From Heminiphilus faecis (GTDB taxonomy: Bacteria > Bacteroidota > Bacteroidia > Bacteroidales > Muribaculaceae): 64,000 bases of DNA. Below the pieces are notes generated by a model that worked only from the letters and a program-made list of their open reading frames with translations, was not told the origin of the DNA and ran no database searches. The position numbers and the translations under genes are program-made. The number at the start of each line of letters is the position of its first letter. Position 1 is the first letter of the stretch. The stretch lies in contig NZ_VSMC01000015.1 of the NCBI RefSeq assembly GCF_008728965.1, forward strand, positions 1 to 64,000, in the 5' to 3' direction. Of the stretch, positions 1-64,000 are shown in pieces.

Positions 1-2
1 GA

Positions 3-57
3 GAATCGCCAATACGTTCATGGTATAATAGTTTTATAATGAACGCTTTGGCGATTC
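3..57. terminator. Long two-part hairpin, probable terminator
   Basis: GAATCGCCAA (3-12) pairs perfectly with TTGGCGATTC (48-57), and inside it CGTTCAT (15-21) pairs with ATGAACG (39-45). The 3' side runs into a T-rich stretch. It probably ends transcription of a gene left of the window, since no gene starts before position 184. Confidence 0.55.
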
Positions 58-183
58 ATTTGTATTTGATAATTCGTTATATTAACTTAAGTTTCAACTA
101 CTTCTGTAATTTTTACCGAATCATTGTATTATTGCATGTGTGATTATTTTTGCAGATACAATGTTTTTCTTAAATTTATGCAG

Positions 184-1686
184 ATGAGAACAGTAACACT
201 TGTAAAGCCCATTATGGGTATCGTAATGGTTCTGTTAGCAATTGCTCTTTTTGGCTGTCAGAACCAAGTAGAGGAGCCGTTGTTTACCGAATCAAATCAG
301 ATGGCAGATATGCCATTGAGCCGTTCAACCTTTGGAGAACTTCCTTTTCTTCAAGGTGCAGATTTATCGTATGTAAATGAGCTACAAGATGGAGGGGTAA
401 ATTACACCAAGGATGGTAGCTCGGTGGATCCGTATAATCTCATTAAGAGTTACGGAGCGAATCTTGTTCGTGTACGTCTTTGGCATAACCCTACATGGAC
501 CAAGTATTCAACTCTATCAGACGTAAAGCGTAGTATTCGCAGGGCTAAGAATGAAGGTTTGAATGTCCTGTTAGATTTTCATTATTCAGATGCTTGGACA
601 GATCCACAAACAAACATAGTTCCTGAAGCATGGCGTCCCGTCGTTAAATATTCAGATATACTTGCAGACTCGGTTTATAACTATACTTATCGCATTCTCG
701 AACACTTGAATGAGACTAATCTGCTTCCAGAACTGGTTCAGATTGGTAATGAGACCAACAATTCAATAATGGTAGCGGACAATGCAGATCTTATACCCAC
801 TAACTATGTTAGGAACACAAAACTTTTCAATGCCGGTTTGCAGGCGGTAGCCGATTTCAATTGGAATAATGGGAAAAGCATAAAGACGGTTCTTCATGTT
901 GCTATGAATCCAAATGACGCAATGTTCTGGGTCGCAAGCCATAAAAAATATGGATTAAAGGAATTTGATATGCTTGGAGTCTCATATTATCCCCAATGGC
1001 AGGACTATACACCAGCTCAATTAGGTGAGTTCGCATCAAATCTGTATTCTGCTTATGGTATAAGGCTCTTTGTTGCAGAGACAGGGCATATATGGACTCG
1101 TGCATGGAATGATCAGAATATTAATCTCATGAGTAAAATGTGTATGGGATATCCTGATACACCATGCCCTCAACTGCAAAAAGACTATATAATCGAAATA
1201 AAAGAAGCTTTGCTTGCTAACGGAGGGGCTGGATATTGTGTTTGGGAACCGTTTTGGGTGTCAGCTGATAATCAAACTCTTTGGGGTGTCGGCTCAAATT
1301 GGGAAAATGTAGCATTTTTTGATTTCAATAATAGCTTGTTCCCTCACTGTGGCATTGAAGCTTACGGAGATTTCAACGTTAAGGTTACTTTTGAGGTTAA
1401 TATGTGGAATGCAGGAAGTGATGCCAAAGGCTATATTACAGGTGATTTTACTGATGATGGCTTTGGCAATTGGCAGATAATCCCGATGAAGCAAGCATCC
1501 GAAGGGTCTTCAGTATATTATTTTGATACATATCTATGTAGGAATCAAACAGGGAAATATTATTTCCTTTCTGATTCCACTTGGACGAGTCAAGAATATA
1601 TCGGAGGCTATCAGCAAGATCGATATTACGATGTTAACACCTCGGACAAATGGCAAAAATTCGCTAAAAATTTTGGAGAGGAATAG
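184..1686 (+). CDS. GH53 endo-beta-1,4-galactanase lipoprotein with C-terminal extra domain
   Basis: Predicted to cut beta-1,4-galactan side chains (arabinogalactan, pectic galactan) at the cell surface. The ATG at 184 is chosen because it opens a lipoprotein signal (MRTVTLVKP, hydrophobic core, then LFGC), whereas the longer frame from 124 adds 20 Cys/Tyr-rich residues with no signal logic. The GH53 barrel starts near residue 50 with GADLSYV. The general acid/base is Glu190 in QIGNETNN and the nucleophile Glu299 in VAETGH. After the barrel, roughly residues 400-500 form a separate beta-rich region starting VTFEVNM that resembles a starch-binding-type or SusE-like module; its ligand is unknown. 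It lies upstream of the hybrid regulator and is followed by a terminator, so it is its own transcription unit. A second GH53 sits in the main operon at 12356. Family call is strong; the C-terminal module is a guess. Confidence 0.9.
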   Translation: MRTVTLVKPIMGIVMVLLAIALFGCQNQVEEPLFTESNQMADMPLSRSTFGELPFLQGADLSYVNELQDGGVNYTKDGSSVDPYNLIKSYGANLVRVRLWHNPTWTKYSTLSDVKRSIRRAKNEGLNVLLDFHYSDAWTDPQTNIVPEAWRPVVKYSDILADSVYNYTYRILEHLNETNLLPELVQIGNETNNSIMVADNADLIPTNYVRNTKLFNAGLQAVADFNWNNGKSIKTVLHVAMNPNDAMFWVASHKKYGLKEFDMLGVSYYPQWQDYTPAQLGEFASNLYSAYGIRLFVAETGHIWTRAWNDQNINLMSKMCMGYPDTPCPQLQKDYIIEIKEALLANGGAGYCVWEPFWVSADNQTLWGVGSNWENVAFFDFNNSLFPHCGIEAYGDFNVKVTFEVNMWNAGSDAKGYITGDFTDDGFGNWQIIPMKQASEGSSVYYFDTYLCRNQTGKYYFLSDSTWTSQEYIGGYQQDRYYDVNTSDKWQKFAKNFGEE

Positions 1687-1714
1687 CTATATAACGTAAC
1701 TCAAAAATAATAGT

Positions 1715-1771
1715 ATCCCCCTTCTTAGCCATACTGCAATATAGCAGAAAGCGGACAGAAGGGGGATTTTT
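1715..1771 (+). terminator. Rho-independent terminator after GH53
   Basis: ATCCCCCTTCT (1715-1725) pairs with AGAAGGGGGAT (1757-1767), an 11-bp stem followed by a T-run. It separates the first GH53 gene from the regulator. Confidence 0.8.
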
Positions 1772-1786
1772 CTTATTGAAGTCCGA

Positions 1787-1808
1787 TTTGTTGCATTGAA
1801 TGTCCGAT
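1787..1808 (+). promoter_or_regulatory. Candidate regulator-binding site upstream of the hybrid regulator
   Basis: TTTGTTGCAT, 4 nt, TGTCCGAT. The same bipartite 18 fixed bases with identical spacing recur at 5860-5881 upstream of susC. A further half copy, GTCCGAT, sits at 1781-1787. It ends 51 nt before a TAATTTTG -7 element. Read as an operator of the hybrid regulator (inference). Confidence 0.5.
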
Positions 1809-1859
1809 TTATGATAGCGTACTGCTCTAATTTATTAAGCCTACTGCCTTAAAAATTAG

Positions 1860-1867
1860 TAATTTTG
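1860..1867 (+). promoter_or_regulatory. -7 element TAATTTTG of the regulator gene
   Basis: Matches the Bacteroidota -7 consensus TAnnTTTG. No TTG is found at the expected -33 distance, which fits a promoter that needs an activator. The ATG of the regulator is 24 nt downstream. Confidence 0.45.
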
Positions 1868-1891
1868 CATTATTAAATATATTCAGAAAAC

Positions 1892-4800
1892 ATGGCTATC
1901 AAAAACCTTAAATTTAAATTGCATAGGCTGGCTGTCCTAATAGTGATTGCCTGTATATCGCATTATGTATCATCTGCGCCACAATTGCCAGAACCGGAAT
2001 TGTCGTGGAAGAATGTTGCTGTAGATGGTAAAAAGACTGCTGTATTCAGTCTTTTTAATGACAGCCGGGGTATTATGTGGCTTGGGACTAATAGAGGGTT
2101 ATATTTTTATGATGGAGTTACCACACATTCTGTTGGCGAAAACGAATTGTTCGGCACGCAAATATATTCTATAGTCGAAAAAGATAACAGTCTGTTTTTG
2201 GGAAGTAACAATGGATTGCTTGTGTATGATTATTCTACAGGGACAGTAAAGCATCATCCGTCAACCAATCCAAAAGAAATTCGGTCTTTGCTACTTGCTG
2301 ATGATGGACTTTGGATAGGGAGTCTAAATGGAGTGTTTCGGCTGAATTTGTCGAACAATGAGCTTACTGATCTCTCTTCAGGTCTCCCACATAAATCAGT
2401 GTACTCATTATTACGAGATAGCCGTGGAATTTTCTATGTCGGAACATACAATGGGCTTGCCAGATGGGACAACCAATCAGGAACATTTCATCCCGTAAAA
2501 GTTAAGATCGACAAATCAATGTCTGGCTCTCTTTTCGTCAACTGCCTTCTTGAATCTGAAGATGGAGAAAGTATCTATATCGGTGGTGAAGGTTTTTTAT
2601 ACAAATACACTCCTTCCAGTGAAAGCTGGAATAAAATTATTGATGTTGGGAATAACAATGTTAAAAGTCTGACAAAAGGTAATAATGGACATGTACTGAT
2701 CGGCACAGACAATGGAGTATTTGATATGTTCAATGATACCATTCGACATTATCGCCATGATTCAAGACATGAGTTAAGTCTGGCTGACAATGAAATATGG
2801 TGTATTTACGCGGATTTACAACATAATATATGGACAGGACATGAACGGGGATTTTCAGTAGCTTCAAATTCTACATATATTAGGACTATAAAACTTAGTG
2901 TCTTGGCAAATTCTGGGGAGGGAAACGAAATACATGTAATTCATCGTGACAGCAAAAGTAATTTATGGTTGGCCGGGACTAATGGTGCCATCAAGTTGTC
3001 AGATAACTCAAAACCGTGTTGGTATCGTCATTCAGATATGTCTAATTCATTATCTCACAACCGCGTCCGCTCTATTCTTGAAGATAATGAAAATCGGATA
3101 TGGCTTGCTACCGATGCGGGCATAAACAAATTTAATGAGGAAACGAATAATTTTGATGTATTTCGCATAATAGATGAGAACGGGGAGCATAATTCAAATT
3201 GGGTCTATGCTTTGATTGAGGATGGTGAATATTTTTGGACTGGGAGTTTTCTTAACGGACTTCATTCAATCAGTAAATCTAAATTAAATGATAAAGGCGG
3301 CATTATCATCTCTGATTACTCTTTGAACGCAGAAACAGAGTTTCCGGATGGCAAGGCCTTGTCAAATAATCTCGTAAATAATATAATAAAAGACAGTATA
3401 GGCAATATATGGATACTCTTGTTTCGCGACAATGTGCTTACAAAATTTAATCCTGACACAAAAGTCTTTAAACGCTTTGATATTTTCAATTTAACAGAAG
3501 GGGGGTATCCCACGAATATATCTATTGATAGACAAGGACGTATTTGGTGTGCATATAAGGGAGGTGTGATCATTTTCAATAAAAATGACAACTATGATAT
3601 AATAAAATTCCCTTATACCAACAGCGATGAGACTATTTTGGCTCTCGGACAAGTAGGAGATGGAATGTGGGTATCGACTCAAAGTAACGTATGGAGTATT
3701 GACGGTCATTCGTTAAATACCACTCTTTTACCTATCCCTCAAAAATCATATACCGCAGTTTACGAAGATACCGTAAGCAATAAAGTTTTCCTTGGCGGCA
3801 CTGATGAAATTCTTGAGGTTGACAAATCTATTATAGATAATGGATTTGATTTTAAGTCGATAAAGATGATATTGAATGATAGAGGTGCAGGGCTTCTAAA
3901 CCTGTCTGACATAGAAGGCGGCTGTACGAAACTTAAAATTCCGTATGGCGGGAGCTTTACACTTGTAGTAAGCACATTGAATTATTCACCTGAATCCGTA
4001 CAGCGTTATATGTACAAACTTACAGAATCGCCTGACGATACTGTTGGTGAATGGATTGTAATGCCGGAAGGATCGAACAGCATCTCGTTTTCCGATTTGA
4101 AAATGGGGGACTATACTCTTTTGGTGAAAACCGTAGGTTCTCCCATAAGTCCAGTTGCAATTCCAATAACTGTCAATCCTCCATTGCTGATGTCTTGGTG
4201 GGCAATATGTGTTTACATTCTGGTTGCCTTCCTCATCGTCTATTGGATTATATGGTTCACTCGCAAGCGTAACCTCCGCTCTTTCCGTGAACAAGAACGT
4301 CAGGCGGCTTTGGAGAATGTTGAAAAAAAGCTGACTTTCCTTTCAACTATCTCACACGATTTGAAAACACCACTTTCTATGATTCTTGGACCAGTCAGCC
4401 TCATGAAAGAGAAAGCCAAAGATGCCGAAAGTAAAAAGAGTCTTGAAGCCATATATGATAATGCAGTTCGCTTGAACAATATGATTCATCGGACACTTGA
4501 ACTGCAACACCTTGAGGATACGGATGAAAATCTACTTATCATATCAACTTTTGATGTAGTAGAGTTCTGTAAAGGTGTGTTTGAAGTTTTTCAAGAGAAC
4601 AATCCTCAAAAGAAATTCATATTCCATTCATCATGCACTCAATTACTGATAGAGGCTGATGCCGTAAAGTTTGAATCTGTGATCACTAATCTTTTGTCAA
4701 ATGCCTGTAAGTATTCTGATGATGGTGCTACTATTTCATTAGGTATCAGTTCCCATGACAACGAAGTTGAAATCGTGGTTTCTGATGATGGCATAGGTAT

Positions 4801-5824
4801 TGCCGATATAGACCAATCCCTTGTATTTCAACGTATGTTCCGTGCTCCATCAACATCAAAATTACACGAAGGTACAGGACTCGGTTTGTATCTTATAAAG
4901 AAATATCTGGAATTAATGAAGGGCAACATCAACCTCTACAGTAAGGAAGGACAGGGGACCTCTTTTGTCGTGACTTTGCCACTTTCTGAAAAGGCTTTGC
5001 CAATTTCAACTAAAAATAATTCCAATGAGGATAGTAATAAGGCAAAAGTTTTGGTAGTAGAAGATAATCTCCAGATTTCTTCGTTCATCACGGAAGTCCT
5101 GAAGAATGATTATATATGCCTTGTGGCAGAGAATGGTCGTGCCGGACTCGCCATTGCCGCATCATTTTTGCCCGACCTTATTATTGCTGATGAGATGATG
5201 CCGATAATGAGCGGACTTGAGATGGTCAAACGAATGAAACAACATCCACGCCTATCATCAACACCCATAATCATGCTCACTGCTAAATCTGACAATAAGA
5301 CTGAGTATGAAAGTATAAAGTTAGGTATCGATGTGTTTATGACAAAGCCATTCGAGCCTACGGCACTGCTTGGACGCATAAAACAATTATTGAAATCGAG
5401 AACAGATATAAAAGAAAAAGTTAGAATAGAAACCATAACAGAAGCTGAAGCCAAACCAATAGAAGCTGAATCTATTAATGAGAAATCTCTTGCAAAGATT
5501 GCGAAGATTATAGAAGATAATATATCAGACCCGGACTTGAATGTCAACCTGCTTTGTGAAAAAAGCGGTATCCCCAATAAACAACTGTATCGTCTGATAA
5601 AGAAATATATCGGTACTGCCCCATTGGATTATATCAGGAGTGTTAGGTTACAGAAAGCGGCTGTGCTTCTAAGTCAGCATAGATTTACAGTGTCTGAAAT
5701 CAGCTATATGGTAGGATTCAAATCCCCCTCCTATTTTGCGAAATGTTTTCAAAATCAGTTTGGTATCAAGCCAAGCCTGTACCAATCAGATGATGAGTCA
5801 ATAGGCAAAAAACAAGACAATTAA
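1892..5824 (+). CDS. Hybrid two-component system sensor/regulator (HTCS) of the galactan PUL
   Basis: A single 1310-residue protein that senses an oligosaccharide in the periplasm and activates PUL transcription. In order: signal peptide (1-29); two beta-propellers built from 'regulator propeller' repeats (about 40-720, recurring DSRGIMWLGT-type blades); a Y_Y_Y domain (about 700-790); a membrane helix near 800-820 (WWAICVYILVAFLIVYW); histidine kinase with phospho-acceptor His822 in ISHDLKTP and ATPase N/G boxes NLLSNACKYS, DDGIGIAD and GTGLGLYL; receiver domain with phospho-acceptor Asp1100 in IIADEMMP; and a C-terminal AraC-type DNA-binding domain ending SPSYFAKCFQNQFG. All catalytic residues looked for are intact. 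Its position just before susC and the shared upstream motif make susC and its own gene the likely targets. The ligand (galacto-oligosaccharide) is inferred from the neighbours. Confidence 0.95.
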   Translation: MAIKNLKFKLHRLAVLIVIACISHYVSSAPQLPEPELSWKNVAVDGKKTAVFSLFNDSRGIMWLGTNRGLYFYDGVTTHSVGENELFGTQIYSIVEKDNSLFLGSNNGLLVYDYSTGTVKHHPSTNPKEIRSLLLADDGLWIGSLNGVFRLNLSNNELTDLSSGLPHKSVYSLLRDSRGIFYVGTYNGLARWDNQSGTFHPVKVKIDKSMSGSLFVNCLLESEDGESIYIGGEGFLYKYTPSSESWNKIIDVGNNNVKSLTKGNNGHVLIGTDNGVFDMFNDTIRHYRHDSRHELSLADNEIWCIYADLQHNIWTGHERGFSVASNSTYIRTIKLSVLANSGEGNEIHVIHRDSKSNLWLAGTNGAIKLSDNSKPCWYRHSDMSNSLSHNRVRSILEDNENRIWLATDAGINKFNEETNNFDVFRIIDENGEHNSNWVYALIEDGEYFWTGSFLNGLHSISKSKLNDKGGIIISDYSLNAETEFPDGKALSNNLVNNIIKDSIGNIWILLFRDNVLTKFNPDTKVFKRFDIFNLTEGGYPTNISIDRQGRIWCAYKGGVIIFNKNDNYDIIKFPYTNSDETILALGQVGDGMWVSTQSNVWSIDGHSLNTTLLPIPQKSYTAVYEDTVSNKVFLGGTDEILEVDKSIIDNGFDFKSIKMILNDRGAGLLNLSDIEGGCTKLKIPYGGSFTLVVSTLNYSPESVQRYMYKLTESPDDTVGEWIVMPEGSNSISFSDLKMGDYTLLVKTVGSPISPVAIPITVNPPLLMSWWAICVYILVAFLIVYWIIWFTRKRNLRSFREQERQAALENVEKKLTFLSTISHDLKTPLSMILGPVSLMKEKAKDAESKKSLEAIYDNAVRLNNMIHRTLELQHLEDTDENLLIISTFDVVEFCKGVFEVFQENNPQKKFIFHSSCTQLLIEADAVKFESVITNLLSNACKYSDDGATISLGISSHDNEVEIVVSDDGIGIADIDQSLVFQRMFRAPSTSKLHEGTGLGLYLIKKYLELMKGNINLYSKEGQGTSFVVTLPLSEKALPISTKNNSNEDSNKAKVLVVEDNLQISSFITEVLKNDYICLVAENGRAGLAIAASFLPDLIIADEMMPIMSGLEMVKRMKQHPRLSSTPIIMLTAKSDNKTEYESIKLGIDVFMTKPFEPTALLGRIKQLLKSRTDIKEKVRIETITEAEAKPIEAESINEKSLAKIAKIIEDNISDPDLNVNLLCEKSGIPNKQLYRLIKKYIGTAPLDYIRSVRLQKAAVLLSQHRFTVSEISYMVGFKSPSYFAKCFQNQFGIKPSLYQSDDESIGKKQDN

Positions 5825-5859
5825 ACGCATTTTGCCCTTTTTCTTGTTGTCAAGTCTTG

Positions 5860-5881
5860 TTTGTTGCATCATTTGTCCGAT
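5860..5881 (+). promoter_or_regulatory. Candidate regulator-binding site upstream of susC
   Basis: Second copy of TTTGTTGCAT, 4 nt, TGTCCGAT (first copy 1787-1808). It ends 29 nt before a TAATTTTG -7 element, 22 bp (about two helical turns) closer than at the regulator promoter. Confidence 0.5.
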
Positions 5882-5910
5882 AATTGAGAGTCCTGCATCT
5901 ATCAATATTG

Positions 5911-5918
5911 TAATTTTG
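5911..5918 (+). promoter_or_regulatory. -7 element TAATTTTG of the susC operon
   Basis: Same -7 octamer as at 1860. No TTG lies at the -33 distance. It implies an untranslated leader of roughly 110 nt before the susC ATG. Confidence 0.45.
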
Positions 5919-6036
5919 TAAACGACAACAGGTACATATTGATTAGGTAGAAAAGATTGTTTTTAAGTTTTAGAAATGGCTAATACCATTTGACCACCTT
6001 AAATATTTTCAAATTAAACAACAATACGCATTTCTA

Positions 6037-9006
6037 ATGGACAAAGCAATCGGCCATGTCGAAATAAGGAGTTGGTTATTGGGAATACTGTTCTCAATTC
6101 TCCTTATACCAGTTTCGGCTTATGCCCAAATTCAAAGGACAGTTACTGGTACTGTCATTGATGAAACCGGGGAGCCTCTTATCGGCGCAACGGTTAAAGT
6201 TGTAGGTGAGCCAATAGGTGCTTCCACCGATTTTGACGGATACTATGTCCTTAAAGTGCCTGCAACAGCGAAACAACTCGCATTTTCATATGTGGGTTAC
6301 AACAATCTCGTGGTTGATATTACGTCAAATGTCATTGATGTGACAATGAAACCTAACAGCGAGGTTCTTGACGAAGTTGTTGTAATCGGTTATGGTGTCC
6401 GTAAAAAGGATGATCTTACCGGGTCTGTTTCAACCGTAAGTGAGAAAGACTTCAATAAAGGTATGATTTCATCACCGGAAGAGCTTGTAAACGGAAAAAT
6501 TGCCGGTGTGCAGATTGTGAATGGCGGCGGTTCTCCAACATCCGGTTCAACAATCCGAGTCCGAGGCGGTGCATCTCTTAATGCGTCAAATGACCCTCTT
6601 ATTGTATTAGATGGTGTACCAATGGAGGTCGGCGGTTCTGTAAGTGGAAGTGGAAACTTTCTGAGTCTTATTAACCCCAATGATATTGAGAGTATGACCA
6701 TTCTAAAAGATGCGTCATCTACTGCAATTTACGGTTCAAGAGCATCTAATGGTGTCATCATCATCACTACTAAGAAAGGAAAAGGTGATGGTATAAAGGT
6801 TTCATTCCAGACAACCAATTCTCTTTCTACCAAGACCAAGACTTCTGATATGCTCTCTACCGATGAGTTTATCGGAATTGTAAATGAACTTGGTACAGAG
6901 CGCCAGAAGTCTCTTCTCGGCAATAGCCGTACTAATTGGAATGATCAAATATATCAGACTGCATTCGGAACAGATAATAACCTTAGCGTTTCAGGGCGAG
7001 CTGCTTCGTGGTTGCCTTTCCGTGTTTCGGCCGGAGCATATTATCAAGATGGTATATTAAAGACCGATAATGCAAAGCGTTTTACCGGTAATCTCAATCT
7101 TACACCATCATTCTTCCACGATGAACTTCGTTTTCAGTTCAGTCTTAAAGGTACATATTCAAAGAACCGTTTTGCAGATACTGACGCGATATGGGGCGGA
7201 GCAACTCTCAATCCTACAATTCCTGTATATTCCGGTAAAGATGCTTTCGGTGGATATAATGAGGCTGTGGATGTAAATGGAATACCGGTTACAGGAGCTC
7301 TTGCCAATGCTCTTGGACGACTGAATCAATATAAATCGACATCAGATGTATATCGCGTCATCGGTAATATTGATGTGGACTGGAACATTCGATGGGTGAA
7401 AGGCTTGAGACTTCACGCAACCGGTGGTTACGACTGGTCAAAAGGGGAAGGGCATATATATGTCCCCAAAGAGGCTATATCATATTATACAACAGGCGGA
7501 CGAGATTACAAGTATGGTCCTCAGAAGAACTATAACCGGCTTCTGACTGTTTATGCTAACTATAACCGTGATTTTGATGCAATCAACTCAAATATTGATG
7601 CAACATTCGGTTATGATTACCAATATTGGAAATATACAACTCCGTTCTATGCAATATTAAATGCCGATGGTGTGCAGCAATCAACTTCGGCCGCAACGGA
7701 TCAGAGGCACTCGCTCATATCGTATTATGGTCGTTTGAACTATACGTTAATGAATCGCTATCTCTTGACTGCTACTGTGCGTCGGGATGGTTCGTCACGT
7801 TTTTCTAAAGATAACCGATGGGGAACGTTCCCGTCCGTGGCTCTCGCATGGCGTATCTCACAGGAAAACTTCTTTGAACCTCTTCGCGGTTGGGTTAATG
7901 ATTTGAAGCTAAGAGCCTCGTATGGTGTTACCGGGCAGCAGGACGGTATCACAAACTATGGCTATATCCCGGTTTATACTCCAGGTCTTGACGGCGCACA
8001 ATATCTTTTTGGCGGTAATCCTGTCTATACATATCGTCCTGAAGCCTATAACCCTGATCTGAAATGGGAAACGACTAAGTCTTGGAACTATGGAGTTGAT
8101 ATAGCACTCCTTGAAAATAGATTTACATTCTCCGCAGATTACTATACCCGCAAAACCGAGAATCTTCTTGCTACAGTCCCGGTACCGGCCGGAACAAATT
8201 TTGATAAACTAATGCTGGAAAATGTTGGCAATGTTGATTCAAAAGGACTTGAACTCGCTCTGACAGCTCATCTTATAAGCAATAAAGACTGGTCGTGGGA
8301 TGTGACTGCAAATGCAGCATGGCAACAGGTCCGTATTAAGAATTTGACTTTGACCCCCGGAGCTCCAAGTCCTGATACAGAAGTTGGACCTTGGATTGAT
8401 GCCTATCAGATGCAGGTATTCTCTACCGATTATGCACCATATTCGTTCTATCTTTATAAACAACTTTACGACCAAGAAACTGGCAGACCGATAGAAGGAC
8501 TTTATGCAGACCTTGATGGTGACGGACAGATAACCAACAATGACAGATACCACAGCCATTCACCCGCTCCTGATTGGATCCTTGGGCTTTCCACTCAGCT
8601 TAGATACAAGAAATGGTCTTTATCAACCTCTTTAAGAGCCAACCTCGGAGGTTATATATTCAATGGAATGGCTATGAATACCGGTGCTTGGGAAACTATG
8701 AGCTACAATGATTATCAGCTGAATAATCTCAATCGCAGTTTTCTTGACACTCGTTTTACCCGTCGTCAATTCCTTAGCGATTATTATCTTGAGAACGCAT
8801 CATTCCTTAAAATGGATAATCTCCAACTCGCATATGATTTCGGTCAGATTTACAAAGGCATGAATCTCCATGTTTCAGCTATGGTTCAAAATGTATTCAC
8901 AATAACCAAATATAAGGGTGTGGATCCGGAATCAAGCAACGGAGTTGACACTGCTGTTTATCCTCGTCCCCGAACATATTCAGTAACTATCGGTCTCAAT
9001 TTCTAA
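6037..9006 (+). CDS. SusC-like TonB-dependent outer-membrane transporter (galactan PUL)
   Basis: Imports oligosaccharides across the outer membrane using TonB energy, in complex with the SusD encoded 10 bp downstream. The 989-residue protein has a signal peptide ending SAYAQ near residue 31, a carboxypeptidase-regulatory-like domain (about 36-110: VTGTVIDETGEPLIGATV), the SusC hallmark LDEVVVIGYG, a plug domain (about 120-240, with VRGGASLNASNDPLIVLDG and ASSTAIYGSRASNGVI), and a long beta-barrel ending in the terminal-Phe strand TYSVTIGLNF. It is shorter in the barrel than many SusC proteins but shows no break. First gene of the susC-susD-susE-GH53-GH2 operon. Confidence 0.95.
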   Translation: MDKAIGHVEIRSWLLGILFSILLIPVSAYAQIQRTVTGTVIDETGEPLIGATVKVVGEPIGASTDFDGYYVLKVPATAKQLAFSYVGYNNLVVDITSNVIDVTMKPNSEVLDEVVVIGYGVRKKDDLTGSVSTVSEKDFNKGMISSPEELVNGKIAGVQIVNGGGSPTSGSTIRVRGGASLNASNDPLIVLDGVPMEVGGSVSGSGNFLSLINPNDIESMTILKDASSTAIYGSRASNGVIIITTKKGKGDGIKVSFQTTNSLSTKTKTSDMLSTDEFIGIVNELGTERQKSLLGNSRTNWNDQIYQTAFGTDNNLSVSGRAASWLPFRVSAGAYYQDGILKTDNAKRFTGNLNLTPSFFHDELRFQFSLKGTYSKNRFADTDAIWGGATLNPTIPVYSGKDAFGGYNEAVDVNGIPVTGALANALGRLNQYKSTSDVYRVIGNIDVDWNIRWVKGLRLHATGGYDWSKGEGHIYVPKEAISYYTTGGRDYKYGPQKNYNRLLTVYANYNRDFDAINSNIDATFGYDYQYWKYTTPFYAILNADGVQQSTSAATDQRHSLISYYGRLNYTLMNRYLLTATVRRDGSSRFSKDNRWGTFPSVALAWRISQENFFEPLRGWVNDLKLRASYGVTGQQDGITNYGYIPVYTPGLDGAQYLFGGNPVYTYRPEAYNPDLKWETTKSWNYGVDIALLENRFTFSADYYTRKTENLLATVPVPAGTNFDKLMLENVGNVDSKGLELALTAHLISNKDWSWDVTANAAWQQVRIKNLTLTPGAPSPDTEVGPWIDAYQMQVFSTDYAPYSFYLYKQLYDQETGRPIEGLYADLDGDGQITNNDRYHSHSPAPDWILGLSTQLRYKKWSLSTSLRANLGGYIFNGMAMNTGAWETMSYNDYQLNNLNRSFLDTRFTRRQFLSDYYLENASFLKMDNLQLAYDFGQIYKGMNLHVSAMVQNVFTITKYKGVDPESSNGVDTAVYPRPRTYSVTIGLNF

Positions 9007-9016
9007 TATAACAACA

Positions 9017-10627
9017 ATGAAAAGAATAAATATATTATTGGGCCTTGTCATGGGAATCGGGCTATTGCTATGCGCATGTACTGACGACCTCGATCAAATG
9101 CCCGTAACCGAAACCACATCAAATGATGTGTATTCGGAAGCAGCGAACTATAAAATGGTTCTTGCAAAAATCTATGCTTCCTATGTTCTTGCAGGGCAAG
9201 GACAAGGTGGCGATAACGGCGACCTTACCACTATCAATGGACAGGACTTCTCACGCGGATATTTTAATCTTCAGGAAGCTGCGACTGATGAGGTTGCCAA
9301 TACTTGGTTATCCGGAAACAACCTTGTTGATCTTACATACATCAACTGGAGTGCAAAAGACTCATGGGTATCGGACACTTATTATTGGTTGTTTTTCAAC
9401 ATTGCTCTATGTAATGAGTTTCTCCGTAACTGCTCAGATGAAGCAATATCAAAGTTTTCATCTTCCGAACAAGAAGAAATCAGAGCGTACAAATCTGAAG
9501 CTCGTTTTATGAGGGCGTTTAGCTATTGGATGGTTCTTGATTTGTACCGTAAGGGACCAAAGGTTGACGAGAATACACCCGTGACCGGATTCATTCCCGA
9601 GGCGTATGATGGAATAAGCCTTTTCGATTTTGTTGAAAGCGAGTTACGGGAACTCGTTTCCGAAGGTTCTTCTTCTTTATCTGACACAAATGAGTATGGC
9701 CGTGCAAGCAAGCCAACTGCTTTGGCACTTCTTGCCCGCCTTTACCTGAATAGCGCGGTTTATCGTGGTTCTGTAGATACTAAATACTATACAGAATGTA
9801 TAACAGCCTGCCATAAGGTAATCTCAAATCCGGCATATTATCTTGAACCTGACTATGCAAAACTTTTCAATGCAGACAATCATAAACGTTCCCACGAAAT
9901 TCTGTTTGCAATGGTTTGTGATGCGACAACATCGGTTACATGGGGCGGCGGCACTTATCTCGTTTGCGGTTCATGCGGCAATTCAAGCACACAAGATCCG
10001 GCCAAATATGGTTTGACAAACGGATGGGGTATGTTCCGTGCACGTGGTGAGATTACTTCCAAGTTCGGCGATGTAAATAATACAAATGATACACGAGCTA
10101 TGTTCTATACTGATGGTCAGGAACAGTCCTTCACCGGCGCTATAGACAATCAATCTGAAGGTTATTTCTTTGAGAAGTTTACGAACCTTACTGATGAGGG
10201 GGAGGCTGCTTCAAATTCTGCAGCTACCGGATGCTCAACAGATTATCCAATGCTGCGTCTTGCTGACGTATATCTTATGGCAGCGGAAGCATTCCTGCGT
10301 GGTGGTGCCGGAATTTCGCGGTCAGAGGCCCTTGACCTTGTAAATGAGGTCCGTCTCCGTGCATATAACAATGATGAAAGTGGCAAAATTTCAGATGCAG
10401 ATTTTACTCTTGACTTTATGCTTGATGAGCGTGGTCGCGAACTTTATCTTGAATCTGTAAGACGCACGGATCTTATCCGCTTTGGGAAATTCACTTCCAA
10501 TGCCTACATCTGGCAGTGGAAGGGCGGAGTTTTGGACGGTCGCTCAGTTAACGACCGATACAATATTTATCCTATCCCGGATACAGATCTTACAGCAAAT
10601 CCTAATCTTACAAATCCTCTATATTGA
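9017..10627 (+). CDS. SusD-like glycan-binding lipoprotein (galactan PUL)
   Basis: Surface lipoprotein that forms the lid of the SusC transporter and binds the glycan. The signal ends in LLLCAC with the lipidated Cys near residue 19. The body has RagB/SusD features: N-terminal helical repeats around SEARFMRAFSYWMVLDLY, ALLARLYLNSAVY, and the C-terminal block LDERGRELYLESVRRTDLIR followed by YPIPDTDLTANPNL. Length of 536 residues is usual. Spaced 10 bp from susC and 9 bp from the next gene, so co-transcribed. Confidence 0.94.
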   Translation: MKRINILLGLVMGIGLLLCACTDDLDQMPVTETTSNDVYSEAANYKMVLAKIYASYVLAGQGQGGDNGDLTTINGQDFSRGYFNLQEAATDEVANTWLSGNNLVDLTYINWSAKDSWVSDTYYWLFFNIALCNEFLRNCSDEAISKFSSSEQEEIRAYKSEARFMRAFSYWMVLDLYRKGPKVDENTPVTGFIPEAYDGISLFDFVESELRELVSEGSSSLSDTNEYGRASKPTALALLARLYLNSAVYRGSVDTKYYTECITACHKVISNPAYYLEPDYAKLFNADNHKRSHEILFAMVCDATTSVTWGGGTYLVCGSCGNSSTQDPAKYGLTNGWGMFRARGEITSKFGDVNNTNDTRAMFYTDGQEQSFTGAIDNQSEGYFFEKFTNLTDEGEAASNSAATGCSTDYPMLRLADVYLMAAEAFLRGGAGISRSEALDLVNEVRLRAYNNDESGKISDADFTLDFMLDERGRELYLESVRRTDLIRFGKFTSNAYIWQWKGGVLDGRSVNDRYNIYPIPDTDLTANPNLTNPLY

Positions 10628-10636
10628 TATTGAATC

Positions 10637-12346
10637 ATGAAATTTAAGAATATAATAAGGACGTCTTTGCTGTCAGTAATCATGGCTCTAAATCTGGTTT
10701 CATGTGACAGTGACATCGATCCGGTGTACGTTCTGCCTACCGATACGATTTCATTGGGTGGCGCTTCAGGGGATATAGTGTTAACCCCCGATAACCCGCA
10801 GGCTCTTGCCATGACTATCTATTGGAGTGGAGATGGTCGGATTGCACTAAGCGATACGCTTCTCCAAGCTCCCATAAATGCTTCCGTGGAAACAATCCAG
10901 CTTTCCCGCGATGAGCAATTTTCTAATGTCATAGACCTCAGCGTTGATAAGGGTGTACGTTCTCGTCAATTTCTGTGTGAGGAACTGAACTCTCTCTTAG
11001 GACGTCTCGGATACATTGCTGATGAGAAATCTCCACTTTATATAAGAATTCGGTCTGTTCTTGCAGCAAACATAGAGCCATCTTATTCATCTGTGATAAA
11101 AGTCATGGTTCAGTCTTATAGAATACACCTTATTTTGGGAACTGTCCTTGACAAAGATTGGAATGAGACTTCCATGAAACTTGCATCGCCTGAAGAAAAC
11201 GGCATTTATCAGGGATTTATGGGAGTTACCGGTTGGACAAACTGGTGGTTCCGGGAGGCGAACAATATCGTTTGGGGAAATCTTGGTGAAGCAGGTAAAA
11301 CATTCCACGCATCCTCTGCTGATGACCATTGGAATTTTTGGTTCCCGGATCCTGCCGGATGTTACTTCACAACACTGAATACTCAGGAAGGATGGTGGAG
11401 CGGTCTGCATATTGATAATCTTACCGTAGCTGGAGATATTTCAGGAGAGATGGAATATAATCTCAAGACCAATCAATGGTTCTTGCCGGTAAATTTATCA
11501 AGTGCATCGACTGTAACAATTACAATAAACGGTAAAGGACACCTCTATAATAAGGAAACAACAGATATGGGACCTGCAATAGAGCAGAATGTGGCATTTG
11601 GCGGGGATAGCGAAAACCTTACGTTCGGTGAAACAGGTTCGAATATATCAGTAAGCCTTCCAGCCGGAGAAACTATGCTCGTTCTTGATTTGACAGACCC
11701 ATTGGAATTTAAGGTCGGTGCTGGCGAAGCCGCTCCTGAACCTGAGGCAGAACCGCGTCTCTATTTCTCCGGAGTTGTGAATTGGAATGGTTTCGATGAC
11801 TATATTTCACTCTATGATGAAGGCTCATTAGCCTATGGAGGAGCTCATTGGATAGATTCCGAATGGGGATATCGTGCATACCCACAGCCAGACTGGGCTA
11901 CGGCATATAAAGCAGCCGATGGAGCAACACCATTAAGCGGAGGTCTCATTCTGGCAGAATCTGACGGTAATATTCCAGCACCGGAAAAAGGACTGTATGT
12001 GATGGATTTCATGATGAAAGAAATGACATATAAACTTACTAAAGTAGAAACTGTTACTTTCACGGGGCTTAACGATGACTGGTCAGAGCATGTAATGACT
12101 CAATCTACGGATAATCCTGAAGTATTCACAGCAGAATTCGTTAAGGAGAAAGAAACTCCCTGGGGAGTAAAAGTTCTGATCAATAATGATTGGAGCCTGT
12201 TCTTCGGAGGCGGAAATGGAAATCTAATGCTCGGTCATTCTGATGCAACTACAGGATTTGATGGAGACAACGCCCTGACCATTGGTGAGACATACATCCT
12301 CAGGGTTGATCTCGGAACACAAACATATTCATATTCTCTTAAATAA
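10637..12346 (+). CDS. SusE/SusF-like surface glycan-binding lipoprotein
   Basis: Probable surface protein that captures galactan near the transporter. The lipobox is LVSC (Cys near residue 23). An N-terminal SusE-type immunoglobulin-like domain (about 35-140, beginning IDPVYVLPTDTISLGG) is followed by aromatic-rich beta modules: one around GWTNWWFREANN, one around YFSGVVNWNGFDDY and one around TFTGLNDDWSEHVM. These look like the repeated carbohydrate-binding modules of SusE/SusF proteins. A Glu/Pro linker (APEPEAEP) joins two of them near residue 370. The sequence of such proteins drifts quickly, so the call rests on position after SusD and on architecture; the ligand is inferred. Confidence 0.82.
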   Translation: MKFKNIIRTSLLSVIMALNLVSCDSDIDPVYVLPTDTISLGGASGDIVLTPDNPQALAMTIYWSGDGRIALSDTLLQAPINASVETIQLSRDEQFSNVIDLSVDKGVRSRQFLCEELNSLLGRLGYIADEKSPLYIRIRSVLAANIEPSYSSVIKVMVQSYRIHLILGTVLDKDWNETSMKLASPEENGIYQGFMGVTGWTNWWFREANNIVWGNLGEAGKTFHASSADDHWNFWFPDPAGCYFTTLNTQEGWWSGLHIDNLTVAGDISGEMEYNLKTNQWFLPVNLSSASTVTITINGKGHLYNKETTDMGPAIEQNVAFGGDSENLTFGETGSNISVSLPAGETMLVLDLTDPLEFKVGAGEAAPEPEAEPRLYFSGVVNWNGFDDYISLYDEGSLAYGGAHWIDSEWGYRAYPQPDWATAYKAADGATPLSGGLILAESDGNIPAPEKGLYVMDFMMKEMTYKLTKVETVTFTGLNDDWSEHVMTQSTDNPEVFTAEFVKEKETPWGVKVLINNDWSLFFGGGNGNLMLGHSDATTGFDGDNALTIGETYILRVDLGTQTYSYSLK

Positions 12347-12355
12347 AAGACTTCA

Positions 12356-13417
12356 ATGAAAATGACAACTATAATTTCCGTTTGCGCATTGGCTGCATCC
12401 ATTGTATGTGGATCATGCTCAGAGGACGGCCCTGTTACTAATCCAAGACAGGAAACCACAACAACTATTGAGAAAGAAACAGGGTTCGCCAGAGGCGCAG
12501 ATGTCAGCTGGCTCACTCAGATGGAATCAGAAGGTCGCAAATTCTATACTCCCGGGGAAGACCGCCAGGAAATGGAGTGTATGACCCTTCTCCGTGACCA
12601 CTGTGGTGTTAACTCAATACGTTTACGTGTTTGGGTCAATCCTAAGGACGGATGGAACAGCATCGACGACGTGGTACTCAAGGCACGTCGAGCAGAGAAT
12701 CTTGGTCTGCGCACCATGATTGATTTCCATTTCTCTGATACATGGGCTGACCCCGGTCATCAGGAAATGCCGGACGCGTGGAAAAATCTCTCGTTTGATG
12801 AGCTGACCAAGGCAGTTGCGAATCATGTTACTGAAACGCTCAATGCTTTGAAAAAAGCAGGTGTAACACCTGAATGGGTACAGGTTGGTAACGAAACCAC
12901 ACCTGGTATGATGCTTCCGGTTGGCTCTGTTGACAATCCAGTACAACTTACACAACTTAATAACGCCGGTTATGATGCAGTCAAATCTGTATTCCCGGAT
13001 GCTAAGGTCATTGTGCATCTTGATGGAGGAAATAACCAGTGGGCATACGACAGAATGTTTGACATTCTTGAAAGCAACGGAGGCAAATATGACATGATTG
13101 GGATGTCTCTTTACCCCTATTGGGCAGAGCAGCAGGGCGAAACCGGAGGATGGTTGAAAGTTGCAGATGATTGTATCGCAAACATCAATCATTTGAAACA
13201 GAAATACAACAAACCGGTGATGATTTGTGAGATAGGGATGCCTTATGATCAAGGAGAAACTTGCAAGCAACTCATCACTAAAATGATGGCCACGGATGTT
13301 GAAGGCATCTTCTATTGGGAACCACAAGCTCCCAATGGTTACAACGACGGGTACAACCTCGGATGTTTTGATAATGATGCACCCACAATAGCATTAGATG
13401 CTTTCAAAACTAAATGA
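12356..13417 (+). CDS. GH53 endo-beta-1,4-galactanase lipoprotein
   Basis: Compact 353-residue GH53 enzyme, with little more than the barrel. The lipobox is VCGSCSE (Cys near residue 22), so it is probably anchored in the outer membrane. GADVSWL opens the barrel. The acid/base is Glu180 in QVGNETTPG and the nucleophile Glu292 in ICEIGMPY, followed by GIFYWEPQ. Expected to cut beta-1,4-galactan into pieces small enough for the SusC/D pair. Its stop overlaps the start of the GH2 gene (ATGA), so the two are translationally coupled. The other GH53 in the locus (184-1686) shares the motifs but has an extra C-terminal module. Confidence 0.93.
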   Translation: MKMTTIISVCALAASIVCGSCSEDGPVTNPRQETTTTIEKETGFARGADVSWLTQMESEGRKFYTPGEDRQEMECMTLLRDHCGVNSIRLRVWVNPKDGWNSIDDVVLKARRAENLGLRTMIDFHFSDTWADPGHQEMPDAWKNLSFDELTKAVANHVTETLNALKKAGVTPEWVQVGNETTPGMMLPVGSVDNPVQLTQLNNAGYDAVKSVFPDAKVIVHLDGGNNQWAYDRMFDILESNGGKYDMIGMSLYPYWAEQQGETGGWLKVADDCIANINHLKQKYNKPVMICEIGMPYDQGETCKQLITKMMATDVEGIFYWEPQAPNGYNDGYNLGCFDNDAPTIALDAFKTK

Positions 13418-15852
13418 AGACAATGAATATACATTCTTTTATAATAGTAATGGCTCTTTCGGGAGCCATTACTTTAAATCTGCACGCCGAGAGGATTGAA
13501 ACAACCCTAAATACTGGTTGGGAATTTACCAAAGGCAGTCCTGAAACCTCAACGAAATGGCAGCAGGTTCGAGTTCCGCACGACTGGGCTATATACGGAC
13601 CTTTTGACCGTGCAAACGATATTCAAACAGTAGCTGTTGAACAAAACGGCGAGAAGGAGGAAACCGTAAAAACAGGACGTACAGGAGGTCTTCCATTTAT
13701 TGGCAAAGGAACATACCGCACCACATTTGATGTGTCGGATACTACCGGACGATGTATAACGCTTGTATTTGATGGAGCAATGAGCAATGCCCATGTAAAA
13801 GTCAATGGACGTGAGGTTGCTTATTGGCCCTATGGGTACAATTCCTTTTATGCAGATGTGACCAAGGCTGTCGTGCCCGGTAGCAATGATATGATAGTCG
13901 AGCTTGAAAATTTTGAGCGAGCTTCCCGATGGTATCCCGGAGCCGGACTGTATCGCAATGTCCATGTGATAAATACCGACCGTGTACATGTGCCGACATG
14001 GGGTACATACATCACAACTCCATACGTTTCTGCCGAGAAAGCCTCAGTTCATCTTGAAATAGAGATTAAAGGTGCAAATAAGGGAGAGAAGATTGACGTT
14101 GAGACAAAAATATTATCTCCTGATGGAAAAGTGGTGGCAGAAAATAATGCTCCATACATTGCTCATGGACAGATTCACAGTCAAAACTTTTTGGTTCCTA
14201 AACCGAATTTATGGAGTCTCGAAACCCCTGCCTTATACACAGCTGAGACACGTATTCTTATAAATGGCTCAGAAGTTGATGCATATGATACACGATTCGG
14301 TATCCGCAAACTTGAATATCTTCCGGATCAGGGATTCTTTCTCAATGGTAAACCCACAAAGTTCAAAGGAGTGTGCAATCATCATGACCTCGGTCCTCTT
14401 GGTGCTGCTGTCAACAAGTCTGCTATCCTACATCAGGTAGAGCTAATGAAGAATATGGGAGCAAATGCAATCCGCACATCTCATAATATGCCGGCTCCAG
14501 AATTGGTGGAGATTTGCGATGAGCTTGGAGTAATGCTTATGATTGAACCGTTTGATGACTGGAGTTTCCGTCCAAAATCACCTAATGGTTACGGTGCGTT
14601 TTTCAACGAATGGGCTGAAAAAGATATTACCAACATGGTCAAGCGGTACCGCAACAATCCATCGGTTGTGATGTGGTCGATTGGCAATGAGGTTCCGAGT
14701 CAATGGGGCCCGGACGGAGTATCGGAACTTACTATGCTTCAGAATCTGGTAAAATCTCTTGATGAAACCCGTCCTGTCACCTGTGGCATGGATCAGATTG
14801 GTTCGGTACTGGACAATGGTTTTGCGGCTTCTCTTGATATTCCCGGATTTAATTATAAGCCTCAATATTACAGACTGGCTTATGAAAAACTTCCGCAAAA
14901 GATGATTCTTGGTTCTGAAACTGCATCCACTGTTTCTTCAAGAGGTGTATATCATTTTCCGGTATCATTTGTTAAGGAGCATAACGCAGTCCTACATAAT
15001 GACCACCAATCGTCAAGCTACGATAATGAAACATGTGACTGGTCAAATACCCCGGATATTGACTTCTACATGGATGAACAGCCTTGGGTTCTCGGGCAAT
15101 TCGTCTGGACAGGCTTTGACTACCTCGGCGAGCCATCACCGTATGATACTGACGCATGGCCGAGCCATAGTTCAGTATTTGGTATTGTTGATTTGGCATC
15201 ATTGCCCAAAGATCGTTATTTCCTTTATCGTTCTCATTGGAACAAAAATGATGCGACACTTCACATACTTCCTCATTGGAATTGGAAAGGTCGAGAGGGT
15301 CAAATCACACCAGTATTCGTATATACCTCGTATCCAAAAGCCGAGTTATTTATAAATGGGAAAAGTCAGGGAATACGAGAAAAGAATGATTCAACACTCC
15401 AAACCCGCTATCGACTCATGTGGAATGAGACAAAATATGAACCCGGAGAATTGAAGGTCGTAGCGTATGACAAGAACGGTAAAACTGCTGCCGAAAAAAT
15501 AATAAGGACTGCCGGCAAACCGCATCATATCGTATTGTCAACCAACAGAGATACCCTTGGTGCCAATGGTAATGATCTTGCATACATTACTGTTCAGATT
15601 GCTGATAAAGATGGTAATATCATTCCTACAGAAAACCGAAAGATTAAATTTACTGTATCTGGTTCCGGTAATTTCGAAGCGTCCGCTAACGGTGACCCTA
15701 CATCGCTTCTATCGTTTCAGGAACCGGAAATGAATCTGTTTAGCGGAGCAGCTACAGCAATTGTTCGTAGTGGAAATGAAAGTGGAGATTTGATATTTAC
15801 GGCAAAGGCCGACGGAGTTAAACCCGCATCGCTTACATTAAAGGTAAAATAA
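13414..15852 (+). CDS. GH2 beta-galactosidase
   Basis: Probably removes terminal beta-galactose from galacto-oligosaccharides in the periplasm. The signal peptide ends LNLHAE near residue 26, with no lipobox. Domain order: sugar-binding jelly roll (about 30-180, VPHDWAIYGPFD and RWYPGAGLYRNV), immunoglobulin-like domain (about 185-290), GH2 barrel (about 295-600, opening FKGVCNHHDLGPLG) with acid/base Glu426 in SIGNEVP and nucleophile Glu502 in GSETAS, then a further beta domain and a C-terminal Ig-like region (about 700-812, HIVLSTNRDTLGANG). The ATG at 13414 overlaps the upstream stop by 4 bases. A second in-frame ATG is 9 bases downstream. Last glycosidase of the operon. Confidence 0.93.
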   Translation: MKTMNIHSFIIVMALSGAITLNLHAERIETTLNTGWEFTKGSPETSTKWQQVRVPHDWAIYGPFDRANDIQTVAVEQNGEKEETVKTGRTGGLPFIGKGTYRTTFDVSDTTGRCITLVFDGAMSNAHVKVNGREVAYWPYGYNSFYADVTKAVVPGSNDMIVELENFERASRWYPGAGLYRNVHVINTDRVHVPTWGTYITTPYVSAEKASVHLEIEIKGANKGEKIDVETKILSPDGKVVAENNAPYIAHGQIHSQNFLVPKPNLWSLETPALYTAETRILINGSEVDAYDTRFGIRKLEYLPDQGFFLNGKPTKFKGVCNHHDLGPLGAAVNKSAILHQVELMKNMGANAIRTSHNMPAPELVEICDELGVMLMIEPFDDWSFRPKSPNGYGAFFNEWAEKDITNMVKRYRNNPSVVMWSIGNEVPSQWGPDGVSELTMLQNLVKSLDETRPVTCGMDQIGSVLDNGFAASLDIPGFNYKPQYYRLAYEKLPQKMILGSETASTVSSRGVYHFPVSFVKEHNAVLHNDHQSSSYDNETCDWSNTPDIDFYMDEQPWVLGQFVWTGFDYLGEPSPYDTDAWPSHSSVFGIVDLASLPKDRYFLYRSHWNKNDATLHILPHWNWKGREGQITPVFVYTSYPKAELFINGKSQGIREKNDSTLQTRYRLMWNETKYEPGELKVVAYDKNGKTAAEKIIRTAGKPHHIVLSTNRDTLGANGNDLAYITVQIADKDGNIIPTENRKIKFTVSGSGNFEASANGDPTSLLSFQEPEMNLFSGAATAIVRSGNESGDLIFTAKADGVKPASLTLKVK

Positions 15853-15885
15853 ATTTAGGGTAAAAAGATTGTTTAAGGCTTCCTC

Positions 15886-15913
15886 ATCGGGATAGTCAGA
15901 ATATCCCGATTTT
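15886..15913 (+). terminator. Weak hairpin between GH2 and galK
   Basis: ATCGGGATA (15886-15894) pairs with TATCCCGAT (15902-15910), followed by only TTT. It may be a leaky terminator that lowers read-through from the PUL into galK. Confidence 0.45.
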
Positions 15914-15932
15914 AACATATAATTTCAATACA

Positions 15933-17066
15933 ATGAAAAATAAACTTATAAAAGAATTCAAAAGCAGATTCAATGAAACCCCGTTCTTTTATGCGTCTGC
16001 GGGACGCATAAACCTTATTGGCGAACACACCGACTATAATGGCGGATTTGTTTTCCCCGGTGCCATTGACAAAGAAATAATGGCGGCTATCGCACCAAAC
16101 AGTACTGACAAAATTCGCGTGTTCTCAATCGACATCAATGAGTATGCCGAATTTGGTCTCAACGAGGATGATGCCCCTTCTCAGTCATGGGCACGCTACA
16201 TTTTCGGTGTAGCACGCGAAATCCTCAAGCGTGGCGGTGTGGTCAAAGGGTTTGACGCCGTTTTTGCTGGCAATGTGCCTCTCGGTTCAGGTCTCAGTTC
16301 TTCAGCCGCTCTTGAGTCCTGCTTTGCCTTTGCTCTCAACGATTTGTTTAATGACAACGGTATCGACAAGTTTGAGCTTGCCCGCATCGGTCAGTCAACA
16401 GAGCACAATTATTGTGGTGTCAACTGCGGCATTATGGACCAGTTTGCATCTGTCATGGGGCAGAAGGGTAAGCTGATGCGCCTTGACTGCCGCTCGATGG
16501 AGTTTGAATATTTCCCCTTCAACCCCGAGGACTATGAGCTTGTTCTCATCGACTCGCGTGTGAAGCATGAACTCGCCGACTCCCCCTACAACAAGCGTCG
16601 CCAGTCGTGTGAGCGCGTGGCAAAATGTCTTGGTCTTGAAACGCTGCGTGATGCGACAATGGAGATGCTTGAATCAATCCTCCCTGACATAACCGCCGAG
16701 GATTATTTCCGCGCAAAATTTGTCATTGAGGAAAAGGATCGTGTGCTTGCGGTCTGTGATGCTCTCACTGCCGGCGACTATGAGACAGTAGGCCGGAAGA
16801 TGTATGAGACCCACCGCGGTCTGTCAAAGGACTATGCTGTTAGCTGTGAGGAACTTGACTTCCTCAATGATATTGCCAAAGAATGCGGTGTCACCGGCTC
16901 GCGCATCATGGGCGGAGGCTTCGGCGGCTGCACCATAAACCTTGTGAAGAAGGATCTGCGTGATAGCTTCGTGGAGATAGCCAAAAAGAAGTTCAACGAG
17001 AAATACGGACACGAGCCGAAAGTCTATCCCGTTGTCATAAGCGACGGAGCGCATAAGGAGGAATAG
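15933..17066 (+). CDS. galK: Galactokinase
   Basis: Phosphorylates galactose to galactose-1-phosphate with ATP in the cytoplasm, the first step for the sugar released by the PUL enzymes. The 377-residue protein carries the GHMP-kinase signatures: GRINLIGEHTDYNGG (galactokinase signature, about residues 24-38), the ATP loop PLGSGLSSSAALE (about 116-128) and GGGFGGCTINLV near the C terminus. It is followed by galE only 2 bp later, and its last codons contain a clear AAGGAGG site serving galE. No truncation or odd residue seen. Confidence 0.97.
   Translation: MKNKLIKEFKSRFNETPFFYASAGRINLIGEHTDYNGGFVFPGAIDKEIMAAIAPNSTDKIRVFSIDINEYAEFGLNEDDAPSQSWARYIFGVAREILKRGGVVKGFDAVFAGNVPLGSGLSSSAALESCFAFALNDLFNDNGIDKFELARIGQSTEHNYCGVNCGIMDQFASVMGQKGKLMRLDCRSMEFEYFPFNPEDYELVLIDSRVKHELADSPYNKRRQSCERVAKCLGLETLRDATMEMLESILPDITAEDYFRAKFVIEEKDRVLAVCDALTAGDYETVGRKMYETHRGLSKDYAVSCEELDFLNDIAKECGVTGSRIMGGGFGGCTINLVKKDLRDSFVEIAKKKFNEKYGHEPKVYPVVISDGAHKEE
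17055..17061 (+). promoter_or_regulatory. Shine-Dalgarno site AAGGAGG for galE
   Basis: AAGGAGG sits 7 nt before the galE ATG at 17069 and inside the end of galK. Such sites are rare in Bacteroidota, and the other genes of the locus lack one. Confidence 0.6.
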
Positions 17067-17068
17067 TT

Positions 17069-18100
17069 ATGGACAGCAAGAAAACAGTATTGATATCAGG
17101 GGGAGCCGGTTACATAGGCTCCCACACGGCGGTTGAGCTTATCAATGCCGGTTATGACGTGGTTATAATCGACAACCTTACCAACTCGGAGCGTGATTCT
17201 GTCGCTGGAGTTGAGAGAATCACAGGCAAAAAAGTAGCTTTCGAGGTGGTTGATACCTGCGACAGAGCACAGCTCAAAACGGTGTTCGACACCTACACGT
17301 TCGACACAGTCATACATTTTGCCGCATACAAGGCCGTCGGCGAATCAATGACTGAACCGCTCAAATATTATCAGAACAACCTTGTTTCGTTCATGAACAT
17401 CGTTGCAATGATGAAAGAGTATGGCCGCTCCAATATACTTTTCTCATCGTCGGCAACTGTCTATGGCGATGCTGAACATCTCCCCGTTACCGAACAGACT
17501 CCACGTCAACCAGCGACATCACCATACGGCAACACCAAGCAGATTGCCGAGGATATTCTTCGCGACTGTTGTCGTGCATACGATAATGTCAAAGGAATAG
17601 CGTTGCGCTATTTCAACCCTATCGGCGCACATCCGTCAGCTCTTATCGGTGAGTTACCTCGTGGTGTTCCAAATAATCTTGTACCGTTTATCACACAGAC
17701 TGCCGCCGGTATCCGTGAGCGGCTGAGCGTGTTCGGCAACGATTACGACACTCCTGACGGCACTTGTCAACGTGACTATATCGACGTTGTTGATCTCGCC
17801 AAGGCTCATGTCGCCACAGTCGACCGCATGACCTCCGGAAAGATGAAAGAAAACTATGAAATCTTCAATGTCGGTACAGGGCGTCCGGTCTCGGTACTTG
17901 AACTTCTCACCACATTTGAGAAAGTCAACAATCTCAAACTGCCTTATGTAATCACCGACCGTCGCCCTGGCGATGTGCCTGCTGTATGGGCTGAGACATC
18001 ACGCGCCAACGAGCTCCTTGGATGGAAGGCAGAGCGTTCTATCAACGAGACACTGAAAGCGGCATGGGAATGGGAAAAGCATGTAAGAAAAATCAAATAA
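17069..18100 (+). CDS. galE: UDP-glucose 4-epimerase
   Basis: Interconverts UDP-galactose and UDP-glucose with bound NAD. The protein is 343 residues long. The Rossmann nucleotide loop GGAGYIGSHTAVEL lies at residues 9-22; the active-site Ser/Tyr/Lys set is in SSSATVYGD and in YGNTK (YxxxK). RYFNPIGAHPS and the late motif WEWEKH are typical of GalE. It lies between galK and the nucleotidyltransferase, and the three look like one operon that channels galactose to UDP-sugars. Confidence 0.97.
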   Translation: MDSKKTVLISGGAGYIGSHTAVELINAGYDVVIIDNLTNSERDSVAGVERITGKKVAFEVVDTCDRAQLKTVFDTYTFDTVIHFAAYKAVGESMTEPLKYYQNNLVSFMNIVAMMKEYGRSNILFSSSATVYGDAEHLPVTEQTPRQPATSPYGNTKQIAEDILRDCCRAYDNVKGIALRYFNPIGAHPSALIGELPRGVPNNLVPFITQTAAGIRERLSVFGNDYDTPDGTCQRDYIDVVDLAKAHVATVDRMTSGKMKENYEIFNVGTGRPVSVLELLTTFEKVNNLKLPYVITDRRPGDVPAVWAETSRANELLGWKAERSINETLKAAWEWEKHVRKIK

Positions 18101-18108
18101 ATAATTCA

Positions 18109-19011
18109 ATGAAACCAACATTATTCGTTCTCGCCGCCGGAATGGGCAGCCGTTATGGTGGGCTGAAGCAGCTTGATGGTCTCGGACCTCATGGAGAGAC
18201 TATAATGGACTACTCAATTTACGATGCCATCCACTCAGGATTCGGTAAGGTGGTGTTTGTTATCCGTAAGGACTTCGAGCAAGATTTCCGTGACAAGGTG
18301 CTTGCAAAATATAAAAGTCATATCCCTATGGAAGTGGTGTTCCAGTCAATCGACGAACTGCCCGATGACTACACCTGTCCCGATGACCGAACAAAGCCAT
18401 GGGGTCCGGCTCATGCCGTAATCATGGCTACCGGAGTAATCAATGAACCGTTTGCAGTAATAAACTCCGATGATTTCTATGGCCGCAATTCCTTTGAGGT
18501 ACTCGCCAAAGAATTGATGCGTCCTCGCGATCGCAAAGGCGACTACTGCATGGTTGGCTTCCACATCGGCAACACAATGACAGAGAACGGTGGGGTTAAC
18601 CGTGGCGTATGCCAGACCAAAGATGGATTGTTAACTTCTGTTGAGGAGTGCAAGGATATCGCCTACAACGATAATCATGAGATTGTCTACACAGATGCAG
18701 ACGGGAAAGAGCATAAGCTTGAAGCCAATGTACCCGTGTCAATGAATATGTGGGGCTTCACGCCTGATTATTTCGACTTCGGTATCCGTGAGTTCTCACG
18801 TTTCCTCTCGGAAAAGATCAATGTCCCAAAATCTGAGCAGGTAATCCCTGATGTAGCTGACGCACTGATTAAATCTGGCGAGGCAACGGTTAAGGTTCTT
18901 GACACCGATTCACGCTGGTTCGGCGTGACGTATGTCGATGACCGCCCCGGTGTAATTGCAAATTTTGCAGATCTTCATAAATCAGGCCTTTATCCTGACA
19001 AACTCTTTTGA
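18109..19011 (+). CDS. Sugar-phosphate nucleotidyltransferase (possible UTP:hexose-1-phosphate uridylyltransferase)
   Basis: A 300-residue cytoplasmic nucleotidyltransferase. The start at 18109 follows the galE stop and opens the conserved loop LAAGMGSRYGGLKQ (binding NTP phosphates). The longer frame overlaps galE. INSDDFYG near residue 117 is the metal-binding region and NVPVSMNMWGFTP is typical of this group. No galT is visible in the locus, so this enzyme may make UDP-galactose or UDP-glucose from the hexose-1-phosphate and UTP (inference from position). Substrate specificity cannot be read from the sequence. Confidence 0.8.
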   Translation: MKPTLFVLAAGMGSRYGGLKQLDGLGPHGETIMDYSIYDAIHSGFGKVVFVIRKDFEQDFRDKVLAKYKSHIPMEVVFQSIDELPDDYTCPDDRTKPWGPAHAVIMATGVINEPFAVINSDDFYGRNSFEVLAKELMRPRDRKGDYCMVGFHIGNTMTENGGVNRGVCQTKDGLLTSVEECKDIAYNDNHEIVYTDADGKEHKLEANVPVSMNMWGFTPDYFDFGIREFSRFLSEKINVPKSEQVIPDVADALIKSGEATVKVLDTDSRWFGVTYVDDRPGVIANFADLHKSGLYPDKLF

Positions 19012-19040
19012 TTTATTTTAAGGTAAAATAAGATTGTTAT

Positions 19041-19075
19041 GAGGGGTTCTGATATTTCGGAGTCCCTCTTTTTTT
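19041..19075 (+). terminator. Rho-independent terminator of the galK-galE operon
   Basis: GAGGGGTTC (19041-19049) pairs, with two G-T pairs, to GAGTCCCTC (19060-19068), followed by seven T. It marks the end of the galactose region and the probable left side of the island. Confidence 0.8.
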
Positions 19076-19106
19076 AAGACTTTACTATTATAACCATATT
19101 TTCAAC

Positions 19107-20381
19107 ATGAATAGAATTCTCATTGTAGATGCCTCCGAATCCGACCGTCGGCTTATGTCGGGCTTGCTTGTCAAGTCCGGCTATGAGCCGATTGCCGTTG
19201 GGACGATGGAGGCTGCAAAAGACGAGGTGGCGAAACTGCCACCCGGAGCAGTGATTGTCGCGGACGCTTCACTCCGTGACAGCTCTGCAAAAGAGTTAAT
19301 CAACTGGCAGAAGGCCGAAGGATTCACGTTCCCGGTCATCGCCATAGTGAACAACCTGAACGGTCCCGACCTTCTTGAAGTGATGAAAGGCGGCGGAGCG
19401 GTAGATGTGGTGCAACGGGCCGGCATTGACAAGCAGCTCGTTGAAACGGTAGGCAAATACGCCAAGCCGGAGAATATCGTAATCCAGCTTGACAACGCCC
19501 TGATTCCTCGGAGAAGCAACAGCTTCCGTGAAATAGGAAAGGCTATCGGACGAGTCGCCACCACGAACGCCAACTGTATCATTTTCGGAGAAAGCGGTAT
19601 GGGAAAGGAACAGATTGCACGACAGATCTATCTCCAAAGTTCGCGGACACAGAAGCCTTTGAAGGTTCTTGAAGCCGGAGGCGCGCCGCTTGTCGGCAAG
19701 CATGACCCGGAGTCAGACCGCAGCGAAATCTATAACCGCATCGAGGGTTACTTTCAGGAAGTGAAAGGCGGTACACTGATTATCAAGAATATCCAGTTGT
19801 TGACATTCGAGACGCAATCAGTATTACTGCACATTCTTGAACAGGAACACCCCGATGTGAGAATAATCAGCACTGCAAACGGAAATCTGTTGAAGATGGT
19901 AGCGGACGGTAGCTTTCGCGACAATCTTTTCTATATGCTCCGGCAGAGGAGCATTACTGTACCATCTCTACGAGAATCAACGGAGGATATAGCTGATATT
20001 GCGGACTATCTTCTTCAGAGATATGCTCAGAAGAAGCAGCGACCGAAACAGCATCTTGACGCATCTGCGATAAAGGTATTGAAGCTGCATCCGTGGCCCG
20101 GCAACGTCCGAGAACTGAAAGACACTGTTCTTTTCGCCGCCTTCCATGCAAAAGAGGTTGCCATTACCGCTGAGGACATCAGATTTGACGATGCAACCCC
20201 CGAAACAGCGGAGGATTTGACCCATCGCAATCCCAAGTACGAGCGGGACAATATCATCCGGGCATTCAAAAGGGCCGGTACATGGCGAGGCGCGTCAAAG
20301 CTACTTGGTATATCCGAAAGAGCCTTGTTTGAGCAACGTAAGAAGCACGGAATCAATGCTGATGGAAAAATCGAGTCTTGA
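19107..20381 (+). CDS. NtrC/RteB-like response regulator with degenerate ATPase
   Basis: 424 residues: N-terminal receiver-like domain (about 1-120, MNRILIVDASESDRR with possible phospho-Asp in VADASLRD), central AAA+ domain (about 135-345) and C-terminal Fis-type helix-turn-helix (KLLGISERALFEQRKK). The Walker A loop GESGMGKE is intact from Gly161. The Walker B segment, normally ending in Asp-Glu, is GGTLIIKNIQ, with Lys227-Asn228 in those places, and the GAFTGA loop that contacts sigma-54 is missing (EIYNRIEGYFQEVKGG instead). It therefore probably cannot work as a normal sigma-54 activator. RteB of CTnDOT-type elements has the same domain layout, and this gene begins a likely mobile island. 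The assignment to the island is inferred. Confidence 0.8.
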   Translation: MNRILIVDASESDRRLMSGLLVKSGYEPIAVGTMEAAKDEVAKLPPGAVIVADASLRDSSAKELINWQKAEGFTFPVIAIVNNLNGPDLLEVMKGGGAVDVVQRAGIDKQLVETVGKYAKPENIVIQLDNALIPRRSNSFREIGKAIGRVATTNANCIIFGESGMGKEQIARQIYLQSSRTQKPLKVLEAGGAPLVGKHDPESDRSEIYNRIEGYFQEVKGGTLIIKNIQLLTFETQSVLLHILEQEHPDVRIISTANGNLLKMVADGSFRDNLFYMLRQRSITVPSLRESTEDIADIADYLLQRYAQKKQRPKQHLDASAIKVLKLHPWPGNVRELKDTVLFAAFHAKEVAITAEDIRFDDATPETAEDLTHRNPKYERDNIIRAFKRAGTWRGASKLLGISERALFEQRKKHGINADGKIES

Positions 20382-20408
20382 CAACCTCAGGAAAATTTCG
20401 TAACTTTG
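20378..20408 (+). promoter_or_regulatory. Promoter of the putative structured RNA
   Basis: TTG at 20378-20380, exactly 20 nt, then TAACTTTG at 20401-20408: a full match to the Bacteroidota sigma-A promoter. The TTG overlaps the regulator stop codon. Expected start of transcription is about 20415. Confidence 0.75.
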
Positions 20409-20414
20409 CAACGC

Positions 20415-20631
20415 AAATAGCAAATAAATAGCGATTGAAGCGTCAATCGTCTTAACCATATTCATATCATAACACCGCATTTTGTTTTGACGAAAATCTG
20501 GTAAATTTTTGAATACAAGAGCAAATGCGTGAAAGTTATGCTATGCGCAAGCATAGCGTGCTGTCACGTTTTCTTGTATGGGTTTTACCAGAACCTTCGT
20601 TAATAAGCGTGATTAGCACGCTATTTTTTTT
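20415..20631 (+). ncRNA. Putative structured non-coding RNA of the island
   Basis: No open frame of note, but strong nested pairing. A 5' hairpin is formed by CGATTGA and TCAATCG (20432-20449). A long stem follows: TCTGGTAAA (20497-20505) with TTTACCAGA (20584-20592), ATACAAGA (20513-20520) with TCTTGTAT (20572-20579), CGTGA (20528-20532) with TCACG (20564-20568), and GCTATGC (20540-20546) with GCATAGC (20551-20557) closed by a GCAA tetraloop. A terminator, AGCGTG (20606-20611) with CACGCT (20617-20622) plus eight T, ends it. With the perfect promoter at 20378 this predicts an RNA of about 215 nt. Function unknown; the RteR small RNA of CTnDOT is one precedent for a regulatory RNA in such an element, but no sequence match is claimed. 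Confidence 0.7.
20606..20631 (+). terminator. Terminator of the structured RNA
   Basis: 6-bp stem AGCGTG/CACGCT with a 5-nt loop, followed by A and eight T. Confidence 0.7.
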
Positions 20632-20866
20632 ACCCTTATCTGAACCTGATACCATAATATAAAGTCGGCATAAATCGGCAAGCTGTCAGAATTGTTCTTC
20701 TGCCATAAAGATTTAACTTTCAAAATATTTTGCCGATATAAAATTCAGCAACACAGCATATTGTCGATATTAACCATCGTTAAACAACCCTTTTCATAAT
20801 CCCTTCGGTTATAATTGCAAACGAGGCGCAATCCTCGATAAGTCTAACGTAAAAACATATAACCGC
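20632..20866. other. AT-rich gap without a gene
   Basis: No gene seen. A small hairpin, CGAGG with CCTCG, lies at about 20821-20839, just before the next gene. No convincing -7/-33 pair was found, so the downstream genes may use an unrecognised promoter here. Confidence 0.5.
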
Positions 20867-21115
20867 ATGGAGATTACAACTCCCCCAAACGCATCAGGCT
20901 TCAGCAGGAAGCCCAAATCAAAGAGCGGCAAATCAGACCGCAGCCGCAAGACCCGCAACCGCAGACCCGGCAACAATCCTATGGATGAACTGCCCGCGGA
21001 TGCCAACGCGTGGCTGTTCGGATCAATGTTCCTCATGGCAGCCGCCAGACTTCTCGCACCTTTCTTTTCATACAGACAGGCGAAAACCACGGCAACGTCC
21101 GCCACACCCGAATAA
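20867..21115 (+). CDS. Small basic membrane-helix protein of unknown function
   Basis: 82 residues. The first 45 are rich in Lys, Arg and Ser (SRKPKSKSGKSDRSRKTRNR), followed by one probable membrane helix (WLFGSMFLMAAARLLAPFF, about 53-71). I do not recognise a family. It is followed 4 bp later by a helix-turn-helix gene, in the high-GC block 20.9-24.9 kb, and is probably the first gene of that operon. The coding call rests on tight spacing and codon use like its neighbours. Confidence 0.6.
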   Translation: MEITTPPNASGFSRKPKSKSGKSDRSRKTRNRRPGNNPMDELPADANAWLFGSMFLMAAARLLAPFFSYRQAKTTATSATPE

Positions 21116-21119
21116 GCGT

Positions 21120-21503
21120 ATGGCGCAGACTACCGACAAGGACGCGGATTTCAAGACTGCCGCGCAAGCCTATGTCTCACTCGTAGAGCAGCGTGCCAGA
21201 AGCCCCTGCCTTTATCCCGCGAGAGACAGACCGCGACTGACCTTCCACGGAGAGCCTGTAATCCTTCTCGACGACATCATAACCGGGCTTGACATCAGCG
21301 AGAAGACAATAAGGCGATACCGCGACGCAGGAAAAATCAAGGTCTATGAGAGCATAGAGGGAAACATCAAGTTCGTCCTTCAATGCGACCTCGACGAGTT
21401 TCTCGAAAAGTGCTTCATTAGTTCGTCCCATCCAGACTACAGGACTGTGAAGTGCAGAACCAACTCCGGCGGAAACGCCAAAACAACCACCACTAAATCA
21501 TAA
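21120..21503 (+). CDS. Helix-turn-helix (excisionase/MerR-type) DNA-binding protein
   Basis: 127 residues. The start at 21120 sits 4 bp after the previous stop; the longer frame overlaps the upstream gene with low-complexity sequence. The DNA-binding part (about 60-105) has the pattern of helix-turn-helix domain 17 proteins: DDIITGLDISEKTIRRYRD, then AGKIKVYESIEGNIKF as the wing. Proteins of this type serve as recombination directionality factors or accessory regulators in Bacteroidota integrative elements. Two more of the same general fold are encoded at 25085 and 25380. Confidence 0.75.
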   Translation: MAQTTDKDADFKTAAQAYVSLVEQRARSPCLYPARDRPRLTFHGEPVILLDDIITGLDISEKTIRRYRDAGKIKVYESIEGNIKFVLQCDLDEFLEKCFISSSHPDYRTVKCRTNSGGNAKTTTTKS

Positions 21504-21509
21504 TTCATT

Positions 21510-23051
21510 ATGGACCAGACTCCCGATCAGCAGGAAGTGCTGATGGCCCGCGACAACACAAGCGGGAAAGTCGGGGCGGTCGTAGGGCAGAATCCCGACG
21601 GCACCCCCAAGATGGCGGACGTAAAGTCAACGCCTCTCAGTGAACTCATCAAGTTCAACAAAGGGCAGAACCCCCTCGAAGCGTTCATGTCGAATTTTCT
21701 CCGGCAGGCCAAGAACCCTACGATGTTCAGCTTTTTCAGACTGCCAGCCGACAGGTATGAAATGGTCGCGCCCGCAATGGCGGACATAATTCAGGAAGCG
21801 GAGAAAAATGCAGAGATGCTCAGACCCTACGCGGTGGAAACGGACGTCCCCGCCCAGACGGTAAAACCTGAGCAACAATCAGTTCCGGAGCCTCCGGCTC
21901 AGCAGGAACAACAGGCAGTCGAGACACCCCAGCCGCCACAACAGGCACAGACCCCGGAGCCTGAACAATCAGCGCAGGCACAACAGTCCCAACAGCCTGA
22001 ACAGACACTCGCGGCACCTGTCAGGAATGCCCCCATAAACGCGGACAGCATCGACTGGGACAAGATACAGAAGCAATGGGGCATCACACGCGAAGATCTT
22101 GAAAAATCAGGGGCACTCGACCAGATGGTCTATAACCACAAATCGCCGCAGCTTTTCACTGTGACGCCACAATTCGGCGACGAGAAGTTCTCGATTCAGG
22201 CAAAACTCTCTTTCCGCACCAACCCCGATGGCTCATATTCACTTGTGCCACATTTCGTCCGCAACGAGCCGCAGCTCGACAAGGAATACAAGGGCTATAC
22301 ATTCACCGGCGAGGACAAGGCTGAGCTGCGCAAGACCGGCAACCTCGGCAGGGCGGTGGAACTTGCCGACCCCAAGACCGGGGAAATCAAGAGATGCCTC
22401 GTGAGCATAGACAGGCTCACCAATGAAATCGAGTCAATGCCGATAGACAACATCTATATCCGGCGCAAAGTGGCGAACATAGAACTCGACATGCAGGCAG
22501 TCGGCATACTGAAGAACGGCGGCACCATACGGGCGCAGAGCGTCGAACTGCCAAACGGCGCGAAATTTGTCGCCGACCTGCAATACAACGTATCCAAACG
22601 TGATGTCGTTTTCGTCAACTCCGATCTCTACCGCCAGTTGCAGGGACAACAGAACAGCCGCCCGCAACAAGACCAGTGGCACAATGCCGACGGCACTGTC
22701 AAACGCCTTGCCCACTGGTGCAAGATAGAACTGAGCGAACAGCAGCAGAATGACTATCTTGCCGGTAAGAAAGTCCTCGTGGGCGAGGCAAAAGACAAAT
22801 TCGGCAACGACTGCACCGTCTATTTCCAGTATGACCCGGAAAAGCGCGCACCTGTAACCACGCGGATATATCCAGACCGCAACAATGTGGTGGGCATCGC
22901 CGAAGAAAGCAGGACACAGATGGCTGTCAACAATGACGGTGCCACAAACGAGGCCACCAAGAACGTGAAAGAGCCTCTCCAGCGCGGACAGACCGCGCCA
23001 AAGGACGAGAACCAGCAAAGGCAGCAGAAGCCCAAAGGTCCCAGACCCTGA
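21510..23051 (+). CDS. DUF4099/DUF3945-type mobile-element protein
   Basis: 513 residues in three parts. The N-terminal part (about 1-105) holds a helical segment NPLEAFMSNFLRQAKNP. A Pro/Gln-rich linker follows (about 110-170, repeats of QQ, PQ and EPEQ). The folded C-terminal part (about 175-470) starts with DWDKIQKQWGITREDLEKSG, typical of DUF4099, and contains YKGYTFTGEDKAELRKTGN, typical of DUF3945. Such proteins are common in Bacteroidota conjugative and integrative elements, often next to a topoisomerase gene as here. Biochemical function is not known to me. It lies 6 bp after the helix-turn-helix gene. GC content is well above that of the flanking PULs. Confidence 0.8.
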   Translation: MDQTPDQQEVLMARDNTSGKVGAVVGQNPDGTPKMADVKSTPLSELIKFNKGQNPLEAFMSNFLRQAKNPTMFSFFRLPADRYEMVAPAMADIIQEAEKNAEMLRPYAVETDVPAQTVKPEQQSVPEPPAQQEQQAVETPQPPQQAQTPEPEQSAQAQQSQQPEQTLAAPVRNAPINADSIDWDKIQKQWGITREDLEKSGALDQMVYNHKSPQLFTVTPQFGDEKFSIQAKLSFRTNPDGSYSLVPHFVRNEPQLDKEYKGYTFTGEDKAELRKTGNLGRAVELADPKTGEIKRCLVSIDRLTNEIESMPIDNIYIRRKVANIELDMQAVGILKNGGTIRAQSVELPNGAKFVADLQYNVSKRDVVFVNSDLYRQLQGQQNSRPQQDQWHNADGTVKRLAHWCKIELSEQQQNDYLAGKKVLVGEAKDKFGNDCTVYFQYDPEKRAPVTTRIYPDRNNVVGIAEESRTQMAVNNDGATNEATKNVKEPLQRGQTAPKDENQQRQQKPKGPRP

Positions 23052-23098
23052 CAGCCTCTCACCATCCGTCCACAATCAACATACACTGTGATTCAACC

Positions 23099-23235
23099 GA
23101 TACGGTAGCCGGGTTATGACTGTAATCCCGACCACTGAATCCACGTCACGTCCGTAAATATCCCGTCCGGCAACCGTATCACCCAGACAAGTTATCCCTA
23201 CGGCACGGGGATAAGGGCAATCCTGTCCCCGTGCC
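23099..23235 (+). promoter_or_regulatory. Structured leader before the topoisomerase-like gene
   Basis: The 217-nt gap 23052-23268 holds no gene but two strong inverted repeats. GATACGGT (23099-23106) and GCCGG (23108-23112) pair with CCGGC (23167-23171) and ACCGTATC (23173-23180). GGCACGGGGA (23202-23211) pairs with TCCCCGTGCC (23226-23235). Neither is followed by a T-run, so a leader or protein-binding role is likelier than termination. Confidence 0.5.
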
Positions 23236-23268
23236 TTCAATAAATTCACCCTAAACCCACATTAAATT

Positions 23269-24888
23269 ATGATCCTTATTATCTGCGAGAGCATTCTCGC
23301 CACCAAGACCGTCGCCATAGCACTTGGCGCAAACAACGAGACAAGCGAGGGCATCCACACCTCAGGTACATTGACAGTTGCCACAGTGCCGCCCCGTTTC
23401 ATCCGCCACACGCCCCTCGGTGAGATGGCTGACGGAAAAAGTCCGTTCATCCCGGAGAAATTCAGGATGTCCGTCACCGACAAGGAACTGGAACGCGAGC
23501 TGAAGCCCCTGTTCCGTGAGGCATCCGAAGTGGTGTTCGCCTCCGACGGCGGAGCCGACGCACAGGCGCGCTTCTTCAACATCTGCCGCCACTTCCGTGT
23601 GGGCTGTCCCCGAAGCCGTATGTGGATGACCCGGCTCAGCTACGGCGCAATCCGCGGGGCATTCCATTTCCGTGAGTCGGGCCGTCACCTCCACCGCCTC
23701 GCCCAGACCGGACTCGTGTCAAAAGGTATGGATATGCTGTTCGGCTACAATATCAACCAGACCTTACTGCACTTCGGGATTCCCGCCTGCAACCTAACCC
23801 GTCAGGAGGCTGTCTCGCTCTTGTATCTCGGAGAACTCTCCGACCATATAGACTATGTGCAACTGCCGGCAAATCCCGCATATTCAATCCTCGTCAACGC
23901 AAACAGCGGCACGGTGTTCGAGTCCGCAGAGTCATGGGACGATGAGGCGGATGCAGGAGCCGCGCTCGAATCCGTACCCACAGGCGAAACAGTACCCGCC
24001 ACACTGACCATAGAGGAGACCGACAGGTTCAACATGCGTTTCCACACGCTCCTGACACTCCAGATGGACGCCTTCAACAATCTCGGCTTCATGCCCGGCA
24101 AGACGCTGAAAGTTGCGCAGAAACTTTATGACAGGGGGCTTATATCGTCACCTCTGACCGACTGCCCGCACCTTCCCGAAAAACTGCGGGGCCACATCAT
24201 GACGGTGTTCCCCGATGCCGGAGGCTACCTGTGGGGAGACAACGGGGCGACAATCGACAGCCACGCCATAATAACCCTGCGCGCCGCCGACGAGGTGCTG
24301 ACCGCGAGCGAGCTGCAACTCTACCGTCTTATCCTCAACCGTATGAGGGCAGTAATGGAGCAGAACCCCGTCCGCAAGTATGCCACACTGGAGTTCACCG
24401 TCGGCGACAACCGTTTCAGCCGCCGCTGGGAGATAACCGGCGACGCCTATGACGTGACCGAGACAGGCTCTTTCCAGACTCAGGTCGAGATTGCCGATGC
24501 AGGGGTGTATCCCTTCGACCGCCCTGTGGAGTCAAGAGCGTTTTCCGATGTCATCTGCAATCTCACGACAGTGGCAGGCTGTGTCGATGAGTTCATGCAC
24601 ACCGGTGTGCCGTACACGAAGGAGACAAACGATTACGGCAGCGCGATGGGCAGTCTTGTTAACAAGGGACTCGCCATGCTTGACGGCGACGGGATATACC
24701 TCACCCCCGAAGGGCAGGCAATCTATGACCAGTTTTTCGGACACGAGATAGCCGAGATGATACTGACATGGCAGTTCGAGGCGAACTACCTCTACGAAGG
24801 CGACCAGACCGGACGCGGTGTAATCGAAGGCTTCTCCGGCGCGCTTCTTGACCTGATCGGCGAACTTGACCCCGGATGCGGGGCATAA
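23269..24888 (+). CDS. Type IA topoisomerase homologue lacking the catalytic tyrosine
   Basis: 539 residues with the layout of a short topoisomerase III: TOPRIM domain from MILIICESILATK (Glu7 kept), then the gate domains. The catalytic residues are degenerate. The TOPRIM DxDxE block, usually DADREGE, reads DGGADAQ from Asp93. The active-site block, usually I-T-Y-P-R-T-D, reads ISSPLTD, so the nucleophilic Tyr is Ser294 and the adjacent Arg is Leu296. The surrounding sequence (KLYDRGLI before, CPHLPE after) aligns well, so the position is secure. The protein is full length with no frameshift, which argues for selection on a non-cleaving role. Exc of CTnDOT is a topoisomerase III-like protein needed for excision, and this may be a counterpart (inference). 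It follows the DUF3945-type gene. Confidence 0.85.
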   Translation: MILIICESILATKTVAIALGANNETSEGIHTSGTLTVATVPPRFIRHTPLGEMADGKSPFIPEKFRMSVTDKELERELKPLFREASEVVFASDGGADAQARFFNICRHFRVGCPRSRMWMTRLSYGAIRGAFHFRESGRHLHRLAQTGLVSKGMDMLFGYNINQTLLHFGIPACNLTRQEAVSLLYLGELSDHIDYVQLPANPAYSILVNANSGTVFESAESWDDEADAGAALESVPTGETVPATLTIEETDRFNMRFHTLLTLQMDAFNNLGFMPGKTLKVAQKLYDRGLISSPLTDCPHLPEKLRGHIMTVFPDAGGYLWGDNGATIDSHAIITLRAADEVLTASELQLYRLILNRMRAVMEQNPVRKYATLEFTVGDNRFSRRWEITGDAYDVTETGSFQTQVEIADAGVYPFDRPVESRAFSDVICNLTTVAGCVDEFMHTGVPYTKETNDYGSAMGSLVNKGLAMLDGDGIYLTPEGQAIYDQFFGHEIAEMILTWQFEANYLYEGDQTGRGVIEGFSGALLDLIGELDPGCGA

Positions 24889-24957
24889 TCCGCTGTCTCC
24901 GGCATTCCTATCCAAAAATAATCGGCACTACATAGCTGAAAATCGGATAGAAATCGC

Positions 24958-24965
24958 TAACTTTG
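24958..24965 (+). promoter_or_regulatory. -7 element TAACTTTG
   Basis: Perfect TAnnTTTG octamer, about 50 nt before the nested inverted repeat and 120 nt before the helix-turn-helix gene at 25085. Only a partial -33 (CTG at 24936) is present. Confidence 0.45.
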
Positions 24966-24995
24966 CCACTGAATCGCAGTCATAATTTATTTTGA

Positions 24996-25078
24996 TTGTG
25001 GATTTAGTGGTGAGGCAGCGGGAGGGATACCCGCTGCCTTTTTTAACATCCTTATCCACCCACCGCTAAATCCCACAA
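24996..25078 (+). terminator. Nested inverted repeat enclosing an intrinsic terminator (possible attenuator)
   Basis: The inner hairpin GGCAGCGGG (25014-25022) with CCCGCTGCC (25030-25038) is followed by six T, a textbook terminator. It is enclosed by a second, nearly perfect inverted repeat: TTGTGGATTTAGTGGTG (24996-25012) against CACCGCTAAATCCCACAA (25061-25078). The right arm ends 6 nt before the ATG of the next gene. Confidence 0.7.
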
Positions 25079-25084
25079 ATAATT

Positions 25085-25390
25085 ATGGAAGTATTACTAA
25101 TTGAGAAGGATACTCTTGACTGTATTCTCGACGAGCATGAGCTTCTATGCAATATGGTCATAATAATGGCTAACCGCCTGCGCCGAAAGGAAACTGCCGA
25201 TATGATGACCTCAGCCGAGGTCTGCGATTTTCTCCATATAGGCAAGACAACCCTGCAATCGCTCAGAAACAACGGAAAGATAGGCTATATCAGAATAGAC
25301 GACGGAAGCGTAAGGTATCCTGTGATAGAAATTATCCGTTATATGGAGTGTAATGGCATTCATTCTAATAGTGCCGCCTATGGGGAATGA
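25085..25390 (+). CDS. Helix-turn-helix protein, possible excisionase
   Basis: 101 residues. An N-terminal helical part (about 1-38, containing ECNMV-type hydrophobics) precedes a DNA-binding domain: MTSAEVCDFLHIGKTTLQSL, then NNGKIGYIRIDDGSVRYP as the wing (about 41-85). This is the helix-turn-helix 17 pattern of excisionase-like proteins. It overlaps the next gene by 11 bases and both precede the recombinase, which faces them. Likely controls direction of recombination or the island's transcription (inference). Confidence 0.78.
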   Translation: MEVLLIEKDTLDCILDEHELLCNMVIIMANRLRRKETADMMTSAEVCDFLHIGKTTLQSLRNNGKIGYIRIDDGSVRYPVIEIIRYMECNGIHSNSAAYGE

Positions 25391-25679
25391 GATTATAACC
25401 AAATCGGATATGCGTATTATCGCAGCCCGTTCGCAATCACAAAAAGCGTTTGAGGCAGTCGGTATAATACGAGACAGCCATCACCCAGTGCTTGGTGGCA
25501 TCTGTTTTCTTGATGACAAGGAAGTTGCAGAACACCTAAAAGTGACAAGGCGGACAGTACAGAACTATCGGGACCGGGGGATTCTGTCATATTATATGAT
25601 ATGTGGCAAATGCCTCTATCCTGAGCATGAAATACAACAGATGCTTGACGAGAATTTCCATCCGGCATATTACGATTAA
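25380..25679 (+). CDS. Second helix-turn-helix protein, possible excisionase
   Basis: 99 residues from the ATG at 25380, which overlaps the end of the upstream gene. A start at 25353 is possible and would add nine residues. The DNA-binding domain is LDDKEVAEHLKVTRRTVQNY, then RDRGILSYYMICGKCLYP as the wing (about 44-85). It resembles the proteins at 21120 and 25085 in pattern but not closely in sequence. It is convergent with the recombinase gene, whose stop lies 68 bp away. Confidence 0.78.
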   Translation: MGNEIITKSDMRIIAARSQSQKAFEAVGIIRDSHHPVLGGICFLDDKEVAEHLKVTRRTVQNYRDRGILSYYMICGKCLYPEHEIQQMLDENFHPAYYD

Positions 25680-25746
25680 GCAGCAAACAAATGATGAGCG
25701 GCAACCGAGAATTTAACTCGATTGCCGCTCTGTCATTTATGTGACA

Positions 25747-27063
25747 TTACGATTTTTTGGGTCGTCCGCGCTTAGGCAGGGGAGGACGCTCGAACGTGGT
25801 TGGCTTCTCTGGCAACGGTTTGATGTCAACTTTCAGACTGTCGAATTTATCTCTCATGCGTCCCATATCTTCGGATACGGTCTGGTCAAGCATTGTGGCA
25901 TAAATCTGAGTCGTGGCAATGTCTTTATGCCCCAGCATCTTCGACACTGTTTCGATAGGCACATGATTGTTGAGCGACATTGTAGCGAACGTATGGCGCG
26001 CGATATGGGTTGTCAGATGCTTCTTGATGTCCGCTTTTGATGCTATCTCATCAAGATACGAGTTCATGCGCTGGTTTGAGATGACCGGGATTACGGTATC
26101 CTTTTCCACAACACGGGGATGGCTCCTGTATTTCTCCATCAGTCTGCGCGGTATCTCCAGTATCGGGATAACGCTCATCTCGTCTGTTTTCTCACGGGCC
26201 TTGCGTATCCACATCTCTCCTTTGTCATCAGTGACGATATGTTCGCGTTTGAGGGTTGAGATGTCTGCGAACGCCAGTCCTGTGAAGCAGCAGAACACGA
26301 AAGTATCGCGCACGAGGTCGAGACGGGGAAGTTCGCTGAGGTCAAGCTCTATGATACGCTGGAGTTCGGTCTCAGTCAGTTTTTCCCTCTTCGGCTTTGT
26401 GCGTACATAGCGTTTGCCTACGAATGGATCATCGTCAATCCATTTGTTCGCGATGCCGGTGCGTACCACGCTTTTGAGATAGCGGATATAACGGACGGCG
26501 GCATTGTTGGCACAACCCTTCTTTATTCGCAGGAAATGCTCGAAGTCGTCAACCATTCCGGAAGTCAGTTTCTTCATCGGAATATCTTTCACATCCTGAT
26601 TGTCGATGAGGAATTCCTCCAGATACTTTACGCATCGCTCCCAACGCAGGCGCGTACCCTCGCAGATGTCGCCGCGCTCGTTCCTGTCCTTGACCTTCTT
26701 GTTCAGCTCTCTGAACGCTTCACAGAGCATCGTCGGCTTTTGCAGCTTGCCGAGGAAGGCTTTTTTAAGGGTGTCGGGATTTACCATCTCATCACGCATC
26801 ACGAGCTGATTGTGTATCTCGCAGATTTTGGTACGGATGGTGTCAAGATAACGGTTCAGTTCAAGGTCTTTCTTTGTTTTACCTTTCGACTGACCTTTGG
26901 ACGCGTCCCAGTTGGCGGGGGCTACATACCTGTTGGTATATACCTCCGCACGTTGCCCATTCATTGTTATTCGTAACAGAATGGGAAATTCGCCCTCCTT
27001 GTTCGGGCGGCTTCTCCTGACCATGAAGTTCAGAGAGAAGTAACACTCATTGGATAATTTCAT
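25747..27063 (-). CDS. Tyrosine recombinase (IntDOT-like integrase)
   Basis: 438-residue integrase that would insert and excise the island at tRNA-Lys. An N-terminal arm-binding domain (FMVRRSRPNKEGEFPILLRI) and a SAM-like core-binding domain (about 110-210) precede the catalytic domain. The first catalytic Arg region reads FTGLAFADI, with Ala where Arg is usual; replacement of this Arg is known in IntDOT-type integrases. The remaining motifs are standard: HIARHTFAT (HxxR), MLGHKDIATTQIY with His and the nucleophilic Tyr. It is transcribed from its own promoter at 27090-27120 and ends in a Pro/Lys-rich tail. Confidence 0.93.
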   Translation of the reverse strand: MKLSNECYFSLNFMVRRSRPNKEGEFPILLRITMNGQRAEVYTNRYVAPANWDASKGQSKGKTKKDLELNRYLDTIRTKICEIHNQLVMRDEMVNPDTLKKAFLGKLQKPTMLCEAFRELNKKVKDRNERGDICEGTRLRWERCVKYLEEFLIDNQDVKDIPMKKLTSGMVDDFEHFLRIKKGCANNAAVRYIRYLKSVVRTGIANKWIDDDPFVGKRYVRTKPKREKLTETELQRIIELDLSELPRLDLVRDTFVFCCFTGLAFADISTLKREHIVTDDKGEMWIRKAREKTDEMSVIPILEIPRRLMEKYRSHPRVVEKDTVIPVISNQRMNSYLDEIASKADIKKHLTTHIARHTFATMSLNNHVPIETVSKMLGHKDIATTQIYATMLDQTVSEDMGRMRDKFDSLKVDIKPLPEKPTTFERPPLPKRGRPKKS

Positions 27064-27089
27064 TTGTCATGTGGCTTTAATGGTTAAAC

Positions 27090-27120
27090 TAAAGATACAT
27101 AATTTTTCTCGGTTATACAA
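27090..27120 (-). promoter_or_regulatory. Promoter of the recombinase gene
   Basis: On the minus strand, TTG (27118-27120), 20 nt, TATCTTTA (27090-27097): one mismatch from the -7 consensus with ideal spacing. The ATG lies 27 nt downstream at 27063. Confidence 0.6.
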
Positions 27121-27159
27121 ACTGTAAATCCGAAGGACAAATGAAATTTCCGGGTTTGC

Positions 27160-27448
27160 GAGGTGGCAAAACAACCAAATCCACGAATAATGTAGAATTG
27201 CCACCTCGAATTGCCACCTTTTCATAACTATTTTTAACTATGACGATAGCTAAAAATGCGTCAAGGAACAGCTGAGGACAATATGCCTAACAAACTCTGG
27301 CTGATGTTCAGGATTATTCTTTTGCCACCTGCAACCACCCTGCGAGGTGGCAGATATATAATGGTTTCTATCCTTGTAAGGCTTTGAAAAATAATGAAAT
27401 ATAGTCTTTCGAGGTGGCAAATTATGGTGGGAATTTTATTGCCACCTT
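27160..27448. repeat. Seven copies of TTGCCACCT in both orientations
   Basis: In the gene-free stretch between recombinase and tRNA-Lys, TTGCCACCT or its complement occurs at 27198-27206, 27211-27219, 27322-27330 and 27439-27447 on the plus strand, and as AGGTGGCA(A) at 27160-27169, 27344-27352 and 27411-27420. Several are flanked by a conserved C or CG. The arrangement of short repeats in mixed orientation beside an integrase gene and its tRNA target is that expected of arm-type integrase-binding sites (inference). Confidence 0.75.
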
Positions 27449-27502
27449 TTTGCACACCCGCAGTTTCAATATTTTGCGCCGGACGGGGACAAGGGTAAAA
27501 AG

Positions 27503-27534
27503 AAAAACCTCTGAAAATCAACGATTTTCAGAGG
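27503..27534 (-). terminator. Terminator of tRNA-Lys
   Basis: CCTCTGAAAATC (27508-27519) and GATTTTCAGAGG (27523-27534) form a perfect 12-bp stem with a 3-nt loop. Read on the minus strand it is followed by TTTTTCTTTTT. Confidence 0.85.
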
Positions 27535-27561
27535 AATTCGTCGGTCTGATAGACCCTTCTG

Positions 27562-27634
27562 TGACCCCGGAGAGGCTCGAACTCTCGACCCAATGATTAA
27601 GAGTCATTTGCTCTACCAACTGAGCTACGGAGTC
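27562..27634 (-). tRNA. tRNA-Lys (anticodon CUU)
   Basis: A 73-nt cloverleaf: acceptor GACTCCG with CGGGGTC, D-arm GCTCAGTTGGTAGAGC, anticodon stem AATGA/TCATT with loop CTCTTAA, T-loop GTTCGAGCC. The 3' CCA is not encoded. Its 3' end faces the repeats and recombinase, so it is the probable attachment gene of the island. Confidence 0.95.
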
Positions 27635-27665
27635 ATGTGCATGTTGTCCTTTGACTTTTGCGATG

Positions 27666-27695
27666 CAAAGTTAAACACAAATTTATTTATGGCAA
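27666..27695 (-). promoter_or_regulatory. Promoter of tRNA-Lys
   Basis: Minus strand: TTG (27693-27695), 19 nt, TAACTTTG (27666-27673). Confidence 0.7.
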
Positions 27696-27876
27696 AATTT
27701 TTTGCATATAATTTGCAATGTTTTTTGTTTTGCAGATGAATTTTGAGGATGAATCCGTAATGCTGATTCCTTAAGGGTGTTATATTTAGGGGCAATCAAC
27801 GGTAACGGCAGTCGTTTATGACTGTATGGACGCAGACGATATATAATTTTTGCTTTTCAAAATATAATTACAAGAA

Positions 27877-27922
27877 ATACGGATAATCATAGGCCCACAG
27901 GGTATCGTATGATTATCCGTAT
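27877..27922 (-). terminator. Hairpin downstream of the second susD
   Basis: ATACGGATAATCATA (27877-27891) and TATGATTATCCGTAT (27908-27922) form a perfect 15-bp inverted repeat. On the minus strand it is followed by TTTCTTG and lies 18 bp after the susD stop. The rest of 27696-27876 shows nothing else I can name. Confidence 0.65.
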
Positions 27923-27940
27923 AAGTAATTAACCTAAATG

Positions 27941-29674
27941 TTATATTTCGGGATAACCCGGATTCTGTTTCAGATTGGGATTGGTATTGAGTGTGGTGCG
28001 TGATAGGGGCAGCCACATTGTATGGCTGTCGTTATCAGGCTCTTTGTCCCACCAGCGACCGGTGTTGTATACTCCGAACCGGCAAAGTGTCTGGCGGCGC
28101 AACCCTTCGGCAAGGAACTCTCGTCCCCATTCGTCAAGCAATTCCTGCTTGGTGAGCATGCTTCCATCCTCCGGATACAGGCTGGGGGAACCGGCAGGAT
28201 AGTTGCGTCTTCGCACTGTATTGAGCAGTCTTTCGGCTTCGGCTTTATTGCCTTGGTTGAAGCGTATCTCGGCGAGGTAGTATATCACTTCAGGCAAGCG
28301 CAACATGGCGTAGTCCGATTCTATTTTGTTGGGGTCATCGGAGGGGTAAAACGGGTATTTGATTATGCACCATCCCGAATTCTGGTCGCCGGAGGTCATG
28401 GTTGATGCAGCAGTGACAGCGCCGTTAGATGGTTGCGGCGAGGGACTTGACGGGTCTGTATCGCGAAATATTCCCACTTGGTCACGTATATATAGCTCGT
28501 AGGCTCCGTTATCGGAAGTTACATTCTTGGTCACCCCGTTATCATCGTATGGCAGATATCCGTAAAGGAAGAGCCCTTCACGTTTACTGTTGCCCAGATT
28601 CTTATATTTTTTCAGCCTTACATCGTCAGGATACTTCATGAACTTGCGTACAGGTTTGCCAAGTTCAAATGCATATTCGTTGCCGTCAAGGTCAAGGCCC
28701 GGCTGAAGGGCATATTTGGGATTGCAGTTGCCCCAGTCGGTGAAGCCGAAGTATTTTGGAGAGAGAAAGGGTGCTACCTGCCAGAACATTTCGGTGCCGT
28801 AAACCCAATGCATACCGCCGAAAGATGACGGGAAGCCATAGAGTATTTCGTTGGAATTAACATTGTCCCAGTCAAAAGGCGCATCCCAGCGCGAGTCAGG
28901 TTCGTAGAATCCGTAGTCGCCGCGGAGTATAGCCTCACAGTACTCTGCGGCTTTATCCTCCATATTCTCATCAATCCACCAGCTTGCATTCATATACAGG
29001 CGGGCTAGCAGAGCCGCGCAGGCCCCTTTTGTCCATAATCCTTGATTGATGCCGTTGCCATTTGCACCTTCTTTGGCATTTAATTTAGGCAGTGATTCAA
29101 GCAATTCCGTCTCGAGGAAGGTGAATGTCTCTTTGGGTGTGGCCTGAGAGGGAAGTTCCGATACTGGATAATCTGTCACGATAGGGATATTATGGTACAG
29201 GTCAAATATGGTCATGTACATCCAAGCTCTCAAAACCCGGCTCTGGGCTATGAAGTCGTCGATTTCATGTTTGCTGACCCCGAGTTTCTCTCCGTCGATA
29301 TGGCTAAGGTCGGAGATGCTTGAATTGCACAAGCCGATGCCACGATAGGTGTCATCCCATGTCCATCTTACAAATCCGTCGTCGATAGTCCATGTATGGT
29401 AGTGGTAGCGGCAGAATTCGCCGCCGTTGTACCAATGCTCTTCGCGCTGTACCGTCATGTAGTGGTCGGCCGAGAGCTCACCCATCCAGTACAATCCTTG
29501 TGTGTTTAGCCAGTATGCGTGGCCAAACGGGCGCAAAAAGCCTTGTATCACGTTCTCCCGTGTTTTGTAGAAGCCTTCCTGAGGGATAATGTCATATGTC
29601 TTTTCGTCAAGATCGGTACAGCCGACCGATAAGAGCAACAGGGTGGTCGCTATTATGTTTCCAAGAGTTTTCAT
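27941..29674 (-). CDS. SusD-like glycan-binding lipoprotein (second PUL)
   Basis: 577-residue surface lipoprotein that partners the SusC encoded 20 bp upstream. The lipobox is LSVGC (Cys near residue 19). RagB/SusD landmarks: IAQSRVLRAWMYMTIFDLY, CAALLARLYMNASWW, LLDEWGREFLAEGLRRQTLCRFG, and the C-terminal LPLSRTTLNTNPNLKQNPGY. Rich in aromatic residues in the middle, as expected for glycan contacts. Last gene of the GH30-susC-susD unit, followed by a hairpin. Its sequence is clearly different from the SusD of the galactan PUL. Confidence 0.93.
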   Translation of the reverse strand: MKTLGNIIATTLLLLSVGCTDLDEKTYDIIPQEGFYKTRENVIQGFLRPFGHAYWLNTQGLYWMGELSADHYMTVQREEHWYNGGEFCRYHYHTWTIDDGFVRWTWDDTYRGIGLCNSSISDLSHIDGEKLGVSKHEIDDFIAQSRVLRAWMYMTIFDLYHNIPIVTDYPVSELPSQATPKETFTFLETELLESLPKLNAKEGANGNGINQGLWTKGACAALLARLYMNASWWIDENMEDKAAEYCEAILRGDYGFYEPDSRWDAPFDWDNVNSNEILYGFPSSFGGMHWVYGTEMFWQVAPFLSPKYFGFTDWGNCNPKYALQPGLDLDGNEYAFELGKPVRKFMKYPDDVRLKKYKNLGNSKREGLFLYGYLPYDDNGVTKNVTSDNGAYELYIRDQVGIFRDTDPSSPSPQPSNGAVTAASTMTSGDQNSGWCIIKYPFYPSDDPNKIESDYAMLRLPEVIYYLAEIRFNQGNKAEAERLLNTVRRRNYPAGSPSLYPEDGSMLTKQELLDEWGREFLAEGLRRQTLCRFGVYNTGRWWDKEPDNDSHTMWLPLSRTTLNTNPNLKQNPGYPEI

Positions 29675-29694
29675 GTTGATAAGAATATATAAAT

Positions 29695-32679
29695 TTAGAA
29701 GTCGATTTGCACACCAAACAGATACTGACGTGTCGACGGATAGTATCCTGTCTTACTATACGGAATGCCGGGTTGAAGTCCATTGACGCAATAAGCGTCG
29801 GGGGCCAGCCCCCGGTTATAGCTACGTATCGAGAAGAGATTGCGTCCGGTAAGATAGAACCGTACTTTTTCGATATATCGGTTTATCTTCCATGTATAGC
29901 CCAGTGTTGCCACATCAAGTTTGACAAAATCGCCGTCATGCACGAAGTAGCTGCTATGTACATTTTTTCCCTCGGTTATATGGGCGTTTTCGGAATAGGC
30001 CGACTTCAGTACGTTGGTGCCGGGAGCCGCCCCCATCACTCCATAATAAAGATCCTGAGCATCATAAATCTGATAACCGAAAGCTCCGCGGAAATAGAGT
30101 GTAAGGTCAAGGTTGCGATAACGGAAGTTATTTGTGAGTGAAGCGGTAAATTCAGGCATGCCGTTACCCACTACGCATTTGTCGGCATCGGTGCCTTGCG
30201 ATACGGGTATCTTCTCGCCGCTTTTGTCGTAGACAAGCCAGTTGCCGTTGTCATCAACTCCCGCATACCTGAATGTATAGAAGTTTCCTACGCGCTGGCC
30301 CTCTTCTATGCGCTGTACCGGACCGGGGTTGCCGGGATAGGTGGGGAAGCCGTCCATCCAATAGAATTTCTGTCCTTCGTACAGCCGGTTGGAGAATGAT
30401 ACAAACTTGTTGTCTGATGTCGAGCCTATAAAACTTAGGGTATAATCGAAATCTTTTGTCCTCACGGCATTATAACGGAGTTCTATTTCGATGCCGGTAT
30501 TTTTCATTGTGCCGACGTTGACATACGAATTGGCTATGACATTAGGCGGCACAGGCACACTATAAGTGCCGAGGAGGTCGCTCTGCTTGCGGTTGTAGTA
30601 ATTGACGGATCCCTCCAGTTTATAGTTAAGCAGGCTGAAGTCTATGCCGGCATTCCAGTTCTTGCCTTTTTCCCATTTAAGGTTTACGTTGGGATTGGAG
30701 TTGATGCCCCATCCTTGTATATATTGTCCTTTATAAAAAATGAGGTCATAAGATGCCATGGTGGCAAGTGACTGGTAGCTTGCGAAGTCCTGATTTCCGG
30801 TCTCTCCGTAATCGGCCCTTATTTTCAGGTCGTTTATCCAGTTTATGCCACGCATGAAGTTTTCCTGACTTATGCGCCATCCGGCCGATACGGCAGGGAA
30901 GTTGCCCCATTTGTTATTGGCGCCGAATTTCGATGACCCTTCGTGGCGTATCGAGGCGGTAAGGAAGTAGCGGTCATTAAAGCTGTAGGAGAGTCGCCCG
31001 AAGAATGCTATGAGTTTTGAGTCGTTTCGGTATGATGACATGCCTTTGCGGCCGGCTGTCGCTCCCATATAGGCTCCTGCTCCAAGATTGTCGGCTCCGA
31101 GAAGATCAGATGCGAAGTCTTTGTTTTCAGCGCTTAATCCGTCGTTGACAAAATACTGGTAGGAATATCCGCCCATAAAGGCGACGCGGTTTTTGGCGTT
31201 GCTGAAGCCGTAGTTGACAAGCCATTCGAGTGACTGCTGTTTGTTTTTGTCATAAGAACGCTTGGCCTCACCGTCAAAACCGGATTCTTGGGCTACGGTA
31301 GATGTCGACGGACGAAACCATGAGTAGTCATTCTGTATAATCTGCTGCGCCAGAGTTATCTGGGTGCTGAGCGAGTGACGCTCATCCTTGCATAACGCAG
31401 GAAATAGATTGACTTTAAGTGTGCCGTCCCAGTTCAGGAAGGTGCGTTCACCGCCATTCTGCTCGATTTTCAAGCGTTCTACAGGGTTGTTGGTCGCGTA
31501 GGCTGTGATGTAAGTGTATTTCCCGGGATTGTCCTTATCCATTACCGGAATAGTGGGGTTTATCATTATGGCTTCACGGAATGCATCGTAGTCGGCGTTG
31601 TTGTACTTGACATTGCGAGGAGTCACATTAAGAATGATTTTATATAAATCGTCTTTTCCGGTATGGTTCACGGTCATGCGTGCGCCTACCTGACGCTTGC
31701 CGGCTCTCAGGTCGATGCCGTCAGTGTCTTTATAGTCGACCGTGGCACGATAATTGGTGCGTGATGTGCCTCCCGACACGGTAAGTGTATGACTATGCGA
31801 TACTCCTGTCTTTGAAATGGACTTGAACCAGTCGGTGTTTGCTCCATAGTCATCGCCGCGGTTGTATTTGCGGAATTCGTCGGCCGACAATACATCCAGC
31901 TCGCGTATAGGGTCGGTTATGTTTATGAAGCCGGAATAGGACGTGTGTACATTGCCGTCTACAGCTCCTTTCTTGGTCGTAATCACCACTACACCGTTGG
32001 AGCCGCGCGTACCATAAATGGCCGAAGCCGCGCCATCCTTAAGGACGTCAATGGACTCGATGTCATTTTCGTTGATGTTGTCGAGGCTTCCTCCGGGCAC
32101 TCCGTCGATTACCACCAGCGGTCCGAGGCCGGCATTGCGCGACGATACGCCGCGTACCTGCATGCTGACGCTCGAGTTAGGGTCGGCACCGGTGGAGTTT
32201 TCAACTGACAGTCCGGGCACTTTACCTTGAATCTGCATGGCCGGATTGCCATTGCCTATCTGGAGCATGTCTTTGCCGGATACGTGCGACACGGCGCTTG
32301 TAACCTCCTTTTTCGAGATGCTGCCATAGCCGATGACTACCACGTCATCGAGCATATGTGACTCTTCGTTCATTGCGATGTGGAGCGGTTTGCCATTATT
32401 GGCTGTCACTTCAACGGTTTTGTATCCTATGTATGATATCGAAAGTACGGCGCCGGGCTGAACGCTAATGCTGAACCGCCCGTCGGCATTGGTGACTGTA
32501 CGATTGTCTTTCGTGCCTTTTTCCCATACGGTAGCTCCGATAACAGGCTCGTTTTCGGAGTCAATGACTGTACCCGATACTTGCTGCTGCGCCCACAGTG
32601 CAGGTGTGATGCCGCACAGCAACAGGCATAACACAATCCTGAAAGCCGGCAACAGCTCTCTTAAATTAAAATTTTTCAT
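29695..32679 (-). CDS. SusC-like TonB-dependent outer-membrane transporter (second PUL)
   Basis: 994 residues from the ATG at 32679, which opens the signal peptide MKNFNLRELL ending ALWAQQ. The longer frame from 32775 overlaps the upstream GH30 gene. Carboxypeptidase-regulatory-like domain (VSGTVIDSENEPVIGATV), the SusC box LDDVVVIGYG, plug domain (RGVSSRNAGLGPLVVIDG and GAASAIYGTRGSNGVV), and a long barrel ending QYLFGVQIDF. Expected to import the oligosaccharides made by the GH30 encoded just upstream. Confidence 0.94.
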   Translation of the reverse strand: MKNFNLRELLPAFRIVLCLLLCGITPALWAQQQVSGTVIDSENEPVIGATVWEKGTKDNRTVTNADGRFSISVQPGAVLSISYIGYKTVEVTANNGKPLHIAMNEESHMLDDVVVIGYGSISKKEVTSAVSHVSGKDMLQIGNGNPAMQIQGKVPGLSVENSTGADPNSSVSMQVRGVSSRNAGLGPLVVIDGVPGGSLDNINENDIESIDVLKDGAASAIYGTRGSNGVVVITTKKGAVDGNVHTSYSGFINITDPIRELDVLSADEFRKYNRGDDYGANTDWFKSISKTGVSHSHTLTVSGGTSRTNYRATVDYKDTDGIDLRAGKRQVGARMTVNHTGKDDLYKIILNVTPRNVKYNNADYDAFREAIMINPTIPVMDKDNPGKYTYITAYATNNPVERLKIEQNGGERTFLNWDGTLKVNLFPALCKDERHSLSTQITLAQQIIQNDYSWFRPSTSTVAQESGFDGEAKRSYDKNKQQSLEWLVNYGFSNAKNRVAFMGGYSYQYFVNDGLSAENKDFASDLLGADNLGAGAYMGATAGRKGMSSYRNDSKLIAFFGRLSYSFNDRYFLTASIRHEGSSKFGANNKWGNFPAVSAGWRISQENFMRGINWINDLKIRADYGETGNQDFASYQSLATMASYDLIFYKGQYIQGWGINSNPNVNLKWEKGKNWNAGIDFSLLNYKLEGSVNYYNRKQSDLLGTYSVPVPPNVIANSYVNVGTMKNTGIEIELRYNAVRTKDFDYTLSFIGSTSDNKFVSFSNRLYEGQKFYWMDGFPTYPGNPGPVQRIEEGQRVGNFYTFRYAGVDDNGNWLVYDKSGEKIPVSQGTDADKCVVGNGMPEFTASLTNNFRYRNLDLTLYFRGAFGYQIYDAQDLYYGVMGAAPGTNVLKSAYSENAHITEGKNVHSSYFVHDGDFVKLDVATLGYTWKINRYIEKVRFYLTGRNLFSIRSYNRGLAPDAYCVNGLQPGIPYSKTGYYPSTRQYLFGVQIDF

Positions 32680-32725
32680 GTTTGAGTGTAATAATTGGTT
32701 AGAATTATAAAATGCCGGAGTGATA

Positions 32726-34246
32726 TTACTTCTCCGCAAAAGTGTTGAACGAATGGGGCTTGACAGTGGCTTCAAGATAGCGGTCGCCGATTTTTACTGA
32801 GATGCGGTCGGGGGTGTCCTTGAAGTTGCCGGCAAAAACTATATGTTTTCCTTCGGCGGTTCTTGCTACAAGCACCGGCTTGTTGTCGTCGCCAAGGGCT
32901 TTGTAAGCCACAATATCCGTACCGGGGGCAATAAAACCGGCATAATGTCTTACCGCATGATATTCAGGAGTATAGATGGCGGTGCGCTTATTAGAGTCCA
33001 CGCGTATCAGTGCGTTTTGTTTCCATCCCCACGGACTCTCGCCATTGTCGGCGAGGATAAAGTTCCAGAAAGTATATTCGTTGCATCCGTTGCCGAGATA
33101 GTGGTTTATCAGTTCAAACGTGTGTTCGCCGGCTTTCCAGTCAAAACTGCCCCAGCCGCATTCACTCTCCGAGCACATGTAACTCCATTCAGGGTGCATT
33201 TTGCGTATGTGAGGCAGTACCTCGCGTCCCTCCCACTGGAAACCGATGCCGCTTATTTGAGACTGAAGCTCTTTGTCGGACAAAACGGCCTCAACATGGT
33301 CGCGTCGGTTAGTATTGAACGTGCCCATGTACAGTTCTACTTCAGGATGCAGGCGTTTAAGTGTCGGAGCCAGATAATCGCGGTTGAATCTAATTGATCC
33401 GTCGGCTGTCCATGCGCAGCCCGGATATGGCGTATAACTGTATGCCTCATTCTGGTATATGACGCGGTCTATCGGTATATTCTGCTCGCTGTAGGCGTCG
33501 ATGAACCTGCAGAACATATCGGCGTAGGCCTGCAGATGACGAGGGTCCTGAATGAAATAGTCATTTTCGGCTATCTGTCGGGGAAATACTCCGTCTCTGC
33601 TGCCTGTAAGCTTCATTTCGTCAGGATCGGTTTTTGTATCGGCACCTGCATAAAGAAGATAATCAAGTTTCGGTGACATATTGTTGTACTGACTGCTCAA
33701 TACGGGATAGTCCCCGTTTATTTTCATCCAAGAAGGAGGACTCCAAGGCGACACCCAGAAGCCGAGCGAGGGATTGTATTTCTGAGCCGCACGTATAAAG
33801 GGTATTATAGATGTTTTGTCGCGGTCTATGTTGAAGTAGCGCAGTTCAAGGTCGCCCTCGACTTCGTCGCAGCTATACCAAGAACGGGCATAGTCGTTAG
33901 CGCCCATAGATATGCGTCCGCGCGTTATACGCAAATCGCCGTCGGGAGCAAACACTCGTGCCAGTATTGTATCCTGTTCCTCTCGGGTAAGTATGCACAA
34001 GGCATCCCAATCAAGTTCATTGAATGTTACTCCCCAGCCACTGAATGTGACTATTTTTTCTCCGTCACGGACCGATATGTCCGGAGTGCCTGTCGGCTTA
34101 TTGCGTAATTTCAATCCGGATTGGCACCACTCTTTTCCCTCCGTACTCTCAGTCCATTGATATGTCTGCGCCTGTACGGATGAAACAAATGTAACAAAAG
34201 CTCCTGCTGTGAGGAGAAAACTTCGCACTTGTCGATTCATGTTCAT
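32726..34246 (-). CDS. GH30 glycoside hydrolase
   Basis: 506-residue secreted enzyme; the signal peptide ends SSVQAQ near residue 26 with no lipobox. GH30 features: FSGWGVTFNELDW near the barrel start, RGRISMGANDYA, SPWSPPSWMK, acid/base Glu267 in IYQNEAY, and the nucleophile at Glu360 (or Glu362) in CSESECGWG, then the C-terminal beta domain with HTGFIAPG-like YAGFIAPGTDIVAYK and FNTFAEK. GH30 enzymes in Bacteroidota PULs often cut beta-1,6-glucan, but other beta-linked substrates are possible and the subfamily cannot be set by eye. It is the first gene of the unit with susC and susD. Confidence 0.88.
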   Translation of the reverse strand: MNMNRQVRSFLLTAGAFVTFVSSVQAQTYQWTESTEGKEWCQSGLKLRNKPTGTPDISVRDGEKIVTFSGWGVTFNELDWDALCILTREEQDTILARVFAPDGDLRITRGRISMGANDYARSWYSCDEVEGDLELRYFNIDRDKTSIIPFIRAAQKYNPSLGFWVSPWSPPSWMKINGDYPVLSSQYNNMSPKLDYLLYAGADTKTDPDEMKLTGSRDGVFPRQIAENDYFIQDPRHLQAYADMFCRFIDAYSEQNIPIDRVIYQNEAYSYTPYPGCAWTADGSIRFNRDYLAPTLKRLHPEVELYMGTFNTNRRDHVEAVLSDKELQSQISGIGFQWEGREVLPHIRKMHPEWSYMCSESECGWGSFDWKAGEHTFELINHYLGNGCNEYTFWNFILADNGESPWGWKQNALIRVDSNKRTAIYTPEYHAVRHYAGFIAPGTDIVAYKALGDDNKPVLVARTAEGKHIVFAGNFKDTPDRISVKIGDRYLEATVKPHSFNTFAEK

Positions 34247-34357
34247 TGATAGATTTAATTTGTATTTTTAGAACATGCAAAATAAGTGAGAGCCCTGAAA
34301 AAGAGCGAAATAAATGCGTCACAAAACCATATCACAGAAATCTCTCAGGTGTAATAT

Positions 34358-34389
34358 GTTACATTTATCACGCTATATAAGTTACATTT
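34358..34389 (-). promoter_or_regulatory. Direct repeat AAATGTAAC upstream of the GH30-susC-susD unit
   Basis: GTTACATTT occurs at 34358-34366 and 34381-34389 (23 bp apart), in the 183-bp gap between the regulator and GH30. AraC-type proteins often bind direct repeats about two helical turns apart. A weak -7 (TTATTTTG, minus strand) lies at 34278-34285. Confidence 0.4.
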
Positions 34390-34429
34390 GTTATATTATC
34401 AATGAGCTGCGTCACACGGCGCGGTACAA

Positions 34430-37261
34430 TCATTGGCCCTTTTTTGATGTAGAGTCATATGTCTTGGCGATTTTATATTGGCCGGGCAATACGCCAAACA
34501 TCTCTTTAAATAATTTGCTGAAATAAGTGGCGGTGGAAAATCCGCAACGTTGTGCCACTTCTTTTACAGGCAGTTCTGTGGCAGCCAAGAGAGCGGCAGC
34601 CTTCTTAAGCCGTATGCTGCGGATAAATTCTACAGGTGATTGTCCGGTCTGTACCCGCAATTTACGGTACAGATTCATGCGGCTCATACACAGGTCGCTG
34701 CTGAACTGCCCGACATTGTAATGCGGGTCGGAAAGATGCGCCTCCACCAAAGCTACCGCTTTATTGAGGAATTCCTTGTCGAATTTTGGGAGAGACGTAG
34801 CATCGGCACGTATATCCAAAGTATTAAGCGCTACCTCTTTGCGCCGGCGATGCAGTTCGAGCAGCTGGCTTATGCGTCTTGAGAGCCACAATACTCCCAG
34901 CACAAGCGATATGGCGATTAAGCCGTAAATAAGGTAAGCCCACCATGTCTCATACCATGCCGGCAACCGGCGCAATGTCAGGCTTATATACGGCTCTCCC
35001 CAACAGCCGTATCGGTCGGTAGCCTTCAGCTCCAGCTGATAAATGCCTTTGGGAAGACGGTTAAAGTATGCCGTGTTGCTGCCTGCGGGCAAGTAGGTCC
35101 ATGATGTCTGCCATCCTTTGAGCCGATAGGCATAACTGACTTGACCGGCATGAAGATGGTCCAGAGTCGAAAACGCTACTTTACAATCGCCCTGATGCGG
35201 CAGCAGATCAACTTCATTCTGTTCAGTGCCGATAAAAATATGTCGGTCGCCCGCAGTTATAGATGTCACAACCGGCCGTACTGAAGATGCCGTCGTGTCA
35301 TCAAGGTCGGCCGAGGAGGTTATGATGCAGAATGCTCCCATGCCGCCCACGCACACCTTGTTGCCGTCTATAAGTCGCACACAATGCATGTAATCCATCT
35401 TAATGCGGCTGTCGGAACTGTGAAAAATGCGGAAAGCATTGTTGGTAGGGTTATACTCTTTTAAATATTGGTCAGTGAGTATCCATATATGGCCCGATTT
35501 GTCCGCCTGTAGACTCTTTATGCTTTCACCGCCCCACAGACAATGATCATTCTCACGTGTCAGCACATTATGTCGCGGCTGATAGCTATATATGCTTCCT
35601 TGCGATGTCGCGGCCCATATGGTGCCGTTTGGAGCCACGGCTATCGAGCAGTATTCATCGCCTTTATCAATAACAGTTATCTCGCCGTCTGTTGACACAT
35701 GGATGAATCCGTCTTTTCCGGCAACGGCATATATCTCTCCGCCGGTAGTCGCGGCCAATTGTCTTATTGATCCGGTGCCTCCGCACACTTTGTTGATGTA
35801 ATTGCCCGATACCGACATTTCATATATGGCATCCTCAGTACCTATCCAAAGGCGATTGCGACTCTCGTGCAGAGCGGTTATATGTTCGGCTCCGGTTACG
35901 GACAAGCAGTACTCAATATGGATGTCCATGTCTTTATGAGTGAAACGCAGGAGCCGGTTTGCGTTGACAGCCCATATGCCCGACCCTGTGGAACACTTCT
36001 CGATCCACTTCTCTGTATACGGATAGTTCTCGACATTCCGGCTGGCGTAGGATATGCGGTCGGTAGCAGGATGATATAGTGTAAGATTATCTCTTCCTTG
36101 CCATATCCAATAATAATCGTCTTCTTTCACCACGGCATCAGCCATAACCGGATATCCGGTAAGACGTTTTGTCGCATCTACAGGATAACGCTCAATCTTG
36201 TCCTCGTCGAAAGATATGATGAACGTGTGAGGTGTGTATGCCGGGACCCAGATATTATTGTCGCGGTCTCTGAAAAGCAGATCGATCACTTTCTTACCTT
36301 CGGGAAGAAAAGAAGCGGTCGATACAGGTTGCAATTGCCCGTCGGTCATATGATAAAGATAGAGGTTGTCAATAGCGGCGACCCATAACATACCGTAAAG
36401 AGAATCATATATAAGATTGAGCACAATACCGGCTCCGCTATTGTCCGGTAGGAATTCTGGCAGTTTCTTGATGTGCCAGCTGTCAGACGACAGACTGTCG
36501 GGGGCTGTACAGCTGAGGACGCCGCCACCCCATGTCCCGACAAAGAACTTTCCGCTGTGTATATCCTCATACATGCAGGTCGGATTGGAGGGAAAGTCCC
36601 ATTTCTCTTTTATGAAACTGTCTGAGACAGGATCATATTTCAGTATCATGCGGCCGGTACACAGCACACGCAGATTATGTCGGCTGTCTTCATGAAAATA
36701 GCTTCCGCTGACAGATGTGCCGTAGATGTTGAGGGAATAGTCTCCAATGACTTTACCACTGCAGTCCAAGTGAAACAGTCCTTGCGGGGTGCTGGTCCAT
36801 ATAGTGCCGTCGGAAGCCGCAAACACTATCCATACCTCGCTGTGGCGCAGTCGCTGGTCATCAACGGCATGTATCGAATAATCATGCTTGTCTATGTAGT
36901 AAAGGCCTGTTTTCGTACCGAACCATATATGAGGATGTTCTTTTCCCTCGGCAATACAATAGATGTGATTGCTCAGGATAGAATCGGACCCGATTATATT
37001 GAACCGGGAATAGGAGTATCCGAATGGCGAACGAAATACGCTCAGTTCATAACCGTCGTCACGGCACAATCCGCCACCTTCCGTCGCATACCACATATAT
37101 CCCTCGCGGTCCTGTAGAACCCGATGCACCGGCGATGTGGGGAGCAGATGCTGTGTCGGTAGTTCGGTAACCAATATTCGTTGAGCCGACATACTTGCGC
37201 TTACTGATATCAGGAACAGCAAACTTAGCCATATAGCGGTTAGCGGGACTGGTTTCTTCAT
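34430..37261 (-). CDS. Membrane-bound propeller-AraC regulator without kinase or receiver
   Basis: 943 residues: signal peptide/anchor (1-27), two propellers of regulator-propeller repeats (about 40-690, blades such as REGYMWYATEGGG and NRLWIGTEDAIYE), Y_Y_Y domain (about 715-775, YRLKGWQTSWTYLPAG), membrane helix (about 785-807, WWAYLIYGLIAISLVLGVLWL), about 45 linking residues, then an AraC-type DNA-binding domain (about 845-930, YNVGQFSSDLCMSRMNLYRK and GFSTATYFSKLFKEMFG). Unlike the HTCS at 1892, there is no histidine kinase and no receiver between membrane and DNA-binding domain, and no frame break that could have removed them. It presumably acts on DNA while still in the inner membrane. 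Target is likely the downstream GH30-susC-susD unit. Confidence 0.9.
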   Translation of the reverse strand: MKKPVPLTAIWLSLLFLISVSASMSAQRILVTELPTQHLLPTSPVHRVLQDREGYMWYATEGGGLCRDDGYELSVFRSPFGYSYSRFNIIGSDSILSNHIYCIAEGKEHPHIWFGTKTGLYYIDKHDYSIHAVDDQRLRHSEVWIVFAASDGTIWTSTPQGLFHLDCSGKVIGDYSLNIYGTSVSGSYFHEDSRHNLRVLCTGRMILKYDPVSDSFIKEKWDFPSNPTCMYEDIHSGKFFVGTWGGGVLSCTAPDSLSSDSWHIKKLPEFLPDNSGAGIVLNLIYDSLYGMLWVAAIDNLYLYHMTDGQLQPVSTASFLPEGKKVIDLLFRDRDNNIWVPAYTPHTFIISFDEDKIERYPVDATKRLTGYPVMADAVVKEDDYYWIWQGRDNLTLYHPATDRISYASRNVENYPYTEKWIEKCSTGSGIWAVNANRLLRFTHKDMDIHIEYCLSVTGAEHITALHESRNRLWIGTEDAIYEMSVSGNYINKVCGGTGSIRQLAATTGGEIYAVAGKDGFIHVSTDGEITVIDKGDEYCSIAVAPNGTIWAATSQGSIYSYQPRHNVLTRENDHCLWGGESIKSLQADKSGHIWILTDQYLKEYNPTNNAFRIFHSSDSRIKMDYMHCVRLIDGNKVCVGGMGAFCIITSSADLDDTTASSVRPVVTSITAGDRHIFIGTEQNEVDLLPHQGDCKVAFSTLDHLHAGQVSYAYRLKGWQTSWTYLPAGSNTAYFNRLPKGIYQLELKATDRYGCWGEPYISLTLRRLPAWYETWWAYLIYGLIAISLVLGVLWLSRRISQLLELHRRRKEVALNTLDIRADATSLPKFDKEFLNKAVALVEAHLSDPHYNVGQFSSDLCMSRMNLYRKLRVQTGQSPVEFIRSIRLKKAAALLAATELPVKEVAQRCGFSTATYFSKLFKEMFGVLPGQYKIAKTYDSTSKKGQ

Positions 37262-37284
37262 GCTTTAAATAACATAAGGTTTTA

Positions 37285-37320
37285 CAAAGATAGCCAAAAC
37301 CCTAAAATTTCGTATCTTTG
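37285..37320. promoter_or_regulatory. Divergent -7 elements between the regulator and apbE
   Basis: TATCTTTG on the plus strand (37313-37320, for apbE) and the same octamer on the minus strand (37285-37292, for the regulator), forming an inverted repeat 20 bp apart. Neither has a good -33 TTG. Confidence 0.5.
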
Positions 37321-37340
37321 AGGCGAAAAAAAGAGTGTTT

Positions 37341-38348
37341 ATGAAGACGGTGAATATAATTATGGCAATGGTGTTGACGGTGACAGCGATTGCTGCCGGA
37401 TGTATGACGTCGAAGCCTTATCGGAAATGCGAGGGTGTCGTATGGGGAACCACGTTTCATATAACGTATTCATCCAATGCTGTGCTTGACGATTCAATAC
37501 GTGCCATAATGCGTGACGTTGATGAGTCGCTGTCGGCCTACAATGACTCGTCGCTGGTAAGCCGCATAAACCGATGTGAAACCAATGTGACCGACTCTAT
37601 GTTCCGGAGGGTGTTTACTGAGTCACTGCGCATAAATAAAATAAGCGGCGGCAGATTTGATCCGACAATAGCTCCTCTGAGCCGGTTGTGGGGGTTTGAT
37701 GCCGGAGAAGAAATAAGCCGTCAGCCTGAGCGGGAGAAAGTCGACAGTATAATGCGATTGGTGGGAATTGACGCGTGCAGCCTTACGGAAGACGGTCATG
37801 TCATAAAAAAGAGTTCTCAGACTACATTTAATTTCAGCGCTATAGCGAAAGGATATGGCTGCGACTTGATCGGAGATATGCTGTCACGTAACGGAGTGAC
37901 CGATTACATGGTGGAGATAGGCGGGGAGATAGTGGTGCGAGGTAAAAATTCACGAGGCTCAGACTGGCGTATCATGATCGATGCACCTGTCTATAACGCC
38001 GATTCTGTAGTGCACGACGGTATGGCGGTGATAGAGATTGACTCGTGCGCCGTAGCTACATCCGGCAATTACAGAAATTATAAGATTATTGACGGCGAGG
38101 TCATGGGGCATACCATAAATCCGTTTACAGGCCAGCCGGCCAAAAGCAATATATTGTCGGTTACGGTATTAGCACCTCAATGTATAACTGCCGACGCAAT
38201 TGCCACGGCATGCATGATAATGCCGCTTGACAGCGCAAAGATCATGGTGGAGAGGCTTTACGGAGTATCGGCTATGTTTGTAACCGCCAATGATAACGGA
38301 GACTGGGAACTTGTAACGACAACAGGCTTCCCGGAAATAACGCATTAA
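37341..38348 (+). CDS. apbE: FAD:protein FMN transferase (ApbE) lipoprotein
   Basis: Attaches FMN covalently to Thr/Ser of membrane proteins such as RnfG/NqrC subunits, outside the cytoplasmic membrane. 335 residues from the ATG at 37341 (a GTG lies two codons upstream). The lipobox is AAGCMTS (Cys near residue 20). ApbE hallmarks: VWGTTFHITY, GRFDPTIAPLSRLWGF, FSAIAKGYGCDLIGDML, VEIGGEIVVRG and ATSGNYRNYKII followed by GHTINPFTGQPA. No partner flavoprotein gene is nearby, so it is probably a housekeeping gene lying between two sugar loci. Confidence 0.94.
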   Translation: MKTVNIIMAMVLTVTAIAAGCMTSKPYRKCEGVVWGTTFHITYSSNAVLDDSIRAIMRDVDESLSAYNDSSLVSRINRCETNVTDSMFRRVFTESLRINKISGGRFDPTIAPLSRLWGFDAGEEISRQPEREKVDSIMRLVGIDACSLTEDGHVIKKSSQTTFNFSAIAKGYGCDLIGDMLSRNGVTDYMVEIGGEIVVRGKNSRGSDWRIMIDAPVYNADSVVHDGMAVIEIDSCAVATSGNYRNYKIIDGEVMGHTINPFTGQPAKSNILSVTVLAPQCITADAIATACMIMPLDSAKIMVERLYGVSAMFVTANDNGDWELVTTTGFPEITH

Positions 38349-38389
38349 TTCCGAGAAACCCGTCTATAGTTATCCGATAAAATGTTCTA

Positions 38390-40030
38390 TTACTTTCTGA
38401 TACGAAGCACCGGGGCCACGCTGCGATCGGCATCGGCGGGAAGATTGACGGTAAGGCCGTCAGATGTACGCGAAAACTTCACTTTGCCGTAGCCTATGAG
38501 TTCCACGCTTTTGATGCGGCGTTTATGGAATTTTGAATTTTCCGATAATGATTTTACTGTCACGGTGTTGTCGTCAGGCCATGCGAGAGCTATGACGTAG
38601 AGATTCTTGGGGGTCTGGGTGAATCGTATGTCTTTGGATGTTGCGGCTGTGTAAGCCCCTTCATTGAAGCCTTGTGCGTTTATGGCTATGTCCGACTCGG
38701 CTATAGGTCCTTCTCCGAATATGTGCCACGGGCGTGTAGAGTATATGCACTCGCTGTTTACAGCCATCCAATCGCCTATACCGTTGATAATCTCTTCTTC
38801 TTTTTCGTCAAATGTGCCGTCGGCTCGGAGCGGGATGCTAAGCAACAGATTGCCGTTTTTGCTGACAACATCGACAAGCAGCTTGATGACTGATGAGGCA
38901 GATTTGTACCAGTTGTTTTTGTATATGTCGGTATTGTAGTGCCATCCTCCTATGCACGAACAGGTCTGCCACGGCTTTTCGGGGATATCATTGGGCGCAC
39001 CGCGCTCAACATCCCACACCAAAGCCTTCTTTTGCTGATCGGTCAGAATCTTGCCGAACATCACTGCCGAGAAATCACCGGAATGAGTGGCTTGATTGTG
39101 ATTGTAAAAATGGGCGGCAATCTTCAGTCCGGCGTCGCTTACGGGATAAAACGGCACTCCCGTTACATCAAAATACAGCAGATCGGGGTTGTAGCGGTTT
39201 ATTACGTCAAGGGTGCGGTTGTAAAAGTTGGTACAATATTCCACCGTAGGTATTGCTACACCGTTGCCCCAGCCCCACTGACGGTGAATCATGCCGTCGC
39301 TCCAAGTGCCGTAACTGTCTGGATGGTTCTGGGCGTATAGGTTCTGGGGATCAAGCCCCTCCCACCATTTGCCTTTGCCGTCTTCAGCTGTCAGGCGTCC
39401 GTCGTAGGGTACTCCCGCTTTGGCTCCGTTGCGGTCATAGCGCCGGGCCGGCTCGTACCATGACCACGCATGGTCGGCATGTAGGCTCACGCCAAACTTC
39501 AGTCCGTGTTTGCGACATGCTTCGGCCCATCCGGCAAGTAAGTCACGCTTCGGCCCTATGGCTTTGGAGTTCCACTCCTGATATTGACTGTCCCAGAGGT
39601 CGAAATTGTCGTGATGATTGCCAAGTGCGAAAAAATACCGGGCGCCTATTTTCTTATATAGTCCGACAAGCCGGTCTGGGTCCCACTTCTCGGCTTTAAA
39701 GAGCGGAAGTATGTCTTTGAAGCCTACTTCAGAGGGATGACCATAGTTTGCCACATGATGTTTATATTCATTACTGCCCTCAATATATAATGACCGAGCC
39801 ATCCAGTCGCCTGAGCCTTCGACGCATTGCGGTCCCCAGTGCGCCCAGATACCAAACTTGGCATCGCGAAACCATTCAGGTACTTCGTATTGTGACAATG
39901 ACTCCCATGTAGGAGCATACTTGCCGGTCATCATGGGCTCCTGTGCTTCCGATATGCATACTTCGTATTCCTGACCGAAAACGACTGTCGGAAGCATGAA
40001 CATGGCAATAAAAAAGTTGCGATAATACAT
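38390..40030 (-). CDS. GH29 alpha-L-fucosidase
   Basis: 546-residue secreted enzyme releasing terminal alpha-L-fucose. The signal peptide ends VVFGQ near residue 20. GH29 landmarks: WFRDAKFGIWAHWGPQ, YFFALGNHHDNFDLWDS, GVSLHADHAWSW and the nucleophile Asp288 in LLYFDVTG. The C-terminal beta domain runs about 440-546. It is divergent from an AraC regulator at 40197, which is the natural candidate for its control. It may serve host-glycan use independently of the two PULs. Confidence 0.92.
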   Translation of the reverse strand: MYYRNFFIAMFMLPTVVFGQEYEVCISEAQEPMMTGKYAPTWESLSQYEVPEWFRDAKFGIWAHWGPQCVEGSGDWMARSLYIEGSNEYKHHVANYGHPSEVGFKDILPLFKAEKWDPDRLVGLYKKIGARYFFALGNHHDNFDLWDSQYQEWNSKAIGPKRDLLAGWAEACRKHGLKFGVSLHADHAWSWYEPARRYDRNGAKAGVPYDGRLTAEDGKGKWWEGLDPQNLYAQNHPDSYGTWSDGMIHRQWGWGNGVAIPTVEYCTNFYNRTLDVINRYNPDLLYFDVTGVPFYPVSDAGLKIAAHFYNHNQATHSGDFSAVMFGKILTDQQKKALVWDVERGAPNDIPEKPWQTCSCIGGWHYNTDIYKNNWYKSASSVIKLLVDVVSKNGNLLLSIPLRADGTFDEKEEEIINGIGDWMAVNSECIYSTRPWHIFGEGPIAESDIAINAQGFNEGAYTAATSKDIRFTQTPKNLYVIALAWPDDNTVTVKSLSENSKFHKRRIKSVELIGYGKVKFSRTSDGLTVNLPADADRSVAPVLRIRK

Positions 40031-40059
40031 ATTGATAATGGTATTGGTTTATTTTGAGG

Positions 40060-40067
40060 CAAAAGTA
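40060..40067 (-). promoter_or_regulatory. -7 element of the fucosidase gene
   Basis: TACTTTTG on the minus strand, 30 nt before the ATG. No matching -33 TTG, as expected if an activator is needed. Confidence 0.4.
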
Positions 40068-40196
40068 TAAACTCTCAATTTTATTTTAGGTAAAAAAATC
40101 GTGATAATAATAGGACAAAATCGATAATGCGTGTGCTCGGTTTTTGCAGGTAGAATAATCTTTATTTAATTTGCATTATATTATAATGCTATTTTA

Positions 40197-41057
40197 ATGA
40201 TTTCTATAAATAAAAGTCCGGATCTGCTGATGCTGAATGTGGGGTATGCCCGTCATGACGGCGATTGGAATTTCCAAGATGTCAGTAGTCCTTTCTCTCG
40301 TCTTTACTATGTTACGCAGGGCTCTGCAGAAGTATTATTTTCTGAAGGTAATGTAAAGTTACGTCCTCATCACATGTATATGATACCGGCCTTTAAGCTG
40401 CATACAAATTCTTGTGATTCTAAATTCGAGCATTATTATATACATATATATGAAGCGTCTTCAACGGGAACCGGCATAATGGAAAATTTTGATTTCCCGA
40501 TTGAATTGGATGCAACTCCGGTAGATTTGGAACTTTTCAAAAGCATATGTGAACACAATACCTCAATGGTGTTGAAAAATGTTGATCCGCGTATATACGA
40601 TAACAAACACTCCCTTATTGAGTGCGTACGGCTCAATAGAGGACGACCTTTGTCTGACCGGATGGAATCGACGGGTATAATATTACAATTGATGTCAAGT
40701 TTCATGCGACATGCCCGACCTAAATATGCAATATCTGACAAGCGTATACAACTTGCGCTGGAGTATATCAGTCAAAACATCATGGAGCCTATATCGCTCG
40801 AAAATCTTTCGAAAGAAAGTTGTTTGTCACGTGATCATTTCATAAAACTATTTAAACAAGAACTCGGTTGTACTCCCGGACAGTTTATAATAGATCAAAA
40901 GCTTAAAAAAGCCCGCCTGATGCTTGCGGCAGAAAACATATCCATAAAGGAGATTGCTTATTCTCTCGGATATGATGATTACTCATACTTTATCCGTTTG
41001 TTCCGCAAGCATACATCAATGACTCCGCATCATTACCGCAACAGCTTCAATAAGTAA
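40197..41057 (+). CDS. AraC-family transcriptional regulator
   Basis: 286 residues: N-terminal cupin-like ligand domain (about 15-100, [29 protein letters not shown]) and C-terminal AraC DNA-binding domain (about 185-283) with both helix-turn-helix units ([26 protein letters not shown] and [25 protein letters not shown]). Soluble, so it responds to a cytoplasmic signal, perhaps fucose or a catabolite, in view of the divergent fucosidase. Convergent with ftsZ, whose stop lies 20 bp beyond. Confidence 0.92.
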
Positions 41058-41077
41058 GAGGCAGTCTGTACGGAGTG

Positions 41078-42436
41078 TCAGTCAAGACCGTAGCAGTCGG
41101 GGTCCATAAAGAAGCGTATAGTGCCACCTCCGGAGGGTGCCGATGTCTTATTGTCATTGCCGGTAGTGCCGGTATTGGTGACAGCGGTTACATGACCGAT
41201 ATTTTTGATTTCTTCAGCCACTTTCTTCTCGCGATTAAAAGTCGGGCTCTTCTCAAAAGCTTCAATAAAGCGGTCGTCATCCATCTGGTTGGGCAGCATG
41301 ACAATATAACGTGCCTTACCCTTGCTGTCTTTTACAAGATCAAGAGCCTTTGTGCCGTAATCGCGGGCTATGTCCGAATTATCTTCAGCGGCGTCTTTTT
41401 TGCCTCCGAAGTGTACTGTGCGCGAAGGTTTGCTCTCTTCGTCGGAGCTGTCGAAGCCGGCTGCAAGTATGGTTATTTTCACCCGTTCCTCAAGTGCCGG
41501 ATCGTAAGCCGTACCCCATATGACATCCACCTCCTCGTTTATACTGTTGATAAATGTAGTAAGCTCATTGGTCTCTCCGGCCGTGAGCGGCGACTGGGCG
41601 TCGGGGTTATAATATAGGTTGAACAACAGTTTCTTGGACGAAAGGATGTCGGTGTTGCGTAACAATGGTGAACATAGGGCGTCTTCGATAGCTTTTGTCA
41701 CGCGATGTTCGCCTTCGCCGTATCCGCTCGATATAATGGCTACGCCACCGTCACGCAGGGTGGTCTCGACGTCTTTGAAGTCAAGGTTTATTTTACCTTT
41801 TGTGGTGATTATTTCCGATATCGAGCGAGCGGCGGTGGTAAGTGTGTCGTCGGCTTTGTCAAACGCGTTGTCAAACGTAAAGTCGGGATATATCTCTATA
41901 AGACGCTGATTGTTGACCACAAGCAGTGCGTCGACATACTTTGACATCTCTTCTACGCCGATGTAGGCTTTGCGTATTTTGTTTAGTCCTTCGAAAAGGA
42001 AAGGTATGGTGACGATGCCTACCGTAAGAATGCCTTTCTCGTGGGCTATGCGTGCCACGACCGGCGCGGCTCCGGTACCGGTGCCTCCACCCATGCCGCC
42101 GGTGATAAATACCATCTTCGTGTTGTCGTTGAACAGCTCCGCTATTCGGTCGGCCGCATCTTCTGCCGCTATACGAGCTTTTTCAGGTTTGTTTCCGGCG
42201 CCGAGCCCGTCGCCTATCTGTACCTTTGATGGCACGGCAAGATGCTCAAGAGCCTGACGGTCGGTATTAAGAATGACAAACGATACATTTTCAATATCCT
42301 GTTTGTACATGTGGTTTACGGCATTGCTTCCGCCGCCTCCCACGCCGATTACTTTTATTATGGGTTCAGATGCTCTGTCTACGTTAAAGCCCGCATCGGA
42401 CATCAAAGGTATATTGTCTTCCATCGATTCGTTCAT
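41078..42436 (-). CDS. ftsZ: Cell-division GTPase FtsZ
   Basis: Tubulin-like GTPase that forms the division ring. 452 residues. The GTP signature GGMGGGTGTGAAPVVA is intact (about residues 107-122), with IKVIGVGGGGSNAVNHMY at the N terminus and NLDFKDVETTL in the core. After residue 320 comes a long low-conservation linker, and the protein ends FFMDPDCYGLD. Last gene of the minus-strand dcw cluster, 29 bp after ftsA. Confidence 0.98.
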   Translation of the reverse strand: MNESMEDNIPLMSDAGFNVDRASEPIIKVIGVGGGGSNAVNHMYKQDIENVSFVILNTDRQALEHLAVPSKVQIGDGLGAGNKPEKARIAAEDAADRIAELFNDNTKMVFITGGMGGGTGTGAAPVVARIAHEKGILTVGIVTIPFLFEGLNKIRKAYIGVEEMSKYVDALLVVNNQRLIEIYPDFTFDNAFDKADDTLTTAARSISEIITTKGKINLDFKDVETTLRDGGVAIISSGYGEGEHRVTKAIEDALCSPLLRNTDILSSKKLLFNLYYNPDAQSPLTAGETNELTTFINSINEEVDVIWGTAYDPALEERVKITILAAGFDSSDEESKPSRTVHFGGKKDAAEDNSDIARDYGTKALDLVKDSKGKARYIVMLPNQMDDDRFIEAFEKSPTFNREKKVAEEIKNIGHVTAVTNTGTTGNDNKTSAPSGGGTIRFFMDPDCYGLD

Positions 42437-42465
42437 TTTATAAGTTTGTTGAAGAGAGTCATTTA

Positions 42466-43818
42466 TCAGTCATCGGGATCGTTTTCTACAAATAGACCGG
42501 CAAGGGTGTCCTGAATACCGCGCCATATGCCTCTTGTCTTTCCGCCCTGATGGGTCGTGTCATCGTGAGTTTTGCCGCCCTTGCGTCCCGAGCCTTTTTC
42601 GTCATCTTTCTTGGGCTTGAACCCTTCGTGGTCGTCGGCAAACGGGTCGACAGCCGGCTGTGGTGCAGGCGCCGCTTCGGTACACTCAAGTGTGTTCTGT
42701 GCTGCGGCATTAAGCAATGCCACGATGTCGATCATGTCGAAACTCTGCAGGCGGGGGTCGGATATGCGTATGGTGCTCGGTATTGCTCCGAGACGCACAG
42801 TGACACCGCTTTGTTCTGCGAGAAGATCGTTAAAGCCGCGCAATTTGGCACCGCCACCTACTATTATGATGCCTGCGGGAAGGTCGGTCGATATGGAGTA
42901 GCCCGCATATTTGGCCTGTTCGATAATGTTAAGCACAATCTCCCCTGCGCGTGCACGTATGTAACTGTTCACTTCTACCACGTCGGCACCGAAGTTGTGC
43001 AGTTGTCGAGCCTTGGGCTCGGCGTTTACGGCGTCACCAACTATGCGTTTCACTTCATCGGCACGTTCCTCGGTGAGATTCGTGGCCATTATATCGCGTG
43101 TGATGTTGCGCGAGCCTATGGGTAGAGTGGCAAGATAGTGTAGCGCTCCGTTTTTATATACCGATACGGTTGTTGTCTCGGCTCCGAAGTCGACGAGCAT
43201 GCATCCGAGTTTCTTCTCGTCGGTTGTCACGACAAGATCGGCTATGACATTCTGCCTTACGTATGTGCCTTTTATAGAAAGTTGCTGGCGCTCAGAAAGG
43301 GCTATGTCAAAGTTGCGCAATATCTTTGGCTTGCATGTTATAAGATTTATGTCGGCCCTTATGCTTTTACCGAGAGTGCCTACCGGGTTGGAACATTCGA
43401 GATTGTCTACTACAAATTCACGCGGACACACGTCAATCACGCTACGGTCTGACAGGCCGCACTGCTTGGCCTCTTCGTTGATCTGCGCTATAATCTGTGC
43501 GGTTATTGCGGTCTCGACGTCATACTGTCTTACAACCTGTCGAGAAGTAGTCATCGTAGACCTTCCTCCGATGGATATGTATACACCCTTTATTTTTCGC
43601 GGATGTATATTCTGGTAGTTCTCGAGCTTGCGCATAAGAGACTTCACCCGGTTGCTTACCTCCTCGACATTCTGTATGGTACCGTACCGCACAATCTCCA
43701 CGGCATAGTCATCCTCTACGGCAAGCAGGGTAAGTACACCATCGTCGTTTACTGTTCCGACGGCCGCTCTTATGTGTGAGCTTCCGATCTCCAAGGCTAC
43801 GATATATTTCTGTTCCAT
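42466..43818 (-). CDS. ftsA: Cell-division protein FtsA
   Basis: Actin-like ATPase that ties FtsZ to the membrane. 450 residues. Phosphate loops IVALEIGSSHIRAAVG and MLVDFGAETTTVSVY, adenosine motif GIIIVGGGAKLRGF. The C terminus has a Pro/Asp/Lys-rich linker (about 385-430) and then GIWRGIQDTLAGLF, the amphipathic membrane-targeting helix. Located between ftsQ and ftsZ. Confidence 0.97.
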   Translation of the reverse strand: MEQKYIVALEIGSSHIRAAVGTVNDDGVLTLLAVEDDYAVEIVRYGTIQNVEEVSNRVKSLMRKLENYQNIHPRKIKGVYISIGGRSTMTTSRQVVRQYDVETAITAQIIAQINEEAKQCGLSDRSVIDVCPREFVVDNLECSNPVGTLGKSIRADINLITCKPKILRNFDIALSERQQLSIKGTYVRQNVIADLVVTTDEKKLGCMLVDFGAETTTVSVYKNGALHYLATLPIGSRNITRDIMATNLTEERADEVKRIVGDAVNAEPKARQLHNFGADVVEVNSYIRARAGEIVLNIIEQAKYAGYSISTDLPAGIIIVGGGAKLRGFNDLLAEQSGVTVRLGAIPSTIRISDPRLQSFDMIDIVALLNAAAQNTLECTEAAPAPQPAVDPFADDHEGFKPKKDDEKGSGRKGGKTHDDTTHQGGKTRGIWRGIQDTLAGLFVENDPDD

Positions 43819-43836
43819 TTAATATGACGTATAATT

Positions 43837-44706
43837 TTAATTACTTTTTTTATTACCGGCTGTCTTTTTGTGCTCCACGGCTACTCCGGCGCTGTCGCCG
43901 ACAAGCATGGTGCCAATGTCGGGCAGCTCTTTTTCAGCGTCAAGATCGACTGCGCTTATTGCATGGTGAAGTCGTTTTACGCGTCGTGTGGCTACAAGCT
44001 GTCCTCCCCATTTTACAGTCAGGGTGTCATAAAAGTCCCATCCTTTTACGGGCAATATCTCTTTGTAGGCTCTTTTAAGCCGGTAAAACTTGTTGTCAAG
44101 GTCGTCCATGTCGCCTATGTTGATGACATGTCCGTGTATAAGCGGTATTAGGATTATGTTGCGGCGGTCCTCGACCTTGATGTGGGTTATCAGCGAGCAC
44201 CAAGTGGAGTCGTTGTCGATATATCGTACCAGAGGCAGGATATCGCGGGGATGAAACAACGAGTCAAAGCGGCCTGAAATGACCGGGACATCGGTGTGAT
44301 AACGGGCGTTGGCCGATATACGCTTGCCGTCCTTGTTTATGTAATAGGACCGGTCGTGCTCGAATATACGGGCTACAGGGTGGAGCGGATCCACCTCGAT
44401 AAGCACGCGGCCGTCGGTAGTTGTGACACACCGCACCGACTCGATTTTGTCTATGGTCGACAGTATGTTTTCAATACTGTCGATGTTTATGCCTTTAAGC
44501 AGCATGCCCGGCGCGCGGTCGGGCAAGTCGCCTATTTCACGCGCTATCTCCCGTGCTGTCACAAACCGAGTGCCCACGGTGTCGGTGACCCGGATGTCAA
44601 CACCCGAGCATCGAGCCGCGTCAGCCTGCGTACGTGACCACGATACGGCCACGACCACATAGGCCAGCAATAAGACGGTTATAACACAGCGCAGAATCTT
44701 GTTCAT
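43837..44706 (-). CDS. ftsQ: Cell-division protein FtsQ
   Basis: Single-pass membrane protein linking early and late division proteins. The ATG at 44706 shares ATGA with the murC stop, which fixes the start (289 residues). The N-terminal helix MNKILRCVITVLLLAYVVVAVSW has almost no cytoplasmic tail. A POTRA-like part follows (VTAREIAREIGDLPDRAPGMLLKGINIDSIENIL), then the beta domain ending with Lys-rich tail KKTAGNKKSN. Confidence 0.92.
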   Translation of the reverse strand: MNKILRCVITVLLLAYVVVAVSWSRTQADAARCSGVDIRVTDTVGTRFVTAREIAREIGDLPDRAPGMLLKGINIDSIENILSTIDKIESVRCVTTTDGRVLIEVDPLHPVARIFEHDRSYYINKDGKRISANARYHTDVPVISGRFDSLFHPRDILPLVRYIDNDSTWCSLITHIKVEDRRNIILIPLIHGHVINIGDMDDLDNKFYRLKRAYKEILPVKGWDFYDTLTVKWGGQLVATRRVKRLHHAISAVDLDAEKELPDIGTMLVGDSAGVAVEHKKTAGNKKSN

Positions 44707-46082
44707 CGGCCGGAATATGCTATTTTTACTATTTCTGGCAGGCTGTCGCAAATGTCGCCGGCGCCTGCAGTCAATAATATCTCAAAGTTACGATTTTTAA
44801 TCGTTTCTGTCAAATCACGCTTGTCAATGATGGTTTTATCGGCGGTTGTTATGCGGTCAAATATTATCTTTGAGGTCACACCGGGTAGCGGTTGTTCACG
44901 TGCCGGATAGATGTCAAGCAGTATGACTTCGTCGGCAAGCGACAGGGCTTCGGCAAATTCAGGCGCGAAATCCCTTGTGCGGGAATACAAGTGGGGCTGG
45001 AAGGCCACCGTAAGTTTTTTACCGGGATAGAGTGCCTTGACAGAAAGTATAGATGCTTTCAATTCATCGGGATGGTGGGCGTAATCGTCTATTATCGCCC
45101 TTACCGGATCATCCTCTTTAAGCCAGAACTCGAAACGGCGTTTGGGGCCGAGGAATGAAGCCACCGCCTCGCGTGCTTTATCGGCGTCCATTTCGCCTGT
45201 CAGATGACATGCCGCAAGAGCCGCCACTGCATTTTCAATGTTGATTTCTACAGGCACACCAAGATTGATGTCGCGTACAACGCAGTCGGGGCCTATGAAG
45301 TCAAACACGATAGAGCCATTGCCTCGGCGTATGTTCTCGGCATGAAAATCACCCTTGTCGCGTGAGTAAGTGTATACCGATACTCCTTCTACGGGCCGGG
45401 GCACCAGTTTCAGACCTTCATGAAGCACGAGCGCACCACCGGGGCGTATAAGCGATGTAAAATGGGCGAAACTCTCCAGATAGGCTTCTTCTGTGCCGTA
45501 GATGTCGAGATGATCCGGATCCGTGGCAGTAATGACGGCGATGTAGGGTGACAGACGGTGAAACGAGCGGTCATACTCGTCAGCCTCTATGACAGAGTAA
45601 GGAGATGTGGCGCTCAGTATGAGATTGCTTGAATAGTTGCGCAGTATGCCGCCGAGAAAAGCGTTGCATCCGACAGGACAAGTGTTCATTATGTGGGCCG
45701 CCATGGATGAGGTGGTTGTCTTGCCGTGAGTGCCGGCAAAGCATAATCCGTATGTGCCGCGTGTGATGCGCCCGAGGACTTCGGCGCGCTTCACTACTTC
45801 GTAGCCCCGTTCACGGAAATATGACAGCTGCGGATGACTGTCGGGGAGTGCCGGTGTATAGACGACAAGCACTCCGTCGGGATTGTCACGGAAATCCGCG
45901 GGTATTGCCTCCACAGAGCTGTCAAACACGATGTCGACGCCCTCTTTCTGCAAAGCACCGGTAAGTTCCGTGGGTGTGCGGTCATATCCTGCAACCTTAT
46001 AGCCCAAAGAAAGGAAATAGCGCTCGAGAGCGGCCATACCTATGCCCCCGGCTCCGGCAAAATATATCTTTTTCTTATCCAT
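44703..46082 (-). CDS. murC: UDP-N-acetylmuramate--L-alanine ligase
   Basis: Adds L-Ala to UDP-MurNAc. 459 residues from the ATG at 46082 (a TTG precedes it). GAGGIGMAALERYF binds the nucleotide sugar, FAGTHGKTTTSSMAAHIM is the ATP loop, and DDYAHHPDELKA and EADEYDRSF are Mur-ligase motifs. Overlaps ftsQ by 4 bases. Confidence 0.97.
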   Translation of the reverse strand: MDKKKIYFAGAGGIGMAALERYFLSLGYKVAGYDRTPTELTGALQKEGVDIVFDSSVEAIPADFRDNPDGVLVVYTPALPDSHPQLSYFRERGYEVVKRAEVLGRITRGTYGLCFAGTHGKTTTSSMAAHIMNTCPVGCNAFLGGILRNYSSNLILSATSPYSVIEADEYDRSFHRLSPYIAVITATDPDHLDIYGTEEAYLESFAHFTSLIRPGGALVLHEGLKLVPRPVEGVSVYTYSRDKGDFHAENIRRGNGSIVFDFIGPDCVVRDINLGVPVEINIENAVAALAACHLTGEMDADKAREAVASFLGPKRRFEFWLKEDDPVRAIIDDYAHHPDELKASILSVKALYPGKKLTVAFQPHLYSRTRDFAPEFAEALSLADEVILLDIYPAREQPLPGVTSKIIFDRITTADKTIIDKRDLTETIKNRNFEILLTAGAGDICDSLPEIVKIAYSGR

Positions 46083-46111
46083 CAAGAATTGAGTCAGTTT
46101 TAAAATACCCT

Positions 46112-47218
46112 TTAATCTTTTTCAGCAAGTATGTTATATATCGTGTCGACAATCTTTTCGTCAGCGTCGCGAAGAGCCATCTCCTTTACGTTTCGGGCCA
46201 ATGTCGCGCAGCGTTCTTCATCGTTAAGAAGCGCCACAACTTCGTTGCCGAGTCTTGCCGGAGCATCGGAGTCAAGAATCATGACCGCGGCGTCACATTT
46301 CACCAAAGCTTCGGCATTTTTACGCTGATGGTCTTCGGCTACATTGGGCGACGGAATGAGTATTGTCGGTTTTCCTAACAACTGAAGTTCTGAAATTGTT
46401 CCGGCTCCTGCTCGCGACACCACAACGTCGGCTGCTTTATAAGCAAGATCCATGCGCGATATGAACGGAGTGGCTTTTACCACATTATTATATTTGTCGG
46501 CCATTTTTCGGCACTCGTCGGCATACAGTTTGCCGGTCTGCCACAATATGTAACCGCCCGCATTTTCAATCTTGTTGAATGCTTTAGCTATGCTTTCGTT
46601 GATGGTGCGTGCCCCGAGGCTGCCACCTATCACAAGCACTATCTTGCGGTGAGAGGGCAGTCCGAGTTCTTTACGGGCTTCCTCTTTTGACATGTCGGAC
46701 GACAGTATGTTCTGCCGCACGGGGTTGCCTGTAAGGATTATGCTTTCCTGCGGGAAAAAGCGCTCCATTCCGGGATAGGCCACACATATGGCCTTGGCCT
46801 TCTTTGCAAGCAGCTTGTTGGTCACGCCGGCATAAGAGTTCTGCTCCTGCAGCAAAGTGGGTATGCCATGTTTCTGCGCTTCTTTGAGCATGGGTCCGCT
46901 GGCATATCCGCCTACGCCTATGGCCATGTCAGGCTTAAAGTCGCGCAGTACTTTCTTGGCGCGAAGCATACTTTTTGCCAGACGTGCCAGTACCCTGACA
47001 TTGCTCAGTATTTTTTTTCGGTTGAAGCCGCTTACGGGCAATCCGATTATATCATAACCCGCAGCCGGTACACGTTCCATCTCCATGCGGCCCTCCGCTC
47101 CGACAAAGAGTATTTCCGTGTCGGGATCGCGGCGACGCAATGCGTTGGCTATGGCCAGTGCCGGAAATATATGTCCTCCGGTACCGCCTCCGCTTATAAG
47201 TATTCTATAATGTTTCAT
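46112..47218 (-). CDS. murG: Lipid II synthase MurG (GlcNAc transferase)
   Basis: Transfers GlcNAc to lipid I on the inner face of the membrane. 368 residues. GGTGGHIFPALAIA (N-terminal Gly-rich loop), VGGYASGPML, QEQNSYAGVTNK, VIGGSLGARTINES and the UDP-GlcNAc site SRAGAGTISELQLLGKP with PSPNVAEDHQRKNA. All expected motifs are present. Confidence 0.97.
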   Translation of the reverse strand: MKHYRILISGGGTGGHIFPALAIANALRRRDPDTEILFVGAEGRMEMERVPAAGYDIIGLPVSGFNRKKILSNVRVLARLAKSMLRAKKVLRDFKPDMAIGVGGYASGPMLKEAQKHGIPTLLQEQNSYAGVTNKLLAKKAKAICVAYPGMERFFPQESIILTGNPVRQNILSSDMSKEEARKELGLPSHRKIVLVIGGSLGARTINESIAKAFNKIENAGGYILWQTGKLYADECRKMADKYNNVVKATPFISRMDLAYKAADVVVSRAGAGTISELQLLGKPTILIPSPNVAEDHQRKNAEALVKCDAAVMILDSDAPARLGNEVVALLNDEERCATLARNVKEMALRDADEKIVDTIYNILAEKD

Positions 47219-47233
47219 AATTGGTTTATTCTG

Positions 47234-48580
47234 TTAAAATTGTACGGGATTCGTGGCCCTCATGTCTTCAGGCAGCGATGTAAGCTCCTCTTTCACAGCC
47301 TGTCGCGAGCCGTTTTGGACTGCTGTGCGGCTTACGCTCAGCATTGCTCCAAAAGCTATAGAGGTGACAAGTATTGATGTGCCGCCCTTGGAGATAAGCG
47401 GCAACGGCTGTCCCGACACAGGGAATGTGCCGGTGGTTATAGCCATGTGAAACAAAGCCTGAAGCACTATCATCACTGCCATGCCCATAACCAACAGTAC
47501 GGGAAAAGCCCGGTGGCACTTGCGTGCGATGACACCTGCACGTGCGAGCAGCCCGAGATATAGCAACATCAACGCTATGCCGCCTATGAAGCCGAGGTCC
47601 TCCAGAATTATGGCAAAAATATAGTCGGAAAAAGCGAGCGGCAGACGTGCGGTCTCTCGTGAATTGCCGGGAAATACGCCTATTAATCCTCCGTTGGCCT
47701 GTGCCATGTAGGCATACATCTCCTGCCGGTTGGTAGCGGTAATTGGCTCTTCGTACTTTGGAACATCGGAGAAGAAGCGGTCCATTCGTGCTTTCCATGT
47801 GCCGTGACGCTCATCTTTCTGTCGTGCATCCTGAACCACTACTGCGGTGGTTGCGGCGCTTTCGGCCGGAGCGGAGTTATCCTTAAGAGTCTTGACGGCG
47901 AGCAGTCCCACACCGATAAGGCCATATACACCGAGCACAAGCAGGAGCTTTTTCAACTCGGTGCCGCCGATAGTCATCATAGCCACACTTATGGCCATTA
48001 GCAATATTGTATTGGTAAGACCCTGCTTGAACAGTACGCCGCCAAAGGCAAGCACCACACAGGCCGATACAACTATGCCTTTGTTGCGTACACCGATGCC
48101 CTTGGGCTTCTGCGCTCTTGCCATGATTTTCGCTATCACGAGCACGGCCGAAATCTTTATGAACTCCGAAGGCTGTATGGTGATGCTGCATATGCTGAAA
48201 CTTCGCCTTGCCCCGTTGACGATCTCGCCGAACATGGTTACATATAGCATGGCGCCTATACTAAGGAAGGCCACTATCCATGCAAGGCCGAAAAAGTATT
48301 TGTAATGCACTTTCTCAAGATACCACACAATGGCCACTCCCGCTGTAAGCATGACAAAATGACGCATGATGGGGCCATAGACTCCCGACGCGGCGACTTC
48401 ACGGCTCGATGCACTGCACAGCTCAATGATGGATATGAGGCACAGCATAATGAATATGCCCCATATCGACTTGTCGCCATGACGCTTGTACGGGATGGCG
48501 CTTGCCGGTTTTTCCGGTGCGGGGGCAGTCGCCGTTGCACCACCGTCGGCGCCGAACATTGATATGTCGTTGTCGTTCAT
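47234..48580 (-). CDS. ftsW: FtsW, SEDS-family septal glycosyltransferase
   Basis: Polymerises lipid II at the septum with the FtsI transpeptidase. 448 residues, about ten membrane helices starting at WGIFIMLCLISIIELCSAS after a Pro/Ala-rich cytoplasmic head (1-35). SEDS motifs: ITIQPSEFIKISAVLVIAK and GQPLPLISKGGTSIL. A hydrophilic loop of roughly 60 residues (about 235-295, rich in Lys, Arg and Asp) replaces the short loop of many SEDS proteins. Confidence 0.95.
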   Translation of the reverse strand: MNDNDISMFGADGGATATAPAPEKPASAIPYKRHGDKSIWGIFIMLCLISIIELCSASSREVAASGVYGPIMRHFVMLTAGVAIVWYLEKVHYKYFFGLAWIVAFLSIGAMLYVTMFGEIVNGARRSFSICSITIQPSEFIKISAVLVIAKIMARAQKPKGIGVRNKGIVVSACVVLAFGGVLFKQGLTNTILLMAISVAMMTIGGTELKKLLLVLGVYGLIGVGLLAVKTLKDNSAPAESAATTAVVVQDARQKDERHGTWKARMDRFFSDVPKYEEPITATNRQEMYAYMAQANGGLIGVFPGNSRETARLPLAFSDYIFAIILEDLGFIGGIALMLLYLGLLARAGVIARKCHRAFPVLLVMGMAVMIVLQALFHMAITTGTFPVSGQPLPLISKGGTSILVTSIAFGAMLSVSRTAVQNGSRQAVKEELTSLPEDMRATNPVQF

Positions 48581-48598
48581 AACCGGTATGCTTTTATT

Positions 48599-49942
48599 TT
48601 ATCTGTTAAGTCTTTTTACTGCATCTTTGAACTGGCGGCCGCGGTCTTCGTAACTGCTGAAGAGGTCAAAGCTGGCGCAACAGGGCGACAGTAGTACGGT
48701 GTCGCCCTGCTGGGATACGGATGCACATGTGTCAACCGCCTCTTGAAGCGAGTGGGTGTCGTATATGGCTTCGACCTTGTCCTTGAAAAAGTCGAGGAGC
48801 TTCGTGTTGTCTTTGCCCATGCACACTATGGCTTTTACTTTCTTTTTTACGAGCGGCTCTATCTCGGTGTAGTCGTTGCCTTTATCTTTGCCGCCGAGTA
48901 TGAGCACCACATTGCGCGGCATACTCTCGAGAGCATACCAGCATGAGTTCACGTTGGTGGCCTTGGAGTCATTGATGTAGCGTACTCCGTCCACGGTATC
49001 GACATATTCAAGGCGGTGCTCCACTCCGTCAAAATCCTCAAGAGCACGGCGTATGTCCTCTTTTTTTATGTCAAGCAGACAAGCCGAGAGGCCTGCAGCC
49101 ATTGAGTTGTACAGGTTGTGCAGTCCGTGCAACGACAGGTCGGTGCGGGGCATGGTCAGCGATATATGGTCGGTGTTGAGTACCAACTGGCCGTTGTCGT
49201 CGACATAAGCCTCTGAATTTTTTTCAAAGTGTTCGCCAAACGGATACATGGCCGCCTCTGTTTTTATACGGTCTAACTGAGCGGTAATCACGGGGTCGTC
49301 CTGCCAATATATGAAGGCGTCTTCCGGGGTGAGGTTGCGTATTATCCGGAACTTGGCGTTGATATAGTTCTGCATCCTGTAGTCATAGCGGTCGAGATGG
49401 TCAGGAGTTATGTTGAGCATAACCGCCACGTTGGCTTTGAAGTCATACATGTTTTCAAGCTGAAAACTGCTGAGCTCGATGACATATACATCATGTTTCT
49501 CCCGGGCCACCTGAAGAGCGAGGCTTTTGCCTACATTGCCTGCGAGACCCACGTTTATGCCTGCGTTTTTAAGTATATGGTAGGTGAGCAGAGTAGTCGT
49601 TGTCTTGCCGTTGCTACCGGTTATGCACACCATCTTTGCGTCGGTGTAACGTCCGGCAAACTCTATTTCTGATATTACCGGTATGCCGCGTTGTGCTATT
49701 TTCACCATTATGGGTGCGGTGGGAGGTATGCCGGGACTCTTTATTACTTCGTCGGCATTCAGTATCAGCTCTTCTGTATGCTTTTCGTCCTCAAAAGGTA
49801 TGGCTTCAGCAGCAAGCTGTTGGCTGTAACGTGCCGTTATTTTGCCGAAGTCTGACAAAAACACGTCAAAGCCTTTATCTTTTGCAAGAATGGCGGCGCC
49901 TACACCGCTCTCGCCGCCTCCGAGCACTACTATCCGTTTCAT
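48599..49942 (-). CDS. murD: UDP-MurNAc-L-alanine--D-glutamate ligase
   Basis: Third amino-acid-adding step counterpart: adds D-Glu. 447 residues. VVLGGGESGVGAAILAK at the N terminus, ATP loop CITGSNGKTTTTLLTYHIL, then ELSSFQLENMYDF, NITPDHLDRY, LHGLHNLYNSMAA and YINDSKATNVNS, all standard MurD blocks. Confidence 0.97.
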   Translation of the reverse strand: MKRIVVLGGGESGVGAAILAKDKGFDVFLSDFGKITARYSQQLAAEAIPFEDEKHTEELILNADEVIKSPGIPPTAPIMVKIAQRGIPVISEIEFAGRYTDAKMVCITGSNGKTTTTLLTYHILKNAGINVGLAGNVGKSLALQVAREKHDVYVIELSSFQLENMYDFKANVAVMLNITPDHLDRYDYRMQNYINAKFRIIRNLTPEDAFIYWQDDPVITAQLDRIKTEAAMYPFGEHFEKNSEAYVDDNGQLVLNTDHISLTMPRTDLSLHGLHNLYNSMAAGLSACLLDIKKEDIRRALEDFDGVEHRLEYVDTVDGVRYINDSKATNVNSCWYALESMPRNVVLILGGKDKGNDYTEIEPLVKKKVKAIVCMGKDNTKLLDFFKDKVEAIYDTHSLQEAVDTCASVSQQGDTVLLSPCCASFDLFSSYEDRGRQFKDAVKRLNR

Positions 49943-49950
49943 ATTGATTG

Positions 49951-51210
49951 TTATCTGATTTTTAATGTCACAAATGTTATTACCGCCAGAAATATGCCTA
50001 TAATCCAGAATCGGACTACAATCTTGGACTCAGGAATGGCTGTGAGCGGACGCCGCAAAAGTGCGTCAGACTCGGCCGCCGACTTCTGGTAATGATGATG
50101 CAGGGGCGTCATTTTGAATATGCGTCGTCCGGTGCCATACTTCTTTTTGGTTATTTTAAAGTAGGCTACCTGAAGTATGACCGACAGGTCCTCGATAAAG
50201 AAAATGGCACACAGAATAGGCAGGAGCAGCTCTTTGCGTATGAGTATGGCAAAGACCGCTATAATGCCGCCTATGGTGAGGCTTCCCGTGTCGCCCATAA
50301 ATACTTGCGCGGGATAGGCGTTATACCATAGAAAACCGATGAGGGCGCCGATGAATGCCGCCATGTATACCACCATCTCTTCCGACCCCGGTATATACAT
50401 TATATTAAGGTAGGAGGAGTATATGATATTGCCTCCGAGATAGGCCATTATGGCAAGGGCCGTGCCTATTATGGCCGAGGTTCCAGTGGCGAGTCCGTCA
50501 AGGCCGTCTGTCAGATTGGCTCCGTTGGAAGTCGCTGTAACGACAAATATGACGACGATGATAAATAGAAACCATCCGCCGGCCATGGCATATTTGCCCA
50601 TCCATCCGGTCAGGTAAGAATAGTCGAAATTGTTGTTTTTTACAAACGGTATGGTGGTCTGCGGGGCTTTTACATCCTCTGCCCTGTATTGAACCACTAT
50701 CTCATGATTTTCTATATTTTCGACTTCGACATTTTCTCTCATCACTATCGAAGGACTTACAAGCATGGTTATGCCTACAATAAGACCCAGACCTACCTGT
50801 CCTACGATTTTGAACTTGCCCTTTAGTCCGTCTTTGTCGCGTCGTGCCACTTTTATGTAGTCGTCAAGAAATCCGAGTGTGCCGAGCCATACGGTAGCTA
50901 CGATCATAAGCAGCATGTAGACGTTTGACAGGTTTCCGATGAGCAGACACGGTATGAGTATTGATATTATTATGATGATACCGCCCATGGTGGGGGTGCC
51001 GGTTTTTTTCATCTGACCTTCGAGCCCGAGGTCGCGTATTATCTCGCCGACCTGCATCAGCTGCAGACGGTCGATTATGCGCCGGCCAAAGACTATGGCT
51101 ATGAACAGTGACAAAACAAGTGCGGCACCTGAACGGAACGTGATGTAATCCATCAGGCGCGCTCCGGGGAAATCAAATTTTTCCAGATACTGAAACAGTG
51201 AATATAACAT
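49951..51210 (-). CDS. mraY: Phospho-MurNAc-pentapeptide transferase
   Basis: Makes lipid I on undecaprenyl phosphate. 419 residues, ten predicted membrane helices. [33 protein letters not shown] (Asp-Asp catalytic pair), [12 protein letters not shown] and the HHH loop [10 protein letters not shown] are all present. An insert of about 70 residues between helices (about 165-225, with [21 protein letters not shown]) is longer than in E. coli, a feature I regard as usual for Bacteroidota. Confidence 0.96.
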
Positions 51211-51230
51211 ATTTAAATCGTCTTTGTCTG

Positions 51231-52691
51231 TTAACGTGACTCTTCGATAACTTCACATACGACCTCCCTGTCGTCAAAATGGTGCTTGACGCCTTTTATC
51301 TCCTGATAATCTTCATGTCCCTTGCCGGCTATGAGTATCACATCGCCGGCATTGGCAAGAGCGGCAGCCGTGCGTATGGCTTCGCGGCGGTCGATTATGC
51401 TGAGAGTCTTTTTGCGGCCTTCCAAGTCAAGACCGGCCTCCATGTCCTGTAGTATTTCTGCCGGCTCCTCGTCACGCGGATTGTCGGAAGTCAGTATAAG
51501 ACGGTCACTGCGCAGAGCGGCTTCTTTGGCCATGATGGGGCGTTTGCCCTTGTCGCGGTTGCCGCCGGCGCCTACCACGGTTATTATGGAGCCACGCGAG
51601 CCTACAACCTCTCGTATGGCCTGAAGTACATTGACCACCGCATCGGGAGTGTGGGCATAGTCCACGATCGCGGTAAAGCCTTTGGGCGAATGAAACGCCT
51701 GAAAACGTCCGGCCACAGGCACAAGACGGCTCATATTGACAAGCACTTGTTCTACAGGCCAGCCGAGCAATACCGACGCTCCGTACACGGCCGTAAGGTT
51801 GTATGCGTTGAATTTGCCGGTGAAAAGCACTTCCACTTCACGTCCGTTAAAATTCATGGTCGTACCGTTAAGACGGCTTTCGATGATGCGTCCGTTGAAG
51901 TCAGCTCCTGTGCGCAAAGAGTAAGTGTACTTCCGGGCGGCTGTGTTCTGCAGCATGACGTTGCCTGCTTTGTCATCTATATTGGTGAGAGCAAATGCCG
52001 AACCGGGCAGGTCATCGAAAAACGATTTTTTTGCGGCAAGGTAGGCGCCGACGGTTTTGTGATAGTCGAGATGGTCGCGTGTGAGATTGGAAAAAATGCC
52101 TCCGGCGAAATTAAGGCCGGAGATACGGTGCTGATGGGCCGCATGCGAGCTTACTTCCATGGACGCATAACGGCATCCGGCATCAACCATGCGGCGCAGA
52201 AGTGCGTTGATGGTCAGCGGGTCGGGAGTAGTCTGGGCTGTGGGCACTGCCTCGGTTTCGATGTAATTGCATACAGTCGACAGCAGTCCGGCCTTATAGC
52301 CCATCAGTCGGGCCATTTCATAGATGAGCGTGGCTGTAGTGGTCTTGCCGTTGGTGCCGGTGACTCCGATAAGCTTTAACGACTTTGAGGGATTGTCCCA
52401 CCATTCCGAAGCGAGGTAACCCAAAGCCACCGCCGAGTCGCTTACCTTTATATATGTAATGGATGTTTCGATAAATTCGGGGAACTCCTCACATACTATT
52501 GCGGCTACTCCGCTATACTGCAGCAGCGGTATGAAAGAGTGGCCGTCGACTGTGGTGCCGCGAACAGCGACAAACAGAGCTCCTGTAGTGACTTTGCGTG
52601 AATCGCTTACCACATCGGTTATTATTTTGTCGTCGGAACCGATGATCTCTTCGATCATGATTGAGGAAAGCAGTTTTGAAAGGGATTTCAT
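51231..52691 (-). CDS. murE: UDP-MurNAc-L-Ala-D-Glu--meso-diaminopimelate ligase
   Basis: 486 residues. ATP loop [18 protein letters not shown] (about 107-124), [10 protein letters not shown], and the residue-3 selection motif DNPR in [11 protein letters not shown], which marks meso-diaminopimelate rather than lysine enzymes. This agrees with a Gram-negative type peptidoglycan. Confidence 0.97.
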
Positions 52692-52723
52692 AACCTTGTA
52701 TCTTGATTTTTTAGTTATCGTTT

Positions 52724-54802
52724 TTATTGCGCCAATGTCAGCATAACACGTTGGCCGGGCTTGAATGACGCGCCCGGAGCTATGGACTGCGACACTACGT
52801 ATCCTGAACCTCTGAACGACACGTCGACACCGACGCTTTCAAGCATATTGATAGCATCGCGCAGGTTATAGCCTATTACTCCCGGCATGCCGGCGTTATG
52901 TTTTTTAGGCGTGAATTTCTTAACATTGGCAATTGACAGATTTTCGCGGATATTTTTGTGCCGTGACTCCTTTGTGGCCGCGTAAAGCGTGGGGCGGCTG
53001 TCAGGCATGTCTCCCGACCGGTAGTCGGAACTGTTCATCAACATGCCGCGTGAGAACATTTTCAAAGCTATGTTCTTTAGCACCGTACCGCTGGTGCTGG
53101 CGGCGCCAAACATGTTCTGTCGCGGATGACATGTCAGTACTATGCAGGAAAACAGCGGTTTTTCGGCAGGGAAGAATCCACAGAACGCAAGTCGTTTTTT
53201 GCCGGTATTGTAAGCTCCGTTTTCGATTATGTAGCAGGTGCCTGTCTTTCCGGCTATTTTTACGCGTTCATTGCGCAGAAGTTTTCCGGTACCGTGTTCG
53301 CCCCATACCACATCGGTGAGCATGCCGCGCATTTTTTGCGCGGTGGCCGGAGAGCAGGCTCTTCCTGTGCCCATGTGGGTGATAGGCAATACTGAGTCTG
53401 TGTTTTCTCCGATAAGTCTGTCGACAAGCCGTGGCTTTACATACACTCCGTCATTGGCTATGGCGTTGTAGATTGACAAAGTATAGAGAGGCGGTATTTC
53501 GGTCGAATATCCGTAGCACATGCGCGATAAGGCTATGCGGCCCCCTCGGTTGTTGGCCACGGAGTCTATGCGCGGCGGACGTTCTCCGGCGATACCCGTA
53601 TTCATCGGGTCGAGAAATCCAAGACCTTTCAGTCGTGAATAAAACGCGCCCGGATTGTCGCCGTAACGCGAAGTTATGATTTTGGCCATACCTATGTTTG
53701 ACGAGCGTTCGATAACTTCACGTATGGGCATTGATGCCGTGCCGTGAGAGTCGGTAATGGCGCGGCCACCGGCATATTTGAATGCGTGTCCTGTGGTGAT
53801 GACCTGTTCTACATCGTTGACTATGCCGTCTTCGAGAGCTATCATCATCGACAAGGTTTTTACAACAGAGCCGGGCTCGTAGCCGAGTACGGCGCGGTTC
53901 ATGCCTTCGATATACTCGTTTGAGTACGGGCTTTTTTCAAGATTGGATATGGCCTTGATGTTGCCGGTGGATACTTCCATGAGTACGGCCACGCCCCAGT
54001 CGGCATCGCAGGTCGTAAGCACATTGTTTAGCTCGTTCTCCACAATATCCTGCATGTTTATGTCTATTGTGGTGCGTATGTTATAGCCGTCTACCGGTGG
54101 TACGTCAGTCCAGTTTACGATGTCTTTTGTCAGCGGCACCTTTTTGGCAAGTCCCGGTTTGCCGTAAAGAAGAGAGTCGAGTGCTTTTTCAAGTCCCGAT
54201 ATCCCGTGTACTTCTCCCGATACAGGGTGTATGCCCACGCCGCCTATACTGCGTCGTGCCATAGCTCCGTATGGATTGACACGGCGGTTTACCCGCTCTT
54301 TGGTGAGCCCGGTCTTGTTGGGATTCTTTATTTTGAAGAACGGAAATGTAAGCAGTTGCTGATATTGCGCGTAAGATATATTGGACAGAATTTTGTAGGC
54401 ACGCGGACGCTTGTTTTTATCTTGTTGGAGCGGTTTTTTCAACCGTTGCAGCCATTCCTGACGTGTCCTTACCGGGAAATATGTGGCCAGCGAATCGGCC
54501 AGCGAATCCAATGCCAGTATATAGCGGCCTTCAAGGAAGCGTTCACAGCGGTAGTCAATGCGTATATTGTAGAAGCAGAGATTGGTAGCCAGTATCTGTC
54601 CGTTTGATGACAATATGTCGCCTCGCTCGGGCGTGATAGTGTCAACGCGCGACAATTCGCTCATGGCTTTTTTATTCCATTGAGCGGCTGACAGAACTGA
54701 GTTGTCAAAGGCCTTGTAGGCTATACGGCCGGCAAAAAGAAGTATGAAGCCTATCACGAGGATATAGCGCAGAAGTATGTGGGTGCGGTTCTCTTTCTTC
54801 AT
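52724..54802 (-). CDS. ftsI: FtsI/PBP3 septal transpeptidase with PASTA domain
   Basis: 692 residues. Short cytoplasmic tail and one membrane helix (about 9-25), PBP dimerisation domain, then the transpeptidase with nucleophile Ser in [11 protein letters not shown] (SxxK), SSNIGM (SxN) and [10 protein letters not shown] (KTG). A single C-terminal PASTA domain (about 633-692, [17 protein letters not shown]) precedes the stop. Together with FtsW it forms the septal synthase. Confidence 0.96.
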
Positions 54803-54810
54803 TGTTTAAC

Positions 54811-55149
54811 TTAATTCTGCAGTTTGTAAGGCGGTTGATCCTGTATTTTAAGATGGAGGTTCATCGTGTCGACAAGTTCCTGCATCGACGACTCGCGTAT
54901 ACGGCTCATGTAGGTGCTGCGCTCTCTTATGCGTTCGGTCTCGATGACTTCAAGCGTTTGCTCGAGTTTGCGTATCTCCTCCATGCGGGTCAGGCACTGG
55001 TATCTGTTGGTGATAAAGACGAGCAACATCACCATGACGGTAAGTACGGCTTTCCAGTGGCGGAGAAAAAAGTCGCTTGAGAGGACACGTCCGTGTAGTG
55101 CCTTCTTGATTATGTTATCGTTTTTTTTGTCGGTCGCTTTTTTTGCCAT
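54811..55149 (-). CDS. ftsL: FtsL-like division protein
   Basis: 112 residues: Lys-rich cytoplasmic part (1-38), one membrane helix near 40-56 (WKAVLTVMVMLLVFITN), then a coiled-coil-like segment (RMEEIRKLEQTLEVIETERIRERS). Sequence is too variable to prove homology, but size, topology and position between rsmH and ftsI fit FtsL. Confidence 0.85.
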   Translation of the reverse strand: MAKKATDKKNDNIIKKALHGRVLSSDFFLRHWKAVLTVMVMLLVFITNRYQCLTRMEEIRKLEQTLEVIETERIRERSTYMSRIRESSMQELVDTMNLHLKIQDQPPYKLQN

Positions 55150-55168
55150 TGCCTGTGATGTTGTTGTA

Positions 55169-56086
55169 TTACGGCGTCATTACTTTTTCAGCTATGCGGA
55201 GTTTGGCGCTTCGCGAGCGCGGATTTCGCTCGACTTCGGCATCATCGGCCACAATAGGCTTTGATGTGAGCAGACGGAAGGGTGAGAGATTTCGTCCGTA
55301 AAAATCCTGTTCCACACGGCCTTCAAGATTGCCCGAGCGCATGAAGTTTTTTACAAGTCGGTCTTCGAGCGAGTGGTAGGTGATGACGGCAAGACGTCCG
55401 CCCGGCTTCAGAACCTCAAGTGACTGTCGTAAAAATTCACTCAATGCTTCGATTTCGTTGTTGACGGTTATGCGTAGTGCTTGAAATACCTGTGCAAGTT
55501 CTTTTTTCTCCTTTCGGGGATTCATCAGTGGACGCACAGCCGACAGGAGGCCCTCCACTGTAGTTATTGGCTCAGTTGATCTGGCTTTGATGATTGCCGA
55601 AGCTATACGGCGTGAATTTTTAAGCTCACCATATAGATACAGGATGTCGGCAAGCTGTTCTTCGCTGAAGTTGTTGACATACCACTCGGCCGATCGGGAA
55701 GCATTGCGGTTCATGCGCATGTCAAGTGCCCCTTCCCAACGAAACGAGAAACCGCGCTCGGGGTCGTCGAAATGGTGAAATGACACTCCAAGATCGGCAA
55801 GTATGCCGTCAACTGCCGTAACTCCGTGGAAGCGCAGAAAATTGCGCATATAGCGGAAATTGCTGTATACAAATGTAAATCGCGGGTCGTCTATGGCGTT
55901 GGCCATGGCATCGGCATCTTGGTCGAAACCGAATAGCCGGCCGTCATCATCAAGACTTTCCATTATGGCGCGTGAATGGCCGCCACCACCGAAGGTGACA
56001 TCAACATACGTGCCTGAAGCCTTGATGTCAAGGCCGTTTATCGCATCGTCAAGTAGCGCCGGTATATGATATGCATTATGCTGCAT
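55169..56086 (-). CDS. rsmH: 16S rRNA m4C1402 methyltransferase
   Basis: 305 residues, N4-methylates C1402 of 16S rRNA using S-adenosylmethionine. HIPALLDDAINGL, VDVTFGGGGHSRAIME (cofactor loop), ADLGVSFHHFDDPERGFSFR and VITYHSLEDRLVKNFMR are characteristic. First gene of the dcw cluster here; mraZ, usually immediately upstream, is absent. Confidence 0.96.
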   Translation of the reverse strand: MQHNAYHIPALLDDAINGLDIKASGTYVDVTFGGGGHSRAIMESLDDDGRLFGFDQDADAMANAIDDPRFTFVYSNFRYMRNFLRFHGVTAVDGILADLGVSFHHFDDPERGFSFRWEGALDMRMNRNASRSAEWYVNNFSEEQLADILYLYGELKNSRRIASAIIKARSTEPITTVEGLLSAVRPLMNPRKEKKELAQVFQALRITVNNEIEALSEFLRQSLEVLKPGGRLAVITYHSLEDRLVKNFMRSGNLEGRVEQDFYGRNLSPFRLLTSKPIVADDAEVERNPRSRSAKLRIAEKVMTP

Positions 56087-56119
56087 GTTGTGTCATTGAA
56101 GTCGTTTATAATAAGGTCG

Positions 56120-56127
56120 TAAAGTTA
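56120..56127 (-). promoter_or_regulatory. Possible -7 element of the dcw operon
   Basis: TAACTTTA on the minus strand, about 34 nt before rsmH, one mismatch from TAnnTTTG. The gap 56087-56260 holds no gene. Confidence 0.35.
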
Positions 56128-56260
56128 GCGAATTAATTTAAAATTTACATACATAAATTTCGACTTTTTTTCATAAATTTATCAACACCGCAGAAACATC
56201 GCTACTACAGCTGGTTTTGAGCATTTTCAATCCGTGGCTTCAAATATTTACAATTGTAAA

Positions 56261-56950
56261 TTACTTCAGGGCGACCAGTATTTTTGTCAGCTCCTCCACA
56301 CCTTTTCCTGCGCCTGTTTTCAGTACTGTGACTCCGGGCGGTACGCTTGCCGGATTGGGGTCTATGTAAAATACAGGTACCCCCGGTCGCACATAATGTA
56401 GTAACCCGGCCGCAGGATATACATTAAGCGAAGTGCCGATGATGACGAATATGTCGGCTTGGCTAACCAGTTTCGTGGCTGGCTCAAAGCACGGAACCGC
56501 CTCTTGAAAAAATACAATATGAGGCCTTACGTGATGACCGTTTATAATTGTGTCAGGAGTAGTGTCGAGAGAATCGGACTCCAATTCATATATTTGTGTG
56601 TCATTGTCAATGGCTCGGACCTTCATCAACTCGCCGTGCAGATGAAGCACATGCTTGCTGCCTGCACGTTCGTGAAGATCATCGACATTCTGTGTGATGA
56701 TATAAGTGTCAAACCATTCTTCAAGTTTGACAAGTCCTTTATGGCCGGCATTTGGCTGTGCCTTCATCAAGTCATGTCGGCGGGCATTATAGAAATTGTG
56801 TACAAGGGCCGGATTTCTTTCAAATCCCTCAGCACTTGCCACATCCATTACCGGATACTGCTCCCAGAGTCCTCCGCTGTCACGAAAAGTTGATATACCG
56901 CTTTCGGCACTCATGCCTGCGCCAGTAGAGATAACAAGTTTTTTTCTCAT
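56261..56950 (-). CDS. cobB: Sir2-family NAD-dependent protein deacylase (zinc-less, class III-like)
   Basis: 229 residues from the ATG at 56950, which begins the Rossmann segment MRKKLVISTGAGMSAESGIS; the longer frame runs back into tRNA-Phe. GAGMSAESGISTFRD and TQNVDDLHERAG bind NAD, and the catalytic His is in LHLHGEL. YNARR gives the Tyr-x-x-Arg signature that reads acidic acyl groups (succinyl, malonyl), so desuccinylase activity is likely. After the catalytic His the four zinc Cys seen in most sirtuins are missing. Acts in the cytoplasm on acyl-lysines. Confidence 0.9.
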   Translation of the reverse strand: MRKKLVISTGAGMSAESGISTFRDSGGLWEQYPVMDVASAEGFERNPALVHNFYNARRHDLMKAQPNAGHKGLVKLEEWFDTYIITQNVDDLHERAGSKHVLHLHGELMKVRAIDNDTQIYELESDSLDTTPDTIINGHHVRPHIVFFQEAVPCFEPATKLVSQADIFVIIGTSLNVYPAAGLLHYVRPGVPVFYIDPNPASVPPGVTVLKTGAGKGVEELTKILVALK

Positions 56951-57094
56951 ACCAAACTGTTTTATTATATATCGCAAGTTACAAAAAATAAAACAATCCG
57001 GGCGAAATATTGTCAAATTACAGAAATTAAATAAGCTTAAACTGCTGAAATACAGTGATGTCAATTTTTGTCCTATAAAAAAGAGGCAAAAAAA

Positions 57095-57125
57095 TTGCAT
57101 AAACAAAAAAAACATCTTAACTTTG
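57095..57125 (+). promoter_or_regulatory. Promoter of tRNA-Phe
   Basis: TTG (57095-57097), 20 nt, TAACTTTG (57118-57125), a full consensus match 20 bp before the tRNA. Confidence 0.8.
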
Positions 57126-57144
57126 CATCGCAAAAACGCAGAAA

Positions 57145-57217
57145 GGTGCCATAGCTCAGTTGGTAGAGCAAAGGACTGAAAATCCTTGTGTCCCCGGTTC
57201 GATTCCTGGTGGCACCA
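57145..57217 (+). tRNA. tRNA-Phe (anticodon GAA)
   Basis: 73-nt cloverleaf: acceptor GGTGCCA with TGGCACC, D-arm GCTCAGTTGGTAGAGC, anticodon stem AAGGA/TCCTT with loop CTGAAAA, T-loop GTTCGATTC. No encoded CCA. Its 3' end faces a recombinase gene 211 bp away, so it is probably the insertion target of the second element. Confidence 0.95.
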
Positions 57218-57227
57218 CCTCAATGAT

Positions 57228-57269
57228 GAAACTCAGTTTACCCTGTATAGTATGGGTCAACTGAGTTTC
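57228..57269 (+). terminator. Hairpin after tRNA-Phe
   Basis: GAAACTCAGTT (57228-57238) pairs perfectly with AACTGAGTTTC (57259-57269), with inner ACCC/GGGT pairing. Followed by TATTTT. Confidence 0.65.
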
Positions 57270-57339
57270 TATTTTAATAGCTGATTATCTTGGGGTTAGC
57301 CTTCCCTAAGTTCTGTCAATACCCTGTATAGTTTGGGGT
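57239..57339 (+). repeat. Direct repeat TACCCTGTATAGT beside the recombinase gene
   Basis: TACCCTGTATAGTATGGGT (57239-57257) and TACCCTGTATAGTTTGGGGT (57320-57339): 13 identical bases, one mismatch, then TGGG, 81 bp apart. Both arms are also short palindromes (ACCC/GGGT). Candidate recombinase-binding sites (inference). Confidence 0.6.
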
Positions 57340-57428
57340 ATTTTCGCAGTGTTGTGGCTTAGACCAGTCAGTGATGTGCATATTTTGTGACAGACGAAAC
57401 GTCATCACTAACTGATTAAAGCAACGTA

Positions 57429-58691
57429 ATGATTACAATCAACTATCAGATGTTCGGAACCAAAGGGTTCCAACTCAGATTGAGGCTCTATCAGGACGGC
57501 GAGACGAAGTTTATCAACGTCACCAAAATGCTGAAAGGAGCCATCCAGAAGAAACACTGGAACCAGAAGAAGCAGCTCTTTATCCCAAGCTGCCCCTTCA
57601 GCGATGAGAACAATGCCATACTCGTTCAGTTCCGACAGAAGTTCGATGAAATGGCTATAAACTGGACCGGCAGTGTTTTTGGTATGATCGCTGCTATGGA
57701 AACAGCCACAGAGCCCGTCAGGAAGGCTCTTACGGTCTCAGAGTTCATCCAGTATGTAGTTGACCAGCTCAACAAAAACAAGCACGCAGACGGCTCAGGA
57801 AAGGGCAGTTTTGAGAACTACCTGAAATGTGACAAGAGACTTCAGGAGTTCTGCAAGGCTAAGAAGATTAAATACTCCAAGCTCCTAATTACTGAGATTA
57901 ATGCCGCTTTCGTGAACAACGTCTTTGAATGGGTCGAGCGCGCGCGTAAAGGCACGGGAATGTGTTATGTCTCAAAGATCCTGCACTCATTGATTATGAA
58001 AGCCGACAAAGAGGGGTATCTGAAAGCTGAGGACTTCAAAAAATGCAACTGGTTCAAGAAACCCAGTTCCAGCTCTCAGAAGTTTCATACACTGACTGAA
58101 GAACAATGCCAGAAGTTTACCACCCTGGACTTATCTTCAATATCAAAATCTCCACTCAATGAGTTGTACCGGGATTTCTGTCTCTTCATTCTTTATACCG
58201 GCCAGTCAGCTTGTGACGCGATAGCACTTCGGTATTCTGACATCAAAAAGATAGGTGGTATAAGCCACTTTGTCTTTAATCGCAGAAAGATTGCTGAGAA
58301 GCAAGCGGTACCCTGCTCTGTTCCAATCAATACAGAGCTTGACCGCATTATGTTACGGTGGAAAAGATTAGCCAAGGACGGCTATATATTTCCGATACGC
58401 AACAAGGAGAAGTTGAAAACTCAGACCACCAATAATGGTGACATAAAACACTTTATAGGGAATTTGAACAACTGGCTCAAAAAAGTCGGTAAGGCACTGG
58501 GTTGTTCTTTTCCGCTGCACACCTACACTTTCCGGCATACAGCGATAACACATTATATAAGTAAGGGTGTGCCGGTCATATATGTGTCGAATATGATGGG
58601 CACCAGTATAGAGAACTGTGAGAAGATCTACTACAACAATCAAGGTGACACTGCCAGCCGGAATAAGGTGTTGGCAGCGATGAAGTTCTAA
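57429..58691 (+). CDS. Divergent tyrosine recombinase of the tRNA-Phe element
   Basis: 420 residues. An N-terminal arm-type domain (GFQLRLRLYQDGETKFIN) and SAM-like core-binding domain (about 98-205, VSEFIQYVVDQLNKNKHADG) precede a catalytic domain with an unusual set of residues. The usual TGLR block reads TGQSACDA (Ser for Arg), the HxxR block reads YTFRHTAITHY (Tyr366 in the His place, Arg369 kept), the LGH block reads MMGTS (Thr for His), and the final Tyr is in KIYYNN. The overall fold is still clear. It is convergent with the small genes that follow and separated from them by a terminator. Confidence 0.88.
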   Translation: MITINYQMFGTKGFQLRLRLYQDGETKFINVTKMLKGAIQKKHWNQKKQLFIPSCPFSDENNAILVQFRQKFDEMAINWTGSVFGMIAAMETATEPVRKALTVSEFIQYVVDQLNKNKHADGSGKGSFENYLKCDKRLQEFCKAKKIKYSKLLITEINAAFVNNVFEWVERARKGTGMCYVSKILHSLIMKADKEGYLKAEDFKKCNWFKKPSSSSQKFHTLTEEQCQKFTTLDLSSISKSPLNELYRDFCLFILYTGQSACDAIALRYSDIKKIGGISHFVFNRRKIAEKQAVPCSVPINTELDRIMLRWKRLAKDGYIFPIRNKEKLKTQTTNNGDIKHFIGNLNNWLKKVGKALGCSFPLHTYTFRHTAITHYISKGVPVIYVSNMMGTSIENCEKIYYNNQGDTASRNKVLAAMKF

Positions 58692-58693
58692 AG

Positions 58694-58726
58694 AATGGGG
58701 GCGGTCAATTAATGACTACCCCCATT
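58694..58726. terminator. Bidirectional terminator between converging genes
   Basis: AATGGGGG (58694-58701) pairs with CCCCCATT (58719-58726), with inner GTCA/TGAC pairing. It lies exactly between the recombinase stop and the stop of the facing gene at 58729. Confidence 0.75.
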
Positions 58727-58728
58727 TC

Positions 58729-59112
58729 TCATTTGTTCGGTCGTTGGAAAGTGTATTGTATATTACAATCCTGACAGTGGTTGCGGAAGATTTTGAATGT
58801 CTTATCAAATTGACGCTGGACGGCTCTTCGCACTTTTCTTGTGTTGCCGGGTGCATGATACTCCTCAATGAGACCATTCAGTTTATCAGCAAGCCGACAA
58901 GCCGTTTTCCACGCTGGATTACCAAAGAATAAGTCTTTTGCTGCCTGATTCATCAAAGGCAATTTGACATCGCACTCAAAGTAATATGAATTGCAAATAT
59001 TGACTGAAGAAGTATCGTTATCACAGCACTCCATTTTAGTAGTGCCATTGATAATTTCGGTTTCTTCTCCAGTCTCCATGTTGCGAAAATACATCTTTTT
59101 ACTGGTCATCAT
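58729..59112 (-). CDS. Hypothetical element protein
   Basis: 127 residues, no recognised family. Four Cys lie in two pairs (CCDND and, at the C terminus, CQDC), and the C-terminal half is strongly basic (GNTRKVRRAVQRQFDKTFKIFRNHC), which suggests nucleic-acid or metal binding (inference). Two ATG codons stand in tandem at the start. Last gene of a minus-strand run of small genes typical of a phage early region. Confidence 0.65.
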   Translation of the reverse strand: MMTSKKMYFRNMETGEETEIINGTTKMECCDNDTSSVNICNSYYFECDVKLPLMNQAAKDLFFGNPAWKTACRLADKLNGLIEEYHAPGNTRKVRRAVQRQFDKTFKIFRNHCQDCNIQYTFQRPNK

Positions 59113-59137
59113 TGTGAAGAACCTGTCAGACGGATTT

Positions 59138-59596
59138 TCATTCAGCTTCTGAAACGATTACCCAGTCCTCAGCAAGCACATCAGTCTGGGAAGCAAGCCA
59201 GCCGGTGAGTATCTGGTGCTGGGCAGTGAACATGCAGATAGTGCCAGCAGCCTCGATAGTGCCGCCATTGTCATCGGCCAGCTTTTTCAGCATAGGATCT
59301 TTACACCATTCGGATTTGACGGTGGCTGCTGGTTTGAGCCAGAGGAACATCCCCTTACCGTTCCAGCCCTTACGGGCCACTTTAGCACCGGCTTTGAGTG
59401 CTCTGATTGCATCGCCGAAGTCCATAGTGTCAAGCAGCTGCCAAGCATTTTCGTGACCATAGTCAACAGCAAATGCGATCTGCTTTTCGCACTTTTCTAA
59501 ATCAAGACTGCCCTTACAGCCTTCAACTGCTCTTTTGGCGAAGTCTTTAGCCACGCCTTCGATTGATGGGAATTTTTCGATTTTGATTATCTCCAT
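59138..59596 (-). CDS. Tad2-like (DUF2829) anti-Thoeris protein with N-terminal extension
   Basis: 152 residues from the ATG at 59596, chosen because the upstream 25 codons overlap the neighbouring gene and look non-coding. The C-terminal part (about 60-150) has the DUF2829/Tad2 pattern: MDFGDAIRALKAGAKVARKGW, GMFLWLKPA, then LTGWLASQTDVLAEDWVIV. In known Tad2 proteins this fold forms a sponge that captures the cyclic ADP-ribose-type signal made by Thoeris ThsB, blocking the defence. The first 55 residues (EGVAKDFAKRAVEGCKGSLDLEKCEKQ) are an extra helical part whose role I do not know. Family call is good; activity is inferred. Confidence 0.85.
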   Translation of the reverse strand: MEIIKIEKFPSIEGVAKDFAKRAVEGCKGSLDLEKCEKQIAFAVDYGHENAWQLLDTMDFGDAIRALKAGAKVARKGWNGKGMFLWLKPAATVKSEWCKDPMLKKLADDNGGTIEAAGTICMFTAQHQILTGWLASQTDVLAEDWVIVSEAE

Positions 59597-59645
59597 ATTG
59601 TTTCTTGTGGGTTTTATTAAGCCGCCCAAGGCATTGAGATTTTGA

Positions 59646-59975
59646 TTATATTGAATCCTTATGAAAGTCAATAATATATAGTTCTCCGATGTAATTCACA
59701 TTTTCTGGAGTAGGCTCAATCGTTATCTTAATGAGGCCATTAGCATCTAATCCCTTGGCTATCCCAGAAGCAATATCTTCACGAACCAGCCTATTCATGC
59801 GGTTTGGATCTCGATCATATACATATCTGGGTATTGAGTGCTGCGACATCATTTTCTGGATATCGTGCCTCTCTTCTTTTAGATATGGGATATGCTTCAC
59901 ATCGTATGGAAAGATAGGCTCTAACTTTTCAGCCCATCTTCTCAGAATTTGAGCGATTTTAGTTTTCAGTTTCAT
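59646..59975 (-). CDS. Hypothetical element protein
   Basis: 109 residues: a Lys/Arg-rich amphipathic N terminus (MKLKTKIAQILRRWAEKLEP), a central charged part and a C-terminal beta part (GLIKITIEPTPENVNYIGEL). It is part of the run of tightly packed minus-strand genes, overlapping the next upstream gene by 17 bases. No family recognised. Confidence 0.65.
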   Translation of the reverse strand: MKLKTKIAQILRRWAEKLEPIFPYDVKHIPYLKEERHDIQKMMSQHSIPRYVYDRDPNRMNRLVREDIASGIAKGLDANGLIKITIEPTPENVNYIGELYIIDFHKDSI

Positions 59976-60216
59976 CTTCTTGCTTTTTTAGAGTTGCTGT
60001 AAAAAGAACTTCTCCTTTGGAGTTGGTGACATTGAGTGTATCGGTACCATTCTCTTCACAATATCGTCTAAGATATGCTTCAAAACATCCGATTGCCTCA
60101 TGATCCTCTACCAGCCTTCTATCCTGACTCATCACATCTTTAGACTTTATTTTCTTTGTCAGATAAATGTGACCAGTCAATGCCGCTTTACAGAACACAT
60201 AATCTTTTGCTGCCAT
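59959..60216 (-). CDS. Hypothetical element protein
   Basis: 85 residues, mixed alpha/beta. DRRLVEDHEAIGCFEAYLRRY looks like one long helix and TLNVTNSKGEVLFTATL like a hairpin. It overlaps the downstream gene start and stands 2 bp from the upstream gene. No family recognised. Confidence 0.65.
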   Translation of the reverse strand: MAAKDYVFCKAALTGHIYLTKKIKSKDVMSQDRRLVEDHEAIGCFEAYLRRYCEENGTDTLNVTNSKGEVLFTATLKKQEDETEN

Positions 60217-60218
60217 AG

Positions 60219-60635
60219 TTATTTGGTTTCAAATTTATCACACGCTCTAAGAGAGCATACTGTTGAATAGTATCTATCCGGCCCCTGAGATGGCTTAGGA
60301 TTCATTCGACAAACGGTTGTTGGAATGTACTGATGTTTGAACGCGAGTCCTTCCACGCAATGCTTGCAATCATGGCACCGGATATTGGGAGGGAATTGTG
60401 AACGACGTTCTTTTTCTCGACGTTTTAATTCACTTCTCAACTCTTCGTCAGTGAACTGGGAAAGAGAAACTACTGGAGATATAGGCTTTGAATCTTCTGG
60501 TAGAAATTCTAATTCAGAAGGATAATATTCAGTCTTTGTTGATGTATCAAGCCATGTAGTATTGCCATGATAATCCATATCAGCATACACCTCCACTATT
60601 TCTCCGGTAGAAATGAGTTTAGCTTTCCGTGCCAT
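60219..60635 (-). CDS. Hypothetical protein with C-terminal Cys cluster
   Basis: 138 residues from the ATG at 60635, which lies inside the end of the upstream gene; the longer frame to 60707 would overlap it fully. The N-terminal part (MARKAKLISTGEIVEVYADMDYHGN) resembles a small beta barrel; a Lys/Arg/Glu helix follows (DEELRSELKRREKERR). Four Cys in CHDCKHC, TVCRM and VCSLRAC suggest a zinc site (inference). Confidence 0.68.
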   Translation of the reverse strand: MARKAKLISTGEIVEVYADMDYHGNTTWLDTSTKTEYYPSELEFLPEDSKPISPVVSLSQFTDEELRSELKRREKERRSQFPPNIRCHDCKHCVEGLAFKHQYIPTTVCRMNPKPSQGPDRYYSTVCSLRACDKFETK

Positions 60636-60852
60636 TATTTTGAGTTGTTTGTTTACGTTTAGCTTCCTGTTGAGCGAGAATCTGGCCTTTTGCTTTAATG
60701 AGTGCATCTGCGAGCATATCAGCTAACTCTTGTAGCTGTATAAGCTTTTCGGGAGATTCTTCTTTCAAGTTTTCTTTGTCGACACCTTCAGTGTAATCGT
60801 CGGCCACATCTAAAGTGATAGTGACTGGCCATTTGGTTGCTTGGAATTTCAT
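60619..60852 (-). CDS. Small hypothetical element protein
   Basis: 77 residues from the ATG at 60852, 5 bp after the upstream stop. A beta part (FQATKWPVTITLDVADDY) precedes a long helix (EKLIQLQELADMLADALIKAKGQILAQQ). The end overlaps the next gene. No family recognised. Confidence 0.65.
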   Translation of the reverse strand: MKFQATKWPVTITLDVADDYTEGVDKENLKEESPEKLIQLQELADMLADALIKAKGQILAQQEAKRKQTTQNNGTES

Positions 60853-60856
60853 TGGC

Positions 60857-61048
60857 TTATTTGGAGTTAGAGAGATGATGAGTGTATTCAAAATAAAGTG
60901 AATCCTTTACCATTTCCACACGATATTTTTCAGATTGTTTTTCGGCAGAATGATATGCTAATCCAGCTCCACAAAGGGAACCAAGCCAAAAGAAAACTAT
61001 AGCGGTAGAAAAGAAATACACCCAATATTGTATATGTTTCTTTTTCAT
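60857..61048 (-). CDS. Small single-span membrane protein
   Basis: 63 residues with one membrane helix (about 8-31, YWVYFFSTAIVFFWLGSLCGAGLA) after a Lys-rich start. Overlaps the upstream zinc-ribbon gene by 4 bases. Function unknown; phage inner-membrane accessory proteins often look like this. Confidence 0.65.
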   Translation of the reverse strand: MKKKHIQYWVYFFSTAIVFFWLGSLCGAGLAYHSAEKQSEKYRVEMVKDSLYFEYTHHLSNSK

Positions 61049-61215
61049 TTGTTATTCAATTTAGCGAGTTTAATTTTACTGATGTGACCACATTGACAGC
61101 AATATTCAGCTTCTCCGGTGGAGTCAAAATGGCAAAGTGCATATTTTACTTCTTGGCAGCAAGGACATCGAAGAATAATGGTCTGAGGATATTTGCGAAA
61201 TCTACGGTTACTCAT
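61045..61215 (-). CDS. Small zinc-ribbon protein
   Basis: 56 residues from the ATG at 61215. RCPCCQEVKYALCHF and EAEYCCQCGHI provide two CxxC knuckles, a typical zinc ribbon. The start lies inside the end of the upstream gene. Likely binds nucleic acid or protein (inference). Confidence 0.7.
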   Translation of the reverse strand: MSNRRFRKYPQTIILRCPCCQEVKYALCHFDSTGEAEYCCQCGHISKIKLAKLNNK

Positions 61216-61540
61216 TCCCCTCAGTTTTATTATGTGGTGGAATAGGCATCCAGCGTGTCGGATGTAACAGTCTTCCAGTCTCGGTAAGGTACCAATCCTT
61301 CCCATCATAGTATGCAACCGCATATCCGTGTTCATATGGGTAATCAACCAGCACATCTTCATCTATTGGAGGCGTGTCTGAAGTGTCTCTCCATTGATCG
61401 GAAAGACCGGCCAGATATGCTTCTGCAAGCATCTTTTTTATGTCTTTTATGCCAATAGGCACACCGTTGGTCCCAAAATTGTCAATTACGGATTGAGCAT
61501 AGGTTTGAGCCTTGTCAGTAGTTTTTATTTTCTTTTCCAT
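61208..61540 (-). CDS. DUF551-like phage protein
   Basis: 110 residues. The C-terminal half, QWRDTSDTPPIDEDVLVDY then DWYLTETGRLLHPTRWMPIPP, fits the DUF551 pattern, in which a closing W-x-P-x-P motif is typical. The N-terminal half is helical. DUF551 genes occur mostly in phages and prophages, which supports the nature of the element. Confidence 0.72.
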   Translation of the reverse strand: MEKKIKTTDKAQTYAQSVIDNFGTNGVPIGIKDIKKMLAEAYLAGLSDQWRDTSDTPPIDEDVLVDYPYEHGYAVAYYDGKDWYLTETGRLLHPTRWMPIPPHNKTEGNE

Positions 61541-63422
61541 ATTCTTGGATTTTTATGGTTCCTTTTGTATAGTTGATTATCACAAGACTTTTCTCATACT
61601 TCCAGTATTTCTTCCGAAGTTTATTGAAACAGCGTTTATTCAAGGGAATACCTATTGAATAGTAATGTTGGAGTTCTCTACTTCGAGGGTCAAGTACCTT
61701 ATACTCCGGATTCACATTATCCAAAATCACATTGCCGTAATAAGGCACATAGAGATTCGCGGTATAATTCTGGAATGTGTATGGCAGTTGTTCACGTTTA
61801 ACTTTAAGAATCCCACAAAGTTCTTTATAGGAGTAGATTTTTAACTGAAGATTGACTGGATTCTCGCAATCACATATTACGCAATTTGCCACATGCCACT
61901 CATCTCTAAACTTATTGATATGATAGTTTGTGAGATACTGTTTGGAATATGATGACTTAAAAAGGCTGGTATCGCAGATTTGAATGATGGCATTTCCATT
62001 TGAGGATCCAAAGGTTCTGGCGTTTTCATCTTCTATACACATAAAAACCATGTCTGCTGAGAATACCACTTCATAAAGGTTTTCAACATTGTCAAATAAC
62101 ACTTTATTTAACTTTTCCTCATCAGCTCTCATTCTTTCACGAGTATAGGCTTCATCCAGTAGTTTTTGTTTGTTTCTACGCTGTTCTTCCTTTTGAGACC
62201 ATATAGCAATTTTGCGTATTTCGTCTATAGTACATAGTTCTCCAGCCTCTACATATTGCGTCACAGCCTTGGTAGGATCAATTTTGATAAGCTCAGTGGA
62301 GGTTGGATAGATAATGTTATTTAATCGTTCTTCATTGGCTTCTTTATTGATGTTTATGAAAACATCATCAACATTTTCTAAAGTATTACCGGCACCCAAG
62401 AGTTTAATATTTTCTCCAGCCAAACCAATCATCGTCAGATCAAATTGTTTCATGGGAATGACATTGTATATCAATTCCTCAATTATGAGTTTGATCAAAA
62501 TCTTACTGGTCGGGGGTAGAAAATCCTGTATGGACTTTATGTAAACTTCAGAACTGTTTTCTTTGGCTACGGCTTTTGACTCTTTACGCCATTCCTCAAT
62601 GTGATCCAATAGGCCATAAGGAAGCTGAATATTGTCAAAAGCCTCTTCACGCCATCTATAAGGGTTTCTGGTGTTTTCGCGGAACTGGGGATTGGGCATA
62701 GTCGGTTTGTCTGTAACCAACCATATCTTATCCTTGTATTGGATTGTTATAATGAAGTGAGAGAAAGCCAATTCTCGGTCAATTTTCAAAGCCAGACGCG
62801 CATAGCATATATCCTCTTCCTGGCCTTTATTTGTCCCAATACATAGGTTTATATCATCTGAGATACAAAGTGCATCAGAAATAGAATATGGCGTTGTATG
62901 GCCTATGCTGAGAGTGGTATTGGAAGCATTACCAAAATTATATAACTGGAGTAACTTGGATTGAACAGATTTCTTGGCTGCATCAACCCATTCATAACTA
63001 AACTTATTGAGAAAGTCATCAGTTTTTTCTTCTTCTTTCAGGAGTTCATTATTAAAAAGATATTCCCGAAAATACTTTTTCTCTTCGGCGGCCCATATCA
63101 TGTAATCTTTGAAAATAGTATGAGCTTCTAAAAGAATAGAGCCTAATTCTTTACATTCCCCGATAAGCCTATCAAAATTATGAGAGAGTCTTATCTCAGA
63201 TAAGAAGTTTTTTAAGAATGTTACTTCCTTTTCATAGGCAATGCCATACTCTCCACTCTGAATATTATTATTGATTGCGAAGAGATCTTTAGCATTTATA
63301 TATGTGCCCAATGTCCCTTTGAAAGATGACTGTTCTGTCAATTCTTTCAAATTGCAGCCAGTCATTTTTTCAATAAATTTAAGAATACTGGAAACAATAG
63401 TCTCTAACTCATAATTTTGCAT
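61515..63422 (-). CDS. Large protein of unknown function
   Basis: 635 residues from the ATG at 63422 (upstream 20 codons overlap intergenic sequence before the next gene). I recognise no family. The N-terminal 180 residues are helical and acidic; the middle has beta-rich stretches (YARLALKIDRELAFSHFIITIQYKDKIWLVTDKP); a charged helix with Lys/Arg/Glu repeats lies around 420-460; the C-terminal third is rich in Tyr and Cys (CVICDCENP and LYVPYYGNVILD). No signal peptide, membrane span or nucleotide-binding loop was found. It is by far the longest gene of the element part seen here. Confidence 0.7.
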   Translation of the reverse strand: MQNYELETIVSSILKFIEKMTGCNLKELTEQSSFKGTLGTYINAKDLFAINNNIQSGEYGIAYEKEVTFLKNFLSEIRLSHNFDRLIGECKELGSILLEAHTIFKDYMIWAAEEKKYFREYLFNNELLKEEEKTDDFLNKFSYEWVDAAKKSVQSKLLQLYNFGNASNTTLSIGHTTPYSISDALCISDDINLCIGTNKGQEEDICYARLALKIDRELAFSHFIITIQYKDKIWLVTDKPTMPNPQFRENTRNPYRWREEAFDNIQLPYGLLDHIEEWRKESKAVAKENSSEVYIKSIQDFLPPTSKILIKLIIEELIYNVIPMKQFDLTMIGLAGENIKLLGAGNTLENVDDVFININKEANEERLNNIIYPTSTELIKIDPTKAVTQYVEAGELCTIDEIRKIAIWSQKEEQRRNKQKLLDEAYTRERMRADEEKLNKVLFDNVENLYEVVFSADMVFMCIEDENARTFGSSNGNAIIQICDTSLFKSSYSKQYLTNYHINKFRDEWHVANCVICDCENPVNLQLKIYSYKELCGILKVKREQLPYTFQNYTANLYVPYYGNVILDNVNPEYKVLDPRSRELQHYYSIGIPLNKRCFNKLRKKYWKYEKSLVIINYTKGTIKIQEYGKENKNY

Positions 63423-63433
63423 CGGTAGTAATT

Positions 63434-63664
63434 TTATATTGTTGGAGTATATTTTGGTTCGGGAGGCTCTGGATCTTCCCACTGAGGGTTTCTATGCCCA
63501 TGTATTAGTTCACACATTTTTCGTGCAAAGAACCCTGCTCGATGACACTCACGATTGAAATCCTCATCAAGTGTCCCTTCCATTGCATAAAGAGTTTCAA
63601 GATGCTCTCTTACCTCATCAGCTTCTTTGAGAGTTAAGGATATTCTGTTATTGTCACGCTTCAT
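63434..63664 (-). CDS. Small hypothetical element protein
   Basis: 76 residues from the ATG at 63664 (a GTG lies three codons upstream). A helical N-terminal half (LTLKEADEVREHLETLYAMEG) and a Pro-rich end (PQWEDPEPPEPKYTP). It overlaps the upstream frame by 11 bases. No family recognised. Confidence 0.65.
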   Translation of the reverse strand: MKRDNNRISLTLKEADEVREHLETLYAMEGTLDEDFNRECHRAGFFARKMCELIHGHRNPQWEDPEPPEPKYTPTI

Positions 63665-64000
63665 TTTCTTCACTATCGTTTAATGGCACTTCACCAGTTA
63701 TATCTCTCCAGATTTCCTCATCAGTTGGTCGGTCAGGATTGCATAAAATCCTTTCCTGAAACTCAGTCTGTTCTTTAAGAGTGTCGGAGGCTTTGATATT
63801 TGGTGTTGGCGTAAGTTTGATTTCAACGCAAAGTGGTTCAGAACCATATTGAACTTCCGGGAATAAGTCTGGAGGTAATAAGTTGAAATTATCAGACATA
63901 TTGGGATGACTATGGGTCAGCTTTAGTTCTCCTGATAAACCCCGTGATACATATCCAAGCATAACAAAAGATGTAGGCTCATCTTTGGCTGGAAGAAGTG
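63654..64000 (-). CDS. Hypothetical protein, probably running off the window
   Basis: The frame stays open to the window edge. Its first internal ATG is at 63962 and another at 63899 (MSDNFNLLPPD), but the codons before 63962 (PAKDEPTSFV) read sensibly, so the true start is likely outside. Hydrophilic, acidic C terminus (NDSEENEA). No family recognised. Confidence 0.55.
   Translation of the reverse strand, partial: LLPAKDEPTSFVMLGYVSRGLSGELKLTHSHPNMSDNFNLLPPDLFPEVQYGSEPLCVEIKLTPTPNIKASDTLKEQTEFQERILCNPDRPTDEEIWRDITGEVPLNDSEENEA

What the first reader, a model, noticed from the sequence alone, without database searches (positions are those of the whole stretch)
23269..24888. Full-length type IA topoisomerase homologue without the active-site tyrosine
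The block that is normally Y-P-R-T-D reads SPLTD (Ser294 for Tyr, Leu296 for Arg), and the TOPRIM acids are also changed (DGGADAQ). The gene is intact and in an operon. Established knowledge: Exc of CTnDOT is a topoisomerase III reported to remain competent for excision without its catalytic Tyr. A naturally inactive form would imply that the structural, non-cleaving role is what selection preserves.
Basis: partly seen in the sequence, partly recalled or inferred. Interest (0 to 1): 0.8.

Follow-up and report, generated by a model that had tools for sequence, protein, structure and literature searches.

The report
Tyrosine-less Exc-like topoisomerase family
A gene in a gut-bacterial mobile element encodes a protein shaped like a DNA-cutting topoisomerase that carries serine instead of the cutting tyrosine, and a diverse family of such proteins keeps that serine, which suggests that the element needs the protein for something other than ordinary DNA cutting.

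Summary
ORF 23269-24888 encodes a 539-aa protein with the topoisomerase III fold; Ser294 sits where E. coli topo III has Tyr328. It is not a one-off: of 77 non-identical ORFs fetched and aligned, 51 have Tyr and 26 Ser at this column, no other residue. The Ser rows form one clade (100/100) down to 24% identity, under purifying selection (pairwise dN/dS 0.07-0.30). Catalytic Arg, Lys and His positions are lost in different ways; the GRVQT-type Arg and the LQ Gln are kept. The Toprim claim needs correcting: Glu7 and Asp93 are present and Gly95 is normal for topo III in this phylum. The gene follows a DUF4099/DUF3945 gene in 15 of 15 relatives read, with an integrase in view in 13; the Tyr-bearing counterpart lies in CTnDOT-type tet(Q) elements. 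So it is the syntenic counterpart of Exc. Copies in two other genera are 95-96% identical against 73-74% for a host marker, so the module moves. Best reading: a natural non-cleaving Exc. No activity was tested; the window element's left end and excision remain unproven.

The parts
23269..24888 (+). Ser-type topoisomerase III homologue (539 aa), syntenic counterpart of Exc; Ser294 at the Tyr position, E7/D93/D97 Toprim acids
21510..23051 (+). DUF4099/DUF3945 protein, directly upstream of the topoisomerase in Ser-type loci and also next to it in CTnDOT-type modules
20985..21503 (+). small helix-turn-helix protein (HTH_17, below the curated cut-off), start of the HTH - DUF4099/DUF3945 - topoisomerase run
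25085..25390 (+). HTH_17 excisionase-like protein (HTHa) next to the integrase
25353..25679 (+). HTH_17 excisionase-like protein (HTHb) next to the integrase
25747..27063 (-). tyrosine integrase with Arm-DNA-bind_5, SAM_5 and catalytic domains (same set as the CTnDOT-type integrase)
27561..27634 (-). intact tRNA-Lys (CTT); its 3' end faces the integrase, likely integration target
19107..20381 (+). sigma-54-type response regulator, leftmost gene shared by several Ser-type loci with different left flanks
27156..27421. three direct copies and, by eye, inverted copies of a CGAGGTGGCA motif between integrase and tRNA, possible integrase arm sites

Best explanation
It is a naturally cleavage-deficient Exc: the topoisomerase III-fold protein of a CTnDOT-like excision module that has given up the nucleophilic Tyr but keeps the fold and part of the single-strand DNA site. 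Shown: fold, Tyr to Ser in a whole clade, loss of the catalytic Arg/Lys/His positions, purifying selection, synteny with the CTnDOT-type module, horizontal spread. Inferred: it binds opened or single-stranded DNA at the att sites (or the recombination intermediate) and helps integrase and the HTH proteins to drive excision without cutting the DNA itself.
Against: No experiment. The operon points the other way relative to the integrase than in the annotated CTn-type record. The cassette up to the topoisomerase is joined to quite different integrases (56% and 28% identity in L039 and L106), and both small HTH genes beside the integrase were recognised in only 8 of 15 relatives. No left-end direct repeat of 11 bp or more was found (two 9-mers only), so excision of the window copy is unproven. 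The sister group of the Ser clade is unresolved, with a stem of 3.96. One copy (L046/L015) stops about 35 codons early. Tyr160 is Tyr in 20 of 24 Ser rows and in 0 of 51 Tyr rows.
Confidence: 0.6

Rival explanations
1. The protein has left excision and now serves another DNA-binding job of the element: control of its operon, protection of the excised circle, or support of replication or transfer.
For: New clade-specific fixed residues (A98, Q99, M118, R135, G290, S294), a stem branch of 3.96, cassette joined to unrelated integrases, and a sigma-54 regulator travelling with several copies.
Against: It stays next to the DUF4099/DUF3945 gene in 15 of 15 and near an integrase in 13 of 15 relatives read.
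Confidence: 0.22
2. It is still an enzyme: the invariant Ser does the strand cleavage with a Toprim metal site.
For: Ser294 is invariant while only 35 of 539 columns are invariant over 24 full-length Ser rows; E7, D93 and D97/E are mostly kept.
Against: E7 is lost in 4 of 24 determined rows and D93 is Asn in 3 of 25; Arg330, Lys8 and His381 positions vary from lineage to lineage, which is not how a conserved active site looks.
Confidence: 0.06
3. A decaying remnant of an old topoisomerase gene.
For: Low match to curated topo III models (67.5 bits against a cut-off of 597); no C-terminal repeat domain match; one relative with an early stop.
Against: dN/dS well under 1 in every pair measured (several pairs have dS over 1, where the estimate is rough), and invariant residues across 24% identity.
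Confidence: 0.03
4. An active topoisomerase whose nucleophile is another Tyr.
For: Tyr160 is Tyr in 20 of 24 full-length Ser rows and in 0 of 51 Tyr rows; Tyr287 and Tyr352 also exist.
Against: Tyr160 is Ala or Thr in the 655-aa subgroup (4 of 24); Tyr287 is Phe in 6 of 24; Tyr352 is shared with all 51 Tyr rows. Alignment places Ser294 at the Tyr328 position. Distances in the model could not be measured.
Confidence: 0.03

Closest known systems
Exc of CTnDOT-type conjugative transposons (type IA topoisomerase next to the DUF3945 gene, e.g. record NZ_OR675140.1 and L122)
   Same: Topo III family and fold; run HTH - DUF4099/DUF3945 - topoisomerase; neighbouring HTH genes; integrase with the same three Pfam domains.
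   Different: Ser instead of Tyr; catalytic Arg/Lys/His positions changed; no C-terminal repeat domain match in the 539-aa form; 25% identity over 362 columns to L122; operon inverted relative to integrase; often beside a tRNA gene.
E. coli DNA topoisomerase III (1d6m, 2o5c)
   Different: Tyr328, Arg330, Lys8 and His381 equivalents replaced; D105 equivalent is Gly.
Host topo III of the same genome (contig C25)
   Same: Homologous over residues 11-363, 23% identity.
   Different: Has YPRVD and DAGQEGE and lies on a separate branch.

Membership tests
Type IA topoisomerase (topo III) | type IA fold over the whole protein | tested here: met
Type IA topoisomerase (topo III) | nucleophilic Tyr in the ITYPRTD block | tested here: not met
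   Ser294 by three kinds of alignment
Type IA topoisomerase (topo III) | catalytic Arg, Lys and His around the Tyr | tested here: not met
   L296, S8, S331 in the window protein
Type IA topoisomerase (topo III) | Toprim acidic residues | tested here: inconclusive
   E7 and D93 kept, Glu to Asp97, Gly95 as in other topo III of the phylum; no Pfam Toprim match
Type IA topoisomerase (topo III) | curated topo III model above cut-off | tested here: not met
   NF005829 67.5 bits against 597; Pfam Topoisom_bac is above its cut-off (53.3 against 35.1)
Type IA topoisomerase (topo III) | relaxation or cleavage activity | not testable with these tools
   needs purified protein
CTnDOT-type Exc | topoisomerase-fold gene next to the DUF4099/DUF3945 gene, near HTH genes and an IntDOT-type integrase | tested here: met
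CTnDOT-type Exc | nested within the Tyr-type Exc branch of the protein tree | tested here: inconclusive
   open fork at the base, long stem
CTnDOT-type Exc | needed for excision | not testable with these tools
   needs deletion and excision PCR

The most novel reading that the evidence does not exclude
The invariant Ser is functional: either a serine-based type IA strand-cleaving enzyme, or a clade in which the topoisomerase fold was turned into a dedicated non-cutting recombination factor whose Ser holds the DNA phosphate where the Tyr used to attack. Loss of cutting may go with the move from scattered target sites to fixed tRNA targets (10 of 14 Ser-type loci with an integrase in view lie beside a tRNA gene, 0 of 6 CTnDOT-type loci; the loci in each set are partly near-copies).
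Probability: 0.15. Interest if true: 0.88.

Novelty: new variant of a known kind. Interest (0 to 1): 0.62.

Why it matters
What a topoisomerase does in excision of Bacteroidota conjugative transposons is an old open point (recalled). A natural clade that drops the cutting residue but keeps the gene, its neighbours and purifying selection, and still spreads between genera, separates the DNA-binding role from the cutting role without an engineered mutant. It also warns that 'type IA DNA topoisomerase' annotations in mobile elements need a check of the Tyr.

Tried and rejected
Viral contigs: 30 stretches matched the patterns, 0 encoded a relative. Phage and plasmid collections gave only distant matches under 60% identity (8 and 78 records); the top plasmid row, pGSB-24, is Tyr-type, the others were not examined. 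Wider genome samples: 21 of 393 (order) and 18 of 395 (phylum) genomes match the Ser-family profile at E 1e-30, own genome included; all their fetched loci outside the own genome that entered the alignment are Tyr-type, a few weaker matches were not fetched. A Ser-type query found only the own genome among 375 of the class. These searches score few candidates a genome (three as printed), and the genome-contig scan (20 of 53 stretches confirmed) used patterns of the Ser-type Toprim motif, so intermediate forms could have been missed. Left end of the element: no direct repeat of 11 bp or more, two 9-mers; unresolved. Empty site: flank relatives were found, but no clean empty site was identified. 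The structure model could not be measured atom by atom, its coordinates are not in the Python box.

Literature: the listings showed no title on a Tyr-less topo III in mobile elements (one search listed 30 of 116 papers); primary CTnDOT Exc papers are not held. Seen: passages of PMC8138268, PMC6491836, PMC2873492, PMC10865816. The CTnDOT Exc work (Sutanto and others; Wood and Gardner) is recalled only.

Rows dropped: the tree left out 13 of 77 rows as near-copies, partial or masked; invariance is over 24 full-length Ser rows, two partial rows left out.

Full report

A family, not a mutant. In a sample of 397 genomes of the window's family (public records of the same kind are named Muribaculaceae), 22 carry a match of 68 bits or more (my count from the list), and a fetched copy from each has Ser at the column. 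Over all fetched loci, 77 non-identical ORFs align with 51 Tyr and 26 Ser. One Ser-type member lies in a record named Bacteroides muris (L047). On a tree of 64 of these rows the 16 Ser rows are one side of a branch with full support, stem length 3.96; the base of the tree is unresolved. At 85% clustering the 24 full-length Ser rows fall into nine lineages, lowest pairwise identity 24%; the partial row L030 reads ITSPYT.

What was lost and kept. Against 51 Tyr rows, the Ser rows have lost the Arg after the Tyr in 22 of 26, Lys8 in 17 of 24 determined rows, and the first His of the HH(A/G)I motif in 23 of 24 full-length rows, L012 keeping it. Asp93 is kept in 22 of 25, the third acid is Asp or Glu in 25 of 25, Glu7 is kept in 20 of 24 determined rows. 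The Arg of the GRVQT motif and the Gln of the LQ pair are kept throughout. Of 136 columns conserved in at least 90% of the Tyr rows, the Ser clade keeps 17, has fixed another residue in 6 (A98, Q99, M118, R135, G290, S294) and varies in 113. The only invariant Tyr of the Ser rows, Y352, is shared with the Tyr rows; Y160 is Tyr in 20 of 24 Ser rows and in no Tyr row, but Ala or Thr in the 655-aa subgroup, so it cannot be a nucleophile common to the clade. dN/dS is 0.15-0.20 within the window subfamily and 0.07-0.30 within the others; several pairs have dS over 1. One copy (L046/L015, from a metagenome-assembled genome) stops about 35 codons early.

Neighbourhood. Rightward the window reads sigma-54 regulator, HTH, DUF4099/DUF3945, Ser-type topoisomerase, two HTH excisionase-like genes, then the convergent integrase and an intact tRNA-Lys. 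In 15 relatives read, the DUF4099/DUF3945 gene is directly upstream in 15, an HTH gene like the window's upstream of that in 12, an integrase in view in 13, and both HTH genes beside the integrase recognised in 8; in L106 the integrase is not convergent. Tyr-type homologues of about 695 aa in other Bacteroidales lie beside a DUF4099/DUF3945 gene, HTH genes and an integrase (L120-L122, L126, L127; L125 without HTH matches; L123, L124 and L128 without an integrase match). In L122 the family models name the topoisomerase, DUF4099/DUF3945, HTH_17 genes, the three integrase domains, an N6-methylase/helicase and a tet(Q) gene cut by the locus end. The public record NZ_OR675140.1, from B. fragilis strain 214_V8GG, shows integrase, HTH genes, DUF3945, type IA topoisomerase, N-6 methylase and tet(Q) in that order. 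That this is CTn214 of PMC10865816 is my inference from strain name and length; passages of that paper compare CTn214 with CTnDOT and name a putative excision operon. A passage of PMC2873492 labels a 709-aa product of a conjugative element 'Excisionase'. So the window gene is the syntenic counterpart of Exc, with the operon inverted relative to the integrase; its sequence identity to the L122 protein is 25% over 362 columns.

Mobility. The Ser protein is 95-96% identical between the window and two other genera (G081, G130), where host topo III is 73-74% identical. In the other three genomes compared it is 71% against 83% (G037, same genus), 64% against 63% (G292) and 42% against 72% (G074). 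The close copies in distant genera point to horizontal movement. The shared stretch ends at 25110, about 0.2 kb past the topoisomerase, and beyond it L106 and L039 carry integrases 28% and 56% identical to the window's, so the cassette is reshuffled. A tRNA with its 3' end towards the integrase, about 0.3-0.5 kb away, is found in 10 of 14 Ser-type loci with an integrase in view (window, L107, L108, L044, L045, L049, L052, L053, L054, L058; not L039, L040, L106, L050, the last ending about 0.5 kb past the integrase) and in 0 of 6 CTnDOT-type loci (L120-L122, L125-L127). Several loci in each set are near-copies. This is a lead, not a test.

Mechanism. From established knowledge (recalled): CTnDOT excision uses IntDOT, Xis2c, Xis2d and Exc, and a Tyr mutant of Exc is reported to support excision. 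I take the window protein to bind opened or single-stranded DNA at the att sites without cutting. Shown are the fold, residue losses, selection, synteny and spread; binding, inactivity and the role in excision are inferred. The main rival is another DNA-binding role in the element. The boldest reading is that the invariant Ser itself works on DNA.

Noticed in passing
G000 contig C19:8073-10028 (L002, L059, L108): The same genome carries a second Ser-type protein (about 32% identical) in another element, next to an intact tRNA-Lys (TTT).
   Followed up: partly
window 27156-27421: Three direct copies of a CGAGGTGGCA motif, and by eye inverted ones, between the integrase and tRNA-Lys look like integrase arm sites.
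   Followed up: no
window 19107-20381: A sigma-54-type regulator with a receiver domain below cut-off travels with the module; its place recalls RteB of CTnDOT (recalled).
   Followed up: partly
window 19087-27560: The compact stretch shared with G037 (about 8.5 kb) shows no relaxase or transfer gene among the 8 proteins scanned; how it moves is unclear.
   Followed up: partly
L025, L026-L029: The 655-aa Ser-type subgroup has lost Glu7 (and Asp93 in L026-L029) and Tyr160 but keeps the Arg after the Ser, the reverse of the window subgroup.
   Followed up: yes
L047 (Bacteroides muris): A 511-aa Ser-type copy is close to Muribaculaceae copies (dN 0.02, dS 0.12-0.19), pointing to transfer between families.
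   Followed up: partly
L046 / L015 (G073 contig C64): This 511-type copy has a stop about 35 codons before the usual end; real or assembly error is unknown.
   Followed up: no
window 18040-19040: The gene left of the element (by eye a sugar nucleotidyltransferase) has a second copy on own contig C25, 71% identical at DNA level.
   Followed up: no
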